NCBI GenBank assembly: GCA_026985075.1
Contig: JALSQX010000095.1
Span: 1-64,000, forward strand
Direction of reading: 5' to 3'
Origin: Blastocatellia bacterium
GTDB taxonomy: Bacteria > Acidobacteriota > Blastocatellia > HR10 > J050
Length of the DNA stretch: 64,000 nucleotides
Part shown: positions 1-64,000 of the stretch, in pieces
How positions within the stretch are numbered: position 1 is the stretch's first letter
Layout of the letters: every line of letters starts with the position of its first letter
Notes under the pieces: model-generated
What the model saw: only the letters and a program-made list of their open reading frames with translations
Database searches by the model: none
Told to the model about the DNA's origin: nothing
Made by a program: the position numbers and the translations under genes

Positions 1-2
1 GC

Positions 3-236
3 CAGATTTCCCGTCTGTTTCTCTTCGGCTCGTTGGTCCGACCGGGTCACTTCATGTCGGCGTCCGATATTGATGTCGCCGTGGAATGGCGGGAGAAGGG
101 AGATTACTTCGCTCTCTGGCGCGAGCTCGAGGAGGCCGTTGGGCGAGAGATCGATCTTCGCGAGCTGGGCGATGATCTCTTCTCGCAGCGCGTGCGAGAA
201 TCGGGGATGCTCATCTATGAATCGGGAAGCGATTAA
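3..236 (+). CDS. MNT-type nucleotidyltransferase (MntA-like antitoxin), 5' partial
   Basis: The frame is open from the left edge of the window, so the true start lies outside. The visible protein begins QISRLFLFGSLVRPGHF and carries the nucleotidyltransferase signature GS followed by a DID pair, as in minimal nucleotidyltransferase (MNT) proteins. In the MntA/HepT family the MNT protein is the antitoxin and adenylylates a tyrosine of the HEPN toxin; that function is inferred from the family. The gene ends with TAA at 234-236 and overlaps the start of the downstream HepT-like gene at 217 by 20 bp, the usual tight coupling of such pairs. The partner gene carries a premature stop, so this antitoxin may have no active toxin to control. 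Confidence 0.75.
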   Translation, partial: QISRLFLFGSLVRPGHFMSASDIDVAVEWREKGDYFALWRELEEAVGREIDLRELGDDLFSQRVRESGMLIYESGSD

Positions 237-705
237 GACGCTGATTGCCGAACTCCGCGCCGATCTGAAGGCCATCGAGCGCCTCATGGAGCAACTGGAT
301 GCGCTGCGACAGGATATACCCCGAGATCAAGCTCCATCCTTCCAGTAGAAGGCGGCCATTGGCTATTTGCTTCATAACCTCTACTCTGCCTTCGAGAATG
401 TATTCAAGAACATCACTACCGTGTTCGGCAATCAGATCGCCGAGCCGGAGACGTGGCATGCCTCGCTGTTGAAGCGAATGACATTGGACATCGAAGGCGT
501 GCGGCCAAAAGTCATCGATGAGGAATGTTTTGATGCGCTCGATGAACTGCGGCGATTTCGACATATTTTTCGCCACGCCTACACGTTGGAGCTGGATTGG
601 GAGAGGATGACGCTGGTGCTCAAGAAACTGGACGAGAAACTTCGCCCCCATCATTTGAAGGATCTGAACGCCTTCTTGACGTTCCTGGAAGAACTGAGCG
701 ACTGA
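217..705 (+). pseudogene. HepT-like HEPN toxin gene interrupted by an in-frame TAG
   Basis: From ATG 217 the protein reads MNREAIKTLIAELRADLKAI and so on, until TAG at 346-348 after PSFQ. The same frame continues at once with KAAIGYLLHNLYSAFENVF and runs to 705. The two parts together look like one HepT-like (HEPN) protein of about 162 residues, including a C-terminal RRFRHIFRHAY segment that resembles the HEPN RNase motif region. A separate start at TTG 367 would lack the first helices. The simplest reading is a nonsense mutation in a toxin gene. TAG is used as a normal terminator elsewhere (end of manB at 37398-37400), so general recoding is unlikely. A sequencing error cannot be excluded. 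Confidence 0.7.
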
Positions 706-1206
706 ACACGTCGTGAGGAAGAATCTGTAGTAATCTCGCTGTTGGCCGTGCCGATCTGTGGGCGATTAGAGGGATGGGCCACGGATGAACACAGGAGAGG
801 CGGGATGAGCACAGATCTTCAAGAAGCCCCGCGGCTGGACCGCGGGGAGGGGTCAGGTGAGAGCTAGTAGCGGGGAAGTAACGATCCCCGGAGGCCAGCT
901 CCGGGGCATTCATGGAGATGAGGGGATGTCGCGTTGAGTAGCGGGCAAGTCAATGACCCCGGAGTCAAGCTCCGGGGCATGAGCGGAACGATCGCTTCGC
1001 CCACGAATCGGCGCCGAAACGGCGAGATCACATGGCCCACAGATACACACAGAAAAGGCGGGATGGGCACAGATTCAATAAGGAAAATCTGTGGAGATCC
1101 CGCCGTTGGCCGTGAAAATCTGTGTGCTATTCTCTGCTTTTGGCAGCGCTCGTTAATAATTTCGTCTTTCCCGATTCACAACCAACGAGTTGACTAGGAG
1201 CGAACA
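706..1206 (+). repeat. Composite repeat block (A fragments, R1, R2, R3, C, A)
   Basis: No gene is seen. From left to right: a right half of family A (721-770), a left half of family A (777-822), an R1 hairpin (827-847, stem CCCCGCGG/CCGCGGGG), an R2 hairpin (886-906, stem CCCCGGAG/CTCCGGGG), an R3 hairpin (957-977, same stem, loop TCAAG), a C linker with TCGGCGCCGA (about 985-1030) and a full family A element (about 1034-1135). Short open frames across this stretch are repeat translations. Confidence 0.8.
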
Positions 1207-1678
1207 TTGCTCATTTATCTCGATGCGTGTTGTTTGAACCGGCCGTTTGATGATCAGTCACAGGAACGCATTCGCCTGGAATCAGAGGCCGTGCTGCTCA
1301 TTCTCTCACGATGTGAGGAGGGAATATGGAAATTGCTGGCGAGCGATGTCCTTGACTTTGAGATTTCTCGCATTCCCGATGAGGAGCGGCAGCAAAAAGT
1401 TATGCTCTTGATGTCGCTGGCGGCATCCAGAGTCGAGATCAGTAGGCGAGTTGAGCGCCGGGCTGCCTTCTTAGCCGATCGTCGGTTTGGAGCCTACGAT
1501 GCTCTACATCTCGCCTGTGCGGAGGAAGGCGGATATTTTTCTCACCACGGATGATCGCTTATTGCGCAAGACCCGCAGGCATCGTAAGGTATTGGGAGTG
1601 AAGGTGATGAATCCTCTTCGCTGGCTCATTGAGGTGACCGAATATGAGAATGCGGCAGATGACGCTCTCCGAGATTAG
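1207..1678 (+). pseudogene. PIN-domain toxin-like gene with a frameshift
   Basis: Starting at TTG 1207 behind TAGGAGCG, the protein reads MLIYLDACCLNRPFDDQ, the N-terminus of a compact PIN-domain RNase, and continues to GAYDALHLACAEE. The frame then ends at a TGA near 1552. The missing C-terminus (ADIFLTTDDRLLRKTRR up to PLRWLIEVTEYENAADDALR) lies in the +1 frame and ends with TAG at 1676-1678. The break falls near 1525-1535, within gcggaggaaggcgg. PIN toxins need acidic residues from both parts (the N-terminal D and the C-terminal TTDD region), so the product as read is probably inactive. The downstream gene overlaps it and resembles the usual partner. A sequencing indel is the alternative to real decay. 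Confidence 0.7.
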
Positions 1679-1862
1679 ACGACAAGGTCTGGAGGCGCTC
1701 GCCGAGGCGCTTGGTCCGGTGGGAATGGTGCGGTTTCTCCAGCAATTCGAACTGGGGGTGGGCGATTACACTCGCGAGCGTCAGCGCTGGCTCGAAGGGG
1801 TTCGTCTGGAGACAGTGATCAAAGAGATCAAGGAGCGAAAAAGGCGTGCGGCACGGGAGTAG
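1644..1862 (+). CDS. Small protein paired with the PIN gene, antitoxin-like
   Basis: A 72-residue protein (67 if the second ATG at 1659 is used), with core MTLSEIRRQGLEALAEALG, a GMVRFLQQFE segment and GDYTRERQRWLEG. I recognise this as a small family that accompanies PIN-domain genes of this type and is presumed to be the antitoxin; this is from memory of the family and is not shown by the sequence. The C-terminus is very basic (KERKRRAARE). The gene overlaps the end of the PIN frame by 35 bp (or 20 bp from 1659), which suggests translational coupling. MTLSEIRRQ looks like the family N-terminus, so 1659 is a good alternative start. Confidence 0.65.
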   Translation: MRMRQMTLSEIRRQGLEALAEALGPVGMVRFLQQFELGVGDYTRERQRWLEGVRLETVIKEIKERKRRAARE

Positions 1863-2718
1863 CAGCTTTCTGGTTGTGGGCGATTAGAGGAATGGCCCAC
1901 GGATGGACACAGAAACAGCGGGATGGGCACAGAACTTCGAGAAGCCCCGCGGCTGGTCGGTGGGGAGGCGTCGGTTGGGAGCTCGTGTAGCAGCTTTTTC
2001 ACCCCCTTGGGGAGGCCCCACCGCTGGTCGGTGGGGAGGGTCATTTGCTGGCTAGTTGACGACGGTTCTTCCCCCTTTTGGGGAAGCCCCGCGGCTGGAC
2101 CGCGGGGAGGAGTCAGTTGGCAGCTCGTGTAACGAGGAAGTAACGATCCCCGGTGACCAGCACCGGGGCATTCATGGAGATGAGGGGATGCCGCGTTGAG
2201 TAGCAGGCAAGTCAATGACCCCGGAGTCAAGCTCCGGGGCATGGGAGGAAGCCCCGCGGCTGGTCGGTGGGGAGGGGTCAGTTGGCAGCTCGTTGATGGC
2301 GGCTTTTTCACCCCCTTGGGGAGGCCCCACCGCTGGTCGGTGGGGAGGGTCAGTTGCCGGCTAGTTGACGACGGTTCTTCCCCCATTTTGGGAAGCCCCG
2401 CGGCTGGACCGCGGGGAGGCGTCAGTTGAGAGCTGGTAGCGGGGAAGTAACGATCCCCGGAGGCGAGCTCCGGGGCATTCGTGAGTGGGGGATGTCGCAT
2501 TGACTAGCTAGCAAGTCACGGACCCCGGAGTCAAGCTCCGGGGCATGGAGCGGAACGATCGCTTCGCCCACGGATCGGCGGCGAAACGGCGAGATCAAAT
2601 ACTCCACAGATACACACAGAAGAGGCGGGATGGGCACAGATTCGATGAGGGAAATCTGTGGAGATCCCGCCGTTGGCTGTGAAAATCTGTGTGCTATTCA
2701 AAAAGAGAAAAGCGAAAG
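1863..2718 (+). repeat. Long composite repeat block (A half, R1x3, R2, R3, R1x3, R2, R3, C, A)
   Basis: No gene is supported. A half family A element (about 1889-1938) is followed by R1 hairpins at about 1945, 2013 and 2085, an R2 at about 2147-2170 whose stem is CCCCGGTG/CACCGGGG, an R3 at about 2219-2240, three more R1 (about 2251, 2325, 2396), R2 (about 2455-2475), R3 (about 2524-2545), the C linker (2545-2600) and a full family A (about 2603-2698) that ends just before the next gene. A long minus-strand open frame here (1781-2500) only translates the repeats. Confidence 0.8.
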
Positions 2719-3111
2719 ATGAGCGAGAAACATAAGGATATCACCGAGCAAATCATTCGCGCTTTCTACAAGGTGTACAACACCCTGGGGTATGGGTTTC
2801 TGGAGAAAGTCTACGAGAATGCGTTGGCCATGGAGTTGCGGGAGAGGGGACTGCGGGTGGTGCAGCAATCGCCGATCAAGGTGTACTATGAGGGCGAGAC
2901 GGTGGGGGAATACTTCGCCGATCTGCTGGTGGAAGATAAGGTCATCGTGGAATTGAAGGCGACTGACGGCATAGCCGGTGAGCATGAAGCGCAGTTGATC
3001 AATTATCTGAAAGCGACCGACATCGAGGTTGGGCTGCTATTGAATTTTGGGGCGGAGCCGGGGATTCGGAGGAAAGTGTTTGACAATGCATTGAAACGGG
3101 TACGAAACTGA
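2719..3111 (+). CDS. GxxExxY family protein
   Basis: A 130-residue protein beginning MSEKHKDITEQIIRAFYKVY with the family-defining segment GYGFLEKVYENALAMEL (GxxExxY). It continues with YYEGETVGEYFADLLVEDKV and VIVELKATDGIAGEHEAQLINYLKA, a pattern of spaced acidic residues and a lysine that recalls PD-(D/E)XK nucleases. The function of this family is unknown; the nuclease resemblance is my inference. ATG 2719 follows aaaagagaaaagcgaa and excludes ten upstream codons that would be encoded by the family A repeat. The gene is a single unit surrounded by repeats on both sides, consistent with an accessory or mobile cargo gene. Confidence 0.85.
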   Translation: MSEKHKDITEQIIRAFYKVYNTLGYGFLEKVYENALAMELRERGLRVVQQSPIKVYYEGETVGEYFADLLVEDKVIVELKATDGIAGEHEAQLINYLKATDIEVGLLLNFGAEPGIRRKVFDNALKRVRN

Positions 3112-3526
3112 GAGGCGAGATCAAATGGGACACGGATGAACACAGAAACGGCGGGATGCCCACAGATCAAATGGCCCACAGATGGACACAGAACAGGCGG
3201 GATGCACATAGATCCAATGAGGAAAATCTGTGGAGATCCCGCCGTTGGCCGTGCCGATCTGTGTGCTATTAATGGTCCACAGATACACACAGGAGAGGCG
3301 GGATGGGCACAGATTCAATAAGGAAAATCTGTGGAGATCCCGCCGTTGGCTGTGCCGATCTGTGTGCTATTCAGGAAAATGGTCCACAGATACACACAGG
3401 AGAGGCGGGATGGGCACAGATCAATAAAGTGAGGAGGAAAATCTGTGGAGATCCCGCTTTTTGCTGTGCCAATCTGTGTGCTATTCAAGCCCGTTGATGA
3501 ATGCCGGCTTTCTCCCCACTCTGTGG
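3112..3526 (+). repeat. Three consecutive family A inverted repeats
   Basis: A short C-like fragment (3112-3126) leads into three back-to-back family A elements at about 3127-3270, 3272-3372 and 3378-3485. Each has a left arm with CCACAGAT, CACAG, GGCGGGAT and CACAGATT, and a right arm that is approximately its reverse complement, ending in GATCTGTGTGCTATT. R1-R3 are absent here, so family A can exist independently of them. Confidence 0.8.
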
Positions 3527-3532
3527 TATACT
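3527..3532 (+). promoter_or_regulatory. Candidate -10 hexamer TATACT for the MNT-HepT pair
   Basis: TATACT at 3527-3532 lies six bases before ATG 3539, so transcription would begin at or next to the start codon and the mRNA could be leaderless. No convincing -35 box is seen at 16-19 bp upstream. This is a weak, position-based call. Confidence 0.35.
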
Positions 3533-3538
3533 CATACG

Positions 3539-3976
3539 ATGAAGGTCGCCAAAACCTATACGCTCTCACCAGAGGCGCGATCGGAGATTCGCGCCGCCAT
3601 CGCTCGTTCACTGGGCGAAGAGCGAGCCGTTCAATTGGCCTACCTGTTTGGTTCCTTTCTGTCTGATGACGGCTTCAACGATATCGATCTCGGCATCCTC
3701 ATCGATGAAACCGAAGTGCCCGATGAGCGTCAACGCTTTCAATATCAATTGCAGCTCGGCGTGCAATTGGAGCGAGACATCGGCTATCCGGTCGATGTCG
3801 TCATCCTCAATGAAGCGTCGCTCGCGCTGCGATTTCGCGTGGTGAGCGAAGGGGAGGTGCTCGTCTGTCGGGATGAACAGCAGCGGGTGGCCTTCGAAGT
3901 GCGCACGCGGGCGCTGTTTTTCGATTTCTTGCCGCATTTGACTTTCTACTATCAGAAGCTCGTACTGGCGCGGTGA
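3539..3976 (+). CDS. MNT-type nucleotidyltransferase (MntA-like antitoxin)
   Basis: A 145-residue protein starting MKVAKTYTLSPEARSEIRAA, with the nucleotidyltransferase core AYLFGSFLSDDGFNDIDLGI. The GS to DID spacing is eight residues, two fewer than the usual GSX10DXD, but both aspartates are present. In the MntA-HepT family this protein adenylylates the HepT toxin and so neutralises it (family knowledge). I chose ATG 3539; the frame extends upstream to 3461, but that part would be translated repeat. The stop (3974-3976) is 4 bp before the GTG start of the HepT gene, so the two are co-transcribed. This is the only MNT/HEPN pair in the window in which both halves look intact. Confidence 0.85.
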   Translation: MKVAKTYTLSPEARSEIRAAIARSLGEERAVQLAYLFGSFLSDDGFNDIDLGILIDETEVPDERQRFQYQLQLGVQLERDIGYPVDVVILNEASLALRFRVVSEGEVLVCRDEQQRVAFEVRTRALFFDFLPHLTFYYQKLVLAR

Positions 3977-3980
3977 ACCG

Positions 3981-4418
3981 GTGAATCCCGTCGATAAAGT
4001 CAAGATCACCGACCTGTTTCAGGAACTCCGCAAGGCGGTGAATATTCTCCACCAGTTGAGGCGGACGCCGGAGGAGGCGTTTCTGGCCAGCTTCGAGAAA
4101 ATCGGCAGTGCGCGATACTTCTTCATCGTGGCCATCGAATCGGCTATTGATATCTGTAATCACATCATCGCCGCACAGAGACTGGGTCAGCCCAAAGAAT
4201 ACGCCGAGGTCTTTCGGGTGATGGGCGAAGCGGGCATTTTCCCTCCGGATTTCGTGCAGGAATTGGAGGAAATGGCGCGGTTCAGAAATCTGCTCGTTCA
4301 CGTGTATGCTCGAGTTGATGATCGAAGGGTCTATGAGTTGTTGGAGACACGGCTGTCGGATTTCGAGCGGTTCGAGTCGGGCATCCGGGAGTATCTCGCT
4401 AAGATAGGTGACGAATGA
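3981..4418 (+). CDS. HepT-like HEPN ribonuclease toxin (DUF86)
   Basis: A 145-residue protein from GTG 3981, beginning MNPVDKVKITDLFQELRKAV. It contains RFRNLLVHVY, an exact RX4HXY motif, the catalytic and modification motif of HepT toxins. The tyrosine is the residue adenylylated by MntA in characterised systems (family knowledge). The helix-rich N-terminal part (YFFIVAIESAIDICNHIIAA) also fits DUF86. It follows the MNT gene by four bases on the same strand. Repeats follow immediately, starting about 4436. The predicted role is a growth-inhibiting RNase held in check by the upstream protein. Chromosomal addiction or phage defence are both possible. Confidence 0.85.
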   Translation: MNPVDKVKITDLFQELRKAVNILHQLRRTPEEAFLASFEKIGSARYFFIVAIESAIDICNHIIAAQRLGQPKEYAEVFRVMGEAGIFPPDFVQELEEMARFRNLLVHVYARVDDRRVYELLETRLSDFERFESGIREYLAKIGDE

Positions 4419-5050
4419 GCGCCGTACAGATGAATGGGCCACAGATGAACACAGAAAAAGCGGGATGAGCACAGATCTTCGAGAAGTCCCGCGGCTCGTC
4501 GGCGGGGAGCTGTCAGGTGGGCAGCTCGTTGATGGCGGCTTTTTCACCCCCTCGGGGAGGCCCCACCGCTGGTCGGTGGGGAGGGTCATTTGCTGGCTAG
4601 TTGACGACGGTTCTCTCCCCCTTCTGGGAAGCCCCGCGGCTGGACCGCGGGGAGGGGTCAGTTGAGAGCTAGTAGCGGGGAAGTAACGATCCCCGGAGGC
4701 CAGCTCCGGGGCATTCATGGAGATGAGGGGATGTCGCGTTGAGTAGCTAGCAAGTCACGGACCCCGGAGTCAAGCTCCGGGGCATGAGCGGAACGATCGT
4801 TTCGCCCACGGGTCGGCGCCGAAACGGCGAGATCAAATAGTCCACAGATACACACAGGAGAGGCGGGATGGGCACAGATTCAATAAGGAAAATCTGCGAA
4901 GATCCCGCTGTTGGCCGTGAAAATCTGTGGGCTATTAATGGGTCACGGATGAACACAGGAGAGGCGCGATGGGCACAGATTCAATGAGGGAAATCTGTGG
5001 CGATCCCGCCGTTGGCTGTGCCGATCTGTGAGCGATTAGATAATCGGGCT
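4419..5050 (+). repeat. Composite repeat block (A half, R1x3, R2, R3, C, A, A)
   Basis: No gene is supported. Half family A (about 4436-4480) is followed by three R1 (about 4487, 4558, 4632), R2 (about 4688-4713), R3 (about 4760-4785), the C linker with TCGGCGCCGA (about 4790-4836) and two full family A elements (about 4838-4937 and 4938-5037). The last one ends 13 bases before the start of the glycosyltransferase. Confidence 0.8.
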
Positions 5051-6133
5051 ATGGAACGGTTTCCTTTCGTCACCATCATCATGCCCGTCCGCAACGAAGC
5101 AGGATTCATCGAGCGAAGCCTCCGCGCCGTCCTCGATCAAGATTATCCACAAGGTCGAATGGAAGTGATCATCGCCGACGGGATGTCCGACGACGGGACG
5201 AGGGGGATCATCCGGCGAGTGTTAGAAAGCCGGCAGGTCGGCGAGTTGAAGGACGGTGAGAGGGCGACTCGGTCCAATATCCCCGTGCGAATCATCGATA
5301 ATCCCGGGCGGATCGTGCCCACCGGTCTGAACGCAGCTCTGCGAGAGGCCCGAGGCGATGTCATCATTCGTGTGGATGGACATGCGCTCATCCCACACCG
5401 ATATGTTCGAGAGTGTATAGAATGGCTCATGAAAACAAATGCCGACTGTGTTGGGGGGGCGGTTCGATCCATAGGAACTGGCTGCCTGGGGAGAGCCATT
5501 GCGAGAGCAATGAGTTCTCCATTCGGCGTCGGCGGATCCCGCTTCCGGACGGCACAAGCCGACGGAGAAGTTCGTTTGACCGATACGGTCCCGTTCGGCG
5601 CCTATCGTCGAGAGGTATTTGAGCGAATAGGATTATTCAATGAACATATGGTCCGTCATCAGGACTACGAGTTCAATTACCGGCTGCGAAAAGCCGGTGG
5701 GCGCATCCTCCTGCTCCCCTGGTTAAGGGCAGAGTATTACGTTCGATCCACGCTTCGAGGGCTATGGCGACAGTATTGGCAGTATGGCATCTGGAAAGGT
5801 CGATTTGTGAGAGCGCATCCCGATTCTCTCAAACTCCGCCATCTGATTCCACCACTGTTCGTCTTGGCGGTTTTCATCGGATGCGTGCTGGGATTGATCG
5901 TGCCCGAGGGGGAACTTCTCCTGGAGTTCGTGCTCGGAGCATACGCCACGTTCCTTCTCGTGGCCACCGTCGTCTTATGGACTGGGGGAAGGGTAGGGCT
6001 CAGGTGCGGCCTCCTCATTCCCGTCGTCCTGGCCTGCCTCCATACGAGCTACGGACTCGGAATCTGGTATGGACTCTTCTCCCACAAAATGAGCGCTCAG
6101 GGACAGCCTGAGTTGACGGCACATCACGGGTAG
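5051..6133 (+). CDS. ExoA-like family 2 glycosyltransferase with C-terminal membrane segments
   Basis: A 360-residue protein starting MERFPFVTIIMPVRNEAGFI, the GT-A fold entry of family 2 glycosyltransferases. Visible motifs are IIADGMSDDGTR, IIRVDGHALIP (nucleotide-sugar and metal region) and HQDYEFNYRLRKAGG (catalytic ED/QDxxx region). From about residue 270 two or three hydrophobic stretches follow (PPLFVLAVFIGCVLGLIVP and LLEFVLGAYATFLLVATVVL), as in succinoglycan-type ExoA proteins that work at the inner face of the membrane. It probably extends a lipid-linked exopolysaccharide repeat unit. The frame continues upstream to 4997 through repeat sequence; ATG 5051 is preferred. The glycosylphosphotransferase that would prime the same polymer follows 172 bp downstream. 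Confidence 0.85.
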   Translation: MERFPFVTIIMPVRNEAGFIERSLRAVLDQDYPQGRMEVIIADGMSDDGTRGIIRRVLESRQVGELKDGERATRSNIPVRIIDNPGRIVPTGLNAALREARGDVIIRVDGHALIPHRYVRECIEWLMKTNADCVGGAVRSIGTGCLGRAIARAMSSPFGVGGSRFRTAQADGEVRLTDTVPFGAYRREVFERIGLFNEHMVRHQDYEFNYRLRKAGGRILLLPWLRAEYYVRSTLRGLWRQYWQYGIWKGRFVRAHPDSLKLRHLIPPLFVLAVFIGCVLGLIVPEGELLLEFVLGAYATFLLVATVVLWTGGRVGLRCGLLIPVVLACLHTSYGLGIWYGLFSHKMSAQGQPELTAHHG

Positions 6134-6261
6134 GGAACGACAACGTATTTTCCTTCCGTGATGTTCATCGTCGGCTTGTCTCGAGCTCTCTCCCTACGAG
6201 AGTGCAACGAAGTTTCAGCAACGCCGTGTAGGAGTTAGAGATAAGGGACTCTCAACGTCCT

Positions 6262-6281
6262 CTCACCGAGTGAACGGTGAG
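6262..6281 (+). promoter_or_regulatory. Leader hairpin before the glycosylphosphotransferase
   Basis: CTCACCG (6262-6268) and CGGTGAG (6275-6281) form a 7-bp stem with a six-base loop, ending about 13 bases before the GAGGAGG Shine-Dalgarno of the next gene. It could modulate translation or mRNA stability, but no known riboswitch class was recognised. Confidence 0.35.
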
Positions 6282-6305
6282 TGTGAATACAGCGAGGAGG
6301 TGAAC

Positions 6306-7808
6306 ATGACCAGTCATCCTGTGGGTGTGGCGCATTCTCGTTCGGCGGCAGAAGTCCCTCGGAAGGCAGGGAAGAGGCGGATCTCGCTACCCAGCCTCGG
6401 TCTCCGGTTCTCCGAACGGAAACTGTTACTTCTTTTCTTCGATGTGATCTCTGTCAACGCGGCACTCTATCTGGCACTGACCGTGCGACCGGATGTGGAG
6501 ATGACCCGGGGTATCATCGTGCACCAATTCCTTTGGTTCATCACCGTCAGCGGCATCTGGATCACCATGGGTGTGATCCTCAACGTTTATGATTTGGCTC
6601 GCGCAGCCAATGGCTTACGCTCAGCGTGGGTGGCCAGTGGAGCCGCTTTGTTGACCGGATTGATTTACCTGTTCATCCCTTTCATCACCCCGGAATTGCC
6701 CGGTCGGCGATTGGAAGCCTTGGTGTTTCCTTTGCTGGCCAGTATGGGTGTCGCCGCCTGGCGAATTATCTATGCTCAGGTGTTCGTACAACCGGTTTTC
6801 CAACAGCGAGCCTTGGTCATCGGTGCCGGTTGGTCGGGTCAGACGTTGGCCCGTGCTCTCACCAACATCAATGAGAGAGGCGGGGAGAACAGCGCCGGTA
6901 TCGGATATCAACTGCTCGGTTTCATCGACGACGATGAGCGAAAACAGGGACTGAGCGTGGAAGGTATTCCCGTTCTCGGCACCCGGCGGGATCTCGTCGA
7001 GCTGGTTCGCCAATTGAAACCGGATGAGCTCATTGTGGCCATTACTAATCCGCAACAGATCCACATGGAGCTCTTTCAAGCCATCCTGGATTGTCGCGAG
7101 ATGGGCATTCCCATTACGACGATGGCGACGCTCTATGAAGAGCTCACTGGGCGGGTTCCCGTGGAGCATGCGGGACGCAATCTCCATGTCGTCATGCCTC
7201 TGAATGAACCTGCCGTGCACCGCCTTTATATGCTGGTTCGGCGTATTATCGACTTATTAGCTGGAGTTTTCGGGTGCATTCTCACTGGTCTCATTGCACC
7301 GATCATTTGGCTGGCGAACAGATTCACCTCGCCCGGCCCACTGTTCTATCGTCAGGCTCGTGTAGGACGATCCGGGCGGACGTTCATGCTCATCAAGTTT
7401 CGATCTATGGTCGTTGATGCTGAGAAGGAGATGGGGGCCGTCTGGGCTTCGGAAGCCGATCGACGAGTGACGCCGGTGGGACGCATCTTGCGGAAAACTC
7501 GATTGGACGAACTGCCTCAATTCTGTAATGTGTTGAAAGGAGAGATGACGCTCATCGGTCCCAGGCCCGAGCGACCGGAATTCGTCGCTCAACTGGATCA
7601 GCAAATCCCGTTCTATCGTGTGCGTCACGCCGTAAAGCCGGGACTGACCGGCTGGGCTCAGGTCAAGTATCGCTATGGCGCGTCGGTTAATGATGCGCTG
7701 ATCAAACTACAGTACGATCTCTATTACATCAAGCATCAGGGACCTTATCTCGATCTTTTAATCCTGTTGAAGACAATTCAAGTGATTCTGGGGTTGAAAG
7801 GGCGATGA
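6306..7808 (+). CDS. Undecaprenyl-phosphate glycosylphosphotransferase (WbaP/WcaJ-like)
   Basis: A 500-residue integral membrane enzyme that transfers a sugar-1-phosphate to undecaprenyl phosphate and primes exopolysaccharide synthesis. The N-terminal half has four hydrophobic segments (from LLLLFFDVISVNAALYLAL) and a Rossmann-like CoA_binding_3 region (ALVIGAGWSGQTLARAL). The C-terminal bacterial sugar transferase domain shows FYRQARVGRSGRTFMLIKFR, KTRLDELPQFCNVLKGEM, LIGPRPERPEF and KPGLTGWAQV, all conserved in the family. ATG 6306 sits 6 bases behind GAGGAGG and is preferred to the upstream GTG at 6270. The family D/E pair in the DE(L)P segment is present. Sugar specificity cannot be read from the sequence. 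It is probably co-expressed with the glycosyltransferase upstream. Confidence 0.92.
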   Translation: MTSHPVGVAHSRSAAEVPRKAGKRRISLPSLGLRFSERKLLLLFFDVISVNAALYLALTVRPDVEMTRGIIVHQFLWFITVSGIWITMGVILNVYDLARAANGLRSAWVASGAALLTGLIYLFIPFITPELPGRRLEALVFPLLASMGVAAWRIIYAQVFVQPVFQQRALVIGAGWSGQTLARALTNINERGGENSAGIGYQLLGFIDDDERKQGLSVEGIPVLGTRRDLVELVRQLKPDELIVAITNPQQIHMELFQAILDCREMGIPITTMATLYEELTGRVPVEHAGRNLHVVMPLNEPAVHRLYMLVRRIIDLLAGVFGCILTGLIAPIIWLANRFTSPGPLFYRQARVGRSGRTFMLIKFRSMVVDAEKEMGAVWASEADRRVTPVGRILRKTRLDELPQFCNVLKGEMTLIGPRPERPEFVAQLDQQIPFYRVRHAVKPGLTGWAQVKYRYGASVNDALIKLQYDLYYIKHQGPYLDLLILLKTIQVILGLKGR

Positions 7809-9000
7809 CGGCGGGGAATCGCCCACCACGGCGAACGGCGGGGAATAGACCACAGATTGTCACAGCGAGCGGCGGGATGCTCACAGATTTTCATCCCTTA
7901 TGTGATCCGTGGTGATCCGGCCGTTTCTGTGTGCATCCGTGTGCCATTACAGAATCGCCCACAGGTTGACACGGCGAACGGTGGGATTCTCACAGATTTT
8001 CATCCCTCATGAGATCTGTGGTGATCCGGCCGTTTCTGTGTGCATCCGTGTGCCATTACAGAATCGCCCACAGATTGTCACAGTGAACGGCGGGATTGCC
8101 ACAGATTTCTTCCTCCTTTATTGATCTGTACTCATCCCGCCTTTCCTATGTTCATCCGTGTCCCATTTGATCTCGCCGTTTCGGCGCCGATTCGTGACCG
8201 AGGTGACCGTTCCCCGCCAGGCCCCGGAGCTGGTCTCCGGGGTCGTTGACTTGTCAGCTAGTCGACGGGTCATCCATTCCACTGAGGAAAGCCCCGGAGC
8301 TGGCCTCCGGGGAGGTTACTTCCTCGCTACACTAACCGCCAACTGACTTCTCCCCGCGGACGAGCCGCGGGGCTTCCCCAAATGAGGGGAGAACCGCCGT
8401 CAACTAGCCAGCAAGTGAGTCTCCCCGCGGACGAGCCGCGGGGCTTCCCGAAGATCTGTGTCCATCCCGCCTTTTCTGTGTTCATCCGTGTGCCATTTGA
8501 TCTCGCCGTTTCGGCGCCGATTCGTGGCCGAGGTGACTGCTCCACACTAAGCCCCGGAGCTGGTCTCCGGGGTCATTGACTTGTCAGCTAGTCACCCGCC
8601 ACCGCCTCACCTCAGGAAAGCCCCGGAGCTGGCCTCCGGGGATGGTTACTTCCTCGCTACACTAACTGCCAACTGACTTCTCCCCGCGGACGAGCCGCGG
8701 GGCTTCCCCAAATGAGGGGAGAACCGCCGTTCAACTAGCCAGCAAGTGAGTCTCCCCACGGACGAGCCGTGGGGCTTCCCGAAGATCTGTGTCCATCCCG
8801 CCTTTCCTGTGTGCATCCGTGTGCCATTTGTGAATCGCCCACAGATTGACACAGCGAAAAACGGCATATTCACAGATTTCCCCCTCCTGTCCCCCGTCTC
8901 CCGTCTCCGGTCCCATATTCATCCGTGTCCCATTCGATCCCGCTGTGATTCAAGGAGCATTATTTCTCGTCCCCTGGCGTTAATGTGTGGTAGAATGATG
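7809..9000 (-). repeat. Composite repeat block in inverted orientation (two copies of the A-C-R3-R2-R1-half-A module)
   Basis: No gene is seen. The block holds three family A elements (about 7844-7950, 7962-8055, 8062-8165), then C (8166-8206), R3 (8217-8245), R2 (8290-8320), R1 (about 8352 and 8421) and half A (8453-8492). A second copy follows: C (8493-8535), R3 (8551-8580), R2 (8618-8645), R1 (about 8683 and 8753), half A (8783-8832) and a further A (about 8836-8940). The order is the exact reverse complement of the blocks at 777-1135 and 4436-4937. Confidence 0.8.
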
Positions 9001-9030
9001 AGCGAACTCGCTCTAGGATAGGATTGAGTT

Positions 9031-9357
9031 ATGGAGACATTACAATTATCTGCTTCCATCAAGAAAATCTTGGAATCGGCGCCGGGGGAGAACCTCGAGC
9101 GGAAGATTTTCAACCTCGTCCTCAGCGATCTGGAGAGACGGCTGCATCTTTGCGCCGAGCGAATTCTGGAGTTCGAGAAGAAGTATGGCATGAGCTTCCC
9201 CGACTTTGAGCAGGCGTGGCGACGTGGTGAGATCGCCGAAAAACATTCACATGAAGTCGAGCGAGATTACATGGAATGGGAGAGTCTCGTGGATGAGCAT
9301 CAGGTGGTCCTCGCACAACTGAGAAAAATCAAAGAGGAGATGAGGACCCGATCATGA
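9031..9357 (+). CDS. Small antitoxin-like protein of unknown function
   Basis: A 108-residue protein from ATG 9031 behind aggataggattgagtt. Starts METLQLSASIKKILESAPGE and has a charged helical middle (KIFNLVLSDLERRLHLCAER) and the segment KKYGMSFPDFEQAW, then DYMEWESLVDEHQ. The pattern (MSFxxFE followed by a W-x-W/E helix) matches small proteins that often sit upstream of a second small gene in predicted toxin-antitoxin pairs. I cannot name the family with certainty. A candidate partner starts at 9354, overlapping the stop, but is cut off after about 20 codons by a family A repeat. Confidence 0.55.
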   Translation: METLQLSASIKKILESAPGENLERKIFNLVLSDLERRLHLCAERILEFEKKYGMSFPDFEQAWRRGEIAEKHSHEVERDYMEWESLVDEHQVVLAQLRKIKEEMRTRS

Positions 9358-9415
9358 CCGGTTCGGTCGCAGAATTCTACGAGCAGTTGTGTGCCGCCCT
9401 CAACAAGCACCTCCC
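9354..9415 (+). pseudogene. Remnant of a partner gene truncated by a family A repeat
   Basis: ATGA at 9354 overlaps the stop of the upstream gene. The frame reads MTGSVAEFYEQLCAALNKHL and then runs into repeat sequence (from about 9415, ttcatccctcatgtgatccg) and stops. Only the first helix of a coupled gene survives. The protein family cannot be identified from this stub. Confidence 0.5.
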
Positions 9416-9594
9416 TTTTTCATCCCTCATGTGATCCGTGGTGATCCCGCCGTTTCTGTGTGCATCCGTGTGCCATTTTCTGAAGAACCCACAGATCGTC
9501 CACCTGGACGATCTCAAGCCCGCCTTTTTGAATCTCCCGACCGAAGAGCCATAGCCACTCGATGTCCCAACACCGAACGGAGTGTGGGTCTGAA
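9415..9594 (-). repeat. Family A fragment plus an unexplained coding-like tail
   Basis: 9415-9475 is a half family A element in reverse orientation. After it, 9481-9550 can be read as KNPQIVHLDDLKPAFLNLPT followed by EEP and a TAG stop, which looks like a protein C-terminus without a start. It may be the far end of the gene truncated at 9415 or an unrelated relic. Confidence 0.4.
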
Positions 9595-9924
9595 TCACCG
9601 GGCTGGCTTTGGTTTCAATCGGCGCCCTAATCGACGCGCCGTCTGGCTCGCTCGTTCGTATTGCTCAGCCGTCGCGCCGATGTCAATGCCCCGTTTCTGC
9701 GCCAGACGCTGTACATCGTAGACGCTCCACTCGAGCGCTGCCGCCGCCTGGGACAGCGTTAATCGTCCTTCGGACAGTAACTTCAGCACGTACTCCTCGG
9801 CGCCGGCGTAGAGCCACTGCCTGAGCGCCGTCGCTTTGTCGGTGCGCTCTTCTTTGCTTTTGAGTTCGGCGAGTTCGATCAAGCCGGCCGGAATCCGTAG
9901 TGGGTATGCTTTCTTGCTCATCAT
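9595..9924 (-). CDS. UPF0175-like antitoxin
   Basis: A 109-residue protein starting MMSKKAYPLRIPAGLIELAE. The middle ATALRQWLYAGAEEYVLKLL followed by SEGRLTLSQAAAALEWSVYD resembles UPF0175 proteins, which combine a short N-terminal strand-helix part with a helix-turn-helix like segment (LTLSQAAAALEWSVYDVQRL). UPF0175 genes are typically paired with PIN/DUF3368-type toxin genes (family knowledge). Here the ATG overlaps the TGA of the PIN gene (ATGA at 9921-9924) on the minus strand. The C-terminus is strongly basic (RRLGRRLKPKPAR). It is presumed to be an antitoxin and autoregulator. Since its PIN partner has an internal TAG, this may be an orphan antitoxin. Confidence 0.7.
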   Translation of the reverse strand: MMSKKAYPLRIPAGLIELAELKSKEERTDKATALRQWLYAGAEEYVLKLLSEGRLTLSQAAAALEWSVYDVQRLAQKRGIDIGATAEQYERASQTARRLGRRLKPKPAR

Positions 9925-10430
9925 GAGTTCCTTTCTCGTCGTTGCACATCCTGACGCGCTCGCTCATATTGCTCATCGCGGATGTAAGGCCTCAGTTTCT
10001 CCAGGGCGGCCTTCGCCCGCCTCCGGGAGAGGATGTCCCTTTCGACCAAGAGCACGAGGACGGCCGCCGGTGTGAGATACGGGACGTTATGGCTGTCCAG
10101 CCAGTTTAAGAATTTCTGGTCGTCGCTCACGATGGCATCGGCGCCCTCGCTGAAGTAGAGCCGCAGAGTTTCCTGCTCCCCAGGGCCGAGCCGGATCCCT
10201 TTCAGGATGTGATCGGCGGGCGTCCGGGCCTTGGGTCGTTTCTGGGTCACCTGCCGGGTGATGATCTCCTCGATTTCGAGGGCGTCGGGCTAGCCCCGGA
10301 CTTTCCCCTCCTGGACGACCTCTCGAAAGACCTCTGGGCCAATCAGAATCTCAGCCTGTTGAGCCAGTAGTTCCAGGACGCCAGCCTTATTGAGCTTGAT
10401 CATTCCATCGGCGTCAACGACGAATCTCAT
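9921..10430 (-). pseudogene. PIN-domain (DUF3368-like) toxin gene with an in-frame TAG
   Basis: From ATG 10430 the minus strand encodes MRFVVDADGMIKLNKAGVLE up to GKVRG and then TAG (10292-10290). The same frame continues PDALEIEEIITRQVTQKRPK and later SEGADAIVSDDQKFLNWLDS to the stop at 9921. The N-terminal VVDADG and the C-terminal VSDDQKFL carry the acidic residues expected of a PIN active site, so both parts belong to one gene of about 169 residues. In relatives the position after RG is normally tyrosine (GYPDAL, from memory), and TAY to TAG is a single change. The shorter frame from 10250 would lack the first catalytic aspartate. The gene is paired with the UPF0175-like gene by a 4-bp overlap. 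Confidence 0.7.
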
Positions 10431-10803
10431 TCAGATACATGAATGTACATTATTCTACAAGAGAACACAAATCGAGTTCTGATATAGAATCGCCCACAGG
10501 TTGACACGGCGAAAAGCGGGGAATAGCGCACAGATTGTCACAGCGAACGGCGAGGAATCGCCCACAGGTTGGCACGGCGAGCGGCGGAATCTCCACCGAT
10601 TTCTTCCTCTCTTTATTGATCTGTGCTCATCCCGCCTTTTCTGTGTTCATCCGTGTCCCATTTTCCTGAATAGCACACAGATCAGCACAGCGAACGGCGG
10701 GATTCTCACCGATTTCTTCCTCTCTTTATTGATCCGTGTCCATCCCGCCTTTTCTGTGTTCATCCGTGTCCCATTTGATCTCGCCGTTTCGGCGCCGATT
10801 CGT
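10431..10803 (-). repeat. Family A elements and a C linker
   Basis: Several family A arms occupy about 10486-10785, mostly in inverted orientation, ending in the C linker (10785-10806). The C linker is fused directly to the truncated HEPN gene. No R1-R3 hairpin is present. Confidence 0.75.
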
Positions 10804-10904
10804 GACCACGGTGGCTTCCCTTCCATGAGCCGGCGAGCCGAGCCCAGATCATGCTGAGCTTTGATCAGCCAATTCCGAATCTCAGCGCGTTTCTCTTCGC
10901 TCAT
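10804..10904 (-). pseudogene. HEPN-domain gene truncated by repeat insertion
   Basis: From ATG 10904 the minus strand encodes MSEEKRAEIRNWLIKAQHDL followed by GSARRLMEGKPP, the typical first helix of stand-alone HEPN-domain proteins that pair with nucleotidyltransferases. After about 33 codons the frame enters the C linker (TCGGCGCCGA) and family A repeat and encodes only repeat sequence. The HEPN catalytic motif, located near the C-terminus in intact proteins, is therefore missing. The start overlaps the end of the upstream MNT gene by 23 bp. Confidence 0.75.
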
Positions 10905-11298
10905 ACAGAACCCGACCCTTTTCCTTGACCGTGTGGGCCAACGATGTCACCACGCGCGCCTGTCGCTCGAATTCCTCACGAGTCAGCACCAGGAGATCTT
11001 TGGACACGCCAATCGCGCCCACACAGGCGTAAGCTCGTTGCTCACGGCGATAGGCCGGTTCGGAGGAGTCAGAGACGATGATCATGATGTCCAGATCGCT
11101 CCCTGGCCGCGGTTCACCATAGACATGTGAGCCGAAGAGGATGATTTGTTCCGGTTGGAATTCATCGACCAGGCGCCGAACAATCTCGTCCAGACGCTCG
11201 GCCAGGACGCCGCCATCGTGATTCTTGATGACGCTCCCTGGTATTCGTCGCGAGCTTTTCACAAAGCAGAGTATGCCTTTCCGATCGCCGCCGGTCAA
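10882..11298 (-). CDS. MNT-type nucleotidyltransferase
   Basis: The frame opens at TTG 11298; the conserved part begins near residue 30 with LAERLDEIVRRLVDEFQPEQ and has the classic IILFGSHVYGEPRPGSDLDI, an exact GSX10DXD motif. The C-terminal part (SKDLLVLTREEFERQARVVT) matches stand-alone MNT proteins of HEPN/MNT pairs. The first 25-30 residues (MTGGDRKGILCFVKSSRRIP) do not look like the family, and the true start is uncertain; GTG 11262 is an alternative. The gene is coupled to the downstream HEPN gene, which is truncated, so this is probably an orphan antitoxin-type enzyme. Confidence 0.75.
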   Translation of the reverse strand: MTGGDRKGILCFVKSSRRIPGSVIKNHDGGVLAERLDEIVRRLVDEFQPEQIILFGSHVYGEPRPGSDLDIMIIVSDSSEPAYRREQRAYACVGAIGVSKDLLVLTREEFERQARVVTSLAHTVKEKGRVLYERRETR

Positions 11299-11676
11299 CC
11301 GGGTTCAGCCAAAAGCGGGGAATAGATCACACGCCCGGCCCTCCATCCCCCCTCTCCCGTCCCCGGTCCTGACGGAGACCGACGACCGGCGACCGGAGCC
11401 AGAAAGCTGCTCCTCCCGTCTCCGGTCCCATCCCTCTAATCGCGCACAGATTGGCACAGCCCACGGCGGGGAATTGCCCACAGATTGTCACAGCGAACGG
11501 CGGGATCTCCACCGATTTCTTCCTCTATTGATCTGTGCTCATCCCGCCTTTCCTGTGTTCATCCGTGTGCCATTTTCCTGAATAGCACACAGATCAGCAC
11601 AGTGAACGGCGGGATTGCCACAGATTTCCCCTCCCGTCCCCGGTCCAACTCCCCATCTCCCGTCCGCTATGCCATT
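11299..11676 (-). repeat. Family A repeats in an intergenic stretch
   Basis: About 11440-11625 contains family A arms in inverted orientation (CACAGATTGNCACAG, CGGCGGGAT, GATCTGTGCTCATCC). The flanks contain low-complexity cccgtctcccgtccccggtcc text (about 11340-11430 and 11630-11665). No gene is recognised. Confidence 0.65.
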
Positions 11677-12906
11677 CTACATCCTCTGACGTCCGCGCAT
11701 CACTTTCCACACTATTCGCAACGGCCGGAGTAGCCAGTAGAACGGTGCCAGCCACGTCGGAAGCCGAAGCTCTTGAAAGTCTGTAGGACTCGGCGTCATC
11801 AACGTCCATACCACATACCGCCATCGATTCCGCCACGGCCTGATGAACGCGAGATACGCTCGATGAATCTCAACGTTCGATGACGGCATTCGGTGACGGG
11901 GGAAACCCCATCGCCTGACGATCTCCAAGAGCGCATCGTGTTCCATGAGCGCCGAGATGGTGGGAGATCGAAGCGGTTCTCCCCCGAACAGGCGCTCGAC
12001 CAGTCGCAGGCTGACGCCGACGACGTCGATGATGCCCAACGCTCGCGCCCGCGCGTCAATCAGCGACCAGTCGAGTCGTTGACCATACTGACGGAGAAAC
12101 TCGTTCACATCGCAGATCCATTGCAGCGACGCCCAAAGATGCTTCCAGGCGTGCAAACAGAGGGCCAGAAACTGCATCTCCGGCGACATCCGGTAGATGG
12201 AAACGCCGTCGAACGCCGTCGGCGAAGCGTCTCGCCAGATCAACTCGGGATCGAGTCCCGCGATCATCGTCGGTGGGAGAATGTTCCAATGGAGTTCTAC
12301 CTGAAAGGCCATACCATCTTCCGAGCGGCGAATGAAATTCAGCTCGCAATTGGATCGGAGATAGATGCGCTCCTCGGCCGGATTCATGGCGAATTGAGGC
12401 CAATAGTCGAGCGCGAGGAGCAGACCCTTGACCTTGGGAACGTCTTCCCCTCGAATGAGAAAATCCAGATCGCAAGAGACGCGCAACGTGACATCTCCAT
12501 AGAGCGTCTCGGCGAGCACCGGCCCTTTATAGGGGATGGCGGGTATGCCGTCCCGGTAGAATCGCTCCACCAGGCGAAGCAGTTCCTGTTTGTAGAGGAG
12601 GTTGCGGGCACCGTTTTGATACGTCTCCGATTTCAGCCGGGACAGGATGGGCGATGGGATGAGATCGGACGAGCATCGCCGCAATGTGCGGTAAACCAGT
12701 GGATAGACCCGATGGGCCAGGACCTGATTGAGGAAGCGCTCCCAATCGAGATCGCTCTGCAGGAGTTGCACCATGCGCCGTTCGACGTCGGGGGAGAGAT
12801 CTTTTCTCGCCGCCAGGAGGATGAGTTGATCCTCGGGGCTGAATTCATCGAGCGTGTGAGAGTGCGAATCGCTCGCGTTCATCGTCCTCGTCTGATGATT
12901 CATCAT
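11677..12906 (-). CDS. NTP_transf_5-like nucleotidyltransferase family protein
   Basis: A 409-residue protein with the signature of the uncharacterised nucleotidyltransferase family found in exopolysaccharide gene clusters. Key segments are IPAIPYKGPVLAETLYGDVT, RVSCDLDFLIRGEDV (the D-L-D metal-binding pair), FQVELHWNILPP and a later LCLHAWKHLWASLQWICDVN. The overall pattern (YKG, DLD, E-x-H-W) matches that family. The substrate is unknown; a role in polymer modification or assembly is inferred from typical context and from the nearby polysaccharide genes. ATG 12906 is used; a second ATG at 12882 is possible. The C-terminal RNRWRYVVWTLMTPSPTDFQ region may be membrane-associated. A long open frame on the opposite strand (11893-12981) is an artefact of codon bias. 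Confidence 0.8.
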   Translation of the reverse strand: MMNHQTRTMNASDSHSHTLDEFSPEDQLILLAARKDLSPDVERRMVQLLQSDLDWERFLNQVLAHRVYPLVYRTLRRCSSDLIPSPILSRLKSETYQNGARNLLYKQELLRLVERFYRDGIPAIPYKGPVLAETLYGDVTLRVSCDLDFLIRGEDVPKVKGLLLALDYWPQFAMNPAEERIYLRSNCELNFIRRSEDGMAFQVELHWNILPPTMIAGLDPELIWRDASPTAFDGVSIYRMSPEMQFLALCLHAWKHLWASLQWICDVNEFLRQYGQRLDWSLIDARARALGIIDVVGVSLRLVERLFGGEPLRSPTISALMEHDALLEIVRRWGFPRHRMPSSNVEIHRAYLAFIRPWRNRWRYVVWTLMTPSPTDFQELRLPTWLAPFYWLLRPLRIVWKVMRGRQRM

Positions 12907-13321
12907 ACAGTGCTCGGTGCGAGAGACGTCAAGGCTGAGGCGACCGCGCCAAGCCCCGGAGCTGGACTCCGGGGTCCCTGACTTGCCCGCTAGTCACCCA
13001 CCACCGCCTCACCTCAGGAAAGCCCCGGAGCTGGCCTCCGGGGATGGTTACTTCCTCGCTACACTAACCGCCACCTGACTTCTCCCCGCGGACGAGCCGC
13101 TGGGCTTCCTGAAGATCTGTGATGATCCCGCCGTTTCTGTGTCGATCGGTGTGCCATTACAGAATCGCCCACAGAGTGACACGGCGAGCGGCGGGGAATA
13201 GCACACAGATGGTCACAGCGAAAAGCGGGATATCCACAGATTTCCCCTCTTGTCCCGTCTCCCATCCCCGGTCTGATTCTCCATTCCCCGTCTCCATGTG
13301 TATTTAACCGACCAATCGGGG
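12907..13321 (-). repeat. Composite repeat block, inverted (R3, R2, R1, half A, A)
   Basis: R3 (about 12954-12975), R2 (about 13022-13045), R1 (about 13084-13106), half A (about 13110-13165) and a further family A (about 13155-13250) follow one another. This is the last place in the window where family A is found; every repeat block further right contains only R1-R3. Confidence 0.75.
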
Positions 13322-13350
13322 TTGACGCCCGTCCAGAAACGTCATACCAT
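13322..13350 (+). promoter_or_regulatory. Candidate sigma70-type promoter of the tyrosine kinase gene
   Basis: TTGACG (13322-13327), a 17-bp spacer and TACCAT (13345-13350) lie 76 bases before ATG 13426. The -35 box matches 5 of 6 consensus bases and the -10 box 4 of 6. Confidence 0.45.
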
Positions 13351-13425
13351 TGCTCAGAAAGCTCACGAACATGATCAGATGTGCGACGATGCGCTGAGGA
13401 CGTTCATGCGGAGGAGCGGTGAGGA

Positions 13426-15648
13426 ATGAACGAACGACCGGAAGACGATCGCCAGGACCGGTTGCTCTGGCCTCAGTTCTTCGACGAACCGGCCGAGGAA
13501 GAGGCTTTCGATTTCTGGCGCTACTGGCGCATCGTCCGCAATCGCCTCTGGCTCATCGTCGGCGCCACGCTGGCCGTATTCACCATCGCGGCCATCAAAG
13601 TCTACCGCACGCCTCCGGTCTACGAAGCCATGGGCACCATCGCCATCCAGCCGGCGCGCCAGCAGGTGCTTCCCGGATTTCAGGGATTCACCCCCGCCGA
13701 GCAGACTTACTACGAAGGCATCGTCATTCAGATGCAATTGGATCTCCTGAACACTCGGAGCCTGGCCTGGAAAGCGATTCAAAAGTTGGCCGAGAAATAT
13801 CCCCAATTCGCCGTCTCATCGGTCACCACCGAGGAAGGACGGAAGCGCAAGCAACAACTCATCGACCGGTTTCGCAGCGGATTGAAGATCGAGAAGCCGG
13901 AAGATCGCCTGTTTGGTAAGCGCGTCATCACGCTGCGGTACCGGTCCACCGATCCGCAATTCGCCGCCGACGCCCTCAATACGTTGATGGAGACGTTCGT
14001 CGAACAGAATAAACAAACCAACGTGGAAGCCGTGGAAGAGGCCGCCGAGTGGTTGACCAAAGAGCTGGCCAAGCTGGAGAATAAGCTGGAGAAATCGAAG
14101 AAAAAACTGCTCGCCTATCAGCAGAACGCCGAACTCCTCTCGCTCGGCGAAGCGACGAGCAATCCGGCGCTGGAGCGCTTCAGCACGTTGAACGCTCAAC
14201 TGGCGCAGGCCGAAGCCGATCGCCTCAACGCCGAGATCCTCTATCGCCTCGCCCGTCAAGGGGGCGTGGACGCTTTGCCCGAGGATGTCCACGATCCCGT
14301 CCTCGATCGATTGAGGCAGGAGCGCGCCGGACTGGAGGCCAAGCTCTCCGAACTGCTGGGCATCTATCAGGATAACGCGCCGCCGGTGGAGCAGATCAAA
14401 GCGCAGATGGCCGCCGTCGATCGCCGCATCGAAGAGGCCAAGCGGGCGCTCATCGAGAAGCTGGAGAAACAGTATCGCGTGGCCGACGAGCGCGTTCAAG
14501 CGCTCAGCGAAGCCGTCGAGAAGCAACGCGCCGAGATCCTCAAACAGAATCGCGGGGAACTGGAATTCAGCCTCCTCAAACGGGAATCCGAGGTCGATGA
14601 GAAATACTTCGAGATGCTCGCCGAGCGCCTGCGGCAGGCGCAATTCATGCGTACGCTCACGCCGCGGAGTAACATTCGCATCGTGGATCGCGCCGAAGTG
14701 CCCCTGCATCCGGCGGGGTCCGACAGCCTGACGCTGCTGTTGGCCGTATTGATCGGTCTGGCCATCGGCGTGGGCGTGGCTTTCTTGTTGGAATTCATCG
14801 ACGATCGCATCAAGACGGTGGAAGAAGTGGAGACGTTGCTCAAATTGCCCAATCTGGGCGTCATTCCCCTGGCGAACGGGGACGAGGGCTTATTGCGCGG
14901 TCGGAAGCGGTCGACAGCACCACTCATTCTGGGGAGCCCGGAGAACGGGGATGTGACCTTCGCCGAGGCCTATCGGACGTTGCGCACGTCGGTGCTCCTC
15001 TCATCGGCCAATCGACCGCCTCGCACCATCGTCATCACCAGTTTCGAGGCCGAAGTCGGCAAGAGCACGACGGCGGCCAATATGGCCATCGCTCTGGCGC
15101 AGGCGGGCAAACACGTCCTGTTGATGGAAGCCGATATGCGGCATAATGGGCTCACCCGAACGTTCAATATTCCAGAAAGAGCCGGGTTGAGCACCTATCT
15201 CTCGTCCGAGGAGGAATCGCCCACGCTGTGTCGCGATTGTGGCGTGAAGGGGTTGGATTTCCTCTCTTCGGGACCCATCCCACCGAATCCGTCGGAGTTG
15301 CTCAGTTCCGAGCGCTTGCCGGCGTTGATCGAGTCTATGGCCGAGCAGTACGATCATGTCATCATCGATACGCCGCCGGTGGGCATTGTGGCCGATGGAT
15401 TGATCCTGGCGGCGCTGGCCGATGGCGTGATTCTGGTAGTGAAAGCCGAGGAGACCTCGCGGCGAGGCATCAAACGGGTGAAAGAGGCTCTGCGGCAGGT
15501 GAACGCGCGCATTCTCGGCGTCGTCGTCAATGCCGTCGATGTGCGGCGCCACGGCGATGGGTATTACGGCTATGGGTACGGGTACGGATACGGGTATTAT
15601 CATCAACGTCAGGAGACCTCGAAGCCACCGGATGAGCCCGGGAGTTGA
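13426..15648 (+). CDS. Polysaccharide co-polymerase / BY-type tyrosine autokinase (Wzc-like)
   Basis: A 740-residue inner-membrane protein controlling exopolysaccharide chain length and export. The N-terminal Wzz-type part has a first membrane segment near residues 36-56 (LWLIVGATLAVFTIAAIKVY). A long coiled-coil periplasmic region (about 190-430, rich in E, K, L, Q) follows, then a second membrane segment near 435-457. The cytoplasmic kinase domain starts about residue 515. The Walker A is SFEAEVGKSTTAAN (G545, K546, S547), the Walker A' is VLLMEADMR and the Walker B is HVIIDTPPV. The tail has a tyrosine cluster (GYYGYGYGYGYGYYHQ), the usual autophosphorylation site. Oddities: the PGE of the normal Walker A is replaced by AEV, and the DxDxR of Walker A' reads ExDxR. 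The last codons lie in the first unit of a 65-bp tandem repeat. Confidence 0.92.
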   Translation: MNERPEDDRQDRLLWPQFFDEPAEEEAFDFWRYWRIVRNRLWLIVGATLAVFTIAAIKVYRTPPVYEAMGTIAIQPARQQVLPGFQGFTPAEQTYYEGIVIQMQLDLLNTRSLAWKAIQKLAEKYPQFAVSSVTTEEGRKRKQQLIDRFRSGLKIEKPEDRLFGKRVITLRYRSTDPQFAADALNTLMETFVEQNKQTNVEAVEEAAEWLTKELAKLENKLEKSKKKLLAYQQNAELLSLGEATSNPALERFSTLNAQLAQAEADRLNAEILYRLARQGGVDALPEDVHDPVLDRLRQERAGLEAKLSELLGIYQDNAPPVEQIKAQMAAVDRRIEEAKRALIEKLEKQYRVADERVQALSEAVEKQRAEILKQNRGELEFSLLKRESEVDEKYFEMLAERLRQAQFMRTLTPRSNIRIVDRAEVPLHPAGSDSLTLLLAVLIGLAIGVGVAFLLEFIDDRIKTVEEVETLLKLPNLGVIPLANGDEGLLRGRKRSTAPLILGSPENGDVTFAEAYRTLRTSVLLSSANRPPRTIVITSFEAEVGKSTTAANMAIALAQAGKHVLLMEADMRHNGLTRTFNIPERAGLSTYLSSEEESPTLCRDCGVKGLDFLSSGPIPPNPSELLSSERLPALIESMAEQYDHVIIDTPPVGIVADGLILAALADGVILVVKAEETSRRGIKRVKEALRQVNARILGVVVNAVDVRRHGDGYYGYGYGYGYGYYHQRQETSKPPDEPGS

Positions 15649-15957
15649 TTCTCCGTTGGGAAACTGTCGCGCAAGTGTTTCCTGGATGAACGAATATGTG
15701 CGAGAGAGGTTCCGGGAGTTGATCCTCCCTTGGAAGCCGACAAGGGAGAACTCCGGTCACTGCGATTCCCGGTTGTGAGAGAAGTTTCGGGAGTTGATTC
15801 TCCGTTGGGAAACTGTCGCGCAAGTGTTTCCTGGATTGTGCGAGAGAAGTTTCGGGAGTTGATTCTCCGTTGGGAAACTGCTGCGCAAGTGTTTCCTGGA
15901 TTGTGCGAGAGAAGTTTCGGGAGTTGATTCTCCGTTGGGAAACTGCTGCGCAAGTGG
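15640..15957 (+). repeat. Tandem direct repeat, five units of 65-75 bp
   Basis: Units begin at 15640, 15714, 15789, 15854 and 15919 with gggagttgatt. Units 3 and 4 are nearly identical 65-mers; units 1 and 2 are longer variants, and unit 5 is incomplete. Each unit contains GGAG/CTCC arms around TTGATT and GGAAAC/GTTTCC arms, so it can form two small hairpins. The array starts inside the last codons of the kinase gene (PGS and its TGA). Confidence 0.85.
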
Positions 15958-15989
15958 CATCTTGCGTTCTGTCCCTCTTGGAGGCTTTT

Positions 15990-17090
15990 CCCCACATAGT
16001 GGAAGCCCCACGGCTGGTCCGTGGGGAGGGATCAGTTGCCGGCTAGTTGACGACGGTTCTTCCCCCTTTTGGGGACGCCCCACAGCTCGTCTGTGGGGAG
16101 AGTTCAGTTGCAGCTAGTCCAAGGCGCTTTCCTCCTCTTTGGGAAGCCCCACATCGTCTGTGGGGAGCCATCAGTTGCCAGCTAGTTGATGACGGTTCTT
16201 TCTCCTTTTTGGGGAAGCCCCGCAGCTTGACTGCGGGGAGGAGTCAGTAGCGAGCTTGAGTAGCGGGGAAGTAACGATCCCCGGAGACCAGCTCCGGGGC
16301 ATTCATGGAGTGTGGGGATGTCGCGGTGACTAGCTAGCAAGTCAGGGACCCCGGGGGCGAGCCCCGGGGCCTGGAGGGAGGCCCCGCGGCTGGTCCGTGG
16401 GGAGCAATCAGTTGCCAGCTAGTTGATAAGCTAGTTGATAACAGTTCTTCCTCCTTTTTGGGGAAGCCCCACGGCTGGTCCGTGGGGAGCAATCAGTTGC
16501 CAGCTAGTTCAGGGCGTTTTTTACTCCCCTGGGGAAGCCCCACGGCTGGTCCGTGGGGAGGAGTCAGTTGTGATCTAGTCCACGACGCCTCTCCCTCCAC
16601 GAGGGAAGCCCCGCGGCTCGTCCGCGAGGAGGTTCACGTTGCGAGCTAGTTCACGACAGCCCCCCTCCTCCTGGGAAAGCCCCGCGGCTGGACCGCGGGG
16701 AGGAGTCAGTAGCGAGCTTGAGTAGCAGGGAAGTAACCATCCCCGGAGGCGAGCTCCGGGGCATTCAAAAAGTGGGGGATGCGGTATAGACTAGCAGACA
16801 AGTCAATGACCCCGGAGTCAAGCTCCGGGGCTTGAGAAGCCCCGCGCGGGGAGGCTCACTTGTCGGCTAATTGTTTTCACACGAGGGAAGCCCCGCGGCT
16901 CGTCTGCGGGAGATTCACGTTGCGAGCTAGTCCAAAGGGCCTCTTCCTCCACGAGGGAAGCCCTGCCGCTCGTCTGCGGGGAGAAGTCAGTTGCGAGCTA
17001 GTCCAAAGGGCCTCTTCCTCCACGAGGGAAGCCCCGCGGCTCGTCCGCGGGGAGGAGTCAATTGTCAACTCATTTTGACTCCCCCTTCGA
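15990..17090 (+). repeat. R1/R2/R3 palindrome array
   Basis: A dense array without genes. R1 hairpins occur about every 70 bp (for example about 16004, 16078, 16146, 16218, 16380, 16465, 16538, 16608, 16680), with R2 (about 16278-16300) and R3 (about 16349) between them, a second R2 (about 16740) and R3 (about 16810), then further R1 to about 17055. R1 stems vary pairwise (CCCCACGG/CCGTGGGG, CCCCACAG/CTGTGGGG, CCCCGCGG/CCGCGGGG). The linkers carry AGCTAGT or GACTAGC. Family A and C are absent. Confidence 0.85.
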
Positions 17091-17161
17091 GCCACAAAAA
17101 CCCGACGCCGTTGCACGCGCCAAGACACCACTCCGCGCCTGTAATGAAGATCAACTTCATC

Positions 17162-17190
17162 TTGACTTTCCTCGAAGGGCATCATATAAT
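17162..17190 (+). promoter_or_regulatory. Sigma70-type promoter of the FecR-like gene
   Basis: TTGACT (17162-17167) and a perfect TATAAT (17185-17190) are separated by 17 bp. The start codon is at 17260, giving a leader of about 63 nt. This is the best promoter-like sequence in the window. Confidence 0.65.
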
Positions 17191-17259
17191 TCGGGCTGTG
17201 CAGGTGAGCTTCCCGGTGGTACTACAGGGGGAGATTTAACAGAACGGGGGAGCAGTCAA

Positions 17260-18162
17260 ATGAAAAGAAAACGGCACGTCACACTACCTTCCTTGATAGC
17301 AGTTGTCGTGGCATTGGGGGCTATCACTGTGTGGAGTCAATCTGACTCCAAAGCCACCCCGTTCGGTGAGTTGCTGACCAATGGTCGATTCGTGCTCGTC
17401 AACGGTGCGCCCGCCGGGCGAGGGAGCACCATTTTCAACGACAGCGAGATTCGAACCGGAGATACCACGGCGTTCATCAATATCCTTTCCGGTGGCGGCG
17501 TCCTCTCCATCGCTCCCGGCTCGCGAGTCAAAATCACTCGTCGGCAGGCGCGAATTATCGCCGAAGTGCTTCAAGGCTCGGTGACCGTTCGCAGCCGACT
17601 CGCCTCCACGGTCATCGCTCCGGATCGGATCATCGAATCGGAGCCCAACAACCTTTACACCGTCTCCGTGCTCGATTCGGGGACCAAAGTGGAGAGCCTG
17701 TTGAAATCGGTCAAAGTCGCCGTGACCAATGGCGTCACCGAAACCATCGCCGCTCAAGCCAGTCAAGCCCTCACCGATGTGGTCGCTCCCGTGGGCACTC
17801 CCAAGCCCTCACCGGTGCAACAAGGGCCGGTGACCGATCGAGGGGAGAACTGCTTCGTCGACGTTCGATGTAAACGAATCGGGACGCGATTGGAAGTCAG
17901 AGGAGAGGTCACCTGTGGGGGAACGCCGGTCGCCGGCGTTCAGGTCCAGATGCGCGTCATTTTGACCGACCGGACGGTGCTCGGCCCGTTCACCACGACC
18001 ACTAATGCTACCGGCGATTACTTCTTCGATCCCGACGCTCCGGGCAACGCGGCGCTCAAGAACGTGACGACCGGAGGAATCGCCACCGTTCAGGCGCAAG
18101 AATGCGGCGATGATTGCGCCATCGCCACGGATTCCACCGGTAATCGATGCCAGTTCCTGTAA
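17260..18162 (+). CDS. Secreted FecR-domain protein
   Basis: A 300-residue protein from ATG 17260 behind acgggggagcagtcaa. An N-terminal signal peptide or anchor is visible (RKRHVTLPSLIAVVVALGAI, then TVWSQ). Residues about 35-165 form a FecR-like beta domain: GRFVLVNGAPAGRGSTIFND, IRTGDTTAFINILSGGGVLS and LQGSVTVRSR. The C-terminal part (about 200-300) has ENCFVDVRCKRIGTRLEVRG and a short carboxypeptidase-regulatory-like fold (TTTTNATGDYFFDPD) with several cysteines, possibly disulfide-bonded. FecR-like domains without an adjacent anti-sigma partner are common in envelope proteins, and a signalling role is not supported here. The frame extends upstream to 17062 through repeat sequence and was rejected as start. 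It has its own promoter and terminator. Confidence 0.75.
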   Translation: MKRKRHVTLPSLIAVVVALGAITVWSQSDSKATPFGELLTNGRFVLVNGAPAGRGSTIFNDSEIRTGDTTAFINILSGGGVLSIAPGSRVKITRRQARIIAEVLQGSVTVRSRLASTVIAPDRIIESEPNNLYTVSVLDSGTKVESLLKSVKVAVTNGVTETIAAQASQALTDVVAPVGTPKPSPVQQGPVTDRGENCFVDVRCKRIGTRLEVRGEVTCGGTPVAGVQVQMRVILTDRTVLGPFTTTTNATGDYFFDPDAPGNAALKNVTTGGIATVQAQECGDDCAIATDSTGNRCQFL

Positions 18163-18289
18163 GCGGCCGAGACTTCGGTCGCCGCAGCCGCTGACGTTCG
18201 GGCTATGATGAGCGGCCGGAGATGATCGATGGAATCGGTGGTCATCGCCATCGGAGCATGCATCGGAGATAGTGGCTCCCCGTCACGAC

Positions 18290-18324
18290 ATCCTCGACCA
18301 GACTGACGTGGTCGAGGATTTTTT
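18290..18324 (+). terminator. Rho-independent terminator
   Basis: ATCCTCGACCA (18290-18300) and TGGTCGAGGAT (18309-18319) form a perfect 11-bp stem with an 8-base loop, followed by a run of T to 18324. It lies 128 bp after the FecR-like gene and separates it from the O-antigen-ligase gene. The remainder of 18163-18513 shows no gene. Confidence 0.85.
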
Positions 18325-18513
18325 GTGCTCGTCCCTCGACCGGGATTCCAGGAATCGGTCATAAGCTCTGCGCTCACCACCGAGGACGAACGGTGACGGA
18401 ACATAAAGCGCTATCCCGCACCACGTCGTTTGAAAGCGCCCGCCGCCGAGCGAACCCGGAGGCCCTTTGATGGGCATGGCATCGCGCCGCCATGAGCGGG
18501 CCACAAACCACCG

Positions 18514-19929
18514 ATGATGAACCGAGAACGCCTCATCATCTGGATCGATCGCTCGAGCCTGGCCACGCTCCTCTTCCTCCTGATCATCATTCCCATTCAC
18601 AGCATGAACGTCGAGTGGGCGATGGGGGGCGTGCTCGTGCTCGTTTCGCTTCGGATTGTGGAAGCCGCGCTCGTCAAGCGCCTCATCCTCCCCTGGTCGC
18701 CGCTTCATTGGATCGTGCTGGCTTTCCTGGCCTTCTGTTTGGTTCAACTCCTGCCTCTGCCGTTCTCCGCGCCGCCGTGGTCGTTCGGTCACTCGTTCGA
18801 TGGCTTGCCGGCGGACCTCACGCGCTGGTCGTATCTCACCGTCGATCGACAGGCTACGGTGGAAGCCGTCCGGCGGCTGGCGATACTCGTGGGCATCTTC
18901 GTTCTCGTTCCGATTATCATAAGCACGCCCGGACGGCTGCGCCTGCTGGTCAATTGGCTCATCGGCGTGGGATTCTCTATCGCCATCCTCATGATCTTGA
19001 ATCGATTCTCTCCGCCCAATCAGCCCCTGCTCGGCGGAGCCTGGCCGCTGGGCTTCTATTTTCGCCAGCTCGAATATCCCGGCCTGCTGGAGATGCTCTT
19101 TCCGCTGCCCGTGGCCATGGTCTTCGCCCGCGGCGCGCGCCGCGATCAGGTGATCCTCTACGGATTCGCCGGCGTGGTCATCGGCGTCGTCGTGGCCACG
19201 GCCGTGACTCAAGGGAGCCTCATGGTGCTCATCGCTGAGCTGGTGGCCTTCGGGTTGTTGAGTTTCTCGGGACGACGGCCATCCCGGTCGCTCAGTCCGC
19301 GGCGCGCGCGGGCGAGCCGTCTGTTGAATACTATCGGCGTGACCGTGTTCATCGCCGGGCTGCTGGCCGGCGTGGTCTGGACGGCGACGCGCCCCATCTC
19401 GCAGGAGATTTCCAAGGACGTCGAAGAGGAACTCCGGGGACTCCTGGCCATCGAAGGTCAACCCATCCAACGGGCCGAGTACGCTCGATTGGTCATGTGG
19501 AAGAACGGCCTCCGGATGTTCGCCGAGCATCCGCTGGCCGGCGTGGGATGGGGAGCGTTCGCCACCGGTTACGCGCGCTATGATACGGCGCCGGGGTTCC
19601 GTCGACTTCGCGCCGCCCATAACGATTACGTGCAACTGCTCGCCGAGACGGGATTGATCGGCGGGACGCTGCTCGCGCTGTTCCTCATCGCGCTGGTGCG
19701 ATTGAGTCGGCGAGGGTGGGCCAGCCCGAGCCCCTTCGGGCGATCGGTGGCGCTGGGCGCCAGTCTGGGATGCTTCGGGATTCTGGTGCATGGATTGGTC
19801 GATTTCTATCTCCAATCGATGGCCAATGCCTTCATCTTCGCCGTGTTGGTGGCCGTGCTCGTCGTCGTTCGGCGGTTGGATATTCGCTATGGAACGGGCG
19901 GCGCGCGTCAGGGAACGGTGAGACGATGA
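18514..19929 (+). CDS. O-antigen ligase / polymerase family membrane protein
   Basis: A 471-residue polytopic protein with about 11 hydrophobic segments, beginning MMNRERLIIWIDRSSLATLL. The diagnostic region is near residues 325-390: MWKNGLRMFAEHPLAGVGWG followed by AFATGYARY and RLRAAHNDYVQLLAETGLIG, the conserved periplasmic loop of the WaaL/Wzy superfamily. The family joins or polymerises lipid-linked glycans on the periplasmic side. Whether this is a ligase or polymerase cannot be told from sequence. Its stop codon overlaps the start of the next gene (ATGA at 19926-19929), so the two are translationally coupled. A long minus-strand open frame (18283-19815) is a shadow. Confidence 0.85.
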   Translation: MMNRERLIIWIDRSSLATLLFLLIIIPIHSMNVEWAMGGVLVLVSLRIVEAALVKRLILPWSPLHWIVLAFLAFCLVQLLPLPFSAPPWSFGHSFDGLPADLTRWSYLTVDRQATVEAVRRLAILVGIFVLVPIIISTPGRLRLLVNWLIGVGFSIAILMILNRFSPPNQPLLGGAWPLGFYFRQLEYPGLLEMLFPLPVAMVFARGARRDQVILYGFAGVVIGVVVATAVTQGSLMVLIAELVAFGLLSFSGRRPSRSLSPRRARASRLLNTIGVTVFIAGLLAGVVWTATRPISQEISKDVEEELRGLLAIEGQPIQRAEYARLVMWKNGLRMFAEHPLAGVGWGAFATGYARYDTAPGFRRLRAAHNDYVQLLAETGLIGGTLLALFLIALVRLSRRGWASPSPFGRSVALGASLGCFGILVHGLVDFYLQSMANAFIFAVLVAVLVVVRRLDIRYGTGGARQGTVRR

Positions 19930-20588
19930 ACGGGAAGCGGTATCGGCGATTCTTGAGCTTCCGCGTCTCCGTGCTCGCGCTGGTGGTCGCGGCTGTGCTC
20001 GCCGGAGCGATATTCCGGGAGAGGGTATTGGGCCTGTGCGGTCAATATTTAGTGACCGAGGGCGCGTTAGAGCCCGCCGATGCCATCGTCGTGTTGAGCG
20101 GTGGCGTGCCCGAGCGCATTCTGGAGGCCATCGATGTGTACAAGGCCGGTTACGCGCCGCGGCTCATTCTCACGCGGGCGGAGAAGCCGGAGAATCTCGA
20201 TCTGTTGCGATCGTTCGGTTTGGCGGCGCCCGAGGGGTATGAGATCAATCTTCACATCGCGCGGAAATCGGGCGTTCCCGATGAAGCCATCGTAGTTTTG
20301 GAACCGCGGGTGAATAGCACCTACATGGAGCTCAGCGTGGTTCGCGATTATTGTCTGCGTCAAGGGCTGCACTCGGTCATCATGGTGACGTCGAAATCGC
20401 ACACGACGCGGGCGTATAAGATCTTCCATCATTTGGCGGACGGCCGCATTCGGGTGATCCCTCGCGCCAGCCGGTATGACACTTTTGATCCTGCGACGTG
20501 GTGGACTGAGCGGCGAACGGCCAAAGAGGTGTTGTTCGAGTATGAGAAGCTGGTGCATTACTACCTCATCGTGCTCACCGGAGGATGA
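19926..20588 (+). CDS. DUF218 (YdcF/SanA-like) envelope protein
   Basis: A 220-residue protein from ATG 19926 with an N-terminal membrane anchor (VSVLALVVAAVLAGAIF). The DUF218 core follows: ADAIVVLSGGVPERILEAID, YKAGYAPRLILTR, NSTYMELSVVRDYCLRQG and SVIMVTSKSHTTRAYKIF. This matches the YdcF/SanA/ElyC family, implicated in envelope polysaccharide or peptidoglycan metabolism. Its position, four bases overlapping an O-antigen ligase, fits that role. The exact reaction is unknown. The last 30 bp (YYLIVLTGG and stop) recur as a diverged copy at 20641-20670. Confidence 0.85.
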   Translation: MNGKRYRRFLSFRVSVLALVVAAVLAGAIFRERVLGLCGQYLVTEGALEPADAIVVLSGGVPERILEAIDVYKAGYAPRLILTRAEKPENLDLLRSFGLAAPEGYEINLHIARKSGVPDEAIVVLEPRVNSTYMELSVVRDYCLRQGLHSVIMVTSKSHTTRAYKIFHHLADGRIRVIPRASRYDTFDPATWWTERRTAKEVLFEYEKLVHYYLIVLTGG

Positions 20589-22350
20589 ATCCTTTGCCCC
20601 GTCCTGTGTGTGTGTTCGGAACGGGGCCGATTTTGTGCCTTACTGCCTCATCATGCTCACTGGAGGATGAGGAGGAGCGTAACGAGCCCTGGGGTCTGGA
20701 GGGAAGCCCCACGGCTGGACGGTGGGGAGGAGTCAGTTGCGAGTTTGACTAGCTGGCAAGTAACGATCCCCGGAGCCAAGCTCCGGGGCCTTCGTGGGGT
20801 GAGGGGATGTCGCGGTGAGTAGCGAGCAAGTCAGGGACCCCGGAGTCCAGCTCCGGGGCTTGGAGGGAGGCCCCACAGCTTGGCTGTAGGGAGGTTCAGA
20901 TGTGAGCTAGTGGAGGGGCTTATCCCTCACCCCAGGGAAGCCCCACGGCTTGTCCGTGGGGAGGGGTCAATTGTGAGCTAGTCCACGACGCCTCTCCCTC
21001 CATGAGGGAGGCCCCGCAGCTTGACTGCGGGGAGGAGTCAGTTGAGAGCTTGGGTAGCGGGGAAGTAACGATCCCCGGAGGCGAGCTCCGGGGCATTCAA
21101 AAGAGTGAGGGATGTCGCGGAGACTAGCAGACAAGTCAGGGACCCCGGAGTCCAGCTCCGGGGCTTGAGAAGCCCCGCAGCTCGTCTGCGGGGAGGAGTC
21201 AGTTGTGAGCTAGTCCAGAGGGCCTCTTCCCACACGAGGGAAGCCCCGCGGCTTGTCCGTGGGGAGGAGTCAATTGTCAGCTAGTTTGACGATGGCTCTT
21301 CCCCCCTGGGAGGCCCCGCAGCTCGTCGGCGGGGAGGTTCAGATGCGAGCTAGTGGAGGGGCTCATCTCTCACCCCAGGGAAGCCCCGCGGCTTGTCCGT
21401 GGGGAGGGGTCAGGTGCGAGCGGGTGTAGCGGGGAAGTAACAATCCCCGGAGGCGAGCTCCGGGGCCTTCAGGGAGTGGGGGAAGTCGCGGTGACTAGCA
21501 GACAAGTCAGGGACCCCGGAGTCCAGCTCCGGGGCTTGAGAAGCCCTGCAGCTCGTCTGCGGGGAGGTTCAGATGCGAGCTAGTGGAGGGGCTCATCTCT
21601 CACCCCAGGGAAGCCCCGCAGCTCGTCTGCGGGGAGGCGTCAATTGTGAGCTGGAGTAGCGGGGAAGTAACGATCCCCGGTGACGAGCACCGGGGCCTTC
21701 AGGGAGTGAGGGAAGTCGCGGTGACTAGCAGACAAGTCAGGGACCCCGGAGTCAAGCTCCGGGGCTTGGAGGGAGGCCTCGCGGCTGGACGGCGGGGAAG
21801 GATCGGTTAGGAGCTAGTAGCAAGGAAGTAACGAACCTCGGCGGCGAGCTCCTGGGGTCTGGAGGGAAGCCCCACGGCTTGTCCGTAGGGAGGTTCAGAT
21901 GCGAGCTAGTTCAAGGAGCTTTGCTCCCAGGCGGGAGAAGCCCCGCAGCTCGTCGGCGGGGAGGTTCAGATGCGAGCTAGTGGAGGGACTCATCTCTCAC
22001 CCCAGGGAAGCCCCGCAGCTCGTCTGCGGGGAGGCGTCAGTTGTGAGCTTGAGTAGCGGGGAAGTAACGATCCCCGGTGACGAGCACCGGGGCATTCAGG
22101 GAGATGAGGGGAAGTCGCGGTGACTAGCAGACAAGTCAGGGACCCCGGAGTCCAGCTCCGGGGCCTGGAGGGAGGCCCCACAGCTTGGCTGTGGGGAGGT
22201 TCAGATGTGAGCTAGTGAAGGGGCTTATCCCTCACCCCGGGGAGGCCCCACGGCTGGTCCGTGGGGAGGAGTCAATTGTGAGCTAGTCCACGACGCCTCT
22301 TCCCTCACGAGGGACGCCCCGCCGCTCGTCCGAGCCGTCAGGTGGAAGCT
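20589..22350 (+). repeat. Largest R1/R2/R3 palindrome array
   Basis: After an 80-bp stretch that includes a diverged duplicate of the preceding gene end (20641-20670), R1, R2 and R3 hairpins follow continuously to about 22330. The group R2-R3-R1 recurs, for example R2 about 20767, R3 about 20838, R1 about 20870; then 21073, 21142, 21172; then 21445, 21515, 21546; then 21676, 21746, 21776; and 22070, 22141, 22173. Stem variants include CCCCGGTG/CACCGGGG and CCCCGCAG/CTGCGGGG. No genuine gene is seen. Confidence 0.85.
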
Positions 22351-22719
22351 CGTTTGCAAAATCGTTCGCTTGACATTGACTTGAGAACATCATCAGTTGT
22401 AAGCTGAAGAAAGCGGCTCATGACATAGCGGTCGGCGCGTGAGGAAAGCGTACCGTCAGCCCCCACATCGCTGAGGGGGACCAGAGAGCACATGAGCCCA
22501 AGGGAGGCTGAGATAGAACCAGTGGCTCAGAGGGAAGCACCTCATCGCACATGGTGATGGCGGTTACGACATCTGCCCATCAGCGTATGACGATGGGAAT
22601 TCGTTATGAGTAATCCGTTCGCTCCAGCGACGCCATCAGTGGAGCGTTCGTCGAGCGAGAGATGTCTTGAACCATGATGCGTTAAGAAGCCACTGGACAT
22701 TTCTAAATGGAGGGACACG
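22351..22719. other. Intergenic region without recognisable content
   Basis: 369 bp between the repeat array and the lamin-tail gene. It has non-repeat sequence with several short purine-rich stretches. No gene, convincing promoter or known riboswitch was identified; CCCCCAC and GAGGGGG around 22457-22479 could pair. Confidence 0.4.
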
Positions 22720-23724
22720 ATGGCGTGCTGCAAACGCAATGGCGAACCATCTCGGAATGGGCGATCTGCCGGGAGATCGGTCTTCCGGCTCAGAAATCAG
22801 CGCTGGCGATTCCTCGTCCATTCGGTTTCATTGCTGCTCATCGTCCCATCTCCAAAGGCGGGTTCTCCCTCGCTCGGTTCTACGACGATCCTGATCAATG
22901 AAGTTCTCGTCAATGCGGCCGGGTCCACGGAAGCGGCCAAGGAGTGGGTCGAATTGAAAAACGTGAGCGGCGCATCGCAAACGCTCAACGATTGGAGCAT
23001 CGGAGATAAAGATAGCTGCGATAACTTCCCGGAAGTGACCATTCCGGCCGGGGACTCCCTCATCCTGGCCGGCGATCGCGCACAATTCCTGCAAGATCAC
23101 CCTGGCTTTCAGGGTGCGGTCATCGGATTGAATGGCGCGGTTGGGAATGGACTGCGAAACGCTGGCGATCACGTCGCTTTGTTCAATGGCGCGGGCTGCA
23201 CGGGCACCGAGATCGATTGCGTGCAGTGGGGAGATAACACGGGCTGTGCAAACTTCACTGAGGTCGATGGTGGTATTCCCTCTCAAGGGACCGATGATAA
23301 GACTATCGCCAGGGTGAACGACACGGACACCGATCAAGATACCGATTGGGCCACCGGGCAAACGCCCACGCCTCAGGGGTTCTCACCGACTTCGGTGTTG
23401 CTCATTTCGTTCACCGCCCGGAGCATCAAAGAGGGCATTGTCATTCGCTGGGAAACGGTGAACGAGTACAACATCCTCGGATACAATGTTGCAAGGAGTA
23501 TTCACTCCAATGGCCCATTCGCCCAGATGAACGCTGATCTCATTCCCGCCCGGAGTGCGGGCGCCATCACCGGGGCCGATTATTCTTACTCTGATGATCG
23601 GGTTCGGCCGGGCACGAGATATTATTACCTGCTGGAGGCCATAGAGAGCGACGGCCGGCGGCAGCAATTCGGGCCCATTTCGATTCGGTTTGGCCGCGTT
23701 CGAGCCGCCAATCGTCAGCGATGA
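22720..23724 (+). CDS. Secreted lamin-tail domain (LTD) protein
   Basis: A 334-residue protein from ATG 22720 (after ggagggacacg). The N-terminus is basic, then hydrophobic (RWRFLVHSVSLLLIVPSPKA), consistent with export. Residues about 58-170 form a lamin-tail domain: ILINEVLVNAAGSTEAAKEW, VELKNVSGASQTLNDWSIGD and PAGDSLILAGDRAQF. A linker rich in D and T follows, then a fibronectin-III-like C-terminus (RSIKEGIVIRWETVNEYNIL, ending GTRYYYLLEAIESDGR), a combination common in surface proteins of environmental bacteria. No C-terminal sorting signal (PEP or LPXTG) is seen. It stands alone between repeat arrays, and its function is unknown. Confidence 0.75.
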   Translation: MACCKRNGEPSRNGRSAGRSVFRLRNQRWRFLVHSVSLLLIVPSPKAGSPSLGSTTILINEVLVNAAGSTEAAKEWVELKNVSGASQTLNDWSIGDKDSCDNFPEVTIPAGDSLILAGDRAQFLQDHPGFQGAVIGLNGAVGNGLRNAGDHVALFNGAGCTGTEIDCVQWGDNTGCANFTEVDGGIPSQGTDDKTIARVNDTDTDQDTDWATGQTPTPQGFSPTSVLLISFTARSIKEGIVIRWETVNEYNILGYNVARSIHSNGPFAQMNADLIPARSAGAITGADYSYSDDRVRPGTRYYYLLEAIESDGRRQQFGPISIRFGRVRAANRQR

Positions 23725-24051
23725 TCATCAGGGGGAGTGACGCTTCGTGCTCATAGCGGGGAAGTAACGATCCCCGGTGACGAGCACCGGGGCCTTCAGG
23801 GAGTGGGGGAAGTCGCGGTAACTAGCAGACAAGTCAGGGACCCCGGAGTCAAGCTCCGGGGCTTGGAGGGACGCCTCGCGGCTGGACGGCGGGGAGGTTC
23901 ACGTGCGAGCTAGTCCACGACGCCTCTTCCTCCACTTTAGGGACGCCCCGCCGCTGGTCGGCGGGGAGCAGTCAGTTGTAAGCTCATTTTGGCGGGGAGG
24001 CGTCGCCCGCGCATCTGAAAAGGCGCCAATTTCTTCAAGGAGCGCATCTTC
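23725..24051 (+). repeat. R2, R3 and R1 repeats upstream of the fused transposase
   Basis: R2 (about 23772-23792, stem CCCCGGTG/CACCGGGG), R3 (about 23840-23862) and two R1 (about 23873 and 23946, the latter CCCCGCCG/CGGCGGGG) lead up to the transposase. A partial R1 end (ggcggggaggcgtc) lies about 60 bp before its start codon. The last 45 bases are unique sequence with caaggagcg as ribosome binding site. Confidence 0.8.
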
Positions 24052-24912
24052 ATGAAACTCACTCCAATTGAAAATCCCACCTTCGCCTACCAGCTTCACC
24101 ATTATCTTTGTTGGCAAACGCATCGGCTCCGTCAGCTCTCATCGGCTGAACAACACGTGCTCCAGCGGGAATTGTCCCGGGTTTGTCAACAGTATGACCT
24201 GCACCTGTTAAAGGCTACAGTACAATCGACTCACCTTCGGGTACTCCTCAGCCTCAAGCCCGAGCAACGGATCTCTCGAACGGTGCAGACGCTAAAATCC
24301 CTCACTGGTCGAGCCGTGGGCTGGGAGCATCCGTGGGCTCGTGGATATTTGGCGCGCACTACTGGTCGAGTGAAGAAGTCCGCCATTGCTGAATATCTTC
24401 GGCATCAGGAGACGCACCATGAGTATCATCGACGAGTTCGCTCACCGGTGCGTCGATTTCGGAGGAAGCTCTCGGTCAATTTGAGTCCTCGTCACACCGA
24501 TGTGGAGTTGAACTATCATGTGGTGTTGTCCACAGAGTGGCGACAAGGGCTGTTCGATTCGTCACTGGCCGAATCGTTATGGGCGTACTGGCAACGGGTA
24601 GCCAATAAACGCGGGTTCGGAATTGACAGAGCGACCATCCTACCCGATCACATCCATCTCATAGTCACGTTGCATCCTGCGCAGGCTCCGGCTCAAGTTG
24701 TGAGTTGGCTCATGAATAATGGTCAGTACTTTCTTGGCAAGCACTATGGGCAGGCCATCATTCATCGCCGCATGAAGCGGGTATGGATGCCCTCTTGTTA
24801 TATAGGCGCGGTTGGTGAGTGGAGCACAGCGCAATTGGAAGCCTATCTGAGAAAATGCGGGGGGGAGGTAACGAACCCCGGAGGCGAGCCCCGGAGCCTG
24901 GAAGGTCAGTGA
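24052..24912 (+). mobile_element. Two-domain fused IS200/IS605-like HUH transposase (RAYT-like)
   Basis: A 286-residue protein containing two consecutive Y1-transposase-like domains. Domain 1 (about 10-130) has VQSTHLRVLLSLKPE in the HUH position (H61-L-R63, so the second histidine is replaced by arginine) and WARGYLARTTGRVKKS followed by AIAEYLRHQ with the candidate nucleophile Y115. Domain 2 (about 150-270) starts VELNYHVVLSTEWRQGL, has an intact HUH motif in ILPDHIHLIVTL (H200-I-H202) and a candidate Y265 in QLEAYLRKCG. IS200/IS605 TnpA and REP-associated tyrosine transposases are normally single-domain and act as dimers with trans active sites (family knowledge). Here the dimer appears fused and asymmetric. 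The last 17 residues (GGEVTNPGGEPRSLEG) are encoded by an R2 repeat. R1-R3 repeats flank the gene on both sides, supporting a role in their spread or maintenance. Confidence 0.8.
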
Positions 24913-25405
24913 CGCCGTAGCCGTATGTGTCGCGAATGAAGGTAACGAACCCTGGAGGCGAGCTCCGGAGCATTCAAAGAGTGAGGGATGCGGCGGTGAG
25001 TAGCGGGCCAGTCAGGGACCCCGGAGTCAAGCTCCGGGGCTTGGAGGGACGCCCCGCGGCCGGACCGCGGGGAGGTTCACGTGCGAGCTAGTTCAGGGGG
25101 CTTTGCTTCCAGGCGGGAGAAGCCCCGCAGCTGGTCGGCGGGGAGGGGTCAGGTGCGAGCGGGTGTAGCGAGGAAGTAACGATCCCCGGAGGCGAGCTCC
25201 GGGGCCTTCAGGGAGTGGGGGAAGTCGCGGTGACTAGCAGACAAGTCAGGGACCCCGGAGTCAAGCTCCGGGGCTTGGAGGGAGGCCCCGCGGCTGGTCG
25301 GCGGGGAGGTTCACGTGCGAGCTAGTTCAGGGAGCTTTGCTCCCAGGCGGGAGAAGCCCCGCGGCTGGTCGGCGGGGAGGCGTCAATTGTGAGCTAGTCT
25401 TTTCG
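24862..25405 (+). repeat. R2/R3/R1 repeats downstream of the fused transposase
   Basis: The first R2 (about 24862-24893) overlaps the 3' end of the transposase gene. It is followed by another R2 (about 24940-24972), R3 (25018-25040), R1 (25052), R1 (about 25122), R2 (25183), R3 (25253), R1 (25285) and R1 (25357). The two copies nearest the gene have imperfect stems (CCCCGGAG with CCCCGGAG-like ends, CCCTGGAG/CTCCGGAG) and may be older or transposon-end variants. Confidence 0.8.
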
Positions 25406-25564
25406 TTCAATCTTTGTCAAAATAACAAGCTATAAGGTTTTTTCAAACCGAATTCCGTCTCATGATCAATGGTGAGTACAACATCTTCCGGGCGAATCGA
25501 GGGACATTCATCCTCAATCCGCCCACGATGGGCTACTATCGCTCAGAAATACGAGGAAATCGCC
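25406..25564 (+). promoter_or_regulatory. AT-rich leader of the copper ATPase gene
   Basis: The stretch from 25400 to 25450 is clearly more AT-rich than its surroundings and contains TATAAG (25431-25436), a plausible -10 box. A matching -35 box at 17-19 bp is poor. A metal-responsive promoter with a long spacer is possible but not shown. Confidence 0.3.
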
Positions 25565-28273
25565 ATGGATGAGATGCACAAAGGTCATCATCAACACGAT
25601 GGGCGTTCTCATGACCAACAGTCTTCAACCATCGACCCAGTATGCGGGATGCAGGTCGATCCGGAGCGGGCCGCCAGCTCGTTCGAGTACCAGGGGGCGA
25701 CCTACTCTTTTTGCAGTCACCATTGCCTCATGGCATTCCAGGCCGATCCAGAATCATACTTGAGCGCCTCTCGCAGCGCCGTTCACCCTCAGCCGGTGCA
25801 GATTCGGCCGAGCCGTGTCCAGCAACCGGCTCCGCAACTGGCCGTCGATCCGGTGTGCGGGATGCGGGTCGATCCGGAGCGGGCCGCCGGCTCGTATGCC
25901 TATCGAGGAACGACCTACTATTTTTGTTGCGAGCATTGTCTGAGTCGCTTTCAATCCCATCCCGAGCAATACCTCTCTCAGGCTCCTCCCGCTCAATCCG
26001 TCGCGCCAATCCAAGAGACTCCAGCCGTCTCCAGCCGACCTGCGGGCGCATTCACCTGCCCCATGCATCCGGAGGTGCAGCAATCCCAGCCCGGTTCCTG
26101 CCCCTCCTGCGGCATGGCGCTGGAATCGACCGTGGTCGCCGCTCCGGTCACCCGAACGGAATACATCTGCCCCATGCATCCGGAGATCGTTCGCGATCAA
26201 CCGGGATCATGTCCCATCTGCGGCATGGCCCTGGAGCCCCGAACGGTCACATTGGTCGAAGAGGAGAATCCTGAACTCGTCGACATGTCGCGTCGATTCT
26301 GGATATCGCTCATCCTGACGGCGCCTATCCTGTTACTGGCCATGGCCGAGATGATTCCCGGTCAACCGCTCACCAGAGCGCTCTCCAGCACGGTCATCAC
26401 CTGGATGGAATTGGCCTTGGCCACGCCAGTAGTGCTATGGGGAGGCTGGCCGTTCTTTCAACGGTGTTGGACTTCGATCAAGAACCGGCGTCCCAATATG
26501 TTCACGCTCATCGCCATGGGCACGGGGACGGCGTACGTCTATAGCGTGGCGGCGGCGCTCTTTCCGAGCCGCTTTCCCGCCTCTTTTCGCCATCCCGATG
26601 GGAGCGTTCCCGTTTATTTCGAAGCTGCCGCCGTGATCACCACGCTGGTGTTGCTCGGTCAGGTGCTGGAACTGCGCGCGCGCAGTCGAACGAGCGATGC
26701 CATCCGGGCGCTGCTCGGACTGGCACCCAATACTGCTCGCCTCGTTCGAGAGGATGGGACGGAAGTGGACGTCCCGCTCCATCAGGTGAAACCGGGCGAT
26801 CGCCTTCGCGTCCGCCCCGGCGAGAAAGTGCCCGTCGATGGCGTCGTGCTGGAGGGAAGGAGCTCGGTCGATGAATCCATGATCACCGGCGAGTCCATCC
26901 CGGTGGAGAAAGAGCCGGGCAGCCGGGTCATCGGCGGGACGGTCAACGGAACCGGCAGTTTCATCATGAGAGCCGAGCGCGTGGGCAGCGACACGCTGTT
27001 GGCCCAGATCGTCCGCATGGTCAGCGAAGCCCAACGGAGCCGCGCGCCCATCCAGCGATTGGCCGACGTGGCCGCCGCCGCTTTCGTGCCCGCCGTCCTG
27101 CTCATCGCTGTCATCACATTCATCGTCTGGAGCATGGTGGGGCCCGAGCCGCGCATGGTCTACGCTCTGGTCAATGCCGTGGCCGTCCTCATCATCGCCT
27201 GTCCCTGCGCCTTGGGATTGGCCACGCCCATGTCGATCATGGTCGGCGTCGGGCGCGGCGCCACGGCGGGCATCTTGATCAAAAACGCCGAAGCGTTGGA
27301 GATCCTGGAGAAAGTGGACACGCTGGTGGTGGATAAGACGGGAACGCTCACCGAAGGGCGACCGCGGCTCACCTCTCTGGACGTTCTCCCGGAGTACGAG
27401 GAGTCGGAGGTGCTGCGTCTGGCGGCCAGTCTGGAGCGGGCCAGCGAGCATCCGCTGGCCGAGGCCATCGTCAGCGCAGCCGAGGAGCGGGGCTTGGAGC
27501 TCATCGGCGTCGATGAGTTTCGCTCCTACACAGGCCGGGGAGTCGTCGGCCGGGTGGCCGGGCGTCAAGTGACATTGGGGAATCCAGCGCTCTTCGAGGA
27601 ATTGAATATCGACATCGCGCCGTTGCGCGAGCGGGCGGAGAGGCGACAGCACGAGGGCGAGACGGTCATGTTCGTAGCGCTGGATGGGCGGCCGGCTGGC
27701 GCGCTCGGCGTCGCCGATCCCATCAAAGAATCGACGCGCGAAGCCATCAGATGGCTTCACCGGGAGGGCATTCGCATCGTCATGGTCACCGGAGATAATC
27801 GGACGACGGCCGAAGCGGTGGCCGAGAAGCTCGGGATTGACGAAGTCATCGCCGAAGTATTGCCCGAGCAGAAGAGCGAAGTGGTGAAACGACTACAGGC
27901 CGAAGGCCGCATCGTGGCTATGGCCGGCGATGGCATCAATGATGCGCCCGCTTTGGCGCAAGCGCACGTGGGCATCGCCATGGGGACGGGAACCGATGTG
28001 GCCATAGAGAGCGCCGGCGTGACGCTGGTCAAAGGCGATCTGCGGGCCATCGCCCGGGCGCGCCGATTGAGCCGGGCGACGATGCGGAATATTCGCCAGA
28101 ATCTGTTCTTCGCCTTCGTGTACAATTCGCTGGGCGTGCCCATTGCGGCGGGCGTGCTCTATCCGGCATTCGGGGTGTTGCTCAGTCCCATCATTGCCAG
28201 CGCGGCGATGACGTTCAGTTCGGTCTCGGTGATCAGCAATGCGCTGCGGTTACGAAAGCTGGCCTTGGAGTGA
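25565..28273 (+). CDS. copA: Copper-type P1B ATPase with two YHS and two heavy-metal-binding domains
   Basis: A 902-residue cation-exporting ATPase. The N-terminal region is unusual: a histidine-rich start ([17 protein letters not shown]), two YHS domains (about 23-66 [17 protein letters not shown], and about 96-138 [17 protein letters not shown]), then two copies of the CPMHPE...CGMALE metal-binding domain (about 162-186 and 200-225). The ATPase core has the intramembrane motif [11 protein letters not shown] (near 543), DKTGTLTEG (phosphorylated D near 589), SEHPLAEAI (the HP motif) and [12 protein letters not shown] (near 787), the pattern of Cu+/Ag+ pumps. It should export copper or silver from the cytoplasm. 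ATG 25565 is preferred; the frame extends to 25469 without conserved content. There is no adjacent regulator or chaperone; it is flanked by repeats. Confidence 0.92.
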
Positions 28274-29355
28274 CCAGCGCATCACGAGCCATGCTGTCAG
28301 CGAGTGAGACGGTGTCCTGGGAAGCCCCACGGCTTGTCCGTGGGGAGGGGTCAGGTGCGAGCGGGTGTAGCGGGGAAGTAACGATCCCCGGAGGCAAGCT
28401 CCGGGGCATTCATGGAGTGTGGGAAGTCGCGATGACTAGCGGGCCAGTCAGGGACCCCGGAGGCAAGCTCCGGGGCTTGAAGGGACGCCCCGTGGCTGGA
28501 CCGCAGGGAGCAATTAGTTGCCAGCTAGTTCAGGGGGCTTTGCTTCCAGGCGGGAGAAGCCCCACGGCTTGTCTGCGGGGAGGGGTCAGTTGTGAGCTAG
28601 TTCAGGGGGCTTTGCTTCCAGGCTGGAGAAGCCCCACGGCTTGTCCGTGGGGAGCCATCAGTTGCCAGCTAGTTCAGGGCGTTTTTTACTTCCCTGGGGA
28701 AGCCCCGCAGCTCGTCGGCGGGGAGGAGTCAGTGGCGAGCTAGTTCACGACGCCTATCCCCCCACGATGGAAGCCCCACGGCTTGTCCGTGGGGAGGAGT
28801 TAATTGTGAGCTTGAGTAGCGGGGAAGTAACGATCCCCGGAGGCCAGCTCCGGGGCATTCATGGAGTGAGGGAAGTCGCGTTGACTAGCAAACAAGTCAG
28901 GGACCCCGGAGTCAAGCTCCGGGGCTTGAAGAGTCCCTCTTGCCTGTAAGGGCTCACCGAGCTTTTCCGGTGCGCTCCGGGGTCCGGCTCCGGGGCATTC
29001 ATGGAGTGAGGGAGCGGCGGTGAGTAGCGGGCCAGTCAGGGACCCCAGAGACCAGCTCCGGGGCTTGGAGGGACGCCCCGCGGCTGGTCGGCGGGGAGGG
29101 GTCAGATGTCAGCTAGTCCAGTGCCTTCTCCACCATGAGGGAAGTCCCGCCGCTGGTCGGCGAGGATGGATCACATTTCGGCTAGGAATGGCGCTCCATT
29201 CGGGGTCGATAGCGGTCGATGCAGTGTGATTTAGAGTCGCTGCCGCACGTGACCTCTGGTTCGCGCTGACCTCGTGCCGTATCACCACTGTGCTCGACCG
29301 CTGGCTCTCACCCGGGGCGCCTCCCGGTCGATGCGCCCTCGCCGTGCCGAGCCCG
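28274..29355 (+). repeat. R1/R2/R3 palindrome array
   Basis: R1 (about 28324), R2 (28387), R3 (28455), R1 (28486), R1 (about 28558, 28628, 28699, 28771), R2 (28837), R3 (28905), R2-like (about 28976), R3-like (29040), R1 (about 29076 and 29147). From about 29180 to the promoter at 29356 the sequence is unique and holds no recognised gene. Confidence 0.8.
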
Positions 29356-29385
29356 TTGACAGAATGAATCCTCCCTGGATACTAT
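29356..29385 (+). promoter_or_regulatory. Sigma70-type promoter of the DUF1015 gene
   Basis: A perfect TTGACA (29356-29361), an 18-bp spacer and TACTAT (29380-29385) lie 20 bp before ATG 29405. The predicted transcript would have a leader of only about 12 nt. Confidence 0.6.
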
Positions 29386-29404
29386 ACCCGCCTTCGAGCG
29401 AACT

Positions 29405-30736
29405 ATGGCGAGAATCTTTCCATTTCGGGCATGGCGATATAATCCGGATAAGGTCGGCAACCTGGCCGACGTCGTCACCCAGCCTTACGACAAAATCACG
29501 CCCGAGATGCAAGACCGTTACTATCAGCATCCGTTCAATCTCGTCCGCATCATCCGCGGGAGAGAATTTCCCGACGACGATGAACGCTCTAACGTCTATA
29601 CCCGCGCCGCTCGCACGCTCGAGCAGTGGATCGCGGAGAGCATTCTCATCCAGGATGCTCGTCCCAGCTTCTACATCTATCATCAACGGTATGCTCTCTC
29701 TCCGGGCGATCGCCGCGTGCGCAAGGGATTCATCGGCCTGGGACAGCTCGAGGATTATGAGGCCAAAATTGTTTTCCCTCATGAGCGCACCCTTCGCGGT
29801 CCGAAGATCGATCGGCTGAATTTGCTCCGCGCCACCAAGGCACACTTCGGCCAGATTTTCATGCTCTATTCCGATCCCGCTCAGCGGATCGATGAGGTCC
29901 TCGATGAACACACCGGCAGGGCTCCCGATATGCGCGTGGTGGATGAATACGGCGTCGAACATCTCGTCTGGCGATTGAGCGATGAATCGGCGGTGACTCA
30001 TATTCAGCACCTCATGGCCGATCATCCCCTCATCATCGCCGATGGGCATCATCGCTACGAGACGGCGCTCGCTTATCGAGATGAACGCCGCGCCGCCGCC
30101 GGTCGGATCGATCGTGACGCTCCCTACGAACGGGTGATGATGACGTTCATTAACACTGAAAGCGGTGGGCTCACCATTCTACCCACACATCGGTTGATCA
30201 AACCGGTACGCCCATTCGATCTCTCTCGGCTGTTACAGTTTCTCCAACGGTATTTCGATCTCCACAGTTACCCATTCGCCGATGAGGAGCAAAAAGCGGC
30301 CGCCGCGCGCGCATTGCACCAGGATATGGAGCGCCTGGGTCGAGAGCGTCCCACATTCGGTATGTACGCCGCCGGCCGAGCGGCTTTCTTCCGCCTCCAC
30401 TATCGCGATGATGCTGCCGGAGCGGCCCTGATGGAGCATGTGCCACCGCGATTGCGCGAGCTGGATGTGACCGTTCTTCATGCTCTCATCATCGAACGAG
30501 GGCTGGGCTTCACGCCGGAGTTCATCGCCGAGCACGAACCTATCGCCTATCTGAGAGAATTCCAGGCCGGCATTCGCCAGGTGGATGAAGGTCAGGGAGC
30601 GATCTGCTTTTTCGTCAACCCCACGCGCATCGAACAGGTCCGGGACGTCGCACTGGCTGGCGAAGTCCTACCACAAAAGTCGACCGATTTTTATCCCAAA
30701 CTCCTTTCCGGCCTCACTCTCTATCGCTTGGAATAA
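29405..30736 (+). CDS. DUF1015 family protein
   Basis: A 443-residue soluble protein beginning MARIFPFRAWRYNPDKVGNL, with the family's VTQPYDKITPEMQDRYY, GQLEDYEAKIVFPHERTLRG and the conserved LIIADGHHRYETALAYRDER. The full-length family architecture is present and the length is usual (about 400-450). DUF1015 is widespread but its biochemical function is not established to my knowledge, so none is assigned. The gene has its own strong promoter and a very short leader. The next gene, an M48 protease, starts 69 bp downstream on the same strand; the two may be co-transcribed, but no functional link is evident. Confidence 0.85.
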   Translation: MARIFPFRAWRYNPDKVGNLADVVTQPYDKITPEMQDRYYQHPFNLVRIIRGREFPDDDERSNVYTRAARTLEQWIAESILIQDARPSFYIYHQRYALSPGDRRVRKGFIGLGQLEDYEAKIVFPHERTLRGPKIDRLNLLRATKAHFGQIFMLYSDPAQRIDEVLDEHTGRAPDMRVVDEYGVEHLVWRLSDESAVTHIQHLMADHPLIIADGHHRYETALAYRDERRAAAGRIDRDAPYERVMMTFINTESGGLTILPTHRLIKPVRPFDLSRLLQFLQRYFDLHSYPFADEEQKAAAARALHQDMERLGRERPTFGMYAAGRAAFFRLHYRDDAAGAALMEHVPPRLRELDVTVLHALIIERGLGFTPEFIAEHEPIAYLREFQAGIRQVDEGQGAICFFVNPTRIEQVRDVALAGEVLPQKSTDFYPKLLSGLTLYRLE

Positions 30737-30805
30737 CCAACCGACAACAGCTCTTTCATCATCCCACACGAGGGAACTCAAAATGTGACGCCAGGAGAAT
30801 GCGCG

Positions 30806-32203
30806 ATGAAGATCAAAAGAACACAGCACTCCCGGTACGCCGCGCTGCTCGTCGGCTTCATTCTCTGCACCGCAGTGGCGTTTCCTCAGACCAGACTCAA
30901 GCCAGGGATCAATCTGTTCACCATCGAGCAGGACGTGGAGATGGGCCGGCAGGCGGCTGAAGAGGTCGAGAGGAAAATGCCCATCCTTCGCGATCGCATC
31001 GTCCAGCGATACATCACCGATCTGGGTCTCGCATTGGCTGAGAAGACCGACTATCCCAATCTCCCTTGGCAATTCAAGGTCGTCAATTCATCCGATGTGA
31101 ACGCCTTCGCCTTGCCGGGAGGATTCATCTACGTGAATCGAGGATTGATCGAAGCGGCGGAGACCGAAGGAGAATTGGCCGGCGTCCTGGGCCACGAAAT
31201 CTCTCACGTCACGTTGCGTCATGGCACCAATCAATTGACCAAGGCGTATCTGGCGCAAGCCCCGTTGGCCATTCTCGGCGGAATCATCGGCCGCGGAGGA
31301 TGGCAGGCGGTGATGGCCAAATTGGGGACCACCTTCGTGGTGAATTCGCTGTTCTTGAAATTCAGTCGCTCGGCCGAGACGCAAGCCGATATCGCCGGCA
31401 CACAACTGTTGCATGCGGCCGGATACGATCCCCGTCAGATGGTTCGCATGTTTCAGTTGTTGCGGCGGCTCCAGGGGCGCGATCCCAGTAAGTTGGAGGA
31501 ATTCTTCTCTTCGCATCCCAGTCCCGAGCATCGCATCGAGCGCATCGAAGAAGAGATCGCCAAGCTCCCGCCAGTGAGTCATCCCAAGGTGGATACGATT
31601 CGCTTCCGGCGCATTCGCGCTCGACTCAAAGCGCTGCCCCCGCCGCCGAAATCGCGTCCCTCGAGCGAGGCTGAGCGAGGAACGGAATCCTCATCTCTGG
31701 ATTTTCGTCAATACCGACATCCGCGGGGCTTTTATGAACTCCCCTATCCGGCCGGTTGGCGCATCTATCGCAGTGGCGAGACGGGGGTCGTCCTGGCCCC
31801 CGACGATGGATGGCGGTCAGTTGGTGGTCGAACCCATTTGGTCTATGGAGCCATCGTCGATCTCTTCCAACCACGACGCCCGAGGGGGCGGCGCACCGGT
31901 CGGCTCCGTCTCGGCACGGCTGTTGATCAGCTCGTGGAGCATCTCCGCCAGGAGAATCCCTATCTTCGACCGGTGAGTCGTCGCGTGCGCCGACCGTCGG
32001 GCCAATCTGGCGGGCAGCGACTCGACGTCATCCTGGAGGGCGTTCCGCCGAGGCGGAGATCGGTTGAGCGCGTGTGGGTGGCCGCGCAGTGGGCGGGGCA
32101 GAGAATCGTGTATGTCGCTTTTGTCAGTCCCCAAAGGGCATTCGCGTCACACCGGATGACATTCGAACGGATGATCCGGGGATTGCGCGCCGCTTCCAGA
32201 TGA
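30806..32203 (+). CDS. M48-family metalloprotease, secreted
   Basis: A 465-residue protein from ATG 30806, with ccaggaga as ribosome binding site. It has a signal peptide (KIKRTQHSRYAALLVGFILC, then TAVAFPQ). The peptidase domain has the zinc motif H130-E131-I-S-H134 (GVLGHEISHVTLRHG), preceded by VNAFALPGGFIYVNRGL and followed by RSAETQADIAGTQLLHAAGY (third zinc ligand), as in BepA/LoiP-like M48C proteases that act on periplasmic and outer-membrane proteins. After EFFSSHPSPEHRIERIEEEI there is a C-terminal domain of about 170 residues (from about 295) with FYELPYPAGWRIYRSGE and VRRPSGQSGGQRLDVIL, different from the TPR tail of BepA. The gene ends next to an inverted R1/R3/R2 array shared with a convergent gene. 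Confidence 0.85.
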   Translation: MKIKRTQHSRYAALLVGFILCTAVAFPQTRLKPGINLFTIEQDVEMGRQAAEEVERKMPILRDRIVQRYITDLGLALAEKTDYPNLPWQFKVVNSSDVNAFALPGGFIYVNRGLIEAAETEGELAGVLGHEISHVTLRHGTNQLTKAYLAQAPLAILGGIIGRGGWQAVMAKLGTTFVVNSLFLKFSRSAETQADIAGTQLLHAAGYDPRQMVRMFQLLRRLQGRDPSKLEEFFSSHPSPEHRIERIEEEIAKLPPVSHPKVDTIRFRRIRARLKALPPPPKSRPSSEAERGTESSSLDFRQYRHPRGFYELPYPAGWRIYRSGETGVVLAPDDGWRSVGGRTHLVYGAIVDLFQPRRPRGRRTGRLRLGTAVDQLVEHLRQENPYLRPVSRRVRRPSGQSGGQRLDVILEGVPPRRRSVERVWVAAQWAGQRIVYVAFVSPQRAFASHRMTFERMIRGLRAASR

Positions 32204-32908
32204 ATTGGTCGGGAGGACGGACTGCCTGACGAGCTCACAACTGACGTCTCCCCGCGGGCGAGCCACGAGGCTTCCCCTCCAGGCCCCGGAGCTGGCCTCC
32301 GGGGTCGGTGATTTGCCCGCTAGTCACCGCGACATCCCCCACTCCATGAAAGCCCCGGAGCTGGTCTCCGGGGATGGTTACTTCCTCGCTACTCAAGCTC
32401 ACAACCGACGACTCCCCGCGGGCGAGCCACGGGGCTTCCCCAGGAGGAGGGGAGCCGTCGTAAACTAGCTCGCAACGTAAATCACCCTGCCGACCAGCGT
32501 TCAGGCCCCGGAGCTGGTCTCCGGGGTCGGTGATTTGCCCGCTAGTCACCGCGACATCCCCCACTCCATGAAAGCCCCGGAGCTGGTCTCCGGGGATCGT
32601 TACTTCTCCGTTACTCAAGCTCGCAACTGACTCCTCCCCGCCGACCAGCGGCGGGGTCTCTACTGCAAGAGGAGAAAAAACGCCTCCGGACTAGCCGACA
32701 AGTGATGGCTCCCCGCCGACCAGCCGCGAGGCTTCCCCTCCAGGCCCCGGAGCTGGTCTCCGGGGTCGGTGACGTGCCCGCTAGTCCGACGTCCCCTCAT
32801 CCCTGCGAAAGCCCCGGAGCTGGTCTCCGGGGATGGGAGCGCTCCTCACTATCAGGGGGAGGGCATGATCCACGAACAACATCCAGGCCGTCATCTCCAG
32901 GTGCGTGC
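32204..32908 (-). repeat. Inverted R3/R2/R1 array between convergent genes
   Basis: R1 (about 32250), R3 (32283-32305), R2 (32351-32372), R1 (32414), R3 (32513-32526), R2 (32577-32598), R1 (32636), R1 (32710), R3 (32744-32763) and R2 (32814-32835) are all in minus orientation. The last part (32845-32908) is unique sequence at the 3' end of the threonine dehydratase gene. The array separates two convergent genes and could serve as a bidirectional terminator. Confidence 0.8.
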
Positions 32909-33907
32909 TCATTCCCGTTGATCCTGGCCCGGTAGGTCCGGGCATTGATTGAGGATCTCCCGCAAGCTGGCAGTGGTAATATTCGCGCCACTCAGGATGA
33001 GCACTACTTTCCGATCCCGGATCCGCTCTCTCCATCGGTGAGCCGCGGCCAAAGGAGCCGCCCCAGCGGGTTCGGCCAAATTATGGGTGAAAGTGAGAAG
33101 CCAAACGACGGCCTGCCGAATCTCGTCATCGCTGACCAGAAGAAAATCGCTCAGGTTTTCGTGCAGGATGCGGACCGTCAACTCGAATCCTTGACGGGTG
33201 GCCAGTCCTTCGGCGAACGTATTCATCTCCTCGGTGCTTTGTGGTCGACCCGCCTTCCAGGAAAGATACACGGCGGGCGCAGCGTCCGATTGTACGCCGA
33301 TGACAGCAGTTTGAGGACTCAACGCTTTGGTCACGATGGAGATCCCCGAGGCTTGGCTGCCACCGCCGACGGGCACAATGATGACGTCCACTTCAGGGAG
33401 ATCCTCGATGATCTCTAATCCCACCGTCCCCACGCCGGCGATGAGATGAGGCTCATTCGCCGAATGAATATACCGATACCCATGCTCGCTGGCCAGGCGC
33501 TCGACATGTTGACGAGCTTCGTCAAAATCTTTACCGTGAAAGATGACCTCGGCGCCCATGCGCCGCATGGCATCGACTTTGTCGGGATTGGCGCGCTCGG
33601 GCATGGCGACGATGGCGCGCACGCCGAACAGTCGCGCAGCATAGGCGATGGATTGACCGTGATTGCCAGTAGACGCTGTGATCACCCCTCGCTGGCGTTC
33701 ATCGTCGCTCAATCGGGCCATGAGATTGATGCCTCCGCGAACTTTGAAGGCCCCGATAGGTTGATGATTTTCGTGCTTGACGTAGACCTCGCAGCCGAGA
33801 AACTCCGAGAGCGCCGGATAGAAATGAAGAGGCGTTCGACGGAGATAGGGACGGATGAGGCGTCGCGCATCCAAAACGTCGCGAATGGTTGGGATTGAGA
33901 GTGTCAT
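32909..33907 (-). CDS. Threonine/serine dehydratase (PLP-dependent, no ACT domain)
   Basis: A 332-residue fold-type II PLP enzyme that deaminates threonine (and serine) to 2-oxobutyrate (pyruvate). Visible: NHQPIGAFKVRGGINLMARL with the PLP lysine K55, TASTGNHGQSIAYAARLFGV (substrate and PLP phosphate region), VDVIIVPVGGGSQASGISIV (the glycine-rich PLP phosphate loop) and ILSGANITTASL near the end. The length corresponds to catabolic or short forms without a regulatory ACT domain, so feedback inhibition by isoleucine is unlikely. The ATG at 33907 stands 8 bases from GAGGAGG and is preferred to the longer frame from 34003. Racemase or serine-specific variants of the same fold are possible. Repeats lie on both sides. 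Confidence 0.88.
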   Translation of the reverse strand: MTLSIPTIRDVLDARRLIRPYLRRTPLHFYPALSEFLGCEVYVKHENHQPIGAFKVRGGINLMARLSDDERQRGVITASTGNHGQSIAYAARLFGVRAIVAMPERANPDKVDAMRRMGAEVIFHGKDFDEARQHVERLASEHGYRYIHSANEPHLIAGVGTVGLEIIEDLPEVDVIIVPVGGGSQASGISIVTKALSPQTAVIGVQSDAAPAVYLSWKAGRPQSTEEMNTFAEGLATRQGFELTVRILHENLSDFLLVSDDEIRQAVVWLLTFTHNLAEPAGAAPLAAAHRWRERIRDRKVVLILSGANITTASLREILNQCPDLPGQDQRE

Positions 33908-34019
33908 GAGCATGTCCTCCTCAACGAGAGTGTATTCTAAACGTCCTATGATGAAACGTCGAGAAGTTCGACGATCAGAATCGCGGCTCGAAGGAGCGAT
34001 CACCCCTCAGCGAGGAGCG

Positions 34020-34800
34020 TAACGATCCCCGGAGGCGAGCTCCGGGGCTTTTATGGGGAGGTACGGAGGCGGGTGACTAGCTGACAAGTCAGGGACCCCG
34101 GAGTCAAGCTCCGGGGCTTGGGGAAGCCCCGCGGCTGGTCGGCGGGGAGGAGTCAATTGCGGGCTTGAGTAGCGAGGAAGTAACGATCCCCGGAGGCGAG
34201 CTCCGGGGCTTTTGTGGGGATGAGGGGGTGTCACATTGACTAGCTGACAAGTCAGGGACCTCGGAGTCAAGCTCCGGGGCTTGGGGAAGCCCCGCGGCTG
34301 GTCGGCGGGGAGGAGTCAATTGCGGGCTTGAGTAGCGGGGAAGTAACGATCCCCGGAGGCGAGCTCCGGGGCTTTTGTGGGGATGAGGGGGTGTCACATT
34401 GACTAGCTGACAAGTCAGGGACCCCGGAGTCAAGCTCCGGAGCCTGGAAGGGATGCCCGGCAGCTTGTCAATAGGGAAGGGTTGTGTTTCGCGCTGTTAG
34501 CGGGGAAGCCATGAGCTCCGGGGCTTGGGGAAGCCCCGCGGCTGGTCGGTGGAGGAGGCTGAGTACGTGTGCTCGCAGCGCCCGTTTCAGCTCCGGGGCT
34601 TGGGGAAGCCCCGCGGCTGGTCGGCGGGGAGGTTCACGTTGCCAGCTCGTTCACGACAGCTCCCCTCCTCCTGGGGAAGCCCCGCGGCTGGTCGGCGGGG
34701 AGGAGTCAATTGTCAGCTAGTTTGACGACGGTTCTTCCCCCTTTTGGGAAGCCCCGCGGCTGGTCGGCGGGGAGGACTCAGTTATCAGCGAGTCCTCCGT
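34020..34800 (+). repeat. R2/R3/R1 array between divergent genes
   Basis: Three successive R2-R3-R1 groups (R2 about 34028, 34187, 34350; R3 about 34095, 34257, 34418; R1 about 34126, 34288 and a degenerate 34455) are followed by further R1 hairpins (about 34530, 34607, 34679, 34749). The first two groups are nearly identical over roughly 160 bp, indicating recent duplication. The array separates the divergent threonine dehydratase and manC genes. Confidence 0.85.
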
Positions 34801-34820
34801 TCACTTCGTGCGCCAGAGCT

Positions 34821-34849
34821 TGCCGCCAGGGTTCCACTGGGGTTATCAT
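34821..34849 (+). promoter_or_regulatory. Candidate promoter of manC
   Basis: TTGCCG (34821-34826), a 17-bp spacer and TATCAT (34844-34849) lie 34 bp before ATG 34883. Confidence 0.45.
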
Positions 34850-34882
34850 GAATGCAGCTTGACCAAAGTGAGGCGTGAACCT

Positions 34883-35959
34883 ATGTACATCATCATCATG
34901 GCAGGTGGATCAGGTACGCGGTTCTGGCCGGCGAGCCGAGAACAGAAGCCGAAGCAGTTCTTGAACATCATCGGCTCGCGCTCGCTCATCGAACAGACCT
35001 TCCTTCGCGTCTCGCCACTGACCGAAGAAAAAAACATCTTCCTCGTCATCAACCACATTCACCGAACGCTCACTGAACAACTCTTCGCCGAGCGGAGAGT
35101 GACAATCCTCTCCGAGCCGAGAGGACGGAACACGGCTCCCTGTATTGGACTGGCGGCTGTTCACCTCAGAAGGCACGCCGGCGATATTCCCATGATCGTG
35201 CTCCCGGCCGACCATTTCATCGCCGATGAAGACGCGTTCCGCCAGACGCTCCGGGCGGCGGCCACCGTGGCCGAGACGGGCGCCATCGTCACCATCGGGA
35301 TCACGCCGACCCGACCGGAAACCGGCTATGGGTACATTCTCAAGGGGGCTCAGCAGTCGACCCTGTCTGAGCACCCGGTTTTCCTCGTCGAGAAGTTTGT
35401 GGAGAAACCGGATTTGCCAACCGCGACCGAATACGTCGCCAGCGGGCGGTATCTGTGGAACAGCGGCATCTTCGCATTCACCCCCAATACCATCCTGGAG
35501 GAGATCGCCGCCCACCTCCCCGACGTCTATCGAGGATTGAGGCAACTCGAAGAGCACATCTCGGCGAACACCTATCAGGCGATGTTGGATGATGTCTACG
35601 CCCGATTTCCCAGCATCTCCATCGATTACGGAGTGATGGAAAAAACGACGCGACCGGTTTACGTCTTGCCGGGAACGTTCGGCTGGAGCGACGTGGGGAG
35701 CTGGCAGGCTCTCTACGAATTGCGGCGCGATGAACGCGATGAGCGGGAGAACCTGACCGACGGGCGAACGCTCCTCATCGATACTCGCCGGAGCTTCATC
35801 TACGCTCCCAGCGGTCGGTTGGTGGCGGCCGTGGGACTGGACCACCTGCTCGTCGTCGATACGCCCGATGCCTTGCTGGTGGCGGACTTACGTCGATCCC
35901 AGGATGTTCGCCGCGTCACCGAGGAATTGAAGCGCAAAGAATGGAAGCAGTTTCTCTGA
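34883..35959 (+). CDS. manC: Mannose-1-phosphate guanylyltransferase
   Basis: A 358-residue enzyme making GDP-mannose from mannose-1-phosphate and GTP. The N-terminal nucleotide-binding signature MAGGSGTRFWPASREQKPKQ is complete (residues about 6-25), followed by ILSEPRGRNTAPCIGLAAVH, IVLPADHFIADEDAF, VEKFVEKPDLPTA and YLWNSGIFAFTP. SIDYGVMEKT and TFGWSDVGSWQALYEL are the later conserved blocks. The length fits a single-domain guanylyltransferase without the C-terminal isomerase domain of bifunctional ManC/AlgA. ATG 34883 matches the family N-terminus; the frame from 34808 has no conserved residues upstream. It is followed 52 bp downstream by phosphomannomutase, so the pair supplies GDP-mannose for the polysaccharide genes. 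Confidence 0.93.
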   Translation: MYIIIMAGGSGTRFWPASREQKPKQFLNIIGSRSLIEQTFLRVSPLTEEKNIFLVINHIHRTLTEQLFAERRVTILSEPRGRNTAPCIGLAAVHLRRHAGDIPMIVLPADHFIADEDAFRQTLRAAATVAETGAIVTIGITPTRPETGYGYILKGAQQSTLSEHPVFLVEKFVEKPDLPTATEYVASGRYLWNSGIFAFTPNTILEEIAAHLPDVYRGLRQLEEHISANTYQAMLDDVYARFPSISIDYGVMEKTTRPVYVLPGTFGWSDVGSWQALYELRRDERDERENLTDGRTLLIDTRRSFIYAPSGRLVAAVGLDHLLVVDTPDALLVADLRRSQDVRRVTEELKRKEWKQFL

Positions 35960-36011
35960 GGCTCATCGACTCGTCTCGTCGCTGAGCCATCCGTTTTGAG
36001 GAGGGAAGACC

Positions 36012-37400
36012 ATGCAGGTGAATCCTCATATCTTTCGCGAGTATGACATTCGAGGGGTCGTCCGGGAGGATTTGACCGATGAGGTCGTCTATAACCTGGG
36101 TCGCGCCGTGGGAACGTACTACCGGCGACATGGCGTTGACCGGGTGACTCTGGGTCGGGATGGACGAGAGAGTTCTCCCCATCTCCGCGATGTGCTCGGC
36201 CGCGGCCTCACCGAAACCGGATGCTCGGTCATCGATATCGGCATGGTGCCCACGCCCTTGCTCTATTTCAGTTTTTTTCACCTCGACGTGGGTGGAGGCG
36301 TCATGATCACCGGGAGTCACAATCCGCCCGAATATAACGGATTCAAAATCGGTTTGGGGAAAACGACCATTCACGGCGAGGAGATCCAGCAGATCCGGCG
36401 CCTCATGGAGGCCGATGAGTACGAAAAGGGAGAGCGGGGCACGATCACCGAACAACAGATCATCCCCGCCTATCAAGAGGCCGTGCTGAACACGCTGCAC
36501 CTCGGACCGCATAAGCGCAAAGTCATCGTCGATGCCGGCAATGGCATGGGAGGCTTCGTCGCCCTGCCCCTGTATCGGCGCATGGGTTTTGAGGTCGTCG
36601 GTCTCTACTGCGAACCGGATAGTCGTTTCCCCCATCATCATCCCGATCCCACCGTGGTGGAAAATATGCGGGATCTCATCGCCCGCGTCCCCGCCGAGCG
36701 AGCCGATCTGGGTATCGCCTTCGATGGAGATGCCGATCGCATCGGCGTCGTCGATGAGCAGGGGCGGATCATCTGGGGCGATCAGTTGATGATCATCTTC
36801 TCGCGAGAGATCCTCAGCCGGCAGCCGGGAGCGACCATCATCGGGGAAGTCAAATGCTCACAGACGTTGTTTGATGATATCGCTCGTCATGGCGGTCGAC
36901 CCATCATGTGGAAGGTGGGCCATTCGCGCATCAAGGCGAAAATAAAGGAGGAGCAGGCGGCGATCGCCGGCGAGATGAGCGGCCATATCTTTTTCGCCGA
37001 TCGCTACTTCGGATATGATGATGCCATTTACGCCGGTGCCCGCTTGCTGGAGATCCTCTCCCATACCGATCGACCGCTCTCGGCGCTATTGGCCGACGTG
37101 CCGCCCACCGTCTCCACGCCCGAGATCCGCGTCGATTGCCCGGATGAGAAAAAATTTCAGGTCGTCGAGCAATTGGCCGCCGCCTTCAAGAAGGATCATC
37201 AGGTGATCGATATCGATGGCGCGCGCATCCTGTTCGATGGGGGCTGGGGATTAGTGCGGGCGTCCAACACCCAACCGGCGCTGGTTCTTCGCTTCGAGGC
37301 CGAGAGCGAGGAGCGCCTCAAAGAGATTCGTCGCCTCGTCGAGGGAAAACTTCGGGAGCTCATTGGCGGTGATGAGCTATGCTCCTCGCCATCATCGTAG
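36012..37400 (+). CDS. manB: Phosphomannomutase/phosphoglucomutase
   Basis: A 462-residue alpha-D-phosphohexomutase interconverting mannose-6-P and mannose-1-P (and probably the glucose phosphates). It has the phosphoserine loop MITGSHNPPEYNGFK (S102), the metal-binding loop FDGDADRIGVVDEQG, the sugar-binding segment GEMSGHIFF and the phosphate-binding RASNTQPALVLRFEAESEE near the C-terminus. The start at ATG 36012 follows gaggagggaagacc. Length and motifs match AlgC-like enzymes. It forms an operon-like pair with manC. It ends with TAG, showing that TAG is an ordinary stop codon in this organism. A GC-rich hairpin (37419-37441) follows the gene. Confidence 0.92.
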   Translation: MQVNPHIFREYDIRGVVREDLTDEVVYNLGRAVGTYYRRHGVDRVTLGRDGRESSPHLRDVLGRGLTETGCSVIDIGMVPTPLLYFSFFHLDVGGGVMITGSHNPPEYNGFKIGLGKTTIHGEEIQQIRRLMEADEYEKGERGTITEQQIIPAYQEAVLNTLHLGPHKRKVIVDAGNGMGGFVALPLYRRMGFEVVGLYCEPDSRFPHHHPDPTVVENMRDLIARVPAERADLGIAFDGDADRIGVVDEQGRIIWGDQLMIIFSREILSRQPGATIIGEVKCSQTLFDDIARHGGRPIMWKVGHSRIKAKIKEEQAAIAGEMSGHIFFADRYFGYDDAIYAGARLLEILSHTDRPLSALLADVPPTVSTPEIRVDCPDEKKFQVVEQLAAAFKKDHQVIDIDGARILFDGGWGLVRASNTQPALVLRFEAESEERLKEIRRLVEGKLRELIGGDELCSSPSS

Positions 37401-37418
37401 GTGAGTGCGTCCATCTGG

Positions 37419-37441
37419 GCGCCTCGGGAGCGACGAGGCGC
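37419..37441 (+). terminator. GC-rich hairpin after manB
   Basis: GCGCCTCG (37419-37426) and CGAGGCGC (37434-37441) form an 8-bp stem with a 7-base loop. There is no T tract, so termination is only a possibility. Confidence 0.3.
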
Positions 37442-37541
37442 GACCGCGATCCATGGGCTCACCGTGGCCGTTGGACGTGAAACTCGAGCGATCGCAGAGA
37501 CGCGCGCCTTCAGCGTCTTCCGCGGTCAGGGGGGAGAAGCT

Positions 37542-37976
37542 ATGAAGAGAATCAAGCAAATCATCGAACCGCGAGAGGAGATCTACTTCGTCAATGTCGG
37601 CGATTCGGTGCGTCGGGCCGCCCAGCGGATGAAACAATGGAACGTTCGCGCCGTCACCGTCATGGACGGAGAGAAGGTCGCCGGTATCGTCTCCGAATGG
37701 GATTTTCTCACCAAAGTGGTCGCCGATGGCCGCGATCCGGAACGGACCCCGGTGGCCGAGATTATGACGCCCGATCCCATGACGACGACCCCGGAGGCGA
37801 CCTATGCCGAATGCCTGGTGACCATGTTGGAGAATGATTTTCAGCATCTCGTCGTGATCACTCCGGAAGGCGAGTTGCGGGGCACGGTCGCCCTCGGCGA
37901 TCTGTTGAAAATCGATAAACGCGAACGCGATGAAGTGATTCGCTTCTACCAGGCGATGTTCAGTAGTCATCGTTGA
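37542..37976 (+). CDS. CBS-domain pair protein
   Basis: A 144-residue stand-alone protein composed of two CBS motifs: the first from about residue 10 (EEIYFVNVGDSVRRAAQRMK to KVAGIVSEWDFLTKVV), the second from about 75 (VAEIMTPDPMTTTPEATYAE to GELRGTVALGDLLKI). Such pairs bind adenosine nucleotides and sense energy state (family knowledge). The ligand and target here are unknown. ATG 37542 stands behind ggggggagaagct; the frame extends upstream to 37401 without conserved sequence. It is positioned after the GDP-mannose genes but probably not functionally linked. Confidence 0.85.
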   Translation: MKRIKQIIEPREEIYFVNVGDSVRRAAQRMKQWNVRAVTVMDGEKVAGIVSEWDFLTKVVADGRDPERTPVAEIMTPDPMTTTPEATYAECLVTMLENDFQHLVVITPEGELRGTVALGDLLKIDKRERDEVIRFYQAMFSSHR

Positions 37977-38296
37977 ATCTCTGAGTTCAGCCCATCGTAC
38001 GGTCAGCCCCCATTCGCTCGGCCACCAGAGCGGCAGCAACGGGAGGTGATCGCCCGCTCTCGATCATGCGCCTCCATCGTGATGATGGCCTCTCCAGGTG
38101 ATTCCGGTGAGTCGAGGCGTGTCGTGAGACGCGGGGCATCGCAGGTAACGATGAGGACCGGAAAGGGGGATCATCGCTCTCATCGGGCGGATGGCGTTCT
38201 GGAGTGGGAATCTCGACCGGTGAAATCGACATCGCCTGCTCCCGTATGAGCGTCTCTCGCCACAGCGGCCCGTTTCGTTCGTCTTCCCATTTGTGT
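37977..38296. other. Intergenic region without recognisable gene
   Basis: 320 bp of unique sequence without R or A repeats. Short open frames here have no family features. The right end carries the candidate -10 box for ctpA. Confidence 0.4.
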
Positions 38297-38302
38297 TATA
38301 GT
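38297..38302 (+). promoter_or_regulatory. Candidate -10 box (TATAGT) of the S41 peptidase gene
   Basis: TATAGT at 38297-38302 would place the transcription start next to 38310. This makes the second ATG (38334) with an upstream GAGG the more likely translation start. The -35 region is poor. Confidence 0.35.
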
Positions 38303-38333
38303 TACAAGGATGTCCAGAATTGAGGCACGAAGG

Positions 38334-39959
38334 ATGACCAAACGACGTTCTTTGCTCATTGGATTGGTCCTGCTGGTGACATTCCTGGCCAGCGCTTTAT
38401 TGATCGCTCATGCTCTCGGCGGAGCGACTTCGACCCCCTGGCGCGTGGAGCGCGAATTTCAACAGGCCCTGATGATCGCCCGAACGCATTATGCCGGGAA
38501 GGTGGATGTCGTCCGCGTCACTCGCTCGGCGATTCAGGGCATGCTCAGCGCGCTGGATCCTCATTCCAATTATCTCGATCCTAAAGATTACGCTGAGTTG
38601 CGACACGAACAAGAGAGTCGCATCTACGGCATCGGCGTGACCATCAATCGACGGAATGGGCGCGTGCACATTCTCTCGGTCATCCCCGGAGGTCCGGCCG
38701 ATGGAGCGGGATTGCGGTATGGCGATGCCATCATCGCCGTCGATGGGAAATCGGCGGTGGATTGGAGCACCGCCGAGGTCGCCAGGAACGTTCGTGGGGA
38801 GCGGAACACGTACGTCACCTTGACCATCGAGCGGGTGGGCGAGCCCAAACCGCTCACCTTTCGCATTCGTCGCGGTCCGGTTCCCTTGCCGAGCATCAGC
38901 AATGCTTTCATGATCCGACCGGGCATCGGGTACATTGGACTCACCCGGGGATTTCAAGGGACGACGATCGACGAATTGAATGAGGCGATTCGCCGATTGA
39001 AGCGGCAAGGCATGCAAGAGTTGATTCTGGATCTCCGATATAATCCCGGCGGTCTCCTCACCCAGGCGGTTCAAGTGGCCGGGCGATTCCTCAAACCCGG
39101 CGAGGAGATCGTCTCGGTGCGCGGTCGTCGGCGCCCTCGTCCGCCCTATCGGGTTCCCGAGCGCCTGTTCGCCTACGAGCATGAAGACTTCCCCCTGGTC
39201 GTCTTGATCAATCGCGCCTCGGCGTCGGCGTCGGAGATCGTGGCCGGCGCCCTTCAAGATCACGATCGCGCGCTCATCGTCGGCGAGCCCAGCTTCGGCA
39301 AAGGCCTCGTCCAGACCGTCTATCCCATCATGCAGGGGGCCGGCGGAGCCATCACGTTGACCACGGCGCGGTACTATACGCCTTCCGGGCGCTCCATCCA
39401 ACGCGATTATTCGCATCTGTCCAACTACGAGTACTACGATCGGGAGCGTCGACGGAGGAATCACCATCGGCCGAGCGATAAGACGACCACCGATGCCGGA
39501 CGGCCGGTCTATGGCGGTGGGGGCATCGAACCCGATGTCTACATCCCCATGCCCGATGATCCCGTTCGGGCGCGGGTGTTCGGCGCCGCTTTTGAGTTCG
39601 TGCGGTATCTGGTGGCCGGCCAGATCAAAGGATTCCCGCAGTTTCGCGTCGACAGGCCGGAGAAGCCCGCCTCGGATCGCGATCTCCATATTCAGATCGA
39701 CGATGCCCTGCTGGATGCCTTCCGTCGTTTCGTTCGCCGACGACCCGACTTCCGGCTGAGCCCGCAGGACCTGGAGCAACATATCGAGTATGCTCGCAAT
39801 CGCATCCAAGAGGAAGTGGTCACCGCTCGATATGGCATGGATGCCGGATCGCGCGTGGCCCTGGAACATGACGAGCAGTTACTGGCCGCGATTAAAACGC
39901 TTCCTCAGGCCAAAGAGCTGGTTGAGAATTTGCGCCATTCTAAGAACAAGCGATTCTGA
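38334..39959 (+). CDS. ctpA: C-terminal processing peptidase (S41, CtpA-like)
   Basis: A 541-residue exported serine protease. The signal peptide/anchor is KRRSLLIGLVLLVTFLASAL. A PDZ domain spans about 85-165 (IYGIGVTINRRNGRVHILSV, GPADGAGLRYGDAIIAVDGK). The S41 domain has GYIGLTRGFQGTTIDELNEA, ILDLRYNPGGLLTQAVQVAG, the catalytic serine in LINRASASASEIVAGALQDH and the lysine in GEPSFGKGLVQTVYP. It cleaves C-terminal tails of periplasmic substrates and can affect envelope homeostasis. The C-terminus of about 130 residues extends beyond the core. Start 38334 was chosen because of an upstream GAGG and the position of the -10 box; 38310 is the alternative. The downstream LolA-like gene follows within about 40 bp. 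Confidence 0.9.
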   Translation: MTKRRSLLIGLVLLVTFLASALLIAHALGGATSTPWRVEREFQQALMIARTHYAGKVDVVRVTRSAIQGMLSALDPHSNYLDPKDYAELRHEQESRIYGIGVTINRRNGRVHILSVIPGGPADGAGLRYGDAIIAVDGKSAVDWSTAEVARNVRGERNTYVTLTIERVGEPKPLTFRIRRGPVPLPSISNAFMIRPGIGYIGLTRGFQGTTIDELNEAIRRLKRQGMQELILDLRYNPGGLLTQAVQVAGRFLKPGEEIVSVRGRRRPRPPYRVPERLFAYEHEDFPLVVLINRASASASEIVAGALQDHDRALIVGEPSFGKGLVQTVYPIMQGAGGAITLTTARYYTPSGRSIQRDYSHLSNYEYYDRERRRRNHHRPSDKTTTDAGRPVYGGGGIEPDVYIPMPDDPVRARVFGAAFEFVRYLVAGQIKGFPQFRVDRPEKPASDRDLHIQIDDALLDAFRRFVRRRPDFRLSPQDLEQHIEYARNRIQEEVVTARYGMDAGSRVALEHDEQLLAAIKTLPQAKELVENLRHSKNKRF

Positions 39960-39999
39960 CTCTCGCCGATGGCGTGGCGGTCATCGGGCAGCTCTGGGC

Positions 40000-40644
40000 G
40001 TGCTCATCATCGGTATGGTCGTCGCGACATCGGCTTTTCGCCCTCCGGAGGAAGGGCTCACTGATCTCCTCCGGCGGTTGGAGCGGAAGTTCGCCAGATT
40101 GCGCTCGCTCGTCGCGGATTTCGATCACATTTATCAAGCTCCCGGCATGCGACTGTTTCACGAGTCGGGACGCGTCTGGCTGCGGCGGCCTCGATATATG
40201 CGCTGGGAATACACCCATCCGGAGGAGAAGCTGTTCATCTCCGACGGGAAGATGGTCTATTTGTACGTGCCCGCCGATCGCCAGGTGATGCGTCAAAAAC
40301 TCTCCCGGGTTGACGACCTGCGCGCCGCGTTCATCTTCATCCTCGGTCGGGGCCATCTCCGGGAGTATTTCAAGCGGATCGCTCTGAACCCCAGGAGCGA
40401 GCGTCCCGTGGAGGCGGGCGACGTCGTTCTCCAGTTCACACCCAAGAACCGGTACGCCGTCTTCGCCGAGTTGATCGTGGAAGTCGAGCCGTCGACCTTG
40501 ATGGTGCGACGCGTCTCGATCATCGAAATCGGCGGAGCGCGATCCGATTTCCTCTTCTCCCATGTGCGAGAGAACATTTCCATTCCCCTCGATAAGTTCC
40601 GCTTCACGATTCCATCCAACGCCCACGTGATGGGGAATCGATGA
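40000..40644 (+). CDS. lolA: LolA-like outer-membrane lipoprotein carrier
   Basis: A periplasmic protein of about 214 residues beginning with a short hydrophobic signal (VLIIGMVVATSAF). The mature part has FARLRSLVADFDHIYQAPGM, SGRVWLRRPRYMRWEYTHPE, LFISDGKMVYLYVPADRQVM and FRFTIPSNAHVMG, the LolA pattern (the hallmark W-x-Y-x-P strand and the F-x-x-P-x-G/N end). It should ferry lipoproteins to the outer membrane. The start is uncertain: GTG 40000 precedes the signal, but upstream in-frame codons also read through from the ctpA end, so translational coupling to ctpA is possible. Presence of LolA supports a diderm envelope. Confidence 0.8.
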   Translation: MLIIGMVVATSAFRPPEEGLTDLLRRLERKFARLRSLVADFDHIYQAPGMRLFHESGRVWLRRPRYMRWEYTHPEEKLFISDGKMVYLYVPADRQVMRQKLSRVDDLRAAFIFILGRGHLREYFKRIALNPRSERPVEAGDVVLQFTPKNRYAVFAELIVEVEPSTLMVRRVSIIEIGGARSDFLFSHVRENISIPLDKFRFTIPSNAHVMGNR

Positions 40645-40891
40645 TGGCGTCATGGAGATCATCTTTCGAGGGATCGTTCATCGGCGGAGGCTCATCAGTG
40701 GCGATGACGGCGAGGCGCGCAGGCGACGAATCCCGCTCATATGGGGTAGGGAAGGGATCCGGTGATGATCGAAGGGGCGTCTCACGCCACAGCGCCTATG
40801 GGCGATGGGGATTGACAAGGCCAGATCGGTCGTTCGATCTCCGGGTCCCCCGGCCGCCGACTCCAGATGAGGGCTCGCCAACCAGGGATCG

Positions 40892-43360
40892 ATGATGACG
40901 ATGTACGTTGACGTCGCTCTACCCTTGCCGGTCGATCGAACGTTCACCTATCGCCTTCCGCCAGACGCCGAACCGGCGGCGCGGGTGGGCGCGCGCGTCG
41001 TCGTGCCTTTGGGCAAGAAGGCATTGACCGGCTACATCGTTGGCCTCCATGACGCCCTCGATCCTCAATTGACCGAGCGGCAGGTCAAAGACGTTCTCCA
41101 TCTGGTGGATCGCGAACCGATCGTTGCGCCCCCTATTCTGGAATTGACTCGATGGCTGGCCGAATTCTATTTCGCTTCCTGGGGCGAAGCCATCCGCGCC
41201 GCCCTGCCCGCGGGATTGGCCGTGGCCTCGGAGACCTATTTCACCATCACGCCGGCCGGACGAGCGGCGTTGACCACAATGTCAGCGGCTCGATTGAAGC
41301 GCTCGCTCCGGGCGCAGGCGTTGCAGATGCTTCTGGAACGAGAGCCGCTCGCGTTGACCACCTGGCAGAAGACATTCGGTAAAGCTCGTTGCCAGACGAT
41401 CGTTCGCGCGCTGGAAGCCGCCGGGTACATCGAGCGCCACTTCGGCGTGGGGGAGCCTCACGTCAAGCCCAAGCGACAGAACGTCGCTCGTCTGCGATCG
41501 GAGCGGACCGGCATCGATGATGAGAGCGAACGGCGATTGACCGAGAAGCAACGCCGCGTCATCGAAGTGCTCAAAGCGGCCGCCGCTCCTCTCCCGCTCG
41601 GCGAACTCGCCGATCGGGCGCGCGTCGGTCCCTCGGTCATCCGAACGCTGGAGAAACGGGGAATCATCGACATTTTCGCTCAACATGTCCGGCGCGATCC
41701 GCTCGGCCATATTCGAGTGGAACCGCCCCAATGGTTCGATCTCACCGAGCGGCAGAAAGCGGCCCTGGAGCGCATCGAGGCGAAGCTCCACGAAGGGACC
41801 TACGCCGCCTTCTTGCTCCACGGCGTGACCGGGAGCGGAAAGACGGAAGTGTATATTCGCGCCATGCACGCCGCGCTGCGGCGAGGGAAGACGGCGCTCA
41901 TGCTCGTGCCCGAGATCGCTCTCACTCCGATGTTCAGTCGTCGACTGCGCTCTCATTTCGGTGAGCGGGTGGCGCTGCTTCATTCGTCACTCTCGGAAGG
42001 CCAGCGCTTCGACGAATGGAATCGGATCCGCCAGGGGCAGGCGCAAGTGGTCATCGGGACGCGATCGGCCGTGTTCGCGCCGTTACCCGATCTGGGTTTG
42101 ATCGTCGTGGATGAAGAGCACGATACGTCGTACAAGCAGGATGAGTCGCCGCGGTATCATGGTCGGGACACGGCCATCATGCGCGCCTACCGGGAGAATG
42201 CCGTGGTCATTCTGGGGAGCGCCACGCCGTCATTGGAGAGTTACCATAATGCCCATATCGGCAAGTACACCTACCTGCAATTGGGCGAGCGCATCGGGGG
42301 ACGGCCGCTCGCCGAAGTGCAGTTGGTGGATATGCGCGAGGTCTTCGCTCGACATGGCAAGCCATCCGTCTTCTCCGATGAGCTCATTCGAGCTCTTCAG
42401 GAGACCACGGCGCGCGGCGAGCAGGCCATCATTCTGCTCAATCGTCGTGGATTCGCTCCGCTGGTCATGTGTCGTCGCTGTGGCTTGAAGCTTCAGTGCG
42501 TCAATTGCGATGTGACCATGACCTATCATCGGGAGGCAGATCAACTCCTCTGCCACTACTGTAATCACCATGCGGCCATTCCGCGCCGGTGCGAAGTGTG
42601 TGGCGGCGAATTCATCTTTCTCGCCGGCGTGGGCACCGAACAGGTGGAAGCGCGACTACAGAAGATGTTTCCCGAGATGGTCATCGCCCGGATGGACCGG
42701 GACGCCATGCGACGTCGAGGCAGTTATGAGCGGGTGATGACCGAGTTCGGCGCCGGTTCGATTCATACGCTGGTCGGGACGCAAATGATCGCCAAAGGGC
42801 ATGATTTCCCCAATGTCACTCTGGTGGGCGTCATTTCGGTGGATGCGGCATTGGGATTGCCCGATTTCCGCGCCGCCGAGCATACCTTCCAATTGCTCAC
42901 CCAGGTGGCCGGACGAGCCGGTCGCGGCGAGGTGCCCGGGCGGGTCATCATCCAGACGTACTATCCCGAGCATTATGTGCTTCGCTGCGCTCAGGCCCAG
43001 GACTATGAGGCGTTTTATCAGCAGGAGATCCACTATCGTCAGCAACATCATTATCCTCCATTCACCACGCTCATTCTGGCCCTCGTTCGTCATCGGCGAT
43101 GGGATCGGGTCAACGCTCTCGCCGATGAATTCGCTCGGCAATTGCGCGCGCTGGCCGACCATCAGGAGATGCGCATTCTCGGTCCGGCACCGGCGCCGCT
43201 GGCCCGATTGCGAGGGGAGTACCGGATGCATATCATCATCAAGACGCGACGGCGCAGTCTGGCGCGAGACGTCATCGAGACGGCGTTACAGCGAATGCGG
43301 CAAGCCCGCCAGGACACCCGCGCCATCACCATCGATGTCGATCCCATCGATATGATGTGA
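40892..43360 (+). CDS. priA: Primosomal replication protein N' (helicase PriA)
   Basis: An 822-residue DExH helicase that restarts stalled replication forks. The N-terminal DNA-binding part begins MTMYVDVALPLPVDRTFTYR. The helicase has Walker A FLLHGVTGSGKTEVYIRA, LMLVPEIALTPMFSRRLRSH, the Walker B DEEHDTSYKQDESPRYHGRD, GSATPSLESYHN and, in the zinc-binding region, MCRRCGLKLQCVNCDVTMTY, LLCHYCNHHAAIPRRCEVCG, giving eight cysteines in four CxxC pairs. VGTQMIAKGHDFPNVTLVGV and DFRAAEHTFQLLTQVAGRAG follow. The full family length is present. An ATGATGACGATG cluster starts the gene; ATG 40892 or 40901 could be used. The gene stands alone, and the 247 bp before it contain no other clear gene. Confidence 0.96.
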   Translation: MMTMYVDVALPLPVDRTFTYRLPPDAEPAARVGARVVVPLGKKALTGYIVGLHDALDPQLTERQVKDVLHLVDREPIVAPPILELTRWLAEFYFASWGEAIRAALPAGLAVASETYFTITPAGRAALTTMSAARLKRSLRAQALQMLLEREPLALTTWQKTFGKARCQTIVRALEAAGYIERHFGVGEPHVKPKRQNVARLRSERTGIDDESERRLTEKQRRVIEVLKAAAAPLPLGELADRARVGPSVIRTLEKRGIIDIFAQHVRRDPLGHIRVEPPQWFDLTERQKAALERIEAKLHEGTYAAFLLHGVTGSGKTEVYIRAMHAALRRGKTALMLVPEIALTPMFSRRLRSHFGERVALLHSSLSEGQRFDEWNRIRQGQAQVVIGTRSAVFAPLPDLGLIVVDEEHDTSYKQDESPRYHGRDTAIMRAYRENAVVILGSATPSLESYHNAHIGKYTYLQLGERIGGRPLAEVQLVDMREVFARHGKPSVFSDELIRALQETTARGEQAIILLNRRGFAPLVMCRRCGLKLQCVNCDVTMTYHREADQLLCHYCNHHAAIPRRCEVCGGEFIFLAGVGTEQVEARLQKMFPEMVIARMDRDAMRRRGSYERVMTEFGAGSIHTLVGTQMIAKGHDFPNVTLVGVISVDAALGLPDFRAAEHTFQLLTQVAGRAGRGEVPGRVIIQTYYPEHYVLRCAQAQDYEAFYQQEIHYRQQHHYPPFTTLILALVRHRRWDRVNALADEFARQLRALADHQEMRILGPAPAPLARLRGEYRMHIIIKTRRRSLARDVIETALQRMRQARQDTRAITIDVDPIDMM

Positions 43361-43389
43361 GGGCATCGTGTTGCCCCCTCAGCCCTGGC

Positions 43390-43680
43390 TGTCCACGTGA
43401 ACTTCCCCGCCGACGGGCGGCGGGGCTTCCCTCCAGACCTCCAGCAGGGCGAGCGCCCGCTCGAGGAGATCGTCCGCCGACGAGCGGCGGGGTTTCCATA
43501 GACGGGAGAGGCCCTTGAACGAGCGGACAACATGAACCTCCCCGCCGACGGGCCGCAGGCTATGTCGGCCCCGGAGCCCGCCTCCGGGGTCACATGACGC
43601 TGATTAGGTAGTCAGTGCCGCATTCGCCTCATTCCTGAAGGCCCCGGAGCCGGTCTCCGGGGATCGTTACGCTCCTCGCT
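43390..43680 (-). repeat. Degenerate inverted R1/R3/R2 repeats
   Basis: Inverted R1-like palindromes (about 43405-43425, 43470-43497, 43540-43555), one R3 (about 43570-43590) and one R2 (about 43641-43662) follow priA. Stems are less perfect than elsewhere. This is the last R block in the window; no such repeats were seen from 44 to 64 kb. The remaining sequence to 43848 has no gene. Confidence 0.7.
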
Positions 43681-43848
43681 ATTATGAAACGTGACGTCAC
43701 CTCGCCGGCGAGCGACGGAGTCTCTCAGACTCTGAAGCCTGGCTCCAGGGTCTCCCGACGCCACCAGTTCGTCGGCTCCTACCTCACCATCTCCATGACG
43801 GTCTGGGAGCCACCATCTATCACTCAGCCCATCGTCGCCGCCGGTTCT

Positions 43849-43877
43849 TTCACCGGGTGCGTCCGAGGTGCTATAAT
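43849..43877 (+). promoter_or_regulatory. Candidate promoter upstream of the membrane protein gene
   Basis: TTCACC (43849-43854), 17 bp and a perfect TATAAT (43872-43877) lie 130 bp before ATG 44008. Confidence 0.5.
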
Positions 43878-44007
43878 CGAATTCTCCCTCTGCGGGCAGG
43901 GAAGAGACCGTGGGAAGATATATGAGAGTAATCCGAACAGCGATCGCGGCCCCACTCCTGAATAGAGGCCCGCTCATTTGATCCTGGCGTTATTGGGAGA
44001 TGATGAT

Positions 44008-44523
44008 ATGTTTGAATCGCCTGAATTATCATCAGCTAAAGCGTCCCGAAATCGCGCCCTGATGATCATTGGCCTCGCCGTCGTCGTCTTCGTGGCCATC
44101 ATCGCGACGGTGCTCTTCTATCTGGGTCAGCACCGGGCTGTCCAGCAAGCCTCGGCAACAATGCCCTATCGGGCAGGGTCTCCCCAATTCGAATCGTATA
44201 AGCGCTTCATCGAGATCGAGCAACGAGAACCGGAAGCGGCCAGCAACCTGCTCGGTCAGGTTCAGGCTGTGGCCCGAGCGTATGTGCGAAATCGAGGGAA
44301 TCGTACTATCGTTCTCCTGGAACTCCGGGGTGTGGCCTATGATGCTGACGGGAACGAAATCGCCTATCGATTAGCGCGGCCTATTCCCAAGCTCCGTCCA
44401 CAATTGGCTCCGGGAGAGTCCATGGCCGTCCAGGTGAACATCGATACCATTCCCGCCGGCGCCAATCCTTATGCGGCGAGAGTCGAGCTGAACGGTCTCC
44501 GGCTCAAGGAATCCGAGCCTTGA
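44008..44523 (+). CDS. Membrane-anchored protein with an FxLYD-like domain
   Basis: A 171-residue protein from ATG 44008. A single N-terminal membrane helix (NRALMIIGLAVVVFVAIIAT, continuing VLFYLG) is followed by a linker and a beta-sandwich-like domain from about residue 80: NLLGQVQAVARAYVRNRGNR, TIVLLELRGVAYDADGNEIA and LAPGESMAVQVNIDTIPAGA. The pattern (extended strands, Y-D-x-D/G-x-x-I, P-G-E) resembles FxLYD-type extracytoplasmic domains. No function can be assigned. The frame also opens at TTG 43978. The phosphatase gene begins 135 bp downstream; co-transcription is possible. Confidence 0.6.
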   Translation: MFESPELSSAKASRNRALMIIGLAVVVFVAIIATVLFYLGQHRAVQQASATMPYRAGSPQFESYKRFIEIEQREPEAASNLLGQVQAVARAYVRNRGNRTIVLLELRGVAYDADGNEIAYRLARPIPKLRPQLAPGESMAVQVNIDTIPAGANPYAARVELNGLRLKESEP

Positions 44524-44658
44524 ATGTCGAAGGCGGGCCAACGGTTCCTCACGAGGACCTGGTGGCGGGATGATTCCGGCGGGCCGGACGGGTGAGAGGA
44601 GATCGGGCCTCATCGCCGGGAGAGTGAGTGCGCATGAGCCACGAAAAGGGCAGAGAAC

Positions 44659-47304
44659 ATGAAGCGACGGCATGAGCGCGGGCGCCCGTGGTATTTCCCC
44701 GCCGTTCTTTTTGCGGCGGCCATTCTGATTGTCGCCCAAGGGTATTACATCTATCACCGGAGCGTCGGTCCGACCGATGGTCTCCTCTGGACGCAGAGTG
44801 GCCTCATCGTCAGCGTCGATCCCGACGGTCCGGGCGCGCGGGCGGGATTGAGACCGGGCGACCGCATCATCGCTCTGGATGGCATCTCCCAACTCCAGGC
44901 CCTGCGACGCCAGTTGATCGCCATCACCGATAGTTACCAGATCGGGGATCGCCATCGCATGATCGTCGAACGCCAGGGGAAGCGGATGTCGGTGGAGCTG
45001 GTGATCGATTCTAATTATCGAGGATGGTCCCATTTTTTCGGGCAACTGTTCGGAAATGTGGTAGCTCTCGCCTTCCTGACCATCGGCGTGGGCGTGTTCT
45101 TACTCAAGCCCAATGACCGACAGGTGGTTCTCTTCTGCTTGGCGTTCGCCGCCGTCTCCACTTTTTTCGGCAACATCTCGCCCGTGTATCTGCGGCGACT
45201 TCCTCTATCGCTGGGGAATCTCATCTGGGGCGTGCAGCTCGTGTTGAGCGTTTTCGCCCTGCCTCTCCTGGTTCATTTCTTTCTCACCTTCCCGCAACCC
45301 GTTGGCTGGGTCGACCGCTGGCCTCGACTGATCACCTGGATCTATCTCCCGTTCCTCCTCCTCCTTCCCTTGGCGGTGTTGAGTACCTTGCCGTTGTTCC
45401 TGGACGTGACCCTCGATCCCCGATTGAGGAGGGGGCTGCTGCGCATCTCCTCGGCCATTCCCATTGGGCTCATCGCCTTCTTCTATTTCCTGGCCGGGAT
45501 GATGGCCGTGGTGATGAGCTATCGCAAGGCGCATTCACCGGATCACAAGCGGCGGATGCGCGTGATCATGGTGGGCACCGTCATGGGATTCGCCGCCTAT
45601 CTGATCGGACGGAGATTGTACTCGTGGGAATCGGCCGGGAGGGGCTGGGAAGTTTTGTTGGGAGCAATGGTGTTGTTCGTTCCCCTTTCGTTCGCCTATG
45701 CCATCATCAGGCATCGTCTGTTCGATTTGCGGCTCGTCGTCCGTCAGAGCCTCCGGTATGCACTGGCCCGACACGTTCTGTTCGCCGCTTTGATCAGCCC
45801 ATTGGCCTTGTTGGTCATTGACGCTCTGGCCGCCTCTCAGCATGTCATCCTTCAATATATCCAGCAGGAGCTCCCTCGGATCGGATTGTACATCGTGGTC
45901 GGGACGGCGCTCATCGTCGCTCATCGACCGCTGATGAACTGGCTGGATCGCCGATTTTTTCGCGAGGCCTACGACGCCCAGAAGATCCTCTCAGAATTGG
46001 CTGAGCGGATTGGCTTGATCGTCGACGTCGATGAGCTGACCAGCTTCGTCCTCAACCAGATCAATGATTCGCTTCACATCAAGCATGGAGCGTTGCTGCT
46101 GAGGGAGTCCGACGGGGATCGATTTCGTTCCGTTCATCTGCTGGGCGATCTCCCCGATCCCCCACCGATAAGCGCCCATTCGCCCCTCATCCAACAGTTG
46201 GAGCAGAGGTCGGGGCGCCCACTGGAATTGAGCGTGGAGGAGAGGACGGGGTGGCTCGATCAGTTGACGCAAGAAGAACGACTCTTCTTTCAGGCGGCGA
46301 CGATTGATCTCGTCATCCCGCTGCGCGTATCTCAAAGTCTCATCGGATTGATGTTCCTCGGCGAAAAGTTGTCCGAAGAACCGTATTCGCGGGAGGACAA
46401 AGAATTGCTCATGACCGTGGCGGCGCAAACGGCGTTGGGAATCGAACGAGCGAGATTATCCGAACGGATGGCCGAGGAAGAGAAGCTCAAACGGGAAATC
46501 GAAATCGCCCAGGAAGTTCAAGCCCGATTGTTTCCCCAAACCGCTTCTCGACTGGCTACGCTGGATATGGCCGGCGTATGCCTGCCGGCGCGCGGAGTGG
46601 CCGGCGACTACTACGACTTTCTCCCTCTGGCTCCCGGTCGTCTGGGCGTCGCCGTAGGGGATATCTCCGGGAAAGGGATTTCCGCCGCTCTTCTCATGGC
46701 CAATCTTCAAGCCAGCCTGAGAAGCCAGGCGGCGCTGGCCGGATTGAACGTGGCGCGGCTGTTGCGCATCGTCAATGCCTTGCTCTTCCGCTCGACGAGC
46801 CAGAATAAATTCGCTTCTCTGTTCTATGCCGTCTATGATGAATCCACCCGGGCGTTCACCTATGTCAATGCCGGCCACAACAGCCCGTTTCTGTTCCGCG
46901 GGATGGCCGAGGGTGAAGGTCCGGCTCACGGGGGAGCAGCCACTCCGACGGCGACGCGGGCCGGCCCGGGATTGGCTCGACCAACGAACGTCGGCCACCT
47001 GGTGGAGCGGTTAGAGACGGGAGGAACGATCATCGGCGCCTTCGAAACGGTGCCCTTCGAACAAGAAACGGCGTCTCTTCATCCAGGGGATATGGTCGTG
47101 GCCTATACCGATGGCATCACCGAAGCGTGTTCCCTGGACGGCCGGGAATTCGGAGAGGAGCGCCTGGAACGCCTGCTGTGGGAAGCTCGCGCGCTCACCG
47201 CCCGGCAGATCATCAACCGCATCATGACGGCGGTCGGCGATTTCACGCGGGGTGTCGAGCAACACGATGACATGACGTTGGTAGTGATGAAAGTCTTGGC
47301 CTGA
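44659..47304 (+). CDS. Membrane SpoIIE/RsbU-type PP2C phosphatase with PDZ and GAF domains
   Basis: An 881-residue sensor phosphatase. Domain order: an N-terminal membrane helix (about 12-30), a PDZ-like domain (about 45-115, LIVSVDPDGPGARAGLRPGD), a multi-helix membrane region (about 125-370), a GAF domain (about 440-605, from QKILSELAERIGLIVDVDEL) and a C-terminal PP2C/SpoIIE phosphatase (about 615-880) with GVAGDYYDFLPLAPGRLGVA, VGDISGKGISAALLMANLQA and MVVAYTDGITEACSLDGREF. The metal-binding aspartates (GDYYDF, GDISGKG) are present. Such proteins dephosphorylate anti-sigma antagonists in partner-switching pathways (family knowledge). No STAS or HPK antagonist gene is nearby. The PDZ-membrane combination suggests sensing of an envelope signal. 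Confidence 0.88.
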   Translation: MKRRHERGRPWYFPAVLFAAAILIVAQGYYIYHRSVGPTDGLLWTQSGLIVSVDPDGPGARAGLRPGDRIIALDGISQLQALRRQLIAITDSYQIGDRHRMIVERQGKRMSVELVIDSNYRGWSHFFGQLFGNVVALAFLTIGVGVFLLKPNDRQVVLFCLAFAAVSTFFGNISPVYLRRLPLSLGNLIWGVQLVLSVFALPLLVHFFLTFPQPVGWVDRWPRLITWIYLPFLLLLPLAVLSTLPLFLDVTLDPRLRRGLLRISSAIPIGLIAFFYFLAGMMAVVMSYRKAHSPDHKRRMRVIMVGTVMGFAAYLIGRRLYSWESAGRGWEVLLGAMVLFVPLSFAYAIIRHRLFDLRLVVRQSLRYALARHVLFAALISPLALLVIDALAASQHVILQYIQQELPRIGLYIVVGTALIVAHRPLMNWLDRRFFREAYDAQKILSELAERIGLIVDVDELTSFVLNQINDSLHIKHGALLLRESDGDRFRSVHLLGDLPDPPPISAHSPLIQQLEQRSGRPLELSVEERTGWLDQLTQEERLFFQAATIDLVIPLRVSQSLIGLMFLGEKLSEEPYSREDKELLMTVAAQTALGIERARLSERMAEEEKLKREIEIAQEVQARLFPQTASRLATLDMAGVCLPARGVAGDYYDFLPLAPGRLGVAVGDISGKGISAALLMANLQASLRSQAALAGLNVARLLRIVNALLFRSTSQNKFASLFYAVYDESTRAFTYVNAGHNSPFLFRGMAEGEGPAHGGAATPTATRAGPGLARPTNVGHLVERLETGGTIIGAFETVPFEQETASLHPGDMVVAYTDGITEACSLDGREFGEERLERLLWEARALTARQIINRIMTAVGDFTRGVEQHDDMTLVVMKVLA

Positions 47305-47456
47305 GACGTGAACCGAGCGTCTCGATGGGCAACCGGGCATTGCGATGAATCGAAGCCACATCGAGCGACATTCGGCTCCTCTCATCGGAGAGGAGAACGT
47401 CCCCCAGAGAGGTGGGGAAGCGGAAATTCACTATGATGATCGAGGAGGCATGAACG

Positions 47457-48680
47457 ATGCAGGGATCGGAGAAATGCGAGCGCCATCATCAGGATGCCAT
47501 TCATCGGATTCAGGAGGCTTTGCAACGAGCCGGCATCGGTGGTTGGCTGTTTTACGACTTTCGCCAGAGCGATCCACTGGCCTATCGCATTTTAGGATTG
47601 GATGAGACGCGGCTGGGCACGCGTCGCTGGTTCTACGTCATTCCCGCCGAGGGCCAGCCGGTGAAGATCGTCCACGCTATCGAGAGGGAACATCTGGATG
47701 CGCTGCCCGGCGAGAAGCTCGTCTATCTCTCTTGGCAGCAACTCCATGAGTACGTGCGTCAGGCGGTTCAAGGGTGTGGCACCCTGGCCATGCAGTATTC
47801 GCCCAACAACGACATCCCCTATATCTCGCGCGTGGATGCCGGGACGGTGGAACTCATTCGGAGCTTCGGCGTCGACGTCGTCTCGTCATCGGATCTCGTC
47901 GCCCAATTCGAAGCCGTCTGGACGGAGGCTCAATGGCAATCCCATCGGTGGACGGCGACCCGGATGCGGCGGATCATCGATGAGACGTTCGCCGAAATCG
48001 CCCGACGCGTACGAGAGCGGGGGACGACCAGCGAGTACGACGTTCAACAGTTCATGATGGCGTTGTTCGAGCGCGACGGCCTCATCACCGATCATCCGCC
48101 CATCGTCGCCGTCAATGCCAATGCGGCCAATCCTCATTACGCTCCCACGCGCGAGCGGACGGAACCCATAAGAGAGGGTGACTTCGTGCTCATCGACTAT
48201 TGGGCGAAGAAGAAAGACGATCCCGAGGCCGTGTATGCCGATTACACCTGGACGGGATATGTCGGGCGCTCGGTGCCCGACCGCTACACGCAGATCTTCG
48301 ATATCGTGCGCCGGGCGCGCGATCGGGCCGTGGAATTCGTTCAGCACGCGGTGCGCGCCGGGCGACCACTTCACGGATGGGAGATCGATGACGTGGCCCG
48401 AACGGTGATCGCCGAAGCGGGCTACGGGCCCTGTTTCATTCATCGGACCGGTCACTCCATCGGTAAGGAGGTCCACGGCAATGGAGCCAATATTGATAAT
48501 CTGGAGACCCGGGATCATCGACTCATCTTGCCGCACACCGCCTTCTCCATCGAGCCGGGGATCTATTTGGAGGGCGAGTTTGGCGTTCGTAGCGAAGTGG
48601 ACGTCTACGTGACCGAGCGCGACGCCATCGTCACCGGCGAACCGGTCCAGACGGCGGTGGTGGCCATCTTGGCCATATGA
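47457..48680 (+). CDS. M24-family metallopeptidase (Xaa-Pro aminopeptidase-like)
   Basis: A 407-residue protein with a creatinase-like N-terminal domain (GIGGWLFYDFRQSDPLAYRI) and a pita-bread C-terminal domain. Expected metal-binding positions are visible: EGDFVLIDYWAKKKDD (first D), YADYTWTGYVGRSVPDRYTQ (second D), HRTGHSIGKEVHGNGANIDN (H), FSIEPGIYLEGEFGVRSEVD (two E). This is the Xaa-Pro peptidase pattern (H-x-x-G-H, S-x-E-P-G). It likely removes N-terminal residues before proline or belongs to a related creatinase. ATG 47457 stands after catgaacg. It is followed by a hairpin terminator at 48739. Confidence 0.85.
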   Translation: MQGSEKCERHHQDAIHRIQEALQRAGIGGWLFYDFRQSDPLAYRILGLDETRLGTRRWFYVIPAEGQPVKIVHAIEREHLDALPGEKLVYLSWQQLHEYVRQAVQGCGTLAMQYSPNNDIPYISRVDAGTVELIRSFGVDVVSSSDLVAQFEAVWTEAQWQSHRWTATRMRRIIDETFAEIARRVRERGTTSEYDVQQFMMALFERDGLITDHPPIVAVNANAANPHYAPTRERTEPIREGDFVLIDYWAKKKDDPEAVYADYTWTGYVGRSVPDRYTQIFDIVRRARDRAVEFVQHAVRAGRPLHGWEIDDVARTVIAEAGYGPCFIHRTGHSIGKEVHGNGANIDNLETRDHRLILPHTAFSIEPGIYLEGEFGVRSEVDVYVTERDAIVTGEPVQTAVVAILAI

Positions 48681-48738
48681 GGAGATCATCGAGGGCGTCT
48701 CCCGTGCCTTCCCGGCACACCGCCAGGATGAAGACGGT

Positions 48739-48770
48739 GTAACGCGAGATGTCATCTTGCGTTACGTTTT
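48739..48770 (+). terminator. Hairpin terminator after the M24 peptidase gene
   Basis: GTAACGCGAGAT (48739-48750) and ATCTTGCGTTAC (48754-48765) form a 12-bp stem (one G-U) with a 3-base loop, followed by GTTTT. The T tract is short, so confidence is moderate. Confidence 0.6.
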
Positions 48771-48971
48771 CGAAGGCATGAAAGCGGCGGGAACCCGTCT
48801 CGGACATCGGCACACATGGTGAGGGAATCCACCATGAGCCCCCACGGGACGAGGAGAGGAGGTGGGCATGAGAATCACCACCATCGCGAATCACGAGACC
48901 GCCGCCGTCGCCGAGACCAGAGGGTCTTCCACCGCTGGCCGTCGGTTCGCTGCGCGTCGTGAGGGGAGGCA

Positions 48972-50705
48972 ATGATGCAATCAATGAGGCGACGAGGCGG
49001 CGAGCGCAGAGAGTGTCGTGAGAGGCGCGCCGTCGTTGGTTCATTGCTCGGTTGGCGGCGAGCGATCGCCGGATGTCTGGTGCTCATCGTGCTGGTGCTG
49101 GGAGCGGCTCCGGCCCAGTCACCACAGGTGGCCACCCGGCAGCAGCTTGAGGCCATCCGGCACTATATCCGGCGGAGCTGGACGACGCTGAAGCGTTCTC
49201 ATCGAGAATTGCTGTCCGCCGCCATCGATCCCAAATGGGGACGGAGAGAGAAATGGCCGGTGTACGTCTCGCCGCGGGAGGATCGGGCTCGCCTTCAGCG
49301 CCAGTTGGAGAGAGAGGTGCCCGCCCGAGATCTGGCGCGCATCGATCTGCGTCCCTTGCCGGAACATATCGACGGGATCACCGAGCACGGACTCCTCTAT
49401 CTGCCGTATCCCTACGTGGTCCCCGGAGGGCGATTCAACGAGATGTACGGGTGGGATAGTTATTTCATCCTGCTCGGTCTGTTGCGCGATGGTGAACTCA
49501 GTTTGGCCAAAAACATGACCGACAATTTTCTCTACGAGATCGAATATTACGGGAAAATCCTGAACGCCAATCGCACCTACTTTCTCACCCGATCGCAACC
49601 TCCTTTTCTCACCGAGATGATCCTCGGCGTCTACCGAGCGACCAACGATAAGGCCTGGTTGGCCGAGACGATTCCGGCCATTGAGAAATATTATCGCTTC
49701 TGGACGAGCGCGCCTCATCTGATCCCCGAGATCGGATTATCGCGCTACTTCGATACCGGGCATGGACCGGCGCCGGAAGTCGTCGCCGCCGAGCGCGATC
49801 GGGGAGGCCGCACGCATTACGATCGGGTGAGAGCCTACTATCGAACGCACGAGGTCACCGATTATCTCCTCAGCCTCTACTACGATGCCCGGAGAGATCG
49901 GCTGACCGATCTCTTTTATATCGGCGACCGCTCCATGCGCGAATCGGGATTCGATCCCTCGAATCGGTTTGGACCGTTCAGCGTGGACATCATCCACTAT
50001 GCTCCGGTGTGCCTCAACACGCTCCTTTATCGCATGGAAGTGGAGACGGCCGAGATCCTCACCATCTTGAATCGGCCGAAGGCGGCGGCCAGGTGGAAGC
50101 GGCGAGCGGCGGCGCGAAAACAGACCATCAATCGATTCCTCTGGGATGAGGAGAGAGGACTCTATCTGGACTACAACTTTCGCACCGGGCGGCGGCGCGA
50201 TTATCTGTTCGCCACGACGTTCTATCCGCTCTGGGCCGGTCTGGCCAGTCCCGAACAAGCGCGACGCGTCGTCGCCCACCTCCCCGAACTGGAACGACCG
50301 GGAGGTCTCATGACCAGCGCTCGCGTGACCGGGAGCCAGTGGGACGCGCCGTTCGGATGGGCGCCCCTTCATATCATCGCCATCAAAGGGCTGCGCCGGT
50401 ATGGTTACGACCGGGAGGCCAATCGTCTCACCATCAATTTCCTCTCGCTCATCCTCAAGGAATTCATCGAGCATCATGTCATCGTGGAGAAGTATGACGT
50501 CGTTCGCCGGGAATCGGACGTGTCGGCGGGCCTCCGATTCGGCTATTCGTCCAACGAGATCGGCTTCGGTTGGACGAATGCGGCATTCGAAGAGTTGATG
50601 GCCGAATTGCCGGTCGCCGAGCGCGATCGCGTGCGACGACTCTCCGGCCTTCCCTTACCCGGTCGGGCCGAGCGCCGAGCATCGTCGGCCGCCGGCCATC
50701 GATGA
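48972..50705 (+). CDS. treA: Trehalase (GH37), exported
   Basis: A 577-residue protein hydrolysing trehalose to two glucose. A hydrophobic N-terminal segment after a long basic lead (WRRAIAGCLVLIVLVLGAAP, then AQS) suggests secretion to the periplasm. Both family signatures are present: PGGRFNEMYGWDSYFILLGL (signature 1) and GSQWDAPFGWAPLHIIAIKG (signature 2). ARVTGSQWDAP and SNEIGFGWTNAAFEE surround the catalytic region. The start could also be a later Met; ATG 48972 or 48975 behind ggggaggca is used. A sugar ABC importer follows about 125 bp downstream, so released glucose or trehalose may be taken up by it. Confidence 0.93.
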   Translation: MMQSMRRRGGERRECRERRAVVGSLLGWRRAIAGCLVLIVLVLGAAPAQSPQVATRQQLEAIRHYIRRSWTTLKRSHRELLSAAIDPKWGRREKWPVYVSPREDRARLQRQLEREVPARDLARIDLRPLPEHIDGITEHGLLYLPYPYVVPGGRFNEMYGWDSYFILLGLLRDGELSLAKNMTDNFLYEIEYYGKILNANRTYFLTRSQPPFLTEMILGVYRATNDKAWLAETIPAIEKYYRFWTSAPHLIPEIGLSRYFDTGHGPAPEVVAAERDRGGRTHYDRVRAYYRTHEVTDYLLSLYYDARRDRLTDLFYIGDRSMRESGFDPSNRFGPFSVDIIHYAPVCLNTLLYRMEVETAEILTILNRPKAAARWKRRAAARKQTINRFLWDEERGLYLDYNFRTGRRRDYLFATTFYPLWAGLASPEQARRVVAHLPELERPGGLMTSARVTGSQWDAPFGWAPLHIIAIKGLRRYGYDREANRLTINFLSLILKEFIEHHVIVEKYDVVRRESDVSAGLRFGYSSNEIGFGWTNAAFEELMAELPVAERDRVRRLSGLPLPGRAERRASSAAGHR

Positions 50706-50831
50706 TCAGCGATGGGCTCATCTCGACGCGTATGGTTACATCTTCGCGATGACCGCAGAGGGGCGACCGCCGGGCCCTGGAGTCATCGAGCAGGGAATCC
50801 TCCCCAGCCGATGCCCATCTTCGAGGATGAG

Positions 50832-52124
50832 ATGAGACTCGGTTGGCTCATCCTGATCGCCGTCGTCCTCATCGCCGGTTGCACCACCGATCGGACCGGG
50901 ATGCCTCGAGCCGATGATCATCTCACCTATTGGACATCGACCAATCCCCAGGAGATGGCATTCGCCCGCCTCATCGTCGCCGAGTGGAATCGGCAGCATC
51001 CCGAAGCGCCCATCGACTGGGAGCCCATCCCGGCGGGCGTCTCCTCCGAAGAAGTGCTCTTGGCGGCCATCGCTTCCCGGACGACGCCCGATCTCTGTTC
51101 CAATATCTGGCCGGGAGCGCTGGAGCAGTACATCGAGGCGCGAGGATTGGTGCGACTGGACGATTTCTCCGATTTCTTCTCGGTGATGCGGCGGCGAATG
51201 CCCGATGAGATGCTCAGCCGATTCCGCTCTCGGGATGGCCATTACTATCAAGTGCCCTGGAAGACCAATCCCATCATGATGCTCTATAATGTGCGCATGT
51301 TCCGGGAAGCGGGCATTGACCATCCCCCGCGGACGTACGCCGAACTCCTGGCCGCCGGCGCACGCCTCACGCGAGATCGCGATGGGGATGGGGAGATCGA
51401 TCAATGGCTGATGGGCATCGATCTCCAGCCGGTGTGGTATAAGCGCATGTTCGATTTCTATCCCTTTTACCTGGCCGCCTCTCAGGGACAACCACTGATT
51501 GCTGACCATCGACCGGTCTTTGAGAATCGCGCGGCGGTGGAGGTCTTTCGGTTATTTCGAGAGTTGTTTCGTCGCGGATATGTCATCAGGAGCATGTCCT
51601 ATAGTGATCCCTTCCTGCTCGAGCGGGTGGCCATCAAACCCAACGTGGGACCATGGAGTATCGCCGATATCGAGCGGAAACGACCGGGGCAACTGGAATA
51701 CGACGTCGCTCCCATCCCACGACCCGACGATGTTCCCGGCCCATCGATCACCTACGGCGATTACAAGAACATCGTCATCTTCAGCACCTCGCGTCGCCCT
51801 CGAGCGGCCTGGCAGTTCATCACATTCATGATCTCCAAGCGGAACGATCTCCGGTTGCTGGAGATGACCGAGCAACTGCCCATCCGCCAGCCGCTGCTCG
51901 CCGATCCGCTGTTCGGAGGATTTTTCCGGCGACAGCCCAAACTCATTCCTTTCGCTCGTCAGGCGTTTCATACCCGAGGGACCGATGCCGTTCCCGAATT
52001 GAAAGAGATCTTCGATGCCATCGCCCAGGAGTTCGAAGCCTGCGCCCTGTTGGGGCTGAAATCGCCCGAACAGGCCGTCCATGACGCCGCTCGGCGCAGT
52101 CGGCTCATTCTGTCGCTCCGATGA
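50832..52124 (+). CDS. ABC transporter sugar-binding lipoprotein
   Basis: A 430-residue solute-binding protein from ATG 50832. Lipoprotein signal: MRLGWLILIAVVLIAGCTTD, with LIAGC as lipobox (Cys 17). The mature protein has the family 1 binding-protein pattern: ARLIVAEWNRQHPEAPIDWE, SRTTPDLCSNIWPGALEQYI, YYQVPWKTNPIMMLYNVRMF and ARLTRDRDGDGEIDQWLMGI. An overlong frame from 50712 was rejected. The stop codon overlaps the start of the first permease (ATGA). It likely delivers a sugar (possibly trehalose or glucose) to the two permeases. Confidence 0.88.
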   Translation: MRLGWLILIAVVLIAGCTTDRTGMPRADDHLTYWTSTNPQEMAFARLIVAEWNRQHPEAPIDWEPIPAGVSSEEVLLAAIASRTTPDLCSNIWPGALEQYIEARGLVRLDDFSDFFSVMRRRMPDEMLSRFRSRDGHYYQVPWKTNPIMMLYNVRMFREAGIDHPPRTYAELLAAGARLTRDRDGDGEIDQWLMGIDLQPVWYKRMFDFYPFYLAASQGQPLIADHRPVFENRAAVEVFRLFRELFRRGYVIRSMSYSDPFLLERVAIKPNVGPWSIADIERKRPGQLEYDVAPIPRPDDVPGPSITYGDYKNIVIFSTSRRPRAAWQFITFMISKRNDLRLLEMTEQLPIRQPLLADPLFGGFFRRQPKLIPFARQAFHTRGTDAVPELKEIFDAIAQEFEACALLGLKSPEQAVHDAARRSRLILSLR

Positions 52125-53014
52125 ACCAATCGAGGAGACGTCAGCGAAAAGCGAGACGGAGAGTCGAGGCCATTGGATATCTCATGTCGTTCCCCTACGT
52201 CCTCCACTTTCTCGTGTTCGGCGCCTATCCACTCGCTTTTGCTTTCATCCTCATCTTCCACAGATGGAATATCTACCTGCCCATGAAATGGATCGGATTG
52301 GGGAACATCCGGTTTCTCATTCACGATGCGCTGATCTGGAAGGCTCTGTGGAATACCTTTTACTTCGTCCTCATCCACGTCCCTTCGCAACTCGTCGTCG
52401 CGCTGGCGTTCGCCGCGTTGCTCAATCGTCACCTGCGCGGGCGAACTCTCTTCCGAGCCATCTATTTCATGCCCGTGGTCGTCTCCGGAGTGGTCATCAC
52501 CATCCTCTGGCAACAGCTTTATGCCCAGGATACGGGGTTGCTGAACCGAGCGCTCACTGCCATTGGACTGCCCCGGATTCCTTGGCTCACCGATTATCGG
52601 CTGGCTATGCCCTCTATTGCCCTGATGGCCACCTGGAAGAACGTCGGATTATACATCGTCTTGTTTCTGGTCGGATTGCAGTCCATTCCTCGCTCGCTCT
52701 ATGAGGCGGCGGCGCTCGATGGGGCATCGGAGTGGAAGCAGTTCTGGCACATCACTCTCCCCATGCTCAATCCCACCATTCTGCTCGTCCTGATTCTGTC
52801 CACGATCGGCGGCTTCTCGTTATTCGTCGAACCGTACATCATGACCGGCGGTGGCCCGGCCAACAGCACGTTGTCCGGCGTCCTCTATCTCTATAAGCAA
52901 GCCTTCTTCTTCAATCGCATGGGCTATGCGGCCACTATTGGCTTCTTCTGGGCGATGATGATTTTCGTCGTCGTACTCGTACAGCGCAAAGTCGTGGAGA
53001 GGGATGTAGGATGA
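52121..53014 (+). CDS. Sugar ABC transporter permease (MalF/UgpA-like)
   Basis: A 297-residue inner-membrane protein starting MNQSRRRQRKARRRVEAIGY with about six membrane helices. The EAA loop contacting the ATPase is SLYEAAALDGASEWKQFWHI and the following TLPMLNPTILLVLILSTIGG. It belongs to the carbohydrate uptake-1 class. It overlaps the binding-protein gene upstream and the second permease downstream by 4 bp each, so all three are translated together. No ATPase gene follows; such importers commonly share a MsmX-type ATPase encoded elsewhere. Confidence 0.92.
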   Translation: MNQSRRRQRKARRRVEAIGYLMSFPYVLHFLVFGAYPLAFAFILIFHRWNIYLPMKWIGLGNIRFLIHDALIWKALWNTFYFVLIHVPSQLVVALAFAALLNRHLRGRTLFRAIYFMPVVVSGVVITILWQQLYAQDTGLLNRALTAIGLPRIPWLTDYRLAMPSIALMATWKNVGLYIVLFLVGLQSIPRSLYEAAALDGASEWKQFWHITLPMLNPTILLVLILSTIGGFSLFVEPYIMTGGGPANSTLSGVLYLYKQAFFFNRMGYAATIGFFWAMMIFVVVLVQRKVVERDVG

Positions 53015-53823
53015 TGAAGCGACTGGGGCTATACGCGGCATTGATTCTGGGAGCCATCGTCTTCCTCTATCCCTTTCTCTGGATGCTCTCGGCGACGTTC
53101 AAACCGGAACTGGAATTGGGGGGATTCCATCTCATTCCTCATCGAGTGACCTGGGAGAATTATCGTCTCGTGTTCACCAGGATTCCCATCATTCGCGCCT
53201 TCGTCAACAGTTTGTTCGTCTCGGCCACGGCGACGACGTCGGTCATCGTATTCGGCGCCATGGTCGGATACGCCCTCTCGCGCCTTTCGTTTCCAGGTCG
53301 GGAGATCATCTTCAACGTCATTTTGTTCACCATGATGATTCCCGCTCAACTGACGTTGATTCCTCTGTACACGCTCATCGTTCGCCTGGGGTGGGCCGAT
53401 AGTTATCAGGCGTTGATCGTCCCGGGTATGATGAGCGGGTTTGCCATTCTGTTATTTCGACAGTTCTTCCGCACCATTCCCCCGTCGTTGATCGAAGCGG
53501 CGCGATTGGACGGGTGTTCCGAGTGGCAGATTCTGTTTCACATCGTTATGCCTCTCTCCAAACCGGTCATCACCACGGTGGGCATTCTGACCTTCATGGG
53601 CATATGGAACGATCTGCTCTGGCCATTACTCGTCATTCACGATCGACGGCTCATGACCATGCCTCAAGTCGTCGCTCTGTTCTCCATCGGGGGATTGGCC
53701 GAGGCGAGGGTGGGGGCGCAATTGGCCGCCGCCACGCTGCTCGCTCTCCCCATCATCGTGGCCTATGCCTTCTTCCAACGCACCTTCATCGAGAGCATGG
53801 CCACCACCGGCTTGAAAGGTTGA
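53011..53823 (+). CDS. Sugar ABC transporter permease (MalG/UgpE-like)
   Basis: A 270-residue inner-membrane protein from ATG 53011 with about six membrane helices. The EAA loop is SLIEAARLDGCSEWQILFHI and the following VMPLSKPVITTVGILTFMGI. It pairs with the preceding permease to form the channel. The C-terminus (RTFIESMATTGLKG) is typical for MalG-like proteins. The stop lies 7 bp from the end of a convergent gene on the other strand, with no recognisable terminator between them, so transcripts may overlap. Confidence 0.92.
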   Translation: MMKRLGLYAALILGAIVFLYPFLWMLSATFKPELELGGFHLIPHRVTWENYRLVFTRIPIIRAFVNSLFVSATATTSVIVFGAMVGYALSRLSFPGREIIFNVILFTMMIPAQLTLIPLYTLIVRLGWADSYQALIVPGMMSGFAILLFRQFFRTIPPSLIEAARLDGCSEWQILFHIVMPLSKPVITTVGILTFMGIWNDLLWPLLVIHDRRLMTMPQVVALFSIGGLAEARVGAQLAAATLLALPIIVAYAFFQRTFIESMATTGLKG

Positions 53824-53830
53824 GGAGGAG

Positions 53831-55561
53831 TCATCGCCGCTCCGAGCTGGCGAGCGGTGTGGCCCGAATCATTCCTCGGCCTTCCTCGATGACCAGGAGG
53901 CGATCGGCCTTCACATGGGCGAATGTCTGCCTCGCTCCACTCGGCCAGCGAATCTCGATGAGGTCGACGCGATCGCTTTCGCCGAGACCGAAATGGAGGC
54001 GCAGATCGTTTTGCGAGAGGTAACTTCCGCCGCTCCGGACTTCGTCGATCTGAACCAGCGAACCGGCCTTCACGGTGACGCGCGCGCCAATGCCGTCCCG
54101 GTTCGATGTGCGACCGATCAACCGGATCATCACAGCGTGATGGCGTCGATCGCCTCGATTGCGCAGGAGGGTCGGCGGTCCATCGATGTTGTTCACCAGC
54201 ACGTCGAGATCGCCATCGTTATCGATGTCGCCGAAGGCCGCGCCGCGACTGGCTCGCTTCTCGATGAGCGCGCGCCCGGCGCGAGCGGCCAGCTCGCTGA
54301 ACGTCCCATCGCCATTGTTATGATAGAGGAGTTTTCGTTGCCGGTAACTGGTGTCCAGATGGGCGCGATCGACCTGGGGATAGACGTGACCGTTGACCAC
54401 TAGCAGGTCCAGCCAGCCGTCATTATCGTAATCGAAGAAGCTCGTGCCCCACCCGAGATAAGGATAGCTGACGATGGCCGTGCGCGTGTGGTGAGACACA
54501 TCCTGAAACGTTCCGTCTCCCCGGGAGCGATAGAGCGTGTTATAGTCTTCGGAGAAATTGGTCACAAACAGGTCCAGGTGCCCATCGCGATCATAATCGC
54601 CCACGGTCACTCCCATTCCCGCCTGCTCGGCGCCATCCTCGTTCACCGCCACGCCGGCCGGGAATCCGATCTCGGTGAACGTCCCGCGGCCGGTGTTCTT
54701 GTAGAGAAAATTGGGGACCGAATCGTTGGCCACATAGAGATCCATCCATCCGTCATCGTTATAATCGGTCCAGATGACGCCGAGACCGTAATAGCCCCGC
54801 GGATCGGTCATGCCCGCGCGTTCGGTCACGTCGGTGAACGTGCCATCGCCGTTGTTGCGGTAGAGCGTATCGCCGGCGCCGGGAAGACCTCTCGGCCCAC
54901 ATTGAACCTTGAGACCTCGATAGGTGCAGTTCTTCCCCCGGCCGAATTCGGGGAGGTGATCGAGATCGACGTCCACGTAATTGGCGACGAACAGATCCAG
55001 ATCGCCATCATTATCGTAATCGGCGAATGCGGCTCCCGTTGACCAGCGACGGTCGCCGACGCCCGCGCGCTCGGTCACGTCGGTGAACGTCCCATCGCCG
55101 TTGTTCCGATAGAGGATGTTCTTCCCCAGACAGGTGACGTAGAGGTCCTCGTTGCCATCATTGTTGTAATCGCCCACGCAGGCTCCCATTCCCCAACCGG
55201 GCTGCCCGACCCCTGCTCGATCCGTCGCGTCGGTGAACGTGCCGTCGCCATTATTGCGGTAAAGTGCACTCCGGGCGCGTCGCCCGGCCCGGGCCATCTG
55301 GAGGGTCGGCGCGTTGACCAGATAAATGTCCAGCCAACCATCGTTGTTGTAATCGAAAAACACCGCCCCTCCGCTCATCGATTCCACGATGTACTTCTGC
55401 TCGGGAGCGAAAGCGTGGCGAAAGGCGAGTCCGGCCTCTGCCGTCACATCGACGAATTGAACGCTGGAGGCCACATCCACGGGGCGGCCCGACACCACCA
55501 GATGGTACACCAGCCCGACAATGATGAGCACGGCCATCAGGTGTGGAATCTTGGTCCACAT
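53831..55561 (-). CDS. FG-GAP repeat / ASPIC-UnbV (CRTAC1-family) protein
   Basis: A 576-residue exported protein starting [20 protein letters not shown] (signal anchor). It consists of about ten FG-GAP-like repeats with the calcium-binding pattern D-x-N/D-x-D-G (for example [63 protein letters not shown]), each followed by a [19 protein letters not shown] block. The C-terminus is an ASPIC/UnbV domain ([20 protein letters not shown], then [20 protein letters not shown]). The family forms extracellular beta-propellers; its function in bacteria is largely unknown. The start 55561 was chosen at the signal segment; a longer frame overlaps the upstream TPR gene. The paralogue is at 61270-63105. 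Confidence 0.88.
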
Positions 55562-55713
55562 ACTATGCTCTCTCGTCAATGTGAAGGGTACAGCAGATCG
55601 CGCGAATGCGCCCGGCCGCTCGATTGATTTCGCTGGCGAGCGTGCTGTCCCTTCTGGTTCATTGATCGGCATCCCTCTCGGCCTGTTCATCAGCCGATTA
55701 TACTCATCGCTAC

Positions 55714-57516
55714 TCACGGCGAATCTGATTCCAGGAGCGCCCGGGCGCGATAGCAGGGATCGAGCTCCCGCGCGCGGGCGAATTCCGCTTCGGCTTCTCG
55801 ATCCTGCCCCTGTCGCTTCAAGGCTCGTGCCAGGTGATAATGGGCCGGCGCATAGTCCGGCGCTTGAGCAATCGCCGCCCGAAAGCGCTCCACGGCTCCA
55901 TCGATGTCGCCTTGTGCCCATTGGTGTAGACCGGTGTTGGTGGCGAACATCGCCGCTTGCAGATGCGTTCGCCGCTGGTTCAATTCCGCCGCTCGACGGA
56001 ACTCAGCTCGGGCAGCGTCGATATCTCCTTTTTGTCGCAGAGCAGTCCCCAGGGCGTTGTGAATCTCCGGACTATTGGGTTTCAGCGCGAGCGCCTTGCC
56101 GAAGGCCTCGATGGCCGCCGCCAGATCGCGTTTTTGTCGCAACACCGTGCCCAACGTGTAATAGGCCTCGGCGTAGTCAGGTTGAGCGGCGATGGCCGCT
56201 CGGAGTTCGGCTATGGCCTCGTCGAGCCGACCGAGCTGGAAGAGAATGGCGCCCAAGCTATAGTGTGCTTCGGGCAATTGCGGCCCGAGGGCAATGGCTC
56301 GTCGCAAGGCCTTCTCGGCGGCGGCATAGGCGTTCTTCGCCTTGAACGCCAATCCCAAATTATAATGCGCCTGGGCATCTCGAGGATGGCGGTCGATGAT
56401 CGTCCGAAAGGCAGCGATCGCTTCATCCAGTTCTCCTTTGAGCATGTGGGCGATGCCCAGATTGAGCCGCGCCGTGGTGTTGTCAGGGTGATGATCGACG
56501 ATGAATTGGAATTGCGTGACGGCTTCATCTCCTTTCCGCTGTTGAATGAGACCGAGTCCCAGATTGTTGCGCGCTTCCACCCATTGAGGATTGAGGGCGA
56601 CGGCGCGACGATACATGGACGTGGCCTGATCCCAACAGCCCAGTTTTTGGAGCACGACGCCCAATCGGTTGACCGCTTCGGCAGACCGCGGCGCCAATTG
56701 GGTCGCCCGGTGCAGGGCGGCGAGCGCATCGGTGAGGTGGCCGGCGCGCTCCAGAGCCAGTCCCAGATAATAATAGGCCAGCGCGTGTCGGGGCTGGAGA
56801 CGGATGGCCTCTCGTAACGCAGCGAGCGCGCCAGCGACATCGTTCGAGAGCAGCCGGACCACTCCCAGTTGAAAATGCGCCTCCACCAATCGCGGGTTGA
56901 GTCGCACCGCTCTGGTGAATGCCGCTCGCGCGCCGGAGATGTCCCCGGCTTTGACGAGCAGAACGCCGAGTTGCTGCTCGGCCTCCGCGGACTCAGGATG
57001 ACGAGCGATGAGCGCGCGGAGTTCGGCAATCGCTCCCTGGATGTCGCCGAGGCGTTGGAGCACCTGAACGAGGTATTGTCGTGACGGCATATCATCGGGG
57101 CGAAGCTGGATGGCGCGACGATAAGCCGCGCTGGCTTCGGCCAGCGCTCCCTTCCGTTGAAGAGCGATGCCGAGATTACGGAATGCTTCGGCGAAATCGG
57201 GCTTCAGTTTCGTGGCCTGGCGGAAGGCGGCGATGGCTTCGTCCAGTTTCCCTTGATGTCCCAGAGCCAGACCCAGCGCGTTATACGCCGCCGCCCATTG
57301 GGGGACCAATCGCAGGGCGGCGCGGAACGCTTCGCTGGCTCGCGCGTAGTCGTGCTGGCGCATCAGGGCGATGCCTCGCCGGTAGTGTTGTTCTGCCGAT
57401 GACGTTTGAGCGTTGGCCGGTCCGCTCACCAGTGAACCCCAGAGAAGACCTCCCGCTATCGGCAGCGTCCAGGCGAGTTTCAATATTGTATCGTTGATCA
57501 CGGCCGAGAACGACAT
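55714..57516 (-). CDS. Exported TPR-repeat protein
   Basis: A 600-residue protein from ATG 57516 with a signal peptide ([20 protein letters not shown], cleaved near GPANAQ). The rest is a series of roughly 16 TPR units of 34 residues with consensus W/Y...LG..L...G....A, for example [20 protein letters not shown] and [20 protein letters not shown]. It should act as a periplasmic or surface scaffold. No catalytic motif is present. The gene lies 19 bp downstream of the symporter gene and 152 bp upstream of the FG-GAP/ASPIC gene, all on the minus strand. TPR and ASPIC proteins are often adjacent in acidobacteria-like genomes (my recollection). Confidence 0.85.
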
Positions 57517-57535
57517 TCTATCACAGGATGGATCA

Positions 57536-59113
57536 TCATCGATACGCCCAGACCAGCCACCCCGTGAGCAGGAGCAGGGCCAGCGATTGCCAGCGGTAAT
57601 CCTGATACCAGGGAACGGCCGGCAAATCGTCGACGGCATCGGCCATCCGGGCCGCCGACCAGGTGAACGAGCGAATGCGTTCTTCCGGAGGAGGGGGCGT
57701 CCACAGGCTGATCACTACAATAACTGCTGCCGTCACGACGAGAAACAGACCGGCCAGGATCAAGAAGTGAACCGAGGGAAGCCAGTCAGTGAATCGATCG
57801 AGGAGAAAAGTGGCGATGGCCACGCCATGTCCGATGATCATGCCTATCAGCGCTCCAGTGCCGTTAGCCCGCTTCCAGAACAAGCCGAGGAGGAAGACGG
57901 CGACCACCGGCGGGAACAGATAGGCCAGCGAACTTTGCAAATACTCGAACAACGTGCTCGCCCGGGCTACCACCGGTACCCACAGCGCGCTGATGAGCAT
58001 GAACATGATGGTGGTGAGGCGGCCGATCGACGCCAGACGCTCATCGGAGATCGCCGGTCGACGGGCGCTCACAAAATCCATCGTGATCAGCGTGGACGCC
58101 GAGTTGAGCGTGGAATCGAGACTGGACATGATGGCGGCAATGAACCCGGCCAGAACGAGCCCCTTCATCCCGATGGGAAGGATGTCCCCTACCAGCGTGG
58201 GGAACACGAGATCGGGGCGCGCCAGATGGGGATAAAGTTGACGGGCGATGATTCCCGGAAACACCATGATGAAGAGAACGGGGAGCTTGAGCAGGCCGGC
58301 CAGCAGCGCTCCCCACCGGGCCTGGCGGATGTTCCGAGCCGCCAACACCCGCTGCACGATGAATTGATTGGTGCACCAGAAATAGAATCCGAGCACGGGG
58401 ACGCCGATGAGCGTGCCCAACCAGGGCATGGTGGCATCATCTAACGGTCGAATGACGCTGAGCATCTCCGGCGGCGTGTGCGCGACGACCGCCTCCCACG
58501 ATCCCACCCGCTCCAGAGCGAGGAATGTCATGCTCGCCGCGCCGATGAGCAGAATGACGCCCTGAATGAGATCGGTGTACACCACGGCGGCCAACCCTCC
58601 TGCCGTCGTATACACGCCGGCTACCAGGGCGAGGATGAAACCGAGTTCCCACAGAGGAATGTTCGGGAAGAACGCGTGAACGACCAGCGCACCGGCATAG
58701 AGCGTCCCCGCCGTGTCGATGAACACGTTGCCCAGGATGGTCAGCGCGGAGAAATAATACCGGCAGGCGGGCCGATATCGGCGTTCGAGAAACTCGGGCA
58801 TCGTATACACCCGCGAGCGCAGGTAATAGGGGATGAAGAAGATGGCGAAGAAGACGAGGATGATCGTCGCCATCCACTCGTAATTGGAGATGGAGATGCC
58901 CGTATCATAAGCCGATCCGGCCAGTCCCACCAGCGTGGTGCTGGAGATGTTGGAAGCGAACAGCGACACCCCGATGACCAACCATCCCAATCGCCGTCCG
59001 GCGAGAAAATAATCTTCGGCGCCCGCCCGTCGTCGCGCGAAATGAAAACCAATCGCCAGCACGACCAGAACATAACCGAGGATCACGCCACCATCGATGA
59101 GGCTCAGAGTCAC
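57536..59113 (-). CDS. Sodium/solute symporter (SSS family, SGLT-like)
   Basis: A 525-residue transporter starting MTLSLIDGGVILGYVLVVLA with about 13-14 membrane helices. Family features: RRAGAEDYFLAGRRLGWLVI near the start, SLFASNISSTTLVGLAGSAY, and AGVYTTAGGLAAVVYTDLIQ (the sodium symporter signature region). FYFWCTNQFIVQRVLAARNI and a later AAIMSSLDSTLNSASTLITM also match SGLT-type sugar carriers. The start is GTG 59113 behind GAGGAGG. By its neighbours (GH32/GH68-like hydrolase and PfkB kinase) it probably imports a hexose such as fructose with Na+. It lies 63 bp from the kinase gene and 19 bp from the TPR gene. Confidence 0.92.
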   Translation of the reverse strand: MTLSLIDGGVILGYVLVVLAIGFHFARRRAGAEDYFLAGRRLGWLVIGVSLFASNISSTTLVGLAGSAYDTGISISNYEWMATIILVFFAIFFIPYYLRSRVYTMPEFLERRYRPACRYYFSALTILGNVFIDTAGTLYAGALVVHAFFPNIPLWELGFILALVAGVYTTAGGLAAVVYTDLIQGVILLIGAASMTFLALERVGSWEAVVAHTPPEMLSVIRPLDDATMPWLGTLIGVPVLGFYFWCTNQFIVQRVLAARNIRQARWGALLAGLLKLPVLFIMVFPGIIARQLYPHLARPDLVFPTLVGDILPIGMKGLVLAGFIAAIMSSLDSTLNSASTLITMDFVSARRPAISDERLASIGRLTTIMFMLISALWVPVVARASTLFEYLQSSLAYLFPPVVAVFLLGLFWKRANGTGALIGMIIGHGVAIATFLLDRFTDWLPSVHFLILAGLFLVVTAAVIVVISLWTPPPPEERIRSFTWSAARMADAVDDLPAVPWYQDYRWQSLALLLLTGWLVWAYR

Positions 59114-59176
59114 AGCCGGATGTCCTCCTCATCAGCGTCACGTCTCATCGGGTTCATCCAGAGCATCCCAGACGAA

Positions 59177-60103
59177 TTATCGTGGTTCCCGCTGGGCGAC
59201 CGGGCGCCTGACTTGCTCCAGGACGTCTTCATCGAGCGTGGGCGTAGCGCTCCGGCGAGCGGCCACCAGGGCGCCCAATCGATTGGCCGCTTCGCTCATC
59301 AGCGTGAACGAGGCCCTGCGGAGGAGATGGTAGGCGAGTGCGGCGGTGAAGGCATCGCCGGCGCCGACGGTATCGACGACGTCGACGGTGATGCCCGGGT
59401 GTTCGATCGTTTCACCTTCGGCGACGAGCAGGCTTCCCCGCGCGCCCCGCGTGATGCACACCAGCGTGAGATTGAAGGTTCGTCGTAACTGCTCGGCTCG
59501 CGCCGCGAGATCATGTTCACCGAATCCCATGAGATCGGTCACTCGAAAGAGTTCTTCATCATTGAGCTTGGCGACCTCGGCGCGCTGAAACGAGCGACGA
59601 AGAAGTTCCACACTGTAATATGACGATCTCAGATTGACATCGAACAGACGGAGGCAATCCGGTCGCGTCGCCTCGAGGAAGCGGCGGATCGTCTGGCGAG
59701 AGCGCGGCGCACGTTGAGCCAACGTACCGAAACAGACGACGTCGGCCCGAGTGGCCAGTCGATGCCATTGTGGCGTCCACTCCAGATAATCCCAGGCCAC
59801 GTTCTCGGTGATGGTGAACTCGGGCTGGCCGCGGTCGTCGAGGTCGACGCGAACGGTTCCCGTTTCATGTCTGGGATCGCGTTGAATGAAGCTCACTTCC
59901 ACGTTTCGCTGCCGCCATCGGTCCAGCGCGCGTTCTCCCAGAGCATCCTCCCCGATCCGGCTGGCGATCACGCCCCGATCGCCGAGCGCCGCCGCCATCG
60001 CCGCGAAGTTGGCCGGAGCGCCTCCGAGCTGCTTTCCGTCGGGGAAAATGTCCCAAAGGACTTCGCCGAGGCCGACGACAGTGTATTGGCGAGGAGCATT
60101 CAT
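59177..60103 (-). CDS. PfkB-family sugar kinase (fructokinase-like)
   Basis: A 308-residue kinase from ATG 60103, 7 bases behind AGGAGGTG. It has the N-terminal glycine motif LGGAPANFAAMAAALGDRGV, ENVAWDYLEWTPQW in the substrate lid region, LFDVNLRSSYYSVELLRRSF and the ATP-binding signature VDTVGAGDAFTAALAYHLLR near the end with the catalytic aspartate. EVLWDIFPDGKQLGG at the start is characteristic of fructokinases. It should phosphorylate fructose released from sucrose or fructan. The hydrolase gene ends 4 bp upstream, so they form an operon. Confidence 0.9.
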   Translation of the reverse strand: MNAPRQYTVVGLGEVLWDIFPDGKQLGGAPANFAAMAAALGDRGVIASRIGEDALGERALDRWRQRNVEVSFIQRDPRHETGTVRVDLDDRGQPEFTITENVAWDYLEWTPQWHRLATRADVVCFGTLAQRAPRSRQTIRRFLEATRPDCLRLFDVNLRSSYYSVELLRRSFQRAEVAKLNDEELFRVTDLMGFGEHDLAARAEQLRRTFNLTLVCITRGARGSLLVAEGETIEHPGITVDVVDTVGAGDAFTAALAYHLLRRASFTLMSEAANRLGALVAARRSATPTLDEDVLEQVRRPVAQREPR

Positions 60104-60107
60104 CTGG

Positions 60108-61130
60108 CTACACCTCCTTTTCCAGGTGGATGAACCCATCGGCATCGAATCTCACCGGCAGGGGATCGGACAATCCGCCGGCGAACCGGCCCTGTGCGTC
60201 TTTCCACCGGAAGCCGAAAAACACCGTCTCGCCTCCGGAAAGGAGGGTGACGATCTTTCCTCCGTACCAGCCGGGCGCCAGCAACCGCGCCGGTTCCTCC
60301 AGAGGCGGAAACCCGCGCGCTGAGCGGCGAATGGGTGGCGACACGAGATAGTAGGTCCCCGTCTGACATTGGCTCTGGGGAAGTCGCCGTCGGCGGCCGG
60401 CCGAACAATCCTCCGCTTGCGCGGAGAACAGCAGGTAGAGGCGCTGATGATCGCCCGGAGGAAAGAAGAACACTTGCGGGACTTCCATCTGATAAAACTC
60501 CGTGGAGGCGATGAGGATCTGGGGAGCGGTGCTCCATCGCTCCAGGTCGGATGACGTGAGATAGACGATGGCTCCTCCAGAGTCGGCCGGAGCATCGGCC
60601 CGTCGGGTGGAGATGAAGGCGTAAAACAGGCCATCGCGGCCACGAACGAGATAGGGATCGCGCCAATTGACGCCGTCACATCCATGCTGTTTTCCCGGAT
60701 TGGAAATGACCGGTCGCCGTCGACAGGTCTCGGTGCGTCGCCAGGATATCAAATCGGCCGAAACGGCCGCGCCGATATGCTGCGGGCGAAACCATCCCCG
60801 CGGCGTCCAGACGGGTGCCTCCCCGGCGTGACGGGAGGTGTACAACATGGTGTAAAGGCCGGAGATCGGGTGCCGGATGATGCTTCCCGTCCAGATGGAG
60901 GTGTTATCCCAGGCTCGCCCCTCCGCCCGTCGGAAGGCCGGATGGGGTCCGATCTCCTTCCAACCCCGAGGCGTCAGCACGGCATGGCCCACGGAGGCGA
61001 GTTCGTGCCGGCGCTCGGGATCGTCGCCACACTCCTGACGAGGAGCCTGGAGGAAGAACAAGTGAAGCTCTGAGCCGCGCTCGGCGAACCAGAAATCCCA
61101 GAGATATCTGTCGGGTGGAGACCAGGGCAC
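60108..61130 (-). CDS. GH32/GH68-clan beta-fructosidase-like glycoside hydrolase
   Basis: A 340-residue protein from GTG 61130 (after gaggaataacagc). It has the five-bladed propeller hallmarks of clan GH-J: PPDRYLWDFWFAERGSELHL (candidate nucleophile D in WDFW), NTSIWTGSII, GVNWRDPYLVRGRDGLFYAF with the RDP motif, and EFYQMEVPQVFFFPPGDHQR with a candidate acid/base glutamate. It is shorter than most GH32 enzymes (no C-terminal sandwich domain) and closer to GH68-like forms. No signal peptide is seen, so it may be cytoplasmic and act on an imported disaccharide. Substrate unknown; sucrose or a fructan fragment fits the fructokinase next door. Confidence 0.8.
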   Translation of the reverse strand: MPWSPPDRYLWDFWFAERGSELHLFFLQAPRQECGDDPERRHELASVGHAVLTPRGWKEIGPHPAFRRAEGRAWDNTSIWTGSIIRHPISGLYTMLYTSRHAGEAPVWTPRGWFRPQHIGAAVSADLISWRRTETCRRRPVISNPGKQHGCDGVNWRDPYLVRGRDGLFYAFISTRRADAPADSGGAIVYLTSSDLERWSTAPQILIASTEFYQMEVPQVFFFPPGDHQRLYLLFSAQAEDCSAGRRRRLPQSQCQTGTYYLVSPPIRRSARGFPPLEEPARLLAPGWYGGKIVTLLSGGETVFFGFRWKDAQGRFAGGLSDPLPVRFDADGFIHLEKEV

Positions 61131-61269
61131 GCTGTTATTCCTCGATTCCTGTGACGACGAAGCGCTTTCCGGGATGAGCCATCATTCTGTCAGCCGATGT
61201 CTCCCCGCTCGCATGCGCCGGGCCACCGAGGCTCAGGGTGTAGTGGCGTGGGAAGTTCATGTCATCGGT
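61131..61269. other. Short gap upstream of the fructosidase gene
   Basis: 139 bp between the fructosidase start and the end of the second FG-GAP gene. No terminator or clear promoter was seen. If the FG-GAP transcript does not stop here, all six minus-strand genes could be one transcription unit. Confidence 0.3.
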
Positions 61270-63105
61270 TCACCGATTGTCACGACGCTCGCGCCGCCGA
61301 CGCTCGCTGATCGGCCGGGGACCGCGACGGACGATCCCCCGTCCTTCCTTCACGTAAATGATCTCGTCCGCCGGAACATTCTTCAGCGTATCCACCCGGC
61401 CGCTCGGCCAATGAATCTCCAGCCGATCGATGACCTTCGCCTCGCCGAGGCCGAAATGCACGCGCAGATCGTTCTGCGAGATATAACTCCCCCCGCTGCG
61501 CACTTCTTCAATTTGCCGGAATGTGCCCGTCACGCAGATGAGGCGAGCACCAATGCCGCTGCGATTGGATTTCGTCCCGATCAGGCCGATGTGAATCCAG
61601 TGATGAGATCCTCCATAATCATTGCGCAATAATTGCGGCCAATCGTTGATGTTGTTGACCACGACATCGATGTCGCCATCGTTGTCGAAATCGCCGAACG
61701 CGCAACCGCGACTCGGTCTCGGCTCGGTGATAGGGCCACCCACCAGTTGGGAGATGTCCCGGAAGCGTCCGTTTTTCAGGTTCAGATAGAGCTCTTTCGG
61801 CTCCCGATAGGTATAATGCCGTTTGAGTTTTTCGACTTCCGGATACACGTGCCCGTTACAGACCAGAATGTCCAGCCACCCGTTATTGTCCAGATCGAAA
61901 AAGCCACAGCCCCAACTGAGCCAGCGCGTGTTCGCGCCGATGCCCGCGACGAACACGGCGTCATCGAACATTCCTTTGCCCAGATTGTGGTACAGATTGC
62001 AGCTATCATCAGAGAAGTTCGTCTTGAAGATATCCAGCCAGCCGTCGCGATCGTAATCGCCGGCGGCTACGCCCATACCCGCCTGAGGCTTTCCATCGAG
62101 GCTATAGGCGCATCCGGCCTCCATGGCGATATCGGTGAACGTACCATCCTTGTTGTTGTGGTAGAGGATGGACGGGGCGGAGTCATCGGCGACATAGATA
62201 TCCACCCAGCCATCGTTGTCCACGTCGACGGTGAGGACGCCCAGTCCATAGGTTCCCATCGTCTCGGTGATGCCCGCCTTCTCCGAGACGTCGGTGAACG
62301 TGCCGTCGCCGTTGTTGTGGTAGAGGATGTTCTTCCCCCCGGGCAGACCCGGAGGACCGCAAGCCACCGGGATGCCTTTGTACAGGCATGGACCGGTCTC
62401 GGGCAGGGGAGCCGTCTTGGGATCGAAATCGATATAGTTGGCGATGAACAGGTCCAGATGCCCATCGCGGTCATAATCGAGGAATGCGCAGCCCGTGTTC
62501 CAACGTCGCTTTCGTCCGGCCACGCCCGCCTTCTCCGAGACGTCGGTGAACGTGCCGTCGCCGTTGTTGTGGTAGAGGCGATTGAATCCCCAGTACGTCA
62601 CAAACAGGTCATCGAAACCATCGTTATCGTAATCGCCGACGCAGACGCCTTGTCCCCACCCGGAGTGAAGGAGGCCGGCCCGCGCCGAGACGTCGGTGAA
62701 CGTGCCGTCGCCGTTGTTGTGGTAGAGATGATTGGTGGGCGCTTTCCCGGGAGGGAACCCCTCCAGCCGCCAGCCGTTCACCAGGAAGATATCGATCCAG
62801 CCGTCACCATCGTAATCGAAGAACGCGGCTCCACATCCGGTCGTCTCCAGTAAATAAATGTTCTTGTGTTCGCCGCCGAAGATGGTCCTGGCGGTGACGC
62901 CGGCCGAGCGGGCCACGTCGGTGAACGCGATGTTCGGGTGCTCGTCTTTCTGGTCGCCAGCAAGGGCGACGACCAGAAAGCAACCGGCCGAGAGGCCGAT
63001 GAGAATGACCCAGATGATGACCGTCGGCGAGAGCAGACGGACAGGGTGGCGCTCGAACCATCCATCTGATGAGCGATTGATCGCCATATTCCGTTCGCGC
63101 TTCAT
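61270..63105 (-). CDS. FG-GAP repeat / ASPIC-UnbV (CRTAC1-family) protein, second copy
   Basis: A 611-residue exported protein with a membrane segment (LLSPTVIIWVILIGLSAGCF, then LVVALAG). About ten FG-GAP-like repeats with D-x-D-x-D-G calcium-binding loops follow ([67 protein letters not shown]), separated by [19 protein letters not shown]-like blocks. The C-terminal ASPIC/UnbV domain has [20 protein letters not shown] and FGLGEAKVIDRLEIHWPSGR. Start ATG 63105 or 63087 is uncertain. It is a diverged paralogue of the 53831-55561 gene with the same order of blocks. It is divergent from the nucleoside hydrolase gene (start 63235), 129 bp apart. Confidence 0.88.
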   Translation of the reverse strand: MKRERNMAINRSSDGWFERHPVRLLSPTVIIWVILIGLSAGCFLVVALAGDQKDEHPNIAFTDVARSAGVTARTIFGGEHKNIYLLETTGCGAAFFDYDGDGWIDIFLVNGWRLEGFPPGKAPTNHLYHNNGDGTFTDVSARAGLLHSGWGQGVCVGDYDNDGFDDLFVTYWGFNRLYHNNGDGTFTDVSEKAGVAGRKRRWNTGCAFLDYDRDGHLDLFIANYIDFDPKTAPLPETGPCLYKGIPVACGPPGLPGGKNILYHNNGDGTFTDVSEKAGITETMGTYGLGVLTVDVDNDGWVDIYVADDSAPSILYHNNKDGTFTDIAMEAGCAYSLDGKPQAGMGVAAGDYDRDGWLDIFKTNFSDDSCNLYHNLGKGMFDDAVFVAGIGANTRWLSWGCGFFDLDNNGWLDILVCNGHVYPEVEKLKRHYTYREPKELYLNLKNGRFRDISQLVGGPITEPRPSRGCAFGDFDNDGDIDVVVNNINDWPQLLRNDYGGSHHWIHIGLIGTKSNRSGIGARLICVTGTFRQIEEVRSGGSYISQNDLRVHFGLGEAKVIDRLEIHWPSGRVDTLKNVPADEIIYVKEGRGIVRRGPRPISERRRRERRDNR

Positions 63106-63234
63106 GACCTCGAGAGCGAGTGAACACCTTAACGTTGCTCGTCTCTCATTGTCAATATGGGATGATGGCGGACTCGGGCGGGGACGCGCCGGCACTTTAC
63201 GGGCCCGAGTTTCTCGATCTAGACTTGAGCCGTG

Positions 63235-64000
63235 ATGACCGGACGAAGATCAGGGCGATGGTGGTGGAGACGATCGCGTTCGCTCGTCGTCCTGATGGGA
63301 GGACTCCTCATGGTCAGCAGTTCACCGTTCCCAGAGCACCACCCGTCGGCGCCTGTGGCTCGGAAGAAGGTCATTCTGGATACGGACATCGGCGATGATA
63401 TCGACGATGCCTTCGCCCTGGCGCTGGCGCTGCAAAGTCCGGAGCTCGAGGTCCTCGGCATCGTGACCGCCCATGGAGCGACCGATAAACGCGCTCGCCT
63501 CGTCGCCCATCTCCTCGGCGAGCTCGGTCGGGATGATATCCCCGTGGTGATGGGAGTGAAGACGTCCGATGAGCCTCCGCGACAGTACGCCTGGGCGCGG
63601 CGATCTGGGCCGAGTCGACCGATTGGGCGCGACGCCATGGGATTCTATCGCCAACAGCTCACGCGACATCCGGGGGAGATCACGCTCATCGCCATGGGGC
63701 CGCTCACCAATATCGGCGCGTTCATCGAACGGGAAGCCGACGTCTTCAGTCGGGTGCGGGAGGTCATCATCATGGGCGGGTCGGTGGCTTACCGCTATGA
63801 CGATTTTGGCTATGGGGAGCCTCGCGGTCCGGTCGCCGAGTACAATATCAAGACGGATATCCCGGCGGCGCGAAAGCTGTTCCGGTCGGGCGTGCCGATC
63901 ATCATGGTGGGATTGGATGCGACGACGAGACTCATCCTGGATGAGGTGAAACGGCGGATTCTCTTCCGGCGCAGCACGCCGCTCACCGACGCGCTCGCCT
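63235..64000 (+). CDS. Nucleoside hydrolase (inosine-uridine preferring), exported, 3' partial
   Basis: The frame starts at ATG 63235 and is still open at the window end (255 codons visible). The N-terminus is basic then hydrophobic (RRSGRWWWRRSRSLVVLMGG, then LLMVSSS), indicating export. The hydrolase core begins KKVILDTDIGDDIDDAFALA, the calcium-binding DxDxxxDD signature of nucleoside hydrolases. GIVTAHGATDKRARLVAHLL, EITLIAMGPLTNIGAFIERE, VIIMGGSVAYRYDDFGYGEP and VAEYNIKTDIPAARKLFRSG are also family blocks. It hydrolyses ribonucleosides to base and ribose; substrate preference is unknown. An overlapping open frame at 63120-63398 is a shadow. Confidence 0.88.
   Translation, partial: MTGRRSGRWWWRRSRSLVVLMGGLLMVSSSPFPEHHPSAPVARKKVILDTDIGDDIDDAFALALALQSPELEVLGIVTAHGATDKRARLVAHLLGELGRDDIPVVMGVKTSDEPPRQYAWARRSGPSRPIGRDAMGFYRQQLTRHPGEITLIAMGPLTNIGAFIEREADVFSRVREVIIMGGSVAYRYDDFGYGEPRGPVAEYNIKTDIPAARKLFRSGVPIIMVGLDATTRLILDEVKRRILFRRSTPLTDALA

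Follow-up and report, generated by a model that had tools for sequence, protein, structure and literature searches.

The reading frame at positions 24052-24912 (+ strand) of the window, by which we mean the whole 64,000-nucleotide stretch of Blastocatellia DNA analysed here, joins two Y1 transposase domains in a single chain. The two domains have lost complementary parts of the active site, the fused form is conserved as a family, and its genes are linked to arrays of hairpin units whose stem base pairs covary. We consider it quite probable that the protein is a single-chain pseudo-heterodimer of an IS200-type Y1 transposase, with one composite site, that acts on the flanking hairpin units.

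Results

The frame is open exactly between these positions and encodes a protein of 286 aa (P0001) from an ATG start, with a Shine-Dalgarno-like AAGGAG read in the sequence at 24037-24042 (+), 9 nt before the ATG. The preliminary description of this DNA had seen two Y1-transposase-like halves in the frame, and the Pfam model PF01797 indeed matches each half independently, above its curated cut-off (half 1, E=2.5e-12; half 2, the better-scoring half, E=3.4e-16). Half 1 comprises residues ~1-131 (24052-24444, +) and half 2 residues ~145-268 (24484-24855, +). The motifs H61-L-R63 and H200-I-H202, and the residues Y115 and Y265, are where they were originally placed. Half 1 carries a degenerate HUH motif, H61-L62-R63 (24232-24240, +), and a candidate nucleophile and metal ligand, Y115-xxx-Q119 (24394-24408, +), within the longer motif Y115-xxx-Q119-xx-H122H123; half 2 carries an intact H200-I-H202 (24649-24657, +) and Y265 (24844-24846, +), the latter in the context YLRKC with no Gln at +4. 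An HUH motif and a Tyr-xxx-Gln motif do not occur together within one ~150-aa domain, and only the two halves taken together provide the full set; with its two domains, the chain also departs from the usual TnpA of ~130-160 aa, which has a single domain and acts as a dimer. From C269 onwards, the last ~18 residues come from an R1 repeat unit that enters the frame (24868-24897). The longer motif around Y115, the lack of a Gln after Y265 and this repeat-encoded tail had gone unnoticed in the preliminary description.

The label first given to the protein, RAYT/IS200-like, needs a correction. By profile score the sequence is nearer to IS200 TnpA, with 120 bits across the whole protein for the NCBIfam model transpos_IS200 (NF033573); the RAYT model REP_Tyr_transpos (NF047646), whose cut-off is 80 bits, gives only 44. 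The genomic setting, by contrast, is REPtron-like. The fused gene is the sole Y1 gene above cut-off in the window's genome (5.2 Mb, 105 contigs), and no TnpB partner is seen adjoining it.

Both halves come out as TnpA folds when modelled, as structure prediction had been expected to show if the preliminary description was right. Half 1, modelled alone by AF2 with 41 single-domain TnpAs in the alignment, gave a confident Y1 fold (mean pLDDT 86.8), in which the degenerate HUH lies on strand 61-67 and Y115 on helix 109-129. Its best PDB matches (Foldseek) are the TnpAs of ISDra2 (E=4.6e-9), IS608 and Sulfolobus. The same matches were obtained for half 2, which has pLDDT values of about 80-97 across most of residues 150-268 and a short, truncated C-terminal helix (259-268). 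The closest solved structures are IS200 TnpAs, and 4er8 ranks last among the TnpAs in the structure matches. In the full-length model, for which the alignment consisted of single-domain TnpAs from viral contigs that MAFFT placed entirely on half 2, half 1 was left without an alignment; it appears there as a low-confidence helix that carries no meaning, and Y115 is not seen near H200/H202.

The distribution of catalytic residues was compared among 13 fused proteins, collected by overall similarity rather than by their catalytic residues, and shows that active-site parts are lost complementarily between the halves. At the HUH position of half 1 the proteins read HLR, HVQ, HIR, NLR, QFR, DLR or DVL, and HxH occurs in none of the 13 (in L044 a frameshift interrupts the motif); Y115, Q119, H122, H123 and Y125 are invariant in all 13. 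In half 2 it is H200 and H202 that are intact throughout (13/13). The half-2 tyrosine position, available in 12 proteins since L041 is truncated, is F in 8, W in 2 and Y only in the window's protein and L045; Gln at +4 is never found (0/12), and in the homologues with F or W the helix stops within a few residues of this position. The earlier statement that both halves keep a candidate nucleophile is thus correct for the window's protein (Y115 and Y265) and for L045, but not as a trait of the family. Each IS608 site is assembled in trans, with the HUH contributed by one monomer and Y127 and the metal ligand Q131 by helix alphaD of the other (PMC5934647). Distributed over its two halves, the fused family has kept precisely one trans set of this kind; the other is lost. 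This is our strongest evidence, and the complementary decay across the 13 homologues supports, at the level of sequence, the pseudo-dimer that had been proposed, with one site made from the HUH of half 2 and the Tyr of half 1.

The same residue pattern would also fit a homodimer of fused chains, in which H200/H202 of each chain would be paired with Y115 from its partner to give two composite sites and ordinary two-ended IS200 chemistry, as might be expected from the single-domain TnpAs of IS608 and ISDra2, which act as dimers (PMC6006769, PMC5934647). However, the two TnpA folds of each chain already suffice for one dimer and nothing points to a tetramer-like assembly, and we regard this arrangement as improbable.

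It is quite improbable that half 2 works alone, whether through its HUH and its own Y265 or as a half-2/half-2 dimer, with half 1 reduced to a decayed duplicate or a DNA-binding accessory. Because the window's half 2 has both HIH and Y265, besides the better profile score, and because the +4 Gln is also missing from some single-domain IS200 TnpAs (L079, L080, L087), a half-2-internal site is conceivable for the window's protein only. Neither of the two refuting outcomes named in the preliminary description was obtained: half 1 does take a Y1 fold, and in the homologues half 2 could not by itself be an ordinary TnpA, since F or W stands in place of its tyrosine in 10 of 12 and the C-terminal helix is shortened. 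Half 1, on the other hand, keeps its five invariant residues, and a decayed accessory would not retain the Tyr-Gln helix while the HUH was lost.

A stand-alone IS200-like TnpA with unusual catalytic residues was also encountered (L009, 1399-1893): its HIH is intact and Cys replaces the catalytic Tyr (QRCIERSEH). In its close relatives L079 and L080, the Tyr is present and the Gln absent.

The fused genes are embedded in REP-like arrays, in which a unit of the form TAG[GC]-N-TGAA-hairpin recurs every 64-74 bp and is directed away from the gene. In the window, the upstream cluster contains an R1 unit, that is, tag plus hairpin (23764-23793, +), an R2 hairpin (23839-23865, +) and two R3 hairpins (23873-23897 and 23945-23969, both -), the second immediately upstream of the gene and directed away from it. 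R3 is the same unit type in reverse orientation, reading on the other strand as TAGC, ~15 nt and a hairpin CCCC...GGGG. Downstream, one R1 unit overlaps the 3' end of the frame and provides the final ~18 codons (24868-24897, +); it is followed by a second R1 unit, directed away from the gene (24942-24971, +), an R2 hairpin (25017-25043, +), two R3 hairpins (25051-25075 and 25122-25146, -), a further R1 (25176-25205, +) and R2 (25251-25277, +), and two more R3 hairpins (25285-25309 and 25356-25380, -); composite R1-R2-R3-R3 repeats have a period of 234 bp. The order around the gene (two R3 pointing leftward, the gene, then R1, R1 and R2 pointing rightward) is outward on both sides. Units also point outward at every other fused locus that can be read on both sides, and the hairpins vary between genomes.

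These hairpins are abundant. The window holds 24 R1, 25 R2 and 45 R3 copies where none is expected, and the genome holds 229 of the R1/R2 type and 462 of the R3 type (~690), compared with 0 and 4 for the reversed patterns. Such units form about eleven clusters within the window's first 35 kb (826-34775), each with R1/R2 in one direction and R3 in the opposite one. The array next to the fused gene is bordered directly upstream by an ORF with a lamin tail domain (22720-23724) and directly downstream by a P-type ATPase (25469-28273) whose N terminus carries a pair of YHS domains and a pair of heavy-metal-binding domains.

Across six loci, TAG lies 19-20 nt 5' of the hairpin in 32 of 34 units and TGAA is present in 31 of the 34, which were not selected for starting at TAG. 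Among 16 units that were so selected, compensatory changes preserve the pairing of stem pairs 3-8. The hairpin foot carries neither GT[AG]G nor CGTC; TAG[GC] about 18-20 nt upstream and TGAA are found instead. The arrays gave no match in Rfam. The spacers are constant in length, but a CRISPR-like interpretation was rejected, as they recur and diverge and are not unique.

At most fused loci the frame ends within the first right-hand unit: in L006, L038, L039 and L044 the TAG[GC] box itself provides the stop codon, its TAG, and in L007, L008 and L023 translation stops at a TGA that lies within the unit or at its edge. This indicates that gene and repeats form one cassette. The short, Gln-less end of half 2 coincides with the gene-unit junction. 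In two genomes, G001 (a congener of the window's) and G025 (a congener of G017), the array repeats are present and the fused gene was not detected in their fragmented assemblies, suggesting that arrays can outlive or predate the gene. Comparison of G017 and G025, one pair of congeners, found the orthologous gap filled by unrelated sequence, with no clean empty site. Hairpin repeats also lie near some single-domain Y1 genes of subclass 1.2 in the same class of bacteria (L012, 1397-2159, with 68-bp spacing; L017, 2049-3270; L022, 1390-2229), and the arrays are thus not exclusive to the fused form.

Several repeat clusters of G017 are bounded by inverted copies of AGCAGGCTGCTGAAAAA (L215, 1455-1730; L216, 1481-1760; L007, 1279 and 3076), as if the arrays there were also carried by a separate MITE-like element. 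These terminal inverted repeats were rejected as a family feature, being confined to G017 and absent from the other fused loci and the window.

The preliminary description had suggested counting fused homologues in related genomes, and the count yielded 13 homologues or remnants, the window's included, from 8 genomes that all belong to one class. Other families of the class contain full-length fused proteins with 37-44% identity to the window's protein (G021, G017 and G040, the last with several copies), indicating that the ORF is real and not a chance reading; profile searches of 158-162 genomes of the class added G132, G133, G142 and G145 to reach the 8 genomes, and a further remnant was found in G019. 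Broken copies are represented by L024/L031, L040, L044 and L045. Within the reach of these searches, which covered the class and a sample of 396 genomes of the phylum, no fused form was detected outside the class. Single-domain Y1 proteins are common in the class, with some match in 76 of 158 genomes. Viral contigs yielded no fused relative, and phages and plasmids gave single-domain matches only, none covering 80% of the protein. A protein-query scan of genome contigs returned one weak half-1 match.

In a quick maximum-likelihood tree, the half-1 sequences form one clade and the half-2 sequences another (99 each), and the same inner groups recur in both (L041 with L045; L030 with L039 and L044; the remainder). 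These matching subgroups point to one old fusion followed by joint descent, and a single ancient fusion of two TnpA domains is the likely origin of the family as judged from its sequences. The two clades are not sisters, and half 1 forms its own long-branched clade rather than grouping with single-domain subclass 1.2 proteins; long branches make the deep placements of this tree unsafe.

The conservation within this family bears on the idea of a regulatory relic that binds hairpins and does not cut, such as a repeat-binding or chromosome-organising protein: the window's genome has a single copy, several copies elsewhere are broken, and domesticated TnpAs typically show low copy number and have lost one site, but the full catalytic set, which pure binding does not need, is invariant among proteins just 37-44% identical to the window's, making this reading very unlikely.

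Discussion

Our results suggest the following course of events. Two TnpA domains would have been joined once, long ago, and the fixed pairing would have left each half free to lose the catalytic part that it did not need. Half 2 would supply the metal-binding pair H200 and H202, and half 1 the nucleophile Y115 and the third metal ligand Q119, on its C-terminal helix. Each chain would then contain one composite, intramolecular site, and the reciprocal pair of H61-x-R63 with F, W or Y265 would have little or no activity. If it behaves as REPtron enzymes do, the protein may bind the hairpins of the 64-74 bp units as single strands, nick and rejoin DNA near the TAG[GC] or TGAA boxes 5' of the hairpin, and in this way spread the units through the genome. 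Two-ended IS200 excision uses two tyrosines. A single tyrosine would more naturally support nicking and rejoining one unit end at a time, as in E. coli TnpA_REP, which is a monomer (PMC6006769). If the TAG[GC] carried by every unit were the target, new units would arise beside old ones, and same-direction arrays of constant period could result.

In its most specific form, the proposal would make the protein a TnpA heterodimer that exists only as a single chain and has just one composite trans site. Its two diverged halves would read two types of hairpin, and it would build and spread ~70-bp same-direction REP arrays by inserting units beside the TAG[GC] box that each unit carries. We put this version forward tentatively, as a possibility that is somewhat doubtful when all its parts are taken together.

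It is instructive to compare the fused loci with known systems. With the IS200/IS605 TnpAs of IS608 and ISDra2 they share the Y1 fold in both halves, the HUH, the Tyr-xxx-Gln helix, a site drawn from two domains, the nearest solved structures and hairpins adjoining the gene. Unlike those enzymes, the fused protein holds both domains in one chain and probably has one composite site instead of two. Further differences are the long multi-unit hairpin arrays, which lie on both sides of the gene, and the lack of any TnpB partner seen beside it. Elements of the IS200/IS605 family are discrete insertions 3' of a fixed tetranucleotide, with one hairpin at the left end and one at the right. The resemblance to TnpA_REP/RAYT (REPtron) systems lies in the presence of one Y1 gene per genome amid many dispersed hairpin repeats with a short 5' tag, and in the number of working sites, probably one, which is also the case for the E. 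coli enzyme, a monomer. The sequence, however, is nearer to IS200, and the REPtron tag is GTAG or CGTC at the hairpin foot rather than the upstream TAG[GC] and TGAA described above. TnpA_REP reaches its single site as a monomer, while the fused protein would have reached it by fusion and complementary loss.

A third comparison is with subclass 1.2 of the TnpA_Y1 proteins, for which Y---Q--HH is the signature (PMC6006769). Half 1 has this motif in all 13 fused proteins, and single-domain members of the subclass are common in the same class of bacteria; unlike the fused protein, they are single-domain, with an intact HUH and a conserved C-terminal domain. The subclass has been described mainly from Cyanobacteria and Bacteroidetes, generally without terminal hairpins (PMC6006769). 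In the 2018 classification, three classes with twelve subclasses are all built on one core domain, and proteins of unexpected length, the products of gene fusion or of faulty annotation, were set aside (PMC6006769). The preliminary description had known of no double-Y1 TnpA, and our literature search, which covered open-access papers other than preprints, likewise found no description of one.

In IS200-type transposases every active site is assembled from two subunits; the fused protein appears to represent such a subunit-swapped site that was made permanent in one chain, after which the second site was erased. Covalent linkage of the halves allows a single mutation to be directed to either one, an option that a homodimer does not offer, and direct tests of whether the site assembles in trans or in cis, and of whether a second tyrosine is needed, are thereby opened up. 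With a tag that is neither GTAG nor CGTC, the linked arrays constitute an additional class of repeats. How a single-site enzyme, as in RAYTs, spreads repeats is a question on which the fused protein bears.
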